DNA from: Lachnospiraceae bacterium UBA3638
GTDB lineage: Bacteria > Bacillota > Clostridia > Lachnospirales > Lachnospiraceae
Direction of reading: 5' to 3'
NCBI GenBank assembly: GCA_002373595.1
Contig: DFKT01000044.1
Span: forward strand, 1 to 29,761
DNA: 29,761 bases
Part shown: positions 1 through 29,761 of the stretch, piece after piece
Layout of the letters: each line of letters starts with the position of its first letter
How positions within the stretch are numbered: position 1 is the stretch's first letter
The notes under the pieces: model-generated
Database searches by the model: none
The model's input: the letters and a program-made list of their open reading frames with translations, nothing else
What the model was told of the DNA's origin: nothing
Made by a program: the position numbers and the translations under genes

Positions 1-1
1 T

Positions 2-508
2 CAGAACCATTACGACTGGATCCTCAAAAATGGGACCAGCAAAGTCATCCACTACAACGGATGGTCCGCGGAAACGATATGTAACGAGACGGAATTTACT
101 ATGCCAGATGGGATCAGGCATGTCGAGATGACTGCGTCAGAAGACAGCTTCAGAATAACGCTAAACGGTATCACTGTATATGAGCATACTCTTGCCCCCA
201 TACCGCATCTAACGGCAGTCACCACATTCGACGAAAACAGCAATACGGTGATCACAAAGCTCGTCAACTTTTCCGAGAACGAGATAGAGCTCACGCTTTC
301 ATACAGCACAGATATGGCTCAAACAGCCGAAATGACAGTGCTGACGGCAGAGAGCCGTTTTGCCCATAACAGCTTTGACACCCCCGGTGCAGTTGCTCCG
401 TATACCGTGACGATACCCTCTTCAAGGAATCAGGTATTGCCTATCAAGGCACATTCTGTAAATGTCATAATGCAAAAGCTCTTTGGATATTGCTCTGAAG
501 AATATTAA
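2..508 (+). CDS. C-terminal part of a GH51-type alpha-L-arabinofuranosidase (5' truncated by window edge)
   Basis: The reading frame is open from base 2 to the TAA at 506-508, so only about 168 C-terminal residues are present. The family releases terminal arabinose from arabinan or arabinoxylan side chains. The catalytic barrel lies outside the window. The visible part resembles the C-terminal beta-sandwich of extracellular GH51 enzymes: a stretch beginning APIPHLTAVTTFDENSN, then a KLVNFSENEIELTL strand pair, then NSFDTPGAVAPY and finally KAHSVNVI, where this family usually ends. The last dozen residues (MQKLFGYCSEEY) go beyond the usual end and may come from a junction with other DNA. The family call rests on remembered C-terminal motifs only. 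A different glycosidase with the same accessory domain is possible. Confidence 0.6.
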   Translation, partial: QNHYDWILKNGTSKVIHYNGWSAETICNETEFTMPDGIRHVEMTASEDSFRITLNGITVYEHTLAPIPHLTAVTTFDENSNTVITKLVNFSENEIELTLSYSTDMAQTAEMTVLTAESRFAHNSFDTPGAVAPYTVTIPSSRNQVLPIKAHSVNVIMQKLFGYCSEEY

Positions 509-722
509 TGAAGAGTTGCTAATTGTAAAAAAGGGTTCAGCGTATAAATCAATGGATGAAAAAAATGGATACATTGTTAAACCCATACCGTTCACTGTCT
601 GGATCGATCCGGATGCACTTTGTGCAAAGGAGGATTATCAGCGTATGAAACAGTCACAGGAGGATGCGCTGCAGAATGCCCTTACCGGCCTTCGTCTAAC
701 TGATATGGTAGGAGAGATCTGA
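483..722 (+). CDS. short unrecognised ORF, possible gene remnant
   Basis: This is an open frame of up to 79 codons that overlaps the end of the preceding gene by 26 bases. It can start at TTG 483 or at an in-frame ATG at 552. Neither start has a convincing Shine-Dalgarno site. The protein is soluble and ends in a charged, probably helical stretch (EDYQRMKQSQEDALQNALTG). I do not recognise it. The poor start signals and the overlap fit the tail of a gene whose 5' part was lost, but a genuine small gene cannot be excluded. Confidence 0.3.
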   Translation: MDIALKNINEELLIVKKGSAYKSMDEKNGYIVKPIPFTVWIDPDALCAKEDYQRMKQSQEDALQNALTGLRLTDMVGEI

Positions 723-732
723 TCTCAGACTC

Positions 733-761
733 TTGTATTTCGATTTAAAACGTGGTAATAT
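733..761 (+). promoter_or_regulatory. sigma-A promoter of the AGCS symporter gene
   Basis: TTGTAT at 733-738 and TAATAT at 756-761 are separated by 17 bases, a good sigma-A arrangement. Transcription would begin near 768, leaving a leader of about 90 bases before the start codon at 858. Confidence 0.55.
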
Positions 762-774
762 ACTAAAGCGAAAC

Positions 775-811
775 AAAGACGTTTCATGTACAGCATGGAG
801 CGTCTTTTTTT
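775..811 (+). terminator. hairpin followed by a T run, either upstream terminator or leader attenuator
   Basis: AAAGACG (775-781) pairs with CGTCTTT (801-807), and a run of T follows to 811. It may end transcription from the left. However, it lies just downstream of the predicted start site of the symporter promoter, so a role as leader hairpin or attenuator is also possible. The interior carries a second short self-complementary pair (CATG/CATG). Confidence 0.5.
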
Positions 812-857
812 GTAAAAGTGAGAACCATCAAATGAAACATGTTTAATGGGAGGAAGT

Positions 858-2354
858 ATGGAAGGTTTTTTGTCTGCTGTTGAAAAAGGAAACAATGCGG
901 TAAACGGATTCGTCTGGGGACTGCCGATGCTGATCCTTCTCGTAGGTACAGGTATACTCATGACCTGCATCACCAAGTTTTTCCAGATCAGCCATTTCGG
1001 ACACTGGGTCAAGAATACCATCGGTAATATCTTCAGTGATGAAAAGGTTACCGCGCATACCGACAAGGAGGATACTCAGATATCTCAGTTCCAGAGTCTG
1101 TGTACCGCGCTTGCTGCAACCATCGGAACCGGTAATATCGCCGGTGTCGCTGCGGCCATTGCATCCGGTGGCCCCGGAGCTATCTTCTGGATGTGGATCG
1201 TAGCATTCTTCGGAATGATGACGAACTTCTCTGAAAACGTGCTCGGAATCTACTACAGACGCAGAAATGAGAGAGATGAGTGGAGCGGCGGCGCGATGTA
1301 TTATCTCCGTGACGGTCTCGGATCCAAGAAGGGATGCAAGCAGATCGGTGCGATCCTCGCGGTACTTTTCAGTATATTCTGTGTACTTGCTTCTTTCGGA
1401 ATAGGAAATATGGGACAGATCAACTCGATCGCGGTTAACATGAAGTCCGCTTTCGGAATCCCTGCGGTTGCGACCGGTATCGTACTCATGATCCTTGCCG
1501 GACTCGTTGTTGTAGGAGGACTTAAGAGGATCGCGTCGGTTACCGAGAAACTCGTTCCTTTCATGGCGGTCGTATATATCATCTGTGCACTTATCATCTG
1601 CATCATCAACTTCCGAATGATCGGACCTGTATTCAAGTCCATCATCAAGGGCGCGTTCGGTCTCAAGGCAGTAGGCGGCGGTATCGTAGGAAGCGGAGTT
1701 GCAATGGCAGTACAGTGGGGTATGAAGAGAGGAGTCTTCTCCAACGAGGCAGGACTCGGATCCTCCGTTATGGTACACTCGAGCTCGAATGTTCGTGAGC
1801 CCGTCGTACAGGGAATGTGGGGAATTTTTGAGGTCTTTGCGGATACCATCATCGTTTGTACTCTTACCGCACTTGCTCTTCTTTCCAGCGGACTTGTAGA
1901 TCTTAATACCGGAGAGATCCTCTCCGATCAGTCATCCACCGCACTTGTTGCGGAGGCATTTTCGACAGTATTTGGAAAGTTCGGATCAGGATTCATTGCA
2001 CTTGCTATCCTGCTCTTTGCTTTCTCGACCGTCCTTGGATGGAGCCAGTACGGAAGTAAGGGATTTGAGTATCTGTTTGGCAGAAAGACCGTTAAGTTCT
2101 ACAAGATCGTATTTGTAGCATTCGTTGTTGTAGGAGCTACCATGGACCTGTCGCTTGCATGGGATCTGTCCGATACCTTTAACGGACTTATGGCTATCCC
2201 CAACCTGATAGGTGTAATAGCACTCAGCGGCACGGTATTTAAGATCACCGGGAACTATGTGGACAGAAAGCTTCGCAAGCAGGATGTTAAGCCCATGCTC
2301 TCCGCTATAGAGGAGCTCCAGAAGCTGCATGAGTCCGAGATCGCCGAGAACTGA
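858..2354 (+). CDS. alanine or glycine:cation symporter, AGCS family
   Basis: This is a multi-pass inner-membrane transporter that takes up alanine or glycine with sodium or protons. It carries the family hallmark of a GTGNIAGVAAAI segment followed by SGGPGAIFWMW, plus a later EAGLGSS segment. Its length of 498 residues is normal for the family. I chose ATG 858 because GGAGGA lies just before it. An in-frame ATG at 846 would put that Shine-Dalgarno site inside the gene. Its own promoter (733-761) and the strong terminator at 2401 suggest a single-gene transcript. Alanine, glycine and glutamine transporters cannot be told apart here. Confidence 0.93.
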   Translation: MEGFLSAVEKGNNAVNGFVWGLPMLILLVGTGILMTCITKFFQISHFGHWVKNTIGNIFSDEKVTAHTDKEDTQISQFQSLCTALAATIGTGNIAGVAAAIASGGPGAIFWMWIVAFFGMMTNFSENVLGIYYRRRNERDEWSGGAMYYLRDGLGSKKGCKQIGAILAVLFSIFCVLASFGIGNMGQINSIAVNMKSAFGIPAVATGIVLMILAGLVVVGGLKRIASVTEKLVPFMAVVYIICALIICIINFRMIGPVFKSIIKGAFGLKAVGGGIVGSGVAMAVQWGMKRGVFSNEAGLGSSVMVHSSSNVREPVVQGMWGIFEVFADTIIVCTLTALALLSSGLVDLNTGEILSDQSSTALVAEAFSTVFGKFGSGFIALAILLFAFSTVLGWSQYGSKGFEYLFGRKTVKFYKIVFVAFVVVGATMDLSLAWDLSDTFNGLMAIPNLIGVIALSGTVFKITGNYVDRKLRKQDVKPMLSAIEELQKLHESEIAEN

Positions 2355-2400
2355 TCTGATTTAATGACAGGGAAATAAAGCAAATATACAGCAGATTAGC

Positions 2401-2435
2401 CGCGCCGGGACGAAACATGCCCCGGCGCGTTTTCT
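2401..2435 (+). terminator. intrinsic terminator after the AGCS symporter gene
   Basis: A perfect 9-bp G+C-rich stem, CGCGCCGGG (2401-2409) with CCCGGCGCG (2421-2429), is followed by TTTTCTT. It separates the symporter from the next unit. The -35 box of the next promoter starts immediately after the T run. Confidence 0.88.
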
Positions 2436-2463
2436 TGCGTTAAACAGACTAAAATAGTATAAT
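2435..2463 (+). promoter_or_regulatory. sigma-A promoter of the barstar-like to sugar ABC unit
   Basis: TTGCGT at 2435-2440, a 17-base spacer, then a perfect TATAAT at 2458-2463. The expected start is near 2470, with a leader of about 29 bases. No convincing terminator lies between here and 7970, so this promoter may drive six genes. Confidence 0.7.
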
Positions 2464-2498
2464 CATTCAGTATGTTGCCCGTTTGGCACGGAGGGAAT

Positions 2499-2771
2499 AT
2501 GACCGAATATGTTATTGACCTTAAAACCGTTTTCGGGGTGGATGACCTTCATGAGATATTGGAGGATACTCTTGATTTTCCTGAATATTATGAGAGAAGT
2601 CTCGACGCGCTGAAAGAGGTATTCGAGGAGCAGACCTACGGCTGGCATCTTAAGTTTACCGGCTGCAGCGATGCGGAGGCGATACTTGGGCGCTTTATGG
2701 GCAAATTCCGCAGAGCATGTGAAGAAGCGGAAAAAGCAAACGAATTCTTTAAAGCGGAATTCGAGGATTGA
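2499..2771 (+). CDS. barstar-like protein (ribonuclease inhibitor family)
   Basis: A 90-residue acidic protein. Barstar folds bind and block barnase-type ribonucleases. The beginning, YVIDLKTVFGVDDLHEILEDTL followed by DFPEYYERSLDALKE, matches the barstar N-terminal pattern, in which a conserved stretch normally reads YYGxNLDALWD. Here the Gly, Asn and Trp of that stretch are replaced by Glu, Ser and Lys. ATG 2499 is preceded by GGAGGG, which fixes the start. A longer frame beginning at 2472 lacks such a site. No barnase-like gene is adjacent, and the next gene follows after 23 bases. The family call is solid. Whether it still inhibits a nuclease is unknown. Confidence 0.82.
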   Translation: MTEYVIDLKTVFGVDDLHEILEDTLDFPEYYERSLDALKEVFEEQTYGWHLKFTGCSDAEAILGRFMGKFRRACEEAEKANEFFKAEFED

Positions 2772-2794
2772 TCTCTTTAAGGAGGGGATAGAAA

Positions 2795-3421
2795 ATGAAT
2801 TACAGTTCCGATTATGCAATGCAGCAGATGATGAACAATATGCATGGCAGCGTCACTTCAAACCTTGTCAGTATCGTGTCGTTCGTACTTACTTGCATAG
2901 CCACATGGATCCTTTTCACCAAGGCAGGACAGGAAGGCTGGTACGCGCTTATTCCTTTCTTCAGAAAGTATAAGCTCTGCGATCTTTCAGGCAAGAAGAA
3001 CATGTTCTGGGCATGGCTTGTAGTAACCATTGTTGACTCTATCGCAATGATCGCATTCTTTGTACTTTTCATTCCCTTTTTCGTTGCATTGGTCACCGGC
3101 TCAAGCTCGGCAGCGGCTGCATCTCTGGGCGGTATAGCAATCTGTGGAATAATCATATTAGCGGGCAGTATCGCAATGCTCGTTATCAATATCATCCTTG
3201 GCATAGCACTTGCTCATTCATATGGACAGTCGACAGGATTCGGAGTAGGTATTGCGCTTCTTAATGTCATCTTCATGTGCATCATGGCATTTAGCAGCAA
3301 TATCACCTATGTAGGCCCCGACGGAGTACCTCAGAATAACGGCTACAATAATCCCGGTGCGGGATATGGCAATCAGCCCATGGGCGGAAATGACCAGACT
3401 CCGTTCAACCCTTATCAGTAA
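2795..3421 (+). CDS. small multi-pass membrane protein, DUF5684-like
   Basis: A 208-residue protein with about four hydrophobic segments. Between the first two is the pattern TKAGQEGWYALIPFFRKYKLCDL, typical of a family of uncharacterised Clostridia membrane proteins (DUF5684-like, sometimes loosely labelled signal peptidase I). The last 35 or so residues are rich in Gly, Asn and Pro and look disordered. The start ATG has GGAGGGG before it. It sits 23 bases after the barstar-like gene and 25 bases before the ABC ATPase, so it is probably co-transcribed with both. No catalytic motif is visible and the function is unknown. Confidence 0.75.
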   Translation: MNYSSDYAMQQMMNNMHGSVTSNLVSIVSFVLTCIATWILFTKAGQEGWYALIPFFRKYKLCDLSGKKNMFWAWLVVTIVDSIAMIAFFVLFIPFFVALVTGSSSAAAASLGGIAICGIIILAGSIAMLVINIILGIALAHSYGQSTGFGVGIALLNVIFMCIMAFSSNITYVGPDGVPQNNGYNNPGAGYGNQPMGGNDQTPFNPYQ

Positions 3422-3446
3422 TCTCAAGGAGGCCTGAGGGACCGAA

Positions 3447-4577
3447 ATGAAAGTTGTTCTTGAACATCTGACGAAACGTTTTCCCAACAGAAACCGCAAG
3501 GGCGATGATGTCATTGCAGTTAATGATTTCAATTTTGAGATCCCCGACGGGAAACTGATCGGCCTTCTGGGCCCTTCCGGCTGTGGAAAGAGTACTGCTC
3601 TCAATCTTATCTGCGGCCTTGAAAAGCCGTCTGACGGCAGGATCTTTTTCGGAGACAAAGACGTGACCAACCTTCCCCCCGAGAGCAGGGGGGTGGGTAT
3701 GGTCTTCCAGAATTACGCATTATACCCTCATCTTACTGTCAGACAGAATATTCTGTTCCCTCTCCAGAATCTCAAAGGAGAGGATAAACTATCCAAAGAA
3801 GAAATGGAAAAGAGAGCTCTTGAGGCTGCCGAACTGGTCATGCTCGGTGAGCTTATGGAGAGACGCCCCAGAGAACTTTCCGGAGGTCAGCAGCAGCGAG
3901 TTGCGATAGCCAGAGCTCTGGTAAAGACTCCCGGCATACTCCTTATGGACGAGCCTCTTTCCAATCTTGACGCGAGACTCAGACTTCAGACCCGTGAGGA
4001 GATCAGACGCATCCAGCTTCGCACCGGTATAACGACGATATTTGTCACACATGATCAGGAGGAGGCTATGAGCATCTCTGACGAGATCATAGTGATGAAG
4101 GACGGTGTGGTCCATCAGATCGGTGCGCCCCAGAGCGTATACGACGATCCCACTGACAGATTTGTTGCTGAATTCCTCGGCACTCCCGCCATCAATATCT
4201 TTGACGGTGAGATAAAGGGAGGAAATGTCCTCCTCGGAGGAGATGTGATCGGACATGCCGCAGGTGTTCCCGGCGGAGAGGCAGTGATCGGTATCAGACC
4301 TGAGGGCTTCAAGATAGCTGAGGACGGCCCCATGCATTGTGACCTCGGAAGAGTGGAAGTCATGGGCAGGGATACGAGCATTGTGTTTACACACACTTCG
4401 GCACAGGGTAAGCAGCTCCGTGCGATAGTTGATGCCACGACCGTACCTGCAACGCTCAGAGAGAGCGCCGGAGCGGGCAGCGAGGGAAAGGTAAGCTTTA
4501 CCGTTAATCCTTTCAAGATGTACTTCTTTGACAAAACCACGGGAGAGAGGATACTTCCGAAAGGAGAGAACAGGTGA
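3447..4577 (+). CDS. CUT1-type sugar ABC transporter ATPase (MsmK/UgpC family)
   Basis: This is the cytoplasmic ATPase that powers sugar import through the two permeases encoded next. It has Walker A GPSGCGKST at residues 42-50, the ABC signature LSGGQ at 144-148, and Walker B LLMDEP with the catalytic Glu at residue 169. The switch His lies in FVTHDQEEA. The last 120 or so residues form the TOBE/regulatory region usual for this group. Its 376 residues are a normal length. The stop overlaps the next start (GTGA), indicating translational coupling. In many Firmicutes this ATPase is encoded away from its permeases and shared, so linkage here suggests a dedicated system. Confidence 0.94.
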   Translation: MKVVLEHLTKRFPNRNRKGDDVIAVNDFNFEIPDGKLIGLLGPSGCGKSTALNLICGLEKPSDGRIFFGDKDVTNLPPESRGVGMVFQNYALYPHLTVRQNILFPLQNLKGEDKLSKEEMEKRALEAAELVMLGELMERRPRELSGGQQQRVAIARALVKTPGILLMDEPLSNLDARLRLQTREEIRRIQLRTGITTIFVTHDQEEAMSISDEIIVMKDGVVHQIGAPQSVYDDPTDRFVAEFLGTPAINIFDGEIKGGNVLLGGDVIGHAAGVPGGEAVIGIRPEGFKIAEDGPMHCDLGRVEVMGRDTSIVFTHTSAQGKQLRAIVDATTVPATLRESAGAGSEGKVSFTVNPFKMYFFDKTTGERILPKGENR

Positions 4578-5464
4578 AAAAGGATCTGAAGGCCTGGCTT
4601 TTTCTCATACCTGCAATAGCATTCCTCGGCGTGTTCATGATCTACCCGCTGTTCGATGTACTCATCTATTCATTCGAGCAGGGTTTTAATTTTGTTTCGC
4701 AGTCTTTTGCGGGATATGGATTCTACAATTACAGATTTGTATTGTCCGATCCGTACTTTCTTCAGGCTCTGAAGAATACCTTTATACTGGTTATCATTAC
4801 CGTGCCCGTCTCGACGGGCTTATCGCTTCTCATATCACTCGGACTAACTTCCATACCCAAATTGAAGGAGCTCTATCAGACCATATATTTCCTTCCCTAT
4901 GTTACGAATACACTGGCAGTCGGACTCGTTTTCATGATCCTCTTTAAGAAGACGGCGTATTCCGACGGTCTTATCAATCTTATGATAAATGCTTTCGGCG
5001 GCAGCAGCGTTGACTTTATGGACGGACCTTACTGGGCCAAGATGATGGTCACCTGTATCTATACGATATGGATCGTCCTGCCCTTCAAGATCCTCATTCT
5101 CACCAGCGCATTGTCTTCGGTCAATCCTGACTATTACAAGGCGGCGAGAGTGGACGGAACTTCGCGTGCGAGGATCTTTTGGCGCATCACGGTTCCCATG
5201 ATCTCACCCATGATCTTTTATCTGGTCATCACCGGGTTTATCGGAGCATTCAAGGCATACAGCGATGAAGTTGCGCTTTTCGGAGTGGACCTTAATACCG
5301 CAGGAATGAATACGATAGTCGGATATATATATGATATGCTCTACGGCAACAGCGGAGGATATCCTTCGTTTGCTTCCGCAGCGGCTCTTATACTTTTCGT
5401 GATAGTATTTGCGATAACCTGCATCAATCTGATCGTCAGGAAGAAGCTCGTATACGAAGGCTGA
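4574..5464 (+). CDS. sugar ABC transporter permease, MalF/UgpA type
   Basis: The first of two membrane subunits of a CUT1 importer, 296 residues with six hydrophobic segments. The ATPase-contacting EAA-like loop reads YYKAARVDGTSRARIFWRIT, near residues 190-210. The GTG start lies in the GTGA overlap with the ATPase gene and has AAGGAGAG upstream. It lacks the long N-terminal extension of enterobacterial MalF, as usual in Firmicutes. The substrate cannot be read from this subunit. Confidence 0.93.
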   Translation: MKKDLKAWLFLIPAIAFLGVFMIYPLFDVLIYSFEQGFNFVSQSFAGYGFYNYRFVLSDPYFLQALKNTFILVIITVPVSTGLSLLISLGLTSIPKLKELYQTIYFLPYVTNTLAVGLVFMILFKKTAYSDGLINLMINAFGGSSVDFMDGPYWAKMMVTCIYTIWIVLPFKILILTSALSSVNPDYYKAARVDGTSRARIFWRITVPMISPMIFYLVITGFIGAFKAYSDEVALFGVDLNTAGMNTIVGYIYDMLYGNSGGYPSFASAAALILFVIVFAITCINLIVRKKLVYEG

Positions 5465-5508
5465 TAAAAGGCACGCGTGTTTATGAGGACGGATCACAGG
5501 ATCTGAAG

Positions 5509-6381
5509 ATGGAAGAAAAAGAGATAGAGCTCATCGAAAAAAAGAATAAAAGGAAGACGACAGTCCGCAATACCCTGCTCTATATCCTGCTTACGGTATG
5601 GGCTCTTGTCGTGCTGTTCCCTTTTTACTGGATGGTCCTTACCTCGTTTAAGAGCTACAGTTCCTACAATAACGAATACATTCCGAAGTTCTATGCGACG
5701 GATCCTACATTTGCCAATTACGGCTCCGCATTCACCGCAGTCCCGCTTGCCAAATATTTTGCGAATACGCTTCTTTTTACTTTTGCGACGACCGCACTTA
5801 TGCTCGTTGTCATCATTCTCGCCGCTTTTGCTTTTGCGAGACTTAAGTTCAAGGGAAAAGGAATTGCATTTACGATCCTGCTTTCCCTTATGATGATTCC
5901 CAATGAGCTCGTTATCATCACTAACTATGTGACAATCACATCGCTTGGTCTTCGCAATACTTTCACGGGACTCATCCTTCCTTCGGTCACATCGGTATTC
6001 TACATCTACCTCCTCAAGGAGAACTTCGAGATGATCCCGGACGAACTCTACAAGGCGGCCAAGGTGGACGGAACAAGCGACCTTAAATATCTGCTCAAAG
6101 TGATGGTCCCCATATCCAAACCGACCATCATCACCATTACCATACTCAAAGTCATCGAGTGCTGGAACTCGTATGTATGGCCGAGACTCATCACCGACAA
6201 CAAGGCATATTTCCTCGTATCCAATGGCATACAGGAGATCAGGGAGAGCGGCTTCGGTCGTGAAAATATCCCCGCAATGATGGCAGCGGTTGTTGTCATC
6301 TCGTTGCCGCTTATCATCCTGTTCCTCGTCTTCAGGAAGAAGATAATGGAGGGAGTTTCCAGGGGAGGTACGAAGGGATGA
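5509..6381 (+). CDS. sugar ABC transporter permease, MalG/UgpE type
   Basis: The second membrane subunit, 290 residues with six hydrophobic segments. The EAA-like loop is LYKAAKVDGTSDLKYLLKVM, and the protein ends in a basic cytoplasmic tail. The N-terminus is highly charged (Glu and Lys-rich) before the first membrane segment. It lies 44 bases after the previous permease, with only a weak Shine-Dalgarno site. Its stop overlaps the start of the binding-protein gene (ATGA at 6378-6381). Confidence 0.93.
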   Translation: MEEKEIELIEKKNKRKTTVRNTLLYILLTVWALVVLFPFYWMVLTSFKSYSSYNNEYIPKFYATDPTFANYGSAFTAVPLAKYFANTLLFTFATTALMLVVIILAAFAFARLKFKGKGIAFTILLSLMMIPNELVIITNYVTITSLGLRNTFTGLILPSVTSVFYIYLLKENFEMIPDELYKAAKVDGTSDLKYLLKVMVPISKPTIITITILKVIECWNSYVWPRLITDNKAYFLVSNGIQEIRESGFGRENIPAMMAAVVVISLPLIILFLVFRKKIMEGVSRGGTKG

Positions 6382-7970
6382 TACTCGGACGCCTCCGGAA
6401 AAACATTTCTAAAAATATACGCAAGAGGTCGGGCGACAGGCTCGTCATGGCGTGTCTGGCAGCAGTCTGCATGATGGCTGTGCTTACTTCATGTCATGGT
6501 AAGAAGGCACTTCCTGCTTTTGAGGTACCCGGATCTCTCGATGAGAGCGCTCAGATAGAGCTTACATTCTGGGCAAAGAATGATACGAACAAGACTCAGA
6601 CTGCCGTATATAATAAAGCGATCTCCGAATTCCACGAGCTCTATCCCAATATCACAGTGACCATGCGTCTGTATAATGACTACGGACGTATCTATAATGA
6701 TGTCATCACCAATATTTCGACTCAGACCACGCCGAATATCTGCATCACATATCCCGATCATATAGCAACATACCTCACCGGCCCCAACACGGTCGTGCCT
6801 CTTGATGAACTCATAGCCGATGAGAAATACGGACTCGGAGGCTCAGAGGTGAAGTTTGATGCTCCGACGAGGGATGAGATGGTCGACAAGTATATGGAGG
6901 AGTGCAAGATAGGTGGTGTCCAGTATGCACTTCCTTTCATGAGATCGACGGAATGCTGTTATATCAATAAAGATATGGTGGAGAGCCTGGGATATGAGCT
7001 TCCCGATGTTCTCACCTGGGATTTTGTCTGGGAAGTATCGGAAGCTGCAATGGCCAGGAATGCTGACGGTACCTATAAGGTCAACGGACAGAATGTCCTC
7101 ATCCCTTTTATCTACAAATCGACCGACAATATGATGATCCAGTATCTTAAGCAGGCGGGAGGGGAGTACTCGACCGAAAGCGGTGAGATCAAGATATTTA
7201 ACGATACAACGGACGGATTTCTTTTTGATATCGCAGAGCACGCAAAGACGGGCTGCTTTTCCACTTTCAAGATATCGAGCTATCCCGGCAACTTCTTAAA
7301 TGCCGGACAGTGCATATTTGCGATCGATTCCACCGCAGGTGCGACCTGGATGGGTACGAAAGCGACTCATATGGATATAGCCCGTGATCAGGTCGTCGAC
7401 TTTGACCTGCAGGTGCGCCCCATACCTCAGACAGATCCCGATAATCCTGTGATGATCAGCCAGGGCCCTTCGGTATGTATCTTTAACCGGAAGGATCCTC
7501 AGGAAGTGCTGGCATCATGGCTCTTTGTCCAGTATCTCATGACCAATGATATCCAGATGGGTTATGCAGAGACGGAAGGATATACACCCGTCACCGAGAA
7601 AGCACGAAACAGTGCGGAATACCTCGATTATCTGTCCAGATCGGGTGAGGACAATGACCTCTATTACCGTGTTAAGATAGAGGCTACGCAGCTTCTCATA
7701 GACAATACTGACAATACCTTCATTACGCCCGTATTTAACGGCTCGGCTTCGCTTCGCGATGCCGCCGGTCAGCTGATAGAGAATGTCGTCAAGTCCGTCA
7801 GAAGGAAAGAAACCATCGACGCGGACTATATGGATGACCTCCACAGGGATATCACTTCCCTGTATAGGCTGAATCAGATCCGCTACACGGGAAATACAAA
7901 TTCTGCGGTATCCGTTTCGACTTCTGCATCCGAAGATGGTGCATCGAATATAGCAGCGGACCCTCAATAA
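6378..7970 (+). CDS. extracellular sugar-binding lipoprotein of the CUT1 transporter
   Basis: A 530-residue solute-binding protein that would capture the substrate outside the cell. It has a long basic N-terminus, a hydrophobic segment and the lipobox LTSC, with the lipidated Cys at residue 39. The mature part has the layout of UgpB/MalE-type binding proteins: IELTFWAKN near the start, then FHELYPNITV, and later a YALPFMRSTECCYIN segment. The last 20 or so residues are rich in Ser and Ala. It is translationally coupled to the permease. It is longer than the usual 420-450 residues. The substrate is unknown, and the left neighbour (an arabinofuranosidase) only hints at plant-derived sugars. Confidence 0.9.
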   Translation: MILGRLRKNISKNIRKRSGDRLVMACLAAVCMMAVLTSCHGKKALPAFEVPGSLDESAQIELTFWAKNDTNKTQTAVYNKAISEFHELYPNITVTMRLYNDYGRIYNDVITNISTQTTPNICITYPDHIATYLTGPNTVVPLDELIADEKYGLGGSEVKFDAPTRDEMVDKYMEECKIGGVQYALPFMRSTECCYINKDMVESLGYELPDVLTWDFVWEVSEAAMARNADGTYKVNGQNVLIPFIYKSTDNMMIQYLKQAGGEYSTESGEIKIFNDTTDGFLFDIAEHAKTGCFSTFKISSYPGNFLNAGQCIFAIDSTAGATWMGTKATHMDIARDQVVDFDLQVRPIPQTDPDNPVMISQGPSVCIFNRKDPQEVLASWLFVQYLMTNDIQMGYAETEGYTPVTEKARNSAEYLDYLSRSGEDNDLYYRVKIEATQLLIDNTDNTFITPVFNGSASLRDAAGQLIENVVKSVRRKETIDADYMDDLHRDITSLYRLNQIRYTGNTNSAVSVSTSASEDGASNIAADPQ

Positions 7971-7976
7971 CGATTC

Positions 7977-8005
7977 TTTACGATTAACCCCTGATTTGAT
8001 ATAAT
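7977..8005 (+). promoter_or_regulatory. sigma-A promoter of the HD-GYP-like gene
   Basis: TTTACG at 7977-7982, a 17-base spacer, and TATAAT at 8000-8005. It begins 7 bases after the binding-protein stop. No intrinsic terminator is visible between the two genes, so some read-through from the transporter operon is likely. Confidence 0.6.
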
Positions 8006-8057
8006 TATCGTTGCTACTGTTTTGTTTCAGTATTGTTTTTGTTGGAGAAAACAGACT

Positions 8058-9953
8058 ATGGAACAGTCATTCCGGGAAAAACTCGAAGAGTTTATCACAG
8101 GTAATTCAGACATCAGAGAACTGTCAATGCCGCAGATCCAGTCCATGCACAGCGCGGATGATTACAGGGGACTCCTTCAGGAGAACTTCCTTAAGATCGG
8201 CGAGATCGCGGCGAGAAACAGAGCCATGCTGGCAGAGACGCTCTATCCCATGCTCGATTCGGGTGAGAAACTCACGGACGACCAGATAGAGGCGCTCGAA
8301 GCCTTTACCGGGAGCATAACGGATCCCGGCAAATTCGAGAATATCGATCTTACCCTTCTCGATAAGGTCGCTGACAGGCTGCTTCAGGATGCGAGAGCCA
8401 AGGAGGACACGGATTATCTCGTCAACCAGCTCTTCCTCAAGATAGTCTCGTCGTATGCGCTTGTCGCGCAGGTAAACAGATTGTTTGTATCGGACGATCT
8501 CTCCAAGCCTCATCAGAAAGAGGGACTTGCGGCTGCCGAAGAGCTGCTCGCATTCCTTAATAAGGACACCTTTGCGGGATTGTCGGAGAATTCGAGAAAT
8601 ACGGTCCTTGAGGGATCGAGATATTATACCGCGCTGTATGAGACGACTTATGCGGACGAGGAGAGCAGTACCGCCAACCTCGAAGCGCTCAGGAAGTCCT
8701 ATGATCTCTCGGAGGATCCTTTCTATCCTAATCTGACACCGGGATATGACTGGTATTATCATAAGATCCGCACTTTGAGCTCCATGGCGGACTGCCTTGA
8801 GTGCGGCAATATACACGGTTTTTCGGCTGAACAGTGCGAGAAGATCTACAGTGCGACTCAGAGACTGGAGAAACTCTGGAAGGAGAATGTTGCGCAGGGC
8901 GCAAGTCATATCTCCGAGTCCGAGTTAAAGCTCTACATAGCGCGCAGCAGCTATTACGCTGAGAAGATAAACCTTGCCGAATACAGAGAGAAGCTCCTGG
9001 AGATCTATGAGGCCAGAACGGTAGGCGCTTATGACGATGTTGCAGTAAGGATGAACCTCATGATCCCGCTCGAGTACCTGGTCACCTTCGGAGGCGATAA
9101 GCCGGGCGAGAGAGAGTATGACACACTCGAGTATCTCTACAGAGGCATAACGAGCTATGCACTGAACGCTCCCACCGGAGCCGATCATCCTCAGATACTC
9201 AACTGCTTCGCAAGGATCCTTGATTTCTTTATCGAGATTCCCGGAGGCATGACATTCGAGGAGCTCGGTCTCGACTGCATGGCAGCGCTTCATCAGCCCA
9301 CATATGTACATTCGCTCCTGGTTGCCAAGCTTTCGAGATGTCTGTGCACATACATGATAGAGGAGCATCCCGAGTATTTCCTCGGCCTTGAGGATTGCGA
9401 GACGATCGGAGATGTCAGAGCGAAGAAGAACCTGATCATAAGTGATGCTTTCCATGCAGGACTCTGCTACGATTTCGGAAAGCTCATGATGATAGATACC
9501 ATACACATCTACGGAAGAGGACTCTTTGATTCGGAGTTTGAACTTCTCAGGCTCCACCCCGTAATGGGAGCCGAGATGCTCTCCAGATATCCGTCCACTG
9601 ACAAGTTTGCCAATGTTGCGTGGGGACATCACCGCTGGTATAATCACCAGGGAGGATACCCTGAAGAGTTTGATGCGGTAGGTCTTCCCGAGAGAGTGCT
9701 CATCGACATAGTTGCCGTTGCGGACTGTCTCGACGCGGCTACGGAGTCTGTCGGAAGAAGCTACAGCAAGAGCAAGAGCGCCGAGGATGTCATAGGCGAG
9801 CTCGCAGCCGGAAGCGGAACCAGATACGCGCCTTATATCGTCAATCTCTTCGTGAGAGAGGATGTCAGAAAGGATGTCATCTACCTTCTCCAGGAGGGAA
9901 GACGACAGAACTACAGAAACACATACGTCAGACTTAGAGACGTAAGAAAATAA
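8058..9953 (+). CDS. HD-GYP-like protein with altered HD motif (YD), upstream of moxR
   Basis: A 631-residue soluble protein with no membrane segment. Residues 32 to about 400 are helical and not recognised. Residues 400-600 carry an HD-GYP-like domain. HD-GYP enzymes hydrolyse cyclic-di-GMP with a metal centre. Visible motif residues are H418, the DFGK that follows the HD position, HPxxG, H524-H525, GYP at 533-535 and ADCLDAA. The key His of the HD motif is replaced by Tyr (Y471-D472, codon TAC at 9468), so phosphodiesterase activity is doubtful. It aligns end to end with residues 537-1140 of the protein at 17102, where this position is His. ATG 8058 has TTGGAG upstream, and a TTG start at 8022 is rejected. 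It lies 19 bases before moxR and is probably co-transcribed. Confidence 0.85.
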   Translation: MEQSFREKLEEFITGNSDIRELSMPQIQSMHSADDYRGLLQENFLKIGEIAARNRAMLAETLYPMLDSGEKLTDDQIEALEAFTGSITDPGKFENIDLTLLDKVADRLLQDARAKEDTDYLVNQLFLKIVSSYALVAQVNRLFVSDDLSKPHQKEGLAAAEELLAFLNKDTFAGLSENSRNTVLEGSRYYTALYETTYADEESSTANLEALRKSYDLSEDPFYPNLTPGYDWYYHKIRTLSSMADCLECGNIHGFSAEQCEKIYSATQRLEKLWKENVAQGASHISESELKLYIARSSYYAEKINLAEYREKLLEIYEARTVGAYDDVAVRMNLMIPLEYLVTFGGDKPGEREYDTLEYLYRGITSYALNAPTGADHPQILNCFARILDFFIEIPGGMTFEELGLDCMAALHQPTYVHSLLVAKLSRCLCTYMIEEHPEYFLGLEDCETIGDVRAKKNLIISDAFHAGLCYDFGKLMMIDTIHIYGRGLFDSEFELLRLHPVMGAEMLSRYPSTDKFANVAWGHHRWYNHQGGYPEEFDAVGLPERVLIDIVAVADCLDAATESVGRSYSKSKSAEDVIGELAAGSGTRYAPYIVNLFVREDVRKDVIYLLQEGRRQNYRNTYVRLRDVRK

Positions 9954-9972
9954 AAGAAGAGGATAACAGAAA

Positions 9973-10974
9973 ATGCCTTACAATCCGAATAATTCAACGA
10001 TATCCCGGGAGGATTTCGAGTACAGCCAGCAGATGATAGGAAAGCTCGCGAACTATTTCGAGAGCGTGGTCGTAGGACAGAAGAGCCTTGAGGCTTCGCT
10101 CCTTACGGCGATAATTGCGGACGGACACATCCTTATCGAGTCCGTACCCGGACTTGCCAAGACCACTGCAGCTAAAGCTATATCAGAGGCAGCAGGCGGA
10201 AAGTTCTCCAGGATTCAGTGTACGCCGGACCTTCTGCCCAGTGACATCATAGGAACTCAGATCTACAACCGTCAGACGGCCAGCTTTGATACCGTATTCG
10301 GTCCCGTATTTGCCAACTTTGTCCTCCTTGACGAGGTAAACAGATCCTCAGCCAAGACGCAGAGCGCTATGCTCGAGGCCATGCAGGAGCATCAGGTTAC
10401 GATAGGCGGAACCAGCTACAGCATGCCTGAGGACGTATTTATTGTAATAGCTACTCAGAACCCGATCGAGCAGGAGGGTACTTATCCCCTTTCTGAGGCT
10501 CAGACGGACAGATTCATGATAAAGGAAGTCATTACCTATCCTACCGCAGCTGATGAAGTAGAGGTCCTTAACAGGATAGAGGCAGATTCCTTCAAGAAAA
10601 AGCCTGCAGTAATGACGATCCAGGATGTCGACAAGATCCAGACTATCGCCGAGAAGGTATATGTCGACGACAGTATCAAGTGGTACATCTCTTCGATAGT
10701 TACCGGTACGCGTAATCCCGAGAGATGTCTCCCGCCCGAGATGGTAGGATATGTAAGGATGGGAGCCAGCCCCAGAGCTTCGATCGCATTCCTTCGCACG
10801 GCCAAGGCGACCGCACTCTTAAACGGCCGTACCTATGTAGTACCCGATGATGTCAAGCAGATGAGACATCTCGTACTCCGCCACCGTATAGCACTCAACT
10901 ATTCGGCTGTAGCGGACAAAGTATCCGTAGAAACGATCATTGATGCTATCACCGCATCGCTCAAGACACCCTGA
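9973..10974 (+). CDS. MoxR-family AAA+ ATPase
   Basis: A 333-residue AAA+ chaperone-like ATPase. MoxR proteins act with VWA-domain partners in assembling or activating complexes. The Walker A region reads SVPGLAKTT (residues 57-65), and Walker B is LLDEVNRS with D120 and E121. The sensor region includes ATQNPIEQEGTYPLSEAQTDRF, a strong MoxR signature. The first Gly of the usual GxPGxAKT loop is Ser here. A DUF58 gene starts 1 base after its stop, followed by VWA genes, which is the classic MoxR-DUF58-VWA order of aerotolerance-like (Bat) loci. Confidence 0.94.
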   Translation: MPYNPNNSTISREDFEYSQQMIGKLANYFESVVVGQKSLEASLLTAIIADGHILIESVPGLAKTTAAKAISEAAGGKFSRIQCTPDLLPSDIIGTQIYNRQTASFDTVFGPVFANFVLLDEVNRSSAKTQSAMLEAMQEHQVTIGGTSYSMPEDVFIVIATQNPIEQEGTYPLSEAQTDRFMIKEVITYPTAADEVEVLNRIEADSFKKKPAVMTIQDVDKIQTIAEKVYVDDSIKWYISSIVTGTRNPERCLPPEMVGYVRMGASPRASIAFLRTAKATALLNGRTYVVPDDVKQMRHLVLRHRIALNYSAVADKVSVETIIDAITASLKTP

Positions 10975-10975
10975 T

Positions 10976-11860
10976 ATGGAGTTTAATTACGATTATCTGG
11001 CAAAAATAAGCAGGGACGCGGTTCTTTATACCTCTCGCAAGACGACCAATATACTTGACGGGGGGTATAATTCCGTATACCGCGGCAAAAGCCTTGAATT
11101 CGACGATCTCAAGGAGTATTCTCAGGGCGATGACATAACGTCAATAGACTGGAAGTCGTCCTCCAGGAATGATAAACTCCTCGTGAGGAGATATATTGCC
11201 GAGAAAAAGCATAACGTACTTGTGATCGGTGACACCGGTCTGAAAATGGATGCAGATACGTCTGCCGGAGACTCCAAGGCGGATATTGCCTTAATGTCAT
11301 TAGGCGTTATAAGCTATCTTTTGGGCCGTCAGGGATCGGACGTGGGCTTTGCATGCCAGACTGCTACCGGCAGCAGGAACTCATCTTTCAGATCCGGAAG
11401 CGATCATATGGAAGAGCTCCTCAGAGTTTACGGCGAGGTTATGTTCGATACCGCGGAGCCGAATGTGAACAGTCTCATCATGAACACGCTTCAGTCGTTC
11501 CCTCTCCGCCGCATGGTTATCTTTGTGATCACTGATATTGCGGGTTTGCAGACTGTTGACAATGTGACATTATCTCGTATGACCGAGAGAAATGATGTTT
11601 ATTTCATTTGCATAGACGATGCTTTTATGACCGGCGGCAGGATCTACGACAGAGTAGGTAAAGAATACGTTAACAGGTTCCTTGCCGGATCATCGAAGCT
11701 CAGAAAAGCGGAAGTCGAGCAGAGGGCTTCCATAATGAACAGATTTAAGACGGACGCACTCCGCAACAGGGTCGTCGTCGGAAACGTCTCCACATTTGCA
11801 GACGTGATAGATATGATAATGGGACTTTTTGAAAGAGGACGCAGTGGAATTTTCGGTTAA
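10976..11860 (+). CDS. DUF58-domain protein of the MoxR/VWA cluster
   Basis: A 294-residue protein with the DUF58 signature at residues 36-60: RGKSLEFDDLKEY, then GDD, then IDWK, followed by a LLVRRYIAEK segment. The C-terminal half has a VWA-like layout (VLVIGDTG, then VIFVITDIAG), as usual for this family. No membrane segment is visible. ATG 10976 follows the moxR stop by one base, so translation is probably coupled. DUF58 proteins are regular partners of MoxR, but their biochemical role is not settled. Confidence 0.9.
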   Translation: MEFNYDYLAKISRDAVLYTSRKTTNILDGGYNSVYRGKSLEFDDLKEYSQGDDITSIDWKSSSRNDKLLVRRYIAEKKHNVLVIGDTGLKMDADTSAGDSKADIALMSLGVISYLLGRQGSDVGFACQTATGSRNSSFRSGSDHMEELLRVYGEVMFDTAEPNVNSLIMNTLQSFPLRRMVIFVITDIAGLQTVDNVTLSRMTERNDVYFICIDDAFMTGGRIYDRVGKEYVNRFLAGSSKLRKAEVEQRASIMNRFKTDALRNRVVVGNVSTFADVIDMIMGLFERGRSGIFG

Positions 11861-12317
11861 GATGCAGCCCGCGATGATGATGGGCATAGTATGGATAGTG
11901 GTTGGCGCGGTACTTCTCGGTATCGCGGTAGCTCTTTTTGTGCTCACTCGTCTCTTCGCCAAGGCTAGGCCGGTTAAAAAGGAGCGTCCGCCCGAGCCGA
12001 AGAAGCCGACGGACTACTTCTATATCAGAAGAGAGGCCATTCATTCCATAGACAAGATATCGCTTGACCTTAAGAAGAATAAGATAGATGTCAGGGAGAG
12101 TTATCAGAGACTTTCCATGACTATGAGGACCTTTGTCTCGGATATGACGGGACGCGAGGTAACCAATCTTACGCTCTCCGAGATAAAGGAGATGGGATTC
12201 GGTTCGCTCTCACAGGTCATTACAGGTTATTACGAGCCTGAATTTGCGCTCAAGACGACCGCGGACTTTGAGTCTTCGGCCGAAGTGGCAAGGAGGATGA
12301 TACAGACATGGAGTTGA
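11844..12317 (+). CDS. one-TM protein in the DUF4381-like position of the Bat-type cluster
   Basis: A 157-residue protein with one membrane helix near residues 11-34, a basic/proline linker, and a cytoplasmic helical domain of about 110 residues. GTG 11844 is chosen because AGAGGA lies 5-6 bases before it. ATG 11862 is the alternative. It overlaps the DUF58 gene by 17 bases and the next gene by 10. In proteobacterial MoxR/VWA loci a small membrane protein of the DUF4381 family sits at this place. The placement and the helix-rich tail (RTFVSDMTGREVTNLTLSEI) suggest an equivalent, but membership of DUF4381 is an inference. Confidence 0.75.
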   Translation: MEFSVKMQPAMMMGIVWIVVGAVLLGIAVALFVLTRLFAKARPVKKERPPEPKKPTDYFYIRREAIHSIDKISLDLKKNKIDVRESYQRLSMTMRTFVSDMTGREVTNLTLSEIKEMGFGSLSQVITGYYEPEFALKTTADFESSAEVARRMIQTWS

Positions 12318-13420
12318 TGCATCCTCAGATAATCTGGATAGGACTTCCCGTGCTGGCAGTGGTCATTGCAGCACTTCATTTCATACCCGCGAGGAAGAAA
12401 CCCGACTATATGGGCGGTATCAGGACCGGAGCCGCAGCCCTTACCAAGTCGCTTCCCATATATGAGAAGCTTCTTAAGAAGAGCAGAGTGCTCACTCTGC
12501 TGCTTGAGAGCTTTATCATCATAGCGGTGATCTCTTCCATGTTCCTCGCAGCCCGTCCCTATGAGGTAAAGAATATCAAGACCGGTGTCCAGAAGAGGGA
12601 CATCTTCCTCTGCATGGACGTATCGTATTCACTCTATCAGCTGAACTACGAGCTTACCGATTATCTCGAGCAGGTGGTAACCGAGCTTAAGGGCGACAGA
12701 TTCGGAGTTACCATATTCAATACTTCTTCTGTTGTATATGTTCCCATGACGGATGATTACGATTATGTCGTATCGAGGCTTGAGGAGCTTAAGACATATT
12801 TTGAGCTTCAGAAGGAATTCTATGACCTCCTCGATGGAAGAGAGTATCTGAGTGAGCTTTCGAGCGAGGAAGTAGATAAGTACTATGAGCTGGAAGCAAG
12901 GCTTGGATATATAGAAGCGGGAACGCTCGTAAATAACTATGAGAGAGGAAGCTCTCTTATCGGAGAAGGCCTTGCATCCTGTCTGTACAGTTTCCCGTCC
13001 ATCGGTGATTCATCCAGAACGAGATGTATCATCTTTGCAACGGATAATGCGAATTCCGCGGTCGTTCAGGAGGTTCCGCCTCTTGATGAAGCCTGCGAGC
13101 TTTGCAAGAAAAATGAAGTTACCGTATTCTCGATATTCCCTCACGAGGATGCACACTACTATCTGTATGATGATTCGGATTACGAGGGATTCCAGGATGA
13201 ACTCAGAGAATGTGTAGGTGTGACGGGAGGAGAGCTCTATGTCCAGAGTGATCAGGATACCGTTGCTTCCATAGTAGAGAGTATCAGAGCCCACAAGGCT
13301 ATGACGGTCAACGAGATTGTGACCGAGCAGCAGACGGATGTACCGTCCGTGCCTATGGCATTCATGCTGATAGGCATAGCAGGAGCGCTTTTCTCGGGAA
13401 TAGCGCTTAAGAGGAGATGA
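12308..13420 (+). CDS. VWA-domain membrane protein, BatA-like
   Basis: A 370-residue membrane-anchored von Willebrand A protein. Membrane segments lie near residues 8-26, 61-83 and 350-366, so the VWA domain sits between the second and third. The metal-binding MIDAS motif is complete as D104-V-S-Y-S108, and a later ATDNAN replaces the usual ATDG. An acidic insert (LLDGREYLSELSSEEVDKYY) between core strands is longer than I expect for BatA. The start ATG has GGAGG upstream and overlaps the previous gene. It most likely works with MoxR and the second VWA protein. Confidence 0.9.
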   Translation: MELMHPQIIWIGLPVLAVVIAALHFIPARKKPDYMGGIRTGAAALTKSLPIYEKLLKKSRVLTLLLESFIIIAVISSMFLAARPYEVKNIKTGVQKRDIFLCMDVSYSLYQLNYELTDYLEQVVTELKGDRFGVTIFNTSSVVYVPMTDDYDYVVSRLEELKTYFELQKEFYDLLDGREYLSELSSEEVDKYYELEARLGYIEAGTLVNNYERGSSLIGEGLASCLYSFPSIGDSSRTRCIIFATDNANSAVVQEVPPLDEACELCKKNEVTVFSIFPHEDAHYYLYDDSDYEGFQDELRECVGVTGGELYVQSDQDTVASIVESIRAHKAMTVNEIVTEQQTDVPSVPMAFMLIGIAGALFSGIALKRR

Positions 13421-13424
13421 CGCG

Positions 13425-14414
13425 ATGATGCACCTTAATCCGCTCATTCCCATGCCGATCCTTATCGCCGTATTTGCAGTTGCATTTATTGGTTTGGTGA
13501 CGGCTTGGATACTGAGCAGGGACAATCGCATAAAGAGCACATTTACACTGATCAGAGCGATAGCGATGCTGGCTCTTTCCTTTGTCATCGCGATCAGACC
13601 GATGAGAGAGGAAATGGGAGCGGATGTTCAGCTCAGCAACCTCGACATCCTCTTCGTATTGGATACCACTCTTTCCATGTGGGCGGAGGACTCACCCTCG
13701 GGAACGAGAATGGATGATGCGATAAAGGATATCAACAAGATCATGGATGACCTCGAAGGTGCCAACTTCGGACTCATCAGCTTCAGAAATACCGCAACGG
13801 TGCTTTCTCCTTTCACCCAGGATGAGGAGACCGTAAGGGGACTTCTCAGAAACAGCATAATCCGTCCCGTGCGAGACAATGTCAAGGGAAGTAAGATGGA
13901 CACCCCGTATTACGATCTTGAGAATATGCTCATCTCGTCCACGAGAAAAGAGAACCGTCAGACGATAGTATTTTTCCTCTCCGACGGAGAGATCACATCG
14001 AATGACCCTGTGCCGGATTATAAGGAACTCGGACAGTTCGTCGAAGGGGGTGCTGTACTCGGATACGGTACCGAAGCCGGAGGATATATGAAGGATGATT
14101 ACGGCATCATCTACGACAGGCAGACCTATGACAAGGCGGTATCCTGCATCGATGAGGACAATCTCAAGTCCATCGCAGAGGATCTCGGGATCAGATATGT
14201 AAGAAGAGAGAAGGGAAATCTCCTCACTCCCATAACCGCGGAAGTCAAGGCGAGCGGTTCGATGATCACCGAGAGAAGATTTGATTATGTGACATATCAG
14301 GATACATATTACAAGTATGTTCCGTATCTTGCGGGACTGCTGATACTGGAGCTTTTCATCCGTATCCGTGAGAATGCAAAGGTTCGCGTAAAGCATGGCA
14401 AAAAACAAAAATAA
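13425..14414 (+). CDS. VWA-domain membrane protein, BatB-like
   Basis: A 329-residue protein with two N-terminal membrane segments (about 8-30 and 40-58) and one near the C-terminus (about 303-320). The MIDAS motif is D80-T-T-L-S84, a DxTxS variant of DxSxS. A second motif reads VFFLSDGE. The C-terminal tail is basic and overlaps the start of the TPR gene by 20 bases. The order of two consecutive VWA genes followed by a TPR gene is that of batA-batB-batC clusters. Confidence 0.9.
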   Translation: MMHLNPLIPMPILIAVFAVAFIGLVTAWILSRDNRIKSTFTLIRAIAMLALSFVIAIRPMREEMGADVQLSNLDILFVLDTTLSMWAEDSPSGTRMDDAIKDINKIMDDLEGANFGLISFRNTATVLSPFTQDEETVRGLLRNSIIRPVRDNVKGSKMDTPYYDLENMLISSTRKENRQTIVFFLSDGEITSNDPVPDYKELGQFVEGGAVLGYGTEAGGYMKDDYGIIYDRQTYDKAVSCIDEDNLKSIAEDLGIRYVRREKGNLLTPITAEVKASGSMITERRFDYVTYQDTYYKYVPYLAGLLILELFIRIRENAKVRVKHGKKQK

Positions 14415-15243
14415 TTCAAAATCGAATAAGACTACAATACCCGCAGCGCTTTGGTTTACTTTCCTCATCGGAAGTATCATAGTGTTCGTGTGCGCTGTTT
14501 TCCTGATATCCCGATGGTTCCTTAATACATACTATGTAGCGGAGACCGGGAAGAACGTATACCACAAAAAACTGGAAGAGTCGCTCCTTCTCATCAATGT
14601 ACCGGATGCATATGTTCCGTATTACAACCTCGGAAACTATTACTACAACGAAGGTGACTATGAGAAGGCAATGGACTACTACTACCGCGCTATAGAAGCG
14701 GGTATCCCCTACGGCAAGGAATGTCCCGTCAAGGTCAACCTGGCGCTTTCCATGATAGGAGAGATAACTCAGGAGCAGTGGGATGCTTTCTTCGCAAGGA
14801 ATGAGTCCGAAGAGATGAAGAGTGCTGCGCAGGGCGTTACCAATACGCTGATGACTGCCAGAGGAATACTCATAGAGGACGGATGTGCGCACGATCAGGA
14901 TGAGGACGGACACAATGCACAGGCACAGCTCCTTAAAGACGAGATAGATGAGCTCCTGAAGGATGATCAGAATGATGACAACCAGGATCAGGATGAGAAT
15001 GACGATGAGAACCAGGATGATCAGCAGGATCAGAATAATAACGACGATCAGAACAATCAGTCCTCACAGCGTGAGAATCAGATAAGGGACGAGATACAGG
15101 ATCACAAGGATGAGGCTCAGAAGGAAAGAGCCGAGGACCGCGACCAGTATGAGAGATACTACGGCGATGAGCTGGGACTTAACGAAGGCGGCGGTGAAGG
15201 CGGCGAAGGCTCCGGCGGGGACGACGACACTAAGTTTTGGTAG
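14395..15243 (+). CDS. TPR membrane protein with Asp/Asn/Gln-rich tail, BatC-like
   Basis: A 282-residue protein. A lysine/asparagine-rich start is followed by one membrane helix (about 16-38) and at least one TPR unit near residues 72-103 (YYNLGNYYYNEGDYEKAMDY). Residues 189-222 are almost only Asp, Asn, Gln and Glu. The end is glycine-rich and acidic and finishes TKFW. BatC proteins also join TPRs to a charged, low-complexity tail. ATG 14395 lies inside the previous gene, so expression is probably coupled. The tail is likely disordered, and its role is unknown. Confidence 0.85.
   Translation: MAKNKNNSKSNKTTIPAALWFTFLIGSIIVFVCAVFLISRWFLNTYYVAETGKNVYHKKLEESLLLINVPDAYVPYYNLGNYYYNEGDYEKAMDYYYRAIEAGIPYGKECPVKVNLALSMIGEITQEQWDAFFARNESEEMKSAAQGVTNTLMTARGILIEDGCAHDQDEDGHNAQAQLLKDEIDELLKDDQNDDNQDQDENDDENQDDQQDQNNNDDQNNQSSQRENQIRDEIQDHKDEAQKERAEDRDQYERYYGDELGLNEGGGEGGEGSGGDDDTKFW
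14961..15060 (+). repeat. in-frame low-complexity tract encoding Asp/Asn/Gln
   Basis: About 100 bases built from imperfect copies of CAGGATGA and GATCAGAA. It encodes the acidic/amide tail of the TPR protein. The short unit could slip during replication and change tail length between strains. Confidence 0.75.
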
Positions 15244-15244
15244 A

Positions 15245-15330
15245 GGAGATCAAGAGCCCGTAATGCTCGGAGCATAGGCTCCTTCGCAAACGGGCTCTAA
15301 ATCTCCGAAGATTTCGCAAGCGAAATCTTC
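15245..15330 (+). other. highly structured spacer with nested and tandem hairpins
   Basis: GGAGAT (15245-15250) pairs with ATCTCC (15301-15306), and AGAGCCCG (15253-15260) with CGGGCTCT (15291-15298). Inside is ATGCT-CGG-AGCAT (15263-15275). Directly after comes a separate perfect hairpin, GAAGATTTCG (15307-15316) with CGAAATCTTC (15321-15330). No T run follows either structure, so neither is a standard intrinsic terminator. It may be a processing or stability element between the Bat-type cluster and the FRG gene, or a dispersed intergenic repeat. Confidence 0.7.
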
Positions 15331-15349
15331 AGGTCGAAAGGAGGCGAAG

Positions 15350-16153
15350 GTGATCAAGGAAATACGCATAAAATCTCTGGATGAGCTGCTTCCCCTTTTT
15401 ACCGAGCAGGAATACAGAGAGGATCTCCACAGAAACAGGAGCTCATTTATCTACAGGGGCGTATCGGATGCCGGTTTCCCCATGCGTACGAGCCTGTCCA
15501 GAAACTGCGGCAGCAAGCAGAAGATACTTGAGCCGGCTATCCTTGAGAATTTTGCAAAATACGCTGTCTTAAGCGACCCTACCGTGGCGAGCAGCGTATG
15601 GAGACAGATGATACTCGGTCAGCACAATGGCTTGCCTACGAGACTTCTCGATTGGACGCATTCCGCTCTTGTGGGACTCCATTTCGCAGTGTCCGAGGAC
15701 AATCTCGAGGATATGGAAGCGCACGACTGTGCTGTTTGGAGGATCGATATGGCGGAGATGGTATCCATCCTGCCCGAGAAATACCGTGAAGTGGTAAACA
15801 AGAAACAGTCGACCATCTTCTCGGTCGATATGCTTAAGGAAATAACCGGCAACAGCCTGGAGACCTACGACCGTGATATGGGCAAGGATGCGATGGTCAT
15901 CATCGAGCCGCCCTCGGTTAATTCCAGGATTGTCAATCAGTATTCTTTCTTCTCTGTAGTCCCTATGGAGATGGAGAATATCGAGGATTTCATGAATGAC
16001 CACACCGAGAAGACCGTAAAGTACGTCATAGGCAAAGAACTCAGATGGAGAGTGCGAGATATGCTCGATCAGCTCAATATGAGCGAGAGAATAGTATATC
16101 CCGGACTCGAGGGACTCTCCAAATGGATCGCCAGACACTACTATGTAAAGTAA
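15350..16153 (+). CDS. FRG-domain protein
   Basis: A 267-residue soluble protein. The FRG signature FIYRG is at residues 33-37, and the second block GQHNGLPTRLLDWTHSALVG is near residues 90-109. Both are the conserved core of the FRG family. The biochemical activity of most FRG proteins is not established, and they occur alone or with defence and toxin-like genes. GTG 15350 is preceded by AAAGGAGG, which sets the start. It lies 106 bases after the TPR gene across a structured spacer, so it may share the Bat-type transcript. It ends at a bidirectional terminator. Confidence 0.88.
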   Translation: MIKEIRIKSLDELLPLFTEQEYREDLHRNRSSFIYRGVSDAGFPMRTSLSRNCGSKQKILEPAILENFAKYAVLSDPTVASSVWRQMILGQHNGLPTRLLDWTHSALVGLHFAVSEDNLEDMEAHDCAVWRIDMAEMVSILPEKYREVVNKKQSTIFSVDMLKEITGNSLETYDRDMGKDAMVIIEPPSVNSRIVNQYSFFSVVPMEMENIEDFMNDHTEKTVKYVIGKELRWRVRDMLDQLNMSERIVYPGLEGLSKWIARHYYVK

Positions 16154-16195
16154 CGGCAGGCTTTTGACGGCTGCGAAAACAGGAAATATAAACGC

Positions 16196-16232
16196 AAAAA
16201 AAGACCATCCGATCGCTCGGATGGTCTTTAAC
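16196..16232. terminator. bidirectional terminator between FRG and lipoprotein genes
   Basis: A 12-bp stem, AAGACCATCCGA (16201-16212) with TCGGATGGTCTT (16217-16228), has a run of A on its left and TTT on its right. The A run gives a strong U tract for the minus-strand lipoprotein transcript. The right side serves the FRG transcript less well. Confidence 0.9.
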
Positions 16233-16256
16233 TTTGTCTGATCGACAGACCGCTGA

Positions 16257-16997
16257 TTACTTAACGGTTACGGAAGTGATGTGGGGGTTAACACCGTTGT
16301 ACCAGTAGAGGTATCCCTCAACGTCGATGGTGTCGCCTACATTAAGTCCGGTAACTGCAGTGTAAACATCGGTGCCCTCTCCGCAGAGATAAGACTCAAC
16401 GGTGAAGGTATAGGTGTTGTCGCCGAGCTTTACATCGAAGTAAAGGTCGGAGTTGGAACCTGCCTCGCCGGATCCGTCCCAGTTGTAAAGGAATGCAGCG
16501 TCATTTCCGTTAGCATCCTGCTTTGCAACAACGGTAAGTCCCTTAGCGGTGAAGAACTGGTTCTGATAGTTGATGAGGTCATCGGAGCTGAGCTTGTCGG
16601 TAAGATCTACGGCAGCGGGCTTGTAGTTTCCGCTCTCGATCTCATAAGAAGTAACATCGATGATCTCGACTTCGCCTGACCACTCTGACTTGGTTCCCAC
16701 TACCTTGATCTTGGTGCCGGGGGTAAGCTTGTCATACTCTTCCTGTGAGATGGGCATCTGATAGATGAAGTATGCTCCATCCTCGTCCTGAGTGTAGATG
16801 GTAGCCTTGTCCTCCCACCATCCCTGCTTAGCCTGTACATAGGTCTCAACGGTGACGGGGGTGTCTACCGCTGCAGCTACATACTCAGCATAAGTCATAA
16901 CGCCTGCAGACTTCTTGTCGCCGTCAGCTGCTTTTCCGCATGCTGCGAGAGAAAGAGCCATTACAGCAGCCGTTGCGATTGCCATTAGTTTTTTCAT
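16257..16997 (-). CDS. small lipoprotein with predicted OB-like beta domains
   Basis: A 246-residue secreted lipoprotein. The signal peptide MKKLMAIATAAVMALSLAAC has its lipidated Cys at residue 20. The mature part looks like two similar beta-rich halves: one ending in GTKIKVVGTKSEWSGEVEI, the other in GDTIDVEGYLYWYNGVNPHI. Such phrases are typical of OB-fold domains in secreted proteins of Clostridia. ATG 16997 has GGGAGGG upstream. A longer frame starting at 17027 lacks such a site. It is transcribed alone from a strong promoter. Function and ligand are unknown. Confidence 0.85.
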   Translation of the reverse strand: MKKLMAIATAAVMALSLAACGKAADGDKKSAGVMTYAEYVAAAVDTPVTVETYVQAKQGWWEDKATIYTQDEDGAYFIYQMPISQEEYDKLTPGTKIKVVGTKSEWSGEVEIIDVTSYEIESGNYKPAAVDLTDKLSSDDLINYQNQFFTAKGLTVVAKQDANGNDAAFLYNWDGSGEAGSNSDLYFDVKLGDNTYTFTVESYLCGEGTDVYTAVTGLNVGDTIDVEGYLYWYNGVNPHITSVTVK

Positions 16998-17021
16998 TTT
17001 TATCCCTCCCTGAATCTGTTC

Positions 17022-17035
17022 GTTCAAAATTGAAC
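17022..17035. promoter_or_regulatory. inverted repeat at the lipoprotein transcription start
   Basis: GTTCAA and TTGAAC are separated by AA. The repeat lies at the expected start of the lipoprotein mRNA, between promoter and ribosome site. It could be an operator or a 5' mRNA hairpin. Confidence 0.35.
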
Positions 17036-17041
17036 TTGTTA

Positions 17042-17070
17042 ATTATATAGCAAGCCTTTTCCATAGTCAA
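17042..17070 (-). promoter_or_regulatory. strong sigma-A promoter of the lipoprotein gene
   Basis: On the minus strand, TTGACT (17070-17065) and TATAAT (17047-17042) are separated by 17 bases. This is one of the best promoters in the window. The start is expected near 17035. Confidence 0.85.
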
Positions 17071-17093
17071 TCATATAAAAAGTGTGATATACT
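17064..17093 (+). promoter_or_regulatory. possible divergent promoter of the M32/HD-GYP gene
   Basis: TATACT at 17088-17093 with a TG nearby is the best -10 box. The -35 candidate (TAGTCA, 17064-17069, 18-base spacer) is poor and overlaps the -35 box of the minus-strand promoter. Initiation near 17100 would leave almost no leader before ATG 17102. Confidence 0.35.
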
Positions 17094-17101
17094 CTGATAT
17101 C

Positions 17102-20100
17102 ATGATCGATAAAACTCTGGAAAAAGTCAAAAAAGTACTCGAAGAGTATGATATCTACGAATACGCATACAGCATAATCGATTTTGACCGCCAGACGGTC
17201 TGCCCCGACAAGGGAATGACCGAATCCGGCGAGACTTGTGCGCGTCTTGAAGAGGTGATCTTCAATATCAAAAAGGATCCTTCTTTTATCGAAGACATAA
17301 ATTATCTCTATGAAAACAGAAATGAGCTGGGTGAATTCGACAGGGCAGCGATAGAGAGGCTGAGACTTGAATTCGTTCGCCGCAAGAATATCACTCCCGA
17401 GATGGCCGCAGACTCCGAGAGAATAAAGAATGCCGCATGGATAGCCTGGAATGAGGCGAGGGCTGCGGATGATTTCAGGATCTTTGAGAAACCTCTCGAA
17501 AAACTTGTAGAAAACGAAAAGGCAAGGGTGATGCTCTGGGATACGACTGATGATCCGCAGACAGCAAAGCTCTCTGCATATGAGCGTATGCTCGATGAGC
17601 ACGAGGACGGGATGAGACAGAGCGATATAGACGCCCTGTTTGAGCCGGCGGCACAGCGTATTTCCGAGCTTATCAGACATATCAAAGAAAGCCCCGTTAT
17701 GATCAGGAGGGATTTCCTTTCGAGACGTGTAACGGGAGATCAGCAGCGTCAGATGACGGTCTATCTTCTCAGCCTCCTGGGATTTGATTTCTCGAGGGGG
17801 ACGTATACCACATCCGAGCACCCCTTCATGAACCGCGTGGGACGCGATGATATACGTGTCACGACACATTTCTATGACGACAATTTCATATCCGGTATGT
17901 ACTCGATCATTCATGAGTGCGGACATGCGCTCTTTGAACAGCTCCAGCCCAGGGAGAATCAGAATGCTCATCTTGATGTAAAGACCATGGGCCAGCACGA
18001 ATCGGTCTCCAGGATGTATGAGAATATCATAGGCAGATCTAAGGACTTCATCGGTCTCATTTATCCCAAGGTCTGCGAGATCTTTCCTCAGGTCATGTAT
18101 GATGTTACCGCCGAGGATCTCTATGAGGCAGTCAATATTGCAGAGCCTTCTCTTATAAGGACTGAGGCTGACGAGCTGACTTATACTCTCCATATCGTTA
18201 TTCGTTATGAGATAGAAAAGAGACTCATAGACGGAGATCTCAAAGTATCCGAAATACCCGCTCTATGGAAGAAACTCTATAAGGACTATCTTGGCATAGA
18301 GCCGTCGGGAGACTTTGACGGTGCGTTGCAGGATGTGCACTGGACCTCTGATTTTGGCTATTTCCCCGCATATGCGCTGGGCAATTTCTACGGTGCTATG
18401 TATTACAACAGGATGTGCGGGGAGATAGATGTACCCGGTCTTATCAGAGCCGGAGACTTCACTGCCATCAATAAATGGATGAGCGACAATGTCTTCGTGC
18501 GCGCGGACAGGCTCACACCCCGCGAATGGATAAAGGATATAACGGGCAGGGATCTTACGGCCGATGATTTCCTTGATTATCTCGATAAGAAGTATTCGGA
18601 AGTATATATGCTCGCAAAGCAGACCGATGAGAATGCGAGATTTGAAGGATATGTGAGGAGCATGGCGAGGGTCAGGCTTTTGTCGTCACCTCTTCTCGAC
18701 AACCTTGGGTCTGCGGAGGATTACGGACGCCTTCTGATCGAGAATTTCATGGATATCAGAGGTATAGCGGGAGATAACCGCGATGTCATGAGAGAGTTCT
18801 TCGAGCCGATACTTGACTCGGACGATGAACTCCCTGATGAGATGATCGAAGCCATTCGTGAGATGAATGCGGGACTGCAGGATGCGTTCAAGGCATCTCA
18901 GCTCGATGTCCCCATGGTCTCTCTTTTCTCCGACAGACTTAAGAAGGATGCGATCAAAAAAGGAGACGAGGCTTATCTCATAAAACAGCTCGACAGCGAG
19001 ATCGAGAATTGCTATTTCATGATAAATATTTCCACGAGGATCTTCGGATACCCTCAGGTGGCCGATCACTTCAGAGAGAAGGGCATCAAGGCTTTTAATG
19101 AGATCATCGGATACCTCGAAAAAGACAGATTTGAGAAACTGGACGAGGAATGCCGGGAGATCGTTATTATCAATTCCAGATACGGACAGCTCCTCTATGA
19201 GGATATGTCAAAGGTACCTGAGGAGAGAAATGAATGGCGCCTTAAGGTGCTCAGGAGATCCGAAGAAGTATCGAACGACCCGTGGTATCGCGAGCGCGTG
19301 CCCGAGATGGACTGGAACCGTCAAAAGTACAAGATCCATGAGTATTTCTCAATGATGGGAGTGGATGACAATGCGATAGGCCTCACCCGTAAGCAGCTCG
19401 AAGAAACCGCCACGCATGCCGATGCTCTCATGAAGATGTATGAGCAGGATCCCGATATCGTGCTAAAATACACATATCCGGAGTACATCCAAAAGATACA
19501 TGCGATCAACCATCATAACCTCGGTGAGATAAGCAATACAGAGTTCATAGAGAGGATCGAGAAGCTCCATGAGAGCGCTGATCCCATGGATTATACAGAC
19601 AAGGGTATCGACAAAAATGTATCCATGCCCATAGAGATGCTCCTCGCCTATGCCAAGACAGACTACGGCGAGAGAGGCAAGGATCACATCAGGAACCTGT
19701 ACAGATCGGTAATATCCTATGCATTCCATATGCCCAAGATGGGGCTTTTGGGATCACTTCTCGGCGATTATGCCGTGATCCTGGATAACTATATAGAGGT
19801 GCCGGGAAGCCTGACTTTTGAGGAGATGGGGATGCAGTCGTTTGCGGCTTTCCATCCTCCGACATATGTCCACTCAAATATGGTCGCGCATATAAGCTCA
19901 TGCCTTGCAGAGAACCTCATCCGCAGACGCCCCGATCTTTTTGTCGGAATATGCGGATGCGACAGCGAGGCGGAAGTGACTGCTGCGGCACAGAGAATAG
20001 CGGATTTTGTATATCATGCGGCGCTGTGCCACGATTTCGGAAAGCTCTGCATCATGGATACCATATTCATCTACGGACGTAAGCTTCTCGATCATGAATT

Positions 20101-20524
20101 CGAGACGATCAAATACCATCCGCTCATAGGTTACAACATGCTTAAAAAGCATGAATCCACTGCGGAGTATGCGGATATAGCGCTGGGACATCATATCTGG
20201 TACGACGGGACCCGGGGATATCCGGATGAGTTCGATATCAGGAACAGCCTGTACAAGACGGTGATAGATATCGTCGAATGTGCGGACTGCATGGATGCAG
20301 CGACAGATACGGTGGGAAGGAGCTATACCAGTGGCAAGACTCTCGAGGAGTTTACCGCGGAAGTAAGAGCCGCCGCCGGCACCAGATATGCCCCGTATAT
20401 AGCGGATCTGATCGAAGAGGAGGCTGTTGCGGACGATCTTTCATATCTGCTCAGCGAGGGACGCAAGGAGATCTATCGCAAGACTTATATGCTGCTTAAA
20501 TCCGTTCAGGAAAAGACTGAATAA
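17102..20524 (+). CDS. M32 metallocarboxypeptidase fused to an HD-GYP-like protein
   Basis: A 1140-residue soluble fusion. Residues 1 to about 520 are a complete M32 (Taq-type) carboxypeptidase, a zinc enzyme trimming C-terminal residues. It has HECGH at 271-275, HES at 299-301, then RTEADELTYTLHI and DFGYFPAYALGN. Residues 537-1140 align end to end with the separate HD-GYP-like protein at 8058. Here the HD motif is intact (H977-D978), with H1030-H1031, GYP at 1039-1041 and ADCMDAA, so metal-dependent cyclic-di-GMP hydrolysis is possible. ATG 17102 fits the M32 N-terminus, although no Shine-Dalgarno site precedes it. The frame is continuous, with no stop or shift at the joint. No terminator is seen before the next promoter. 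I do not know of this fusion as a described architecture. Confidence 0.9.
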   Translation: MIDKTLEKVKKVLEEYDIYEYAYSIIDFDRQTVCPDKGMTESGETCARLEEVIFNIKKDPSFIEDINYLYENRNELGEFDRAAIERLRLEFVRRKNITPEMAADSERIKNAAWIAWNEARAADDFRIFEKPLEKLVENEKARVMLWDTTDDPQTAKLSAYERMLDEHEDGMRQSDIDALFEPAAQRISELIRHIKESPVMIRRDFLSRRVTGDQQRQMTVYLLSLLGFDFSRGTYTTSEHPFMNRVGRDDIRVTTHFYDDNFISGMYSIIHECGHALFEQLQPRENQNAHLDVKTMGQHESVSRMYENIIGRSKDFIGLIYPKVCEIFPQVMYDVTAEDLYEAVNIAEPSLIRTEADELTYTLHIVIRYEIEKRLIDGDLKVSEIPALWKKLYKDYLGIEPSGDFDGALQDVHWTSDFGYFPAYALGNFYGAMYYNRMCGEIDVPGLIRAGDFTAINKWMSDNVFVRADRLTPREWIKDITGRDLTADDFLDYLDKKYSEVYMLAKQTDENARFEGYVRSMARVRLLSSPLLDNLGSAEDYGRLLIENFMDIRGIAGDNRDVMREFFEPILDSDDELPDEMIEAIREMNAGLQDAFKASQLDVPMVSLFSDRLKKDAIKKGDEAYLIKQLDSEIENCYFMINISTRIFGYPQVADHFREKGIKAFNEIIGYLEKDRFEKLDEECREIVIINSRYGQLLYEDMSKVPEERNEWRLKVLRRSEEVSNDPWYRERVPEMDWNRQKYKIHEYFSMMGVDDNAIGLTRKQLEETATHADALMKMYEQDPDIVLKYTYPEYIQKIHAINHHNLGEISNTEFIERIEKLHESADPMDYTDKGIDKNVSMPIEMLLAYAKTDYGERGKDHIRNLYRSVISYAFHMPKMGLLGSLLGDYAVILDNYIEVPGSLTFEEMGMQSFAAFHPPTYVHSNMVAHISSCLAENLIRRRPDLFVGICGCDSEAEVTAAAQRIADFVYHAALCHDFGKLCIMDTIFIYGRKLLDHEFETIKYHPLIGYNMLKKHESTAEYADIALGHHIWYDGTRGYPDEFDIRNSLYKTVIDIVECADCMDAATDTVGRSYTSGKTLEEFTAEVRAAAGTRYAPYIADLIEEEAVADDLSYLLSEGRKEIYRKTYMLLKSVQEKTE

Positions 20525-20548
20525 AGTCTAAAGAAATACTAAATATCC

Positions 20549-20577
20549 TTGAATATTGAGTATCGGAATTATATAAT
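20549..20577 (+). promoter_or_regulatory. sigma-A promoter of the rubrerythrin-sbcDC unit
   Basis: TTGAAT at 20549-20554, a 17-base spacer, and TATAAT at 20572-20577. The -10 box lies inside a 12-base palindrome (20567-20578, AATTATATAATT), which could be a repressor site. It does not match a PerR or Fur box well. The leader is about 63 bases. Confidence 0.7.
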
Positions 20578-20646
20578 TTACTGTGTGTTTTAAGCGGAGG
20601 GATTACCTCTTCGCGAGATTTTTATATAAGAAAAGGAGTTTTTGTT

Positions 20647-21189
20647 ATGGCAGAGAACAAGTACGCCGGAACCAAGACCGAACAGAATCTTCAGGCTGCA
20701 TTTGCAGGAGAATCACAGGCCAGGAACAAGTACACTTACTTTGCTTCCGTTGCCAGGAAGGAAGGATTTGAGCAGATCTCCGAGATCTTCTTAAAGACCG
20801 CCGACAACGAGAAAGAGCACGCCAAGATGTGGTTCAAAGAGCTCGGAGGCATCGGGACCACTCCCGAGAATCTGACCGCGGCCGCTGAGGGAGAGAACTT
20901 CGAGTGGACCGATATGTACGAGGATTTTGCCAAGACTGCCGAAGAGGAAGGCTTCAAGGCTCTCGCGGTCAAGTTCCGCATGGTCGCTGCCATCGAGAAG
21001 CGTCATGAGGAGAGATACAGAGCACTCCTTAAGAATATCGAGATGCAGGAAGTATTCAAGAAGAGCGAAGTCAAGGTTTGGGAGTGCCGTAACTGCGGAC
21101 ATATCGTGGTAGGCACCGACGCACCTGCGGCATGCCCCGTATGTGCACATCCCCAGTCGTTCTTTGAAGTAAGCGCTGAAAATTATTAA
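20647..21189 (+). CDS. rbr: rubrerythrin
   Basis: A 180-residue cytoplasmic non-haem iron protein that reduces hydrogen peroxide in anaerobes. The N-terminal four-helix domain carries diiron ligands in [13 protein letters not shown] (E22) and the ExxH pairs NEKEH (E55, H58) and IEKRH. The C-terminal rubredoxin-like domain has ECRNCGH and CPVCAHP, which bind the second iron. The length and domain order are standard. ATG 20647 has AAGGAG upstream. It is followed after 15 bases by the sbcD-like gene, which ties peroxide defence to a DNA-processing pair. Confidence 0.95.
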
Positions 21190-21204
21190 TTTCCCGGAGG
21201 AAAC

Positions 21205-22305
21205 ATGAAACTTATTCACATGGCGGATCTTCATCTGGATTCCAAGCTTGATGCCAATCTGCCCAAGGACAAAGTAGGAATCAGGAAAAACGAGCTCCTT
21301 CATAACTTTGAAAGAGTATTCGAGTACGCAGTTGAAGAAAAAGTAAATGTCGTACTTATCGCGGGAGACCTTTTTGATACCGGTCGTATCACCCGCACTA
21401 CGAGGGATGTTGTTTACGAGACTGTTCGCAAACATCCCGAGATTCAGGTCTATTATCTCAGAGGCAATCACGACAGCTATCAGGCTGCAGTCGAGGATCT
21501 TCCCGAGAATATGCACCTCTTTGCAGAGACATGGGCATCTTACGAGCTCGGAGACAACGGCTCCGGCAAGAAAGTAATGCTTTACGGTATTGAACTCGAC
21601 AGGAACAATACCGGAGTCGCATCTGCGGCGCTTCACACACAGGAGAACGATATCAATATCGTAATGCTCCACGGCCAGCAGACCGAGTACAGCGCAGGCG
21701 ACCAGGCAGAGACTATACATGTCAAGAAGTTCGCTTCCAAGAATATCGATTACATGGCACTCGGCCATGTTCACAAGTATCAGAGAGACGAGATCGATTC
21801 CAGAGGAATCTGGTGCTATCCCGGATGCCTCGAGGGCAGAGGATTTGACGAGCCCGGCGAGCACGGATTCGTAGTACTCGAGACCGAAGGAAACAAGATC
21901 AAAGATACTTTTGTTCCTTTTGCGAAGAGAAAGATCTTTGATTGCAAGATCGATATATCCGGACTCAAGGATGCGATCGAGATATCGGACAAGATCTCAA
22001 AGGCTCTTAAGGGAGAAGGCTGCAACGGTGATGACATCCTCAAAGTAACTCTCACCGGAGAGGTCGATCCCGAGAGCGATATCAATACTTCATACCTCAA
22101 TGAGAGGTTCAAGAATGAGTATTTCTTCATCAAGATCAAGGACGATACACGTTCCAGGATCGACTTCTCGGGATATGACGGAGACCTTTCACTTAAGGGT
22201 GAAGCGGTAAGAGGTATCGCAGATCTCGATATGAGCGACGAGAGAAAGAGCGATATTTTGAGAATAATAACCAGAGCACTTAACGGGGAAAAACTTGAAA
22301 GATGA
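21205..22305 (+). CDS. SbcD/YhaO-like metallophosphoesterase (DNA exonuclease subunit)
   Basis: A 366-residue calcineurin-like nuclease subunit. All phosphoesterase motifs are visible in order: ADLHLD, GDLFDT, GNHDS, MLHG and GHVHK. Together with the next gene product it should form an Mre11-Rad50-like complex that trims DNA ends. The C-terminal part (about 250-366) is the cap and ATPase-binding region and is poorly conserved. ATG 21205 has CGGAGGAAAC directly upstream. The stop overlaps the next start (ATGA at 22302). YhaO is as likely a name as SbcD. Confidence 0.9.
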   Translation: MKLIHMADLHLDSKLDANLPKDKVGIRKNELLHNFERVFEYAVEEKVNVVLIAGDLFDTGRITRTTRDVVYETVRKHPEIQVYYLRGNHDSYQAAVEDLPENMHLFAETWASYELGDNGSGKKVMLYGIELDRNNTGVASAALHTQENDINIVMLHGQQTEYSAGDQAETIHVKKFASKNIDYMALGHVHKYQRDEIDSRGIWCYPGCLEGRGFDEPGEHGFVVLETEGNKIKDTFVPFAKRKIFDCKIDISGLKDAIEISDKISKALKGEGCNGDDILKVTLTGEVDPESDINTSYLNERFKNEYFFIKIKDDTRSRIDFSGYDGDLSLKGEAVRGIADLDMSDERKSDILRIITRALNGEKLER

Positions 22306-25016
22306 AAATCATTAGAATTCACATTGACAATTTCGGAAAGCTCTCCGGCCTGGACAAGGATTTTTCCGAAGGCATGAACAGCATAATGGAGGATAACGGA
22401 TGGGGCAAGAGTACGCTCTGTTCATTCCTTCGTGTCATGTTCTACGGCTTTGAGGGTACCTCAAAGAGAGACAGTGTCCAGAACGAGAGAAGGAGATATA
22501 CTCCCTGGAACAATCAGACATTCGGCGGAAGCGTTGAGTTTGAAGCAGACGGCAAGAGATACCTCCTCACCAGGACTTTCGGAAAGAAGGACTCCGAGGA
22601 TGTTTCGGATCTGAAATATGCGGACACCAAGCTCCCCGTTCCTTCGATAGACGCTTCGTGCTGCGGAATGAAATTCTTTGAGATGGACAGAGAGTCCTTC
22701 TCACATTCGGCATTCATTTCACAGGCACAGAGTAATGTATACTCTTCGACTGACGGCATCAGCGCCAAGATCTCCAATCTCTACGGTATATCCGCAGATA
22801 TGAGCAACTATGACAGCGCGATCACGAGACTTGAGGAAGCTATCAATGCCATGACTCCGAGACGCGCTACCGGTAAGATCGCCAGAACGAAAGAACAGAT
22901 GGATTCCGTCAAGGGTGTTCTCCTGCAGAAAGCTACTCTTGATGATGTTATGAAGAAATACCAGAGTGAGGAAGATGCGTTCTCCGACGAGTTTAACGGA
23001 CTTAGGAAGAGCATCGACGAGACCAAGATATTAAGAGAGAGAATGGGCACCTTCCATACCATGATCGAGAAGAAGGAGAAGATCCTTACTTTGAGAGAGG
23101 ATGTAAGGGCTAACGAGGAGATCCTCAAGAACGCCAGAGACGTACTTGGCGGAGTGATCCCCAGTGACGAAGACTTAAGGAGACTCACCGCTGAGAATGA
23201 TGCTCTCGAGCACCTCATGGGTCAGCACGAGAATGCAACCCTCACCGATGAACAGAAAGTCAGACTTGAGGAACTCGAGAAGATCCACACCGTAGTACCC
23301 GACACCGAAGAGATCGACCGGATGCTCGTAGTAACGGGACGTGCCGAGAAGCTCAAGGAGGAGATGGGCAAGGATGCTCTCTCCGGCGCCGAGGAGAAGA
23401 AGTACCTCATCGGAGAGAAGAGATACGGAGAGAACCCTGACTTTGCAGATAAGCTTTCCAAGGCCAATAAGAACTGGGACGAGTATATAGGCCTTCAGAA
23501 GACCGTCAAGGAGAATACTCAGGAGATAGAGAATCTCACCGAGACGATCAACGATCAGGAAGCTCAGAAAGATGCAAGAGCCAAGAAGGCTAAGAAGACG
23601 AGAGGAAAGTTTATACTGTTTGCGGTAATTCTCATTGCCGCTGCCGGATATATGTTCGTTATGAAGCACAGCACCGGCGGAGCGATAGGACTTGGCATAC
23701 CCGCACTCATCCTGCTGGTACTTGGCTTCACCTTCAAGAAGAAAGAAGAAGTCGTATGCCTCGAGGAGAAGAAGAAGGTCAAGGCTCTCGAAGAGGATAT
23801 GCAGTACGCTAACAGCAAGTCCGACGGTATGATCAAGAGGATCGTAGACTTCCTCAAGGAGACCGAGGAGCTTTCGAAGGATATCGATGACAGCGACAGA
23901 GATCATGATTATTCCGACGGAAAGAGCGTAAGAGCAGACCTCGTAGTGATGAAGAGAGAGTATGAGGAGTACCTCACTCTCAAAGAAAGATATGATAAGT
24001 TCCGGGAACTCGGTCAGTATGAGGAGTACGATGTACACCTTAATAAAGTAAGAGAGTTCCTTGCAAATGCCGGATGCGATGTGCCTTCGAGCGACAGTGA
24101 GCTCGATGATGCACTTCATCTCTTAAGGAGAGAGATCCTCGAGATGAATCAGCTCCGTGCGGCAGCAGGCTCTGAGATGTCCTTTGAGGAGAGAGTAGCA
24201 CTCGACAGGAATAAGCTCGTTTCCGATATCAAGAGCTTCGATCCCAAGGGAATAACCGATAGCATTGAAGGATATGCAGACAAGATCGATGCCATCAGAT
24301 CCGCTCAGGTCAAGGTTAGAACCTCCGAAGAGAACCTCACCAAGGCTCAGAAGATCCTTAAGGATATGGAGGATCAGACCGAGAATCTCGATGAAGTAAT
24401 GGCTATCAAGCGTATGGGTGACGAGATCTCGGTTGAGGAAGCCGATGAGCGTATCGCCAAGTATATGGAGAGACAGCAGGAACTCGCCGAGAAGATGAAC
24501 GATCTCTCCGCACAGATGGATGAGACCGCCAGACAGCTCGAGGAGCTCGGAGAGTCCGAGGCAGAGCTTGAGAGACTTCAGGAGTCCTACGATGAGGATA
24601 TGAAGTACTTCGACGACCTCGAGATGGCCAAGAAGGTGCTCGAGGATGCCAAGATCAGCCTACAGAAGGGTTATCTGGCACCTCTCAAGAATGCATTTGA
24701 TAAGTATTACACCAAGCTCACCGGAGAGAATGCAGACGATGTAATGATCGACGCGAGATACGATATCAGCATCAAGCGTGAGGGCCAGTACCGCGATCCT
24801 TCGTCCCTCAGCTCCGGATATCAGGATCTCATCGGACTCTGCATGAGAATGGCTTATGTAGACGCAATGTTCAAGTCCGAGAAGCCCTTCCTCGTATTCG
24901 ATGATCCCTTCGTCAACCTCGACTCCGACAAGACCGCACAGGGCATGGAGCTCCTCGCAGACATATCGAAGGAATACCAGATCGTATACTTCACCTGCCA
25001 CGCGAGCAGAACCTGA
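22302..25016 (+). CDS. SbcC/YhaN-like ATPase with coiled coils and a central membrane hairpin
   Basis: A 904-residue partner of the nuclease. The N-terminal Walker A region is EDNGWGKST (residues 30-38), lacking the first Gly of the classical P loop. Long coiled coils follow. At the C-terminus are the ABC signature SSLSSGYQDL and Walker B FLVFDDPFVNLDSD, so the ATPase halves meet as in Rad50/SbcC. Instead of a zinc hook, the middle holds two hydrophobic segments (about 437-454 and 461-480), which suggests membrane attachment. It is coupled to the previous gene by ATGA. Bacillus YhaN-type proteins are the closest functional comparison I can offer. Confidence 0.88.
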   Translation: MKIIRIHIDNFGKLSGLDKDFSEGMNSIMEDNGWGKSTLCSFLRVMFYGFEGTSKRDSVQNERRRYTPWNNQTFGGSVEFEADGKRYLLTRTFGKKDSEDVSDLKYADTKLPVPSIDASCCGMKFFEMDRESFSHSAFISQAQSNVYSSTDGISAKISNLYGISADMSNYDSAITRLEEAINAMTPRRATGKIARTKEQMDSVKGVLLQKATLDDVMKKYQSEEDAFSDEFNGLRKSIDETKILRERMGTFHTMIEKKEKILTLREDVRANEEILKNARDVLGGVIPSDEDLRRLTAENDALEHLMGQHENATLTDEQKVRLEELEKIHTVVPDTEEIDRMLVVTGRAEKLKEEMGKDALSGAEEKKYLIGEKRYGENPDFADKLSKANKNWDEYIGLQKTVKENTQEIENLTETINDQEAQKDARAKKAKKTRGKFILFAVILIAAAGYMFVMKHSTGGAIGLGIPALILLVLGFTFKKKEEVVCLEEKKKVKALEEDMQYANSKSDGMIKRIVDFLKETEELSKDIDDSDRDHDYSDGKSVRADLVVMKREYEEYLTLKERYDKFRELGQYEEYDVHLNKVREFLANAGCDVPSSDSELDDALHLLRREILEMNQLRAAAGSEMSFEERVALDRNKLVSDIKSFDPKGITDSIEGYADKIDAIRSAQVKVRTSEENLTKAQKILKDMEDQTENLDEVMAIKRMGDEISVEEADERIAKYMERQQELAEKMNDLSAQMDETARQLEELGESEAELERLQESYDEDMKYFDDLEMAKKVLEDAKISLQKGYLAPLKNAFDKYYTKLTGENADDVMIDARYDISIKREGQYRDPSSLSSGYQDLIGLCMRMAYVDAMFKSEKPFLVFDDPFVNLDSDKTAQGMELLADISKEYQIVYFTCHASRT

Positions 25017-25041
25017 GGATCGGACAGATAAAAACAATGAG

Positions 25042-25072
25042 AAACGCTCCGGAGAGATCCGGAGCGTTTTTT
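25042..25072 (+). terminator. intrinsic terminator after the sbcC-like gene
   Basis: AAACGCTCCGG (25042-25052) and CCGGAGCGTTT (25059-25069) form a perfect 11-bp stem with a 6-base loop, followed by TTT. Confidence 0.93.
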
Positions 25073-25121
25073 AGTCGCTGAATATTTTCGTAAGGAATCC
25101 GTGAAAAATTTGTCAAAAAGA

Positions 25122-25130
25122 TGATATAAT
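25122..25130 (+). promoter_or_regulatory. extended -10 promoter of the GGDEF gene
   Basis: TGATATAAT is a TGn-extended perfect -10 box (25122-25130). No good -35 box lies 16-18 bases upstream. TTGTCA at 25110 is only 9 bases away and is too close. The leader would be about 12 bases and holds the Shine-Dalgarno site TTGGAGG. Confidence 0.6.
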
Positions 25131-25148
25131 AACTCTTGGAGGCTTGTT

Positions 25149-27014
25149 ATGAAGGGTAATAAGAGAACAGTTGCACTTTGCACTTCGAGAGTATTTGACC
25201 CACAGACGCACTGTTTTATCGAAAAACTTAATGAGCGTGTAAAAAAGCATAAAGCCAGATTGTGGATCTATGCTCTTAATGCGGATGTTTATTGGGATGA
25301 TGAGCAGTTGTCGGCTGAGGCTGACGTATTTGACTATGTCAGATATGAATATATAGACATACTCATCTATATGGATGAGAAGATCAAGAGTCATCGTATT
25401 GCCAATAATATAATAAGCAATGCGCTTAAGAAGAAGATCCCGGTCATAGTGATTGACGGAAACTATGACAATGCCATATGCGTAAATTTCGATTACGCAA
25501 AAGGATTCGAAATCCTGATGAACCATCTCATCGAAGAGCACGGAGTGGATGATTTTCATCTGGTTTCAGGCATAAAGGGAAATACATTCTCGGATGAGAG
25601 AGAAGAAGTCTTTAAGAGAGTGCTCGGCGAGCATGAGATGCCATTTAACGAAGACATGATAAGCTATGGCGGATTCTGGGCAACACCGGCGCGTGAAGCG
25701 GCAGAGCGGCTTATACGCGAGGGGAGACTTCCCAGGGCGATAGTGTGTGCCAATGACATCATGGCTATCAACGTCTGTGATGTCTTGAGAGAATCCGGAA
25801 TAAAGATCCCTAAGGATGTGATCGTTACGGGATATGACGGATTTGATGAAGTATATATTTCCAACCCTGCGATCACGACGGTTTCATGTGATATAGGATT
25901 ACTTGCCGATGAGGCGGGAAGGGTTATAGACTCGATCCTTCTTGGAAACGAGGTTACAAATGGAGAACGCGGGGTCATCCCTGAACTCGTTCCTAATGAA
26001 TCCTGTGGCTGCTTGAAATGCGAAGACAGGGGAAACAAAGTGGCTGTGGATCGTTTCAATACGACTGTCTACAGATACCAGGATGACATCAGAAATATCC
26101 ATAATACAACGGGAAAGATGATGGTTGCCGATTCCAGGGATAAAGCCATCAGATGTATACCCCTCGATTTTGCAAAGTACATGTTCTGCGTAGTTAAGAA
26201 AGAGGTATTCTGCAAAGAAAAGAATTTCTTCCTGAACGATCTGGATGAAGAAGGATATCTGCTTGTTTATGATTCGGCAAAGCAGGATCCGGATATAAAG
26301 CCTTTTGAACTCGGAGAGATAGCTCCGAGGTTAGAAGAAATGTCGCAGGCAGGATATCCTCTGATCTTCCAGGCACTCGATTATATGGGCAAGTCTTTTG
26401 GATATGCATGCTACTACTATCAGACATATGACATAACCGAGTACGCCAAATCAGCCAGTGTAACGGATATGATAAGCACGGGCATAGGCGGATATGTTAA
26501 TATGCGCTATCAGCAGTATCTGCTAACCAAAGTCGAGGAAGTATATAAGGTGGACGCTCTGACAGGCCTTTATAACAGACTGGCTTTCAGAGAGGCGTTT
26601 GAAAGTATGAAGAGCAATCCTGTCAATCACGGTCATGACCTGACGGTTATCATGGCGGATCTTAACAGGCTTAAGGTTATAAATGATACACTTGGTCATG
26701 AAGCGGGAGATACAGCCATCGCAGCAGTCGCAACTGCGCTGAAAGAGAGTGTTCCGAATACTGCTGCATGTGTAAGGTTCGGCGGAGATGAATTGCTCGC
26801 ATTTATCCCCGGTGTGTGTGATACTGATGCTATACGATCGAGTATCAATGCGATCCTTGCAAAGAGATCCGAAGAGGAAGGATTTGGAATATCAGCAAGC
26901 TGTGGAGTCTATAGAACAGTTCTGACACCTGAACTTACATTTGAAGAGGCCCTTCGCAACGTTGATAAACAGATGTATATCGAGAAAGAAAAATCAAGAG
27001 TTGCGAGATCGTAG
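25149..27014 (+). CDS. LacI-type sensor domain fused to GGDEF diguanylate cyclase
   Basis: A 621-residue cytoplasmic protein. Residues 1 to about 280 are a periplasmic-binding-protein fold like the effector domain of LacI repressors (IPKDVIVTGYDGFDEVYISN and following), but with no helix-turn-helix in front. A cysteine cluster CGCLKC (286-291) follows, then an uncharacterised middle region. From about residue 460 a GGDEF domain makes cyclic-di-GMP. Its active site reads GGDEL (545-549), a tolerated variant, with DALTGLYNR and DLNRLKVINDTLGHEAGD intact. No RxxD inhibitory site precedes it. It probably couples a small ligand to cyclic-di-GMP synthesis. It lies 14 bases before queH. Confidence 0.9.
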   Translation: MKGNKRTVALCTSRVFDPQTHCFIEKLNERVKKHKARLWIYALNADVYWDDEQLSAEADVFDYVRYEYIDILIYMDEKIKSHRIANNIISNALKKKIPVIVIDGNYDNAICVNFDYAKGFEILMNHLIEEHGVDDFHLVSGIKGNTFSDEREEVFKRVLGEHEMPFNEDMISYGGFWATPAREAAERLIREGRLPRAIVCANDIMAINVCDVLRESGIKIPKDVIVTGYDGFDEVYISNPAITTVSCDIGLLADEAGRVIDSILLGNEVTNGERGVIPELVPNESCGCLKCEDRGNKVAVDRFNTTVYRYQDDIRNIHNTTGKMMVADSRDKAIRCIPLDFAKYMFCVVKKEVFCKEKNFFLNDLDEEGYLLVYDSAKQDPDIKPFELGEIAPRLEEMSQAGYPLIFQALDYMGKSFGYACYYYQTYDITEYAKSASVTDMISTGIGGYVNMRYQQYLLTKVEEVYKVDALTGLYNRLAFREAFESMKSNPVNHGHDLTVIMADLNRLKVINDTLGHEAGDTAIAAVATALKESVPNTAACVRFGGDELLAFIPGVCDTDAIRSSINAILAKRSEEEGFGISASCGVYRTVLTPELTFEEALRNVDKQMYIEKEKSRVARS

Positions 27015-27028
27015 ATAACGGAGTAAGA

Positions 27029-27706
27029 GTGAACCGCAATTATCAGCAGGAAATGGATGCATATATACAGGAGGTTACGGAGACCGGATCGAAGCCGCCG
27101 AGGCTCCTTCTCCACAGTTGCTGCGCACCGTGTTCAAGCTATTGCATAGAGTATCTCTGTGAGTTTCTTGAGATAACCGTTTTCTATTATAATCCCAATA
27201 TCTCTGAGTCAGAAGAATATAAAAAGAGAGTTGTTGAACAAAAAAGGCTCATTGAATGTTATAATAGCGAAATAGTATCCGGATCTCGAAAGGGATTTAA
27301 GATATCTGTTGTAGAAGGCGACTATGATCCTCAGGACTTCTTTGATATCGCCAAAGGATATGAGAATTGCCCTGAACGCGGTGAGAGATGCCACAGATGC
27401 TATGAATTAAGACTCCGAAGAACTGCGGAATATATGAGAGAAACAGGCGGGTTTGACTGCTTTGCGACCACGCTGACACTGTCTCCTCTTAAGGATTCTG
27501 ATAAGATAAACGAGATCGGTGAGAGACTGAGTGCGGAATACGGAGTAATGTTTCTCGTAAGCGACTTTAAGAAAAAGAACGGGTATTTAAGATCTATAGA
27601 GCTTTCAAAAGAGTATGATCTCTACCGCCAGGATTACTGCGGATGCGTTTATTCCAAAGCACAGAGACAGCGTGAGAAAGCGGAAAAAGAAAGGAAACAG
27701 GAATGA
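27029..27706 (+). CDS. queH: epoxyqueuosine reductase QueH
   Basis: A 225-residue enzyme for the last step of queuosine synthesis in tRNA, replacing the cobalamin-dependent QueG. Family cysteines are visible: LLLHSCCAPCSSYC (C31, C32, C35), the pair C121 and C124 in ERCHRC, and C204-G-C206 near the end. FYYNPNI is also typical. The GTG start has GGAG upstream. The tail is lysine-rich. The stop overlaps the argS start (ATGA), so the two tRNA-related genes are coupled. Confidence 0.92.
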   Translation: MNRNYQQEMDAYIQEVTETGSKPPRLLLHSCCAPCSSYCIEYLCEFLEITVFYYNPNISESEEYKKRVVEQKRLIECYNSEIVSGSRKGFKISVVEGDYDPQDFFDIAKGYENCPERGERCHRCYELRLRRTAEYMRETGGFDCFATTLTLSPLKDSDKINEIGERLSAEYGVMFLVSDFKKKNGYLRSIELSKEYDLYRQDYCGCVYSKAQRQREKAEKERKQE

Positions 27707-29481
27707 AGACATTATTATCGATTCTCTCCGAGGAAATGGGAAAAGCTTTTGAGGCGGCCGGGTATGATTCCGAACTCGGGAAGGTGGGAGTATCGAATAG
27801 ACCTGATCTGTGTGAATATCAGTGCAACGGCGCCATGGCGGGTGCGAAGAAATATCACAAAGCACCCCTTCAGATAGCGACGGATGTAGCAGCAAATCTG
27901 GAAAGCAGTGAGATATTCGAGAAGTCCGAAGCTGTTGCTCCGGGATTCCTTAATCTTAATCTTAAAGGTGAATTTGTTGCAAAGATACTGAGCGAGATGA
28001 CGGATGATGAGTTCTTCGGACTCGAGCGTCCCGAGCCTCTTACCATGGTAGTGGATTACGGCGGACCGAATGTTGCGAAGCCGCTTCATGTAGGACATCT
28101 GCGCAGTGCCGTGATCGGAGAGAGCATCAAGCGTATCCTTCGCTATATGGGACATACCGTATACGGCGATATACATATGGGAGACTGGGGACTTCAGATG
28201 GGACTCGTTATATATGAGATGAGCCTCAGGATGCCCGAACTTCCTTACTTTGATGATGCATTTACAGGAGAGTATCCTGCAGAAGCACCTTTTACTGTTA
28301 CGGATCTCGAGGAGATCTACCCTGCGGCTTCCAAGAAATCAAAGGAAGATGCGGATTATAAGGCCAAGGCTATGGAAGCTACACTTAAACTCCAGGAGGG
28401 AAAGCGCGGATACCGTGCACTCTGGGAGCGCATCATGGATGTCTCCATTGCGGATATGAAGCGCAATTACAGCAGACTTAATGTTGATTTTGATCTCTGG
28501 AACGGAGAGTCTACCGTGCAGGATCTCATCCCGGGTATGGTTAAGGATATGAAGGACGGCGGATTTGCATATGAATCTAACGGAGCGATAGTCGTCGATG
28601 TAAAGGAAGAAACTGATACCAAGGAGATGCCTCCCTGTATCATCATTAAATCCGACGGAGCATCTCTTTACAATACCACTGACCTTGCTACGATCAAGGA
28701 TCGTGTTGCTAAGTACAATCCTGCTAAGATGGTATATCTCACCGATAAGCGGCAGGATCTCTACTTCGAGCAGGTATTCAGATGTGCTCGCAAGACCGGA
28801 CTTGTTCCTGCGGATACCGAGCTTGTCCATATCGGATTCGGTACTGTTAACGGCAAGGACGGATCTCCTTACAAGACGAGATCCGGCGGTGTTCCCAGAC
28901 TTTCCGATCTCATCGACGAGATAGAGGAGGGAATGCACTCCAAGATCGCGGAGAATGCGAATACCAAGGGAGACAACCTGACTGAGGACGAGATAAATGA
29001 CAGGGCACGCAAGGTCGGACTTGCGGCTATCAAATATGGAGATCTCTCCAACCAGGCATCCAAGGATTATATCTTTGATAAGGACAGGTTCATTTCGTTT
29101 GAGGGGGATACGGGACCGTATATCCTCTATACTATAGTGCGTATCAAATCTATTCTCGACAAGCATACCGCAAACGGCGGAAAGGCTGAGCGCGGCGTTA
29201 TCGGTGCAGCGGGCAGCAAGGAGGAGAAAGACCTTCAGATGCTCCTTGCCGGATACAATGCGACGATGGAATCGGCAGCTGCAGAACTCGCACCTCACAA
29301 GATCTGCGGATATATCTATGATATAGCAAATGCGTTTAACCGTTTCTATCATGAGACACAGATACTCGCAGAGCCCGATGAGGCACGTAAGCAGAGCCTC
29401 ATATCACTCCTCGTGCTGACTGGGGATATCCTTGAAACATGCATAGATCTCCTTGGTTTCTCGGCTCCGGAGAGGATGTAA
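27703..29481 (+). CDS. argS: arginyl-tRNA synthetase
   Basis: A 592-residue class I synthetase that charges tRNA-Arg. The N-terminal additional domain precedes the catalytic domain, which has DYGGPNVAKPLHVGH with the HIGH-type motif HVGH at 129-132. There is no classic KMSKS. The equivalent loop reads KTRSG (from residue 391), as in many bacterial ArgS. The C-terminal helical domain (NAFNRFYHE) binds the anticodon. No T-box leader is present, since the gene starts inside the queH stop. No intrinsic terminator is obvious before the tRNA promoter. Confidence 0.96.
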   Translation: MKTLLSILSEEMGKAFEAAGYDSELGKVGVSNRPDLCEYQCNGAMAGAKKYHKAPLQIATDVAANLESSEIFEKSEAVAPGFLNLNLKGEFVAKILSEMTDDEFFGLERPEPLTMVVDYGGPNVAKPLHVGHLRSAVIGESIKRILRYMGHTVYGDIHMGDWGLQMGLVIYEMSLRMPELPYFDDAFTGEYPAEAPFTVTDLEEIYPAASKKSKEDADYKAKAMEATLKLQEGKRGYRALWERIMDVSIADMKRNYSRLNVDFDLWNGESTVQDLIPGMVKDMKDGGFAYESNGAIVVDVKEETDTKEMPPCIIIKSDGASLYNTTDLATIKDRVAKYNPAKMVYLTDKRQDLYFEQVFRCARKTGLVPADTELVHIGFGTVNGKDGSPYKTRSGGVPRLSDLIDEIEEGMHSKIAENANTKGDNLTEDEINDRARKVGLAAIKYGDLSNQASKDYIFDKDRFISFEGDTGPYILYTIVRIKSILDKHTANGGKAERGVIGAAGSKEEKDLQMLLAGYNATMESAAAELAPHKICGYIYDIANAFNRFYHETQILAEPDEARKQSLISLLVLTGDILETCIDLLGFSAPERM

Positions 29482-29499
29482 AAAAAGATAAAATAATTG

Positions 29500-29528
29500 T
29501 TGACACGATGTAAATGTCGTTGTATACT
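29500..29528 (+). promoter_or_regulatory. sigma-A promoter of the tRNA cluster
   Basis: A perfect TTGACA at 29500-29505, a 17-base spacer, and TATACT at 29523-29528. The start is expected near 29535, about 27 bases before the first tRNA. Confidence 0.85.
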
Positions 29529-29561
29529 ATCATTCGTCGGCAAAACAGAGTCGGCGGATAT

Positions 29562-29634
29562 GGAATCTTAGCTCAGCTGGGAGAGCATCTGCCTTACAAG
29601 CAGGGGGGCAGAGGTTCGAGCCCTCTTGGTCCCA
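29562..29634 (+). tRNA. tRNA-Val (anticodon TAC), with imperfect acceptor stem
   Basis: A 73-base cloverleaf. The D arm is GCTC-AGCTGGGA-GAGC, the anticodon loop CTTACAA gives TAC (valine), and the T arm is AGAGG-TTCGAGC-CCTCT. The acceptor strands GGAATCT and TGGTCCC pair poorly, with A-C at 3:70, T-T at 7:66 and a T-G wobble at 5:68. The discriminator is A, and CCA does not follow directly. Identity is clear, but function may be weakened. Confidence 0.82.
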
Positions 29635-29641
29635 GTACCAT

Positions 29642-29714
29642 GCCGATGTGGCTCAATTGGCAGAGCAGCTGATTTGTAATCAGCAGGTTAACGGTTCGAG
29701 TCCGTTCATCGGCT
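29642..29714 (+). tRNA. tRNA-Thr (anticodon TGT)
   Basis: A perfect 73-base cloverleaf: acceptor GCCGATG with CATCGGC, anticodon stem GCTGA/TCAGC with loop TTTGTAA, T arm AACGG-TTCGAGT-CCGTT, discriminator T. CCA is not encoded. It lies 7 bases after the tRNA-Val. Confidence 0.96.
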
Positions 29715-29727
29715 TTTAGTTTTATAA

Positions 29728-29761
29728 GGATGGGTTCCCGAGTGGCCAAAGGGGGCAGACT
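29728..29761 (+). tRNA. tRNA-Tyr, 5' part (cut by window end)
   Basis: The sequence begins GGATGGG-TT-CCCGAGTGGCCAAAGGG, followed by GGCAGACT. This is the acceptor, the D arm and the first anticodon strand of a long-variable-arm tRNA. The D arm and the CAGACT strand match bacterial tRNA-Tyr. The anticodon lies beyond the window, so the identity is by resemblance. Confidence 0.8.

What the first reader, a model, noticed from the sequence alone, without database searches (positions are those of the whole stretch)
17102..20524. M32 carboxypeptidase fused to an HD-GYP-like signalling domain
Seen: one uninterrupted frame carries a full M32 enzyme (HECGH, HES, EADE and GYFPAYALGN motifs) and then a complete HD-GYP-like module with all metal-site residues. 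Known: M32 enzymes are normally stand-alone proteins of about 500 residues, and HD-GYP domains normally follow sensory or receiver domains. Inference: a nucleotide-signal domain may control a peptidase, or the peptidase part may act as sensor or localiser for the phosphodiesterase. The frame continuity and motif conservation on both sides argue against a pseudogene or assembly chimera.
Basis: partly seen in the sequence, partly recalled or inferred. Interest (0 to 1): 0.78.

Follow-up and report, generated by a model that had tools for sequence, protein, structure and literature searches.

The report
Carboxypeptidase fused to cyclic-nucleotide phosphodiesterase module
A gut bacterium's gene joins, in one protein, an enzyme that trims peptides and a module that probably destroys the signal molecule cyclic-di-GMP; relatives join the same two parts again and again in different orders, which suggests that peptide processing and this signal are coupled.

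Summary
The fusion is real and not an assembly accident. Of 120 listed homologues, 38 join M32 to this HD module in one chain: M32-HD (29), HD-HD-M32 (7), HD-M32-HD (2). One further locus has HD-M32, from a different M32 lineage, and two genomes carry the parts as adjacent genes 9-14 bp apart. So the pairing arose at least twice. All 37 assessable linked proteins keep at least one intact HD site; 5 of 36 have lost the M32 zinc site. Two genomes with a zinc-less fusion were examined: both carry a second, intact stand-alone M32. Fourteen genomes (window's included) whose linked M32 keeps its zinc motif have no other M32. Behind both zinc-less fusions lies a REC-GGDEF gene. Best reading: a bifunctional protein in which peptide engagement by the M32 domain sets the activity of a c-di-GMP phosphodiesterase. 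Anatomy, recurrence and context support it; activities, substrate, allostery and direction are inferred. I found no description in the papers searched. New variant of a known kind.

The parts
17102..20524 (+). fusion gene, 1140 aa: M32 carboxypeptidase, helical-repeat domain, HD-GYP-like domain
   Evidence: AlphaFold2 model of the whole chain mean pLDDT 93.2, pTM 0.83
17102..18616 (+). M32 carboxypeptidase domain, aa 1-505
17912..17926 (+). HECGH zinc motif, aa 271-275
17996..18004 (+). HES motif with the third zinc ligand (E300), aa 299-301
   Evidence: E300 invariant in the 27 sequences of A1; its role as ligand is recalled
18635..19801 (+). helical-repeat (TPR-like) domain, aa 512-900, part of the HD module
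19814..20521 (+). HD-GYP-like domain, aa 905-1140
19853..19873 (+). HPPTYVH, aa 918-924: H924 = PmGH H189; H918 in place of D183; P920 in place of E185 (by spacing)
   Evidence: H918 and H924 invariant in the 92 sequences of A2
20030..20044 (+). HDFGK, aa 977-981
20117..20119 (+). H1006 (= PmGH H250)
20189..20224 (+). HHIWYDGTRGYP, aa 1030-1041: metal-binding HH and GYP loop, one residue longer than the consensus
8058..9953 (+). stand-alone paralogue of the HD module (subfamily B) with Tyr in place of the metal-binding His of the HD motif
   Evidence: 36-37% identity; YDFGK; Pfam; tree
25149..27014 (+). sugar-binding-protein-like sensor plus GGDEF (predicted diguanylate cyclase) in the same window

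Best explanation
The gene encodes one bifunctional protein, cytosolic as far as its sequence start shows by eye. The N-terminal M32 domain is an intact zinc carboxypeptidase that removes C-terminal residues from peptides, and it is probably this organism's only M32 enzyme. The C-terminal HD-GYP-like domain is a c-di-GMP phosphodiesterase. The helical-repeat domain between them transmits state. Peptide binding or turnover in the M32 cleft changes the phosphodiesterase, so peptide (nitrogen) status is written into the c-di-GMP pool: a metabolic enzyme used as the input domain of a signalling enzyme. Shown here: fusion, intact sites, recurrence, conservation, confident single-chain model, context. 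Inferred: both activities, c-di-GMP as substrate, allosteric coupling and its direction.
Against: No activity is measured. PmGH E185 and D183 are replaced, the HHE glutamate is lost, and the GYP loop and the stretch before RxY are longer, so substrate or rate may differ from canonical HD-GYPs. Both zinc-less genomes examined are of one lineage, so point 4 counts as one event. Most HD modules listed work without M32 (67 alone and 8 tandem of 120), so M32 is not the general input. Relative conservation is mixed: M32 is ahead of the HD core in two pairs of the L055 group, behind in the two pairs with the window's protein. MAGs are incomplete (window genome 82%; completeness of the 15 others not told), so absence of a second M32 is provisional. 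Neighbours vary between loci. Inter-domain error of the model was not seen.
Confidence: 0.5

Rival explanations
1. The HD-GYP-like domain is the input: c-di-GMP binding or turnover switches the carboxypeptidase on or off.
For: In most linked proteins the M32 zinc site is intact (31 of 36), and in two of five pairs M32 is the best conserved part.
Against: Where one partner's site decays completely it is M32, not the last HD. The HD catalytic residues are kept, which mere binding would not require.
Confidence: 0.15
2. Co-localisation only: two enzymes of one pathway or place are tethered, without allostery, for example by sharing dimer contacts or a partner.
For: M32 is also fused to unrelated enzymes (MsrA, GNAT, GIY-YIG, PF09719 and PF11187 proteins), and the HD module to a biotin-ligase protein (P0120), so both parts fuse readily.
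Against: The partnership with the HD module recurs in several orders and at least twice independently; a zinc-less M32 domain is still kept under purifying selection.
Confidence: 0.2
3. The HD module acts on something other than c-di-GMP (another cyclic dinucleotide or nucleotide).
For: Deviations from PmGH (D183 to His, E185 to Pro, longer GYP loop); the cGAMP phosphodiesterase 5z7c is the second-best sequence match in the PDB.
Against: Best sequence and fold matches are c-di-GMP HD-GYPs; fusion with, and adjacency to, GGDEF.
Confidence: 0.12
4. Assembly chimera or decaying fusion.
For: Some relatives show an in-frame stop or frame breaks (L052, L053, L059, L062, L076).
Against: Same junction in 29 M32-HD proteins from many contigs; purifying selection; confident full-chain model.
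Confidence: 0.01

Closest known systems
M32 carboxypeptidases (carboxypeptidase Taq family; B. subtilis BsuCP 3hq2)
   Different: Normally stand-alone, about 500 aa; here it carries a 635-aa C-terminal signalling module; HESQ reads HESV, as in the stand-alone M32s at L190 and L191.
HD-GYP c-di-GMP phosphodiesterases (PmGH 4mcw, PA4781 4r8z)
   Different: E185 to Pro, D183 to His (H918 invariant in 92 aligned sequences), no HHE glutamate, GYP loop one residue longer, two extra residues before RxY, and a longer stretch between H924 and the HD motif.
HD-GYPs with an N-terminal sensory domain (GAF-HD-GYP PmGH; globin-coupled HD-GYP of V. fluvialis)
   Same: An N-terminal input domain on a C-terminal phosphodiesterase.
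   Different: Here the N-terminal part is a metallopeptidase with an intact site, not a classical sensor (PmGH: passages; globin case: search listing only, PMC10882959).
Rap and NprR peptide-receptor TPR proteins

Membership tests
M32 carboxypeptidase | Pfam PF02074 over cut-off across the whole domain | tested here: met
   476.4 bits against 25.1, profile 2-489 of 489
M32 carboxypeptidase | HEXXH zinc motif plus downstream Glu of HES | tested here: met
   HECGH 271-275, HES 299-301
M32 carboxypeptidase | HPF, DXRXT, IRXXAD, GXXQDXHW motifs | tested here: met
   HPF 240, DIRVT 250, IRTEAD 352, GALQDVHW 407
M32 carboxypeptidase | HESQ motif | tested here: inconclusive
   HES present, Q is V; the stand-alone M32s at L190 and L191 also read HESV
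M32 carboxypeptidase | M32 fold | tested here: met
M32 carboxypeptidase | Carboxypeptidase activity; homodimer | not testable with these tools
   needs protein
HD-GYP phosphodiesterase | HD-domain profile over cut-off | tested here: met
   PF01966 30.6 bits against 22; HD_5 27.1 against 27.2 in the whole chain, just below, and 28.2 in the module alone
HD-GYP phosphodiesterase | The seven metal ligands shared by both HD-GYP groups (H189, H221, D222, H250, H276, H277, D305 of PmGH) | tested here: met
   H924, H977, D978, H1006, H1030, H1031, D1062
HD-GYP phosphodiesterase | Eighth ligand E185 (E/D group) or Y/F (other group) | tested here: not met
   P920 by spacing; the source calls this ligand variable
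HD-GYP phosphodiesterase | Conserved Asp183 | tested here: not met
   His918 by spacing, invariant in 92 relatives
HD-GYP phosphodiesterase | HHExxDGxGYP consensus | tested here: not met
   HHIWYDGTRGYP: no E, one residue longer; GYP itself present. Hence 'HD superfamily, works like HD-GYP, divergent sister subfamily' rather than plain member
HD-GYP phosphodiesterase | c-di-GMP hydrolysis | not testable with these tools
   needs protein
Rap/NprR (RRNPP) peptide receptors | TPR repeats by sequence | tested here: inconclusive
   no TPR model among the families listed for the 66 relatives; 25 of 51 families were shown
Rap/NprR (RRNPP) peptide receptors | Superhelical helical-repeat fold | tested here: inconclusive

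The most novel reading that the evidence does not exclude
A complete peptide-signal circuit in one chain: the helical-repeat domain is a Rap/NprR-like intracellular peptide receptor, the HD-GYP-like domain is its c-di-GMP output, and the carboxypeptidase trims the same peptide and so resets or tunes the signal. Where the peptidase is dead (Butyrivibrio-like fusions) it remains as a pseudo-enzyme peptide-binding domain. Intracellular peptides, nutritional or pheromonal, would thereby be read directly into c-di-GMP.
Probability: 0.17. Interest if true: 0.88.

Novelty: new variant of a known kind. Interest (0 to 1): 0.66.

Why it matters
What controls the very many c-di-GMP enzymes is mostly unknown (general knowledge). 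Here a probable phosphodiesterase carries, in the same chain, an enzyme of known chemistry as its likely input, so the question 'do peptides or amino-acid supply set c-di-GMP?' becomes a direct assay on one purified protein. The natural series (live M32, dead M32, no M32, M32 on either side, separate genes) is a ready comparison set. It would tie peptide catabolism to c-di-GMP signalling in gut Lachnospiraceae, and give a likely function to an uncharacterised HD-GYP-like subfamily of gut bacteria.

Tried and rejected

Led nowhere: close-relative scan of genome contigs with the single protein found no relative; in plasmids 0 of 94 records cover 80% of the query and the 20 listed match the M32 half only; search with the helical-repeat part alone returned nothing at 0.001 although relatives holding it are in hand, so it is uninformative; the same part found no solved structure by sequence at E 10. 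The AU test on the 82-row tree did not finish and was redone on 39 chosen rows. Absence of TPR or other families and of other folds is not evidence that they do not fit.

Not in print: searches. The term pairs that would name the fusion returned no paper; the few papers returned by 32, 72, 94 and 95 were seen as listings only, save PMC9540692 (passages, unrelated). Most subscription papers are not held. Papers: PMC7918520, PMC4159591 and PMC9540692 by passages; all others by search listing.

Rows dropped before counts: P0036 and P0038 (short or gapped M32 part) from the zinc-site count and P0046 (short HD part) from the HD count; near-duplicate, cut or frame-broken loci from the trees; 14 of the best-scoring stand-alone M32 loci plus 20 added ones in the M32 tree; 38 of 65 stand-alone HD modules sampled for the HD tree. 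Only the best 120 of 148 homologues and 80 of 99 loci were listed. In one search only 3 candidates per genome were scored.

Full report

ACTIVE SITES. M32: HPF, DXRXT, HEXXH, HES, IRXXAD and GXXQDXHW are all present (motif list from passages of PMC7918520). HD: against PmGH (passages of PMC4159591; alignment to 4mcw; alignment to ten other HD-GYP-type proteins of the fetched genomes), seven of eight metal ligands and the K225, D308, R314 and GYP equivalents are present. By spacing E185 is Pro920 and D183 is His918, the latter invariant in 92 relatives. The GYP loop is one residue longer and lacks the HHE glutamate. This is a divergent HD-GYP-like subfamily, so c-di-GMP as substrate is likely, not certain.

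RECURRENCE. Of the 120 listed homologues (of 148 found), by profiles built here: HD module alone 67, tandem HD 8, M32-HD 29, HD-HD-M32 7, HD-M32-HD 2, M32 without HD module 7. The last 7 are M32 joined to other domains (MsrA, GNAT, GIY-YIG, PF09719, PF11187). In genome contigs 80 of 99 loci were kept; their titles are mostly of ruminant-gut Lachnospiraceae MAGs. L118 has HD-M32. L138 carries M32, HD module, HD module as separate genes with 9 and 3 bp between them, and L062 carries M32 and HD module 14 bp apart, the HD module there broken by a frame change. In a sample of 397 genomes of the window's family, 10 have the HD module at E 1e-60 (3 candidates scored per genome); 6 of these also have an M32, and in 4 of the 6 (G000, G100, G112, G307) the two are fused or adjacent; in the other two (G211, G351) they lie on different contigs. 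In the class, of 47 M32 matches in 46 of 391 genomes only the window's exceeds 571 aa.

HISTORY. In an 82-row M32 tree all 40 HD-linked M32s but L118 group together (SH-aLRT 93). Forcing L118 in is rejected (p-AU 7e-73); the group without L118 is not rejected (p 0.325), although the smaller free tree of 39 rows did not recover it. The HD modules fall in two large subfamilies: A (window protein, the other M32-HD proteins, the third part of HD-M32-HD, the first HD of L138, many stand-alones) and B (tandems, HD-HD-M32, the first part of HD-M32-HD, the second HD of L138, L118, the window's paralogue, some stand-alones) (LG+G4 quick tree, midpoint root). M32-linked HDs are not one clade (p-AU 6e-100, 56 rows). 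So M32 has been paired with HD modules of both subfamilies, and at least two joinings are independent.

WHICH PART IS THE OUTPUT. Recount on protein rows: nine checked HD residues are all present in 28 of 28 M32-HD proteins, in the second HD of 7 of 7 HD-HD-M32 (first HD in 2 of 7), and in both HDs of 2 of 2 HD-M32-HD. Over proteins and loci together, duplicates included, 40 of 42 M32-HD rows are intact and the other two are cut off (L001, L059); in tandem forms the first HD has decayed in 16 of 23 rows and the second in none. The zinc-site residues of M32 are intact in 31 of 36 assessable protein rows and lost in P0031 (second His to Tyr) and P0032-P0035 (Glu to Ala, second His to Leu). These five are one clade in the M32 tree (95*), but in the HD tree P0031 sits with fusions that keep the zinc site (97*), so one or two losses are possible. 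In 15 genomes holding linked M32s, the 13 that keep the zinc motif have only that gene (L052 carries an in-frame stop, L053 and L076 frame breaks; G781's two matches are pieces of one gene; G788's second match is a 36-position hit below the cut-off). Both zinc-less ones (L058, L078) have a second, stand-alone M32 of 509 and 513 aa with HEXXH and the motifs listed above. The window's genome also has one M32, as do G112 and G307. With the window's genome this is 0 of 14 against 2 of 2; by hand that is 1 in 120 by Fisher's test, but the two are of one lineage, so it is one event. Synonymous sites are near saturation while pN is 0.11-0.49 in all three parts. In the zinc-less pair L058/L078 M32 is 57% and the HD core 82% identical; in L055/L059 and L055/L057 M32 (74, 64%) exceeds the HD core (68, 57%); in the two pairs with the window's protein the HD core is ahead (60 and 59% against 52 and 51%), against a simple rule.

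CONTEXT. The zinc-less fusions at L058 and L078 are followed 9 and 29 bp later by a REC-GGDEF gene. L048 is preceded by an HD-GYP-type gene. Upstream of the linked genes at L056 and L076 lie homologous genes for a hybrid histidine kinase (Pfam run at L056), a receiver protein and an HD_5/HD protein; behind L050 lies a receiver protein. At L052, L055, L057 and L059 the neighbours are MatE and CorC-type genes, with a glutamate dehydrogenase family gene at three of these loci and ferredoxin oxidoreductase subunits at all four; Pfam was run on L055 and L057 members only. The window's genome has 30 GGDEF and 16 EAL matches in 1.94 Mb. L124 joins GGDEF (1.5e-26) and the HD module in one chain.

MECHANISM. 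The most economical reading is that HD is the output and M32 an input that is usually also a working enzyme: peptide engagement by M32 alters c-di-GMP hydrolysis through the helical-repeat domain. If another M32 is present, the fused copy can lose catalysis and keep its regulatory role. Steps shown: anatomy, conservation, recurrence, asymmetry of decay. Steps inferred: activities, substrate, coupling, sign. Rivals and refuters are given in their sections.

NOVELTY. The searches showed no M32-HD-GYP protein, in an open-licence library only. Each half belongs to, or near, a known family; the combination and its repeated re-assembly are what is new.

Noticed in passing
window 8058-9953: Stand-alone HD-module paralogue (subfamily B) with Tyr in place of the metal-binding His (YDFGK): the only one of 135 stand-alone rows (125 distinct sequences) without the intact set. 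It lies 19 bp upstream of a MoxR gene.
   Followed up: partly
window 9973-15243: MoxR AAA, DUF58, two vWA and a TPR protein in a row, directly behind the HD paralogue.
   Followed up: no
window 15350-16153: FRG-domain protein.
   Followed up: no
window 25149-27014: Sugar-binding-protein-like domain fused to GGDEF, a possible sugar-sensing diguanylate cyclase.
   Followed up: no
P0053, P0077, P0057, P0059, P0081, P0100, P0113: M32 fused to other enzymes or domains (MsrA, GNAT, PF09719, GIY-YIG, PF11187): M32 of this branch seems fusion-prone.
   Followed up: partly
P0120; L124:2398-5892: The HD module fused to a BirA-like biotin ligase/repressor, and to a GGDEF-containing N-terminal half.
   Followed up: partly
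L052, L053, L059, L062, L076: In-frame stop (L052, TAG in the M32 part) or frame breaks in linked genes of some MAGs; sequencing error or decay not decided.
   Followed up: no
P0037, P0039-P0043, P0045, P0049 and HD-HD-M32 proteins: Tandem HD modules in which the first copy is usually catalytically dead (13 of 15 protein rows) and the second intact (15 of 15), as in a pseudo-enzyme regulator; four tandem loci keep both (L089, L098, L105, L127).
   Followed up: partly
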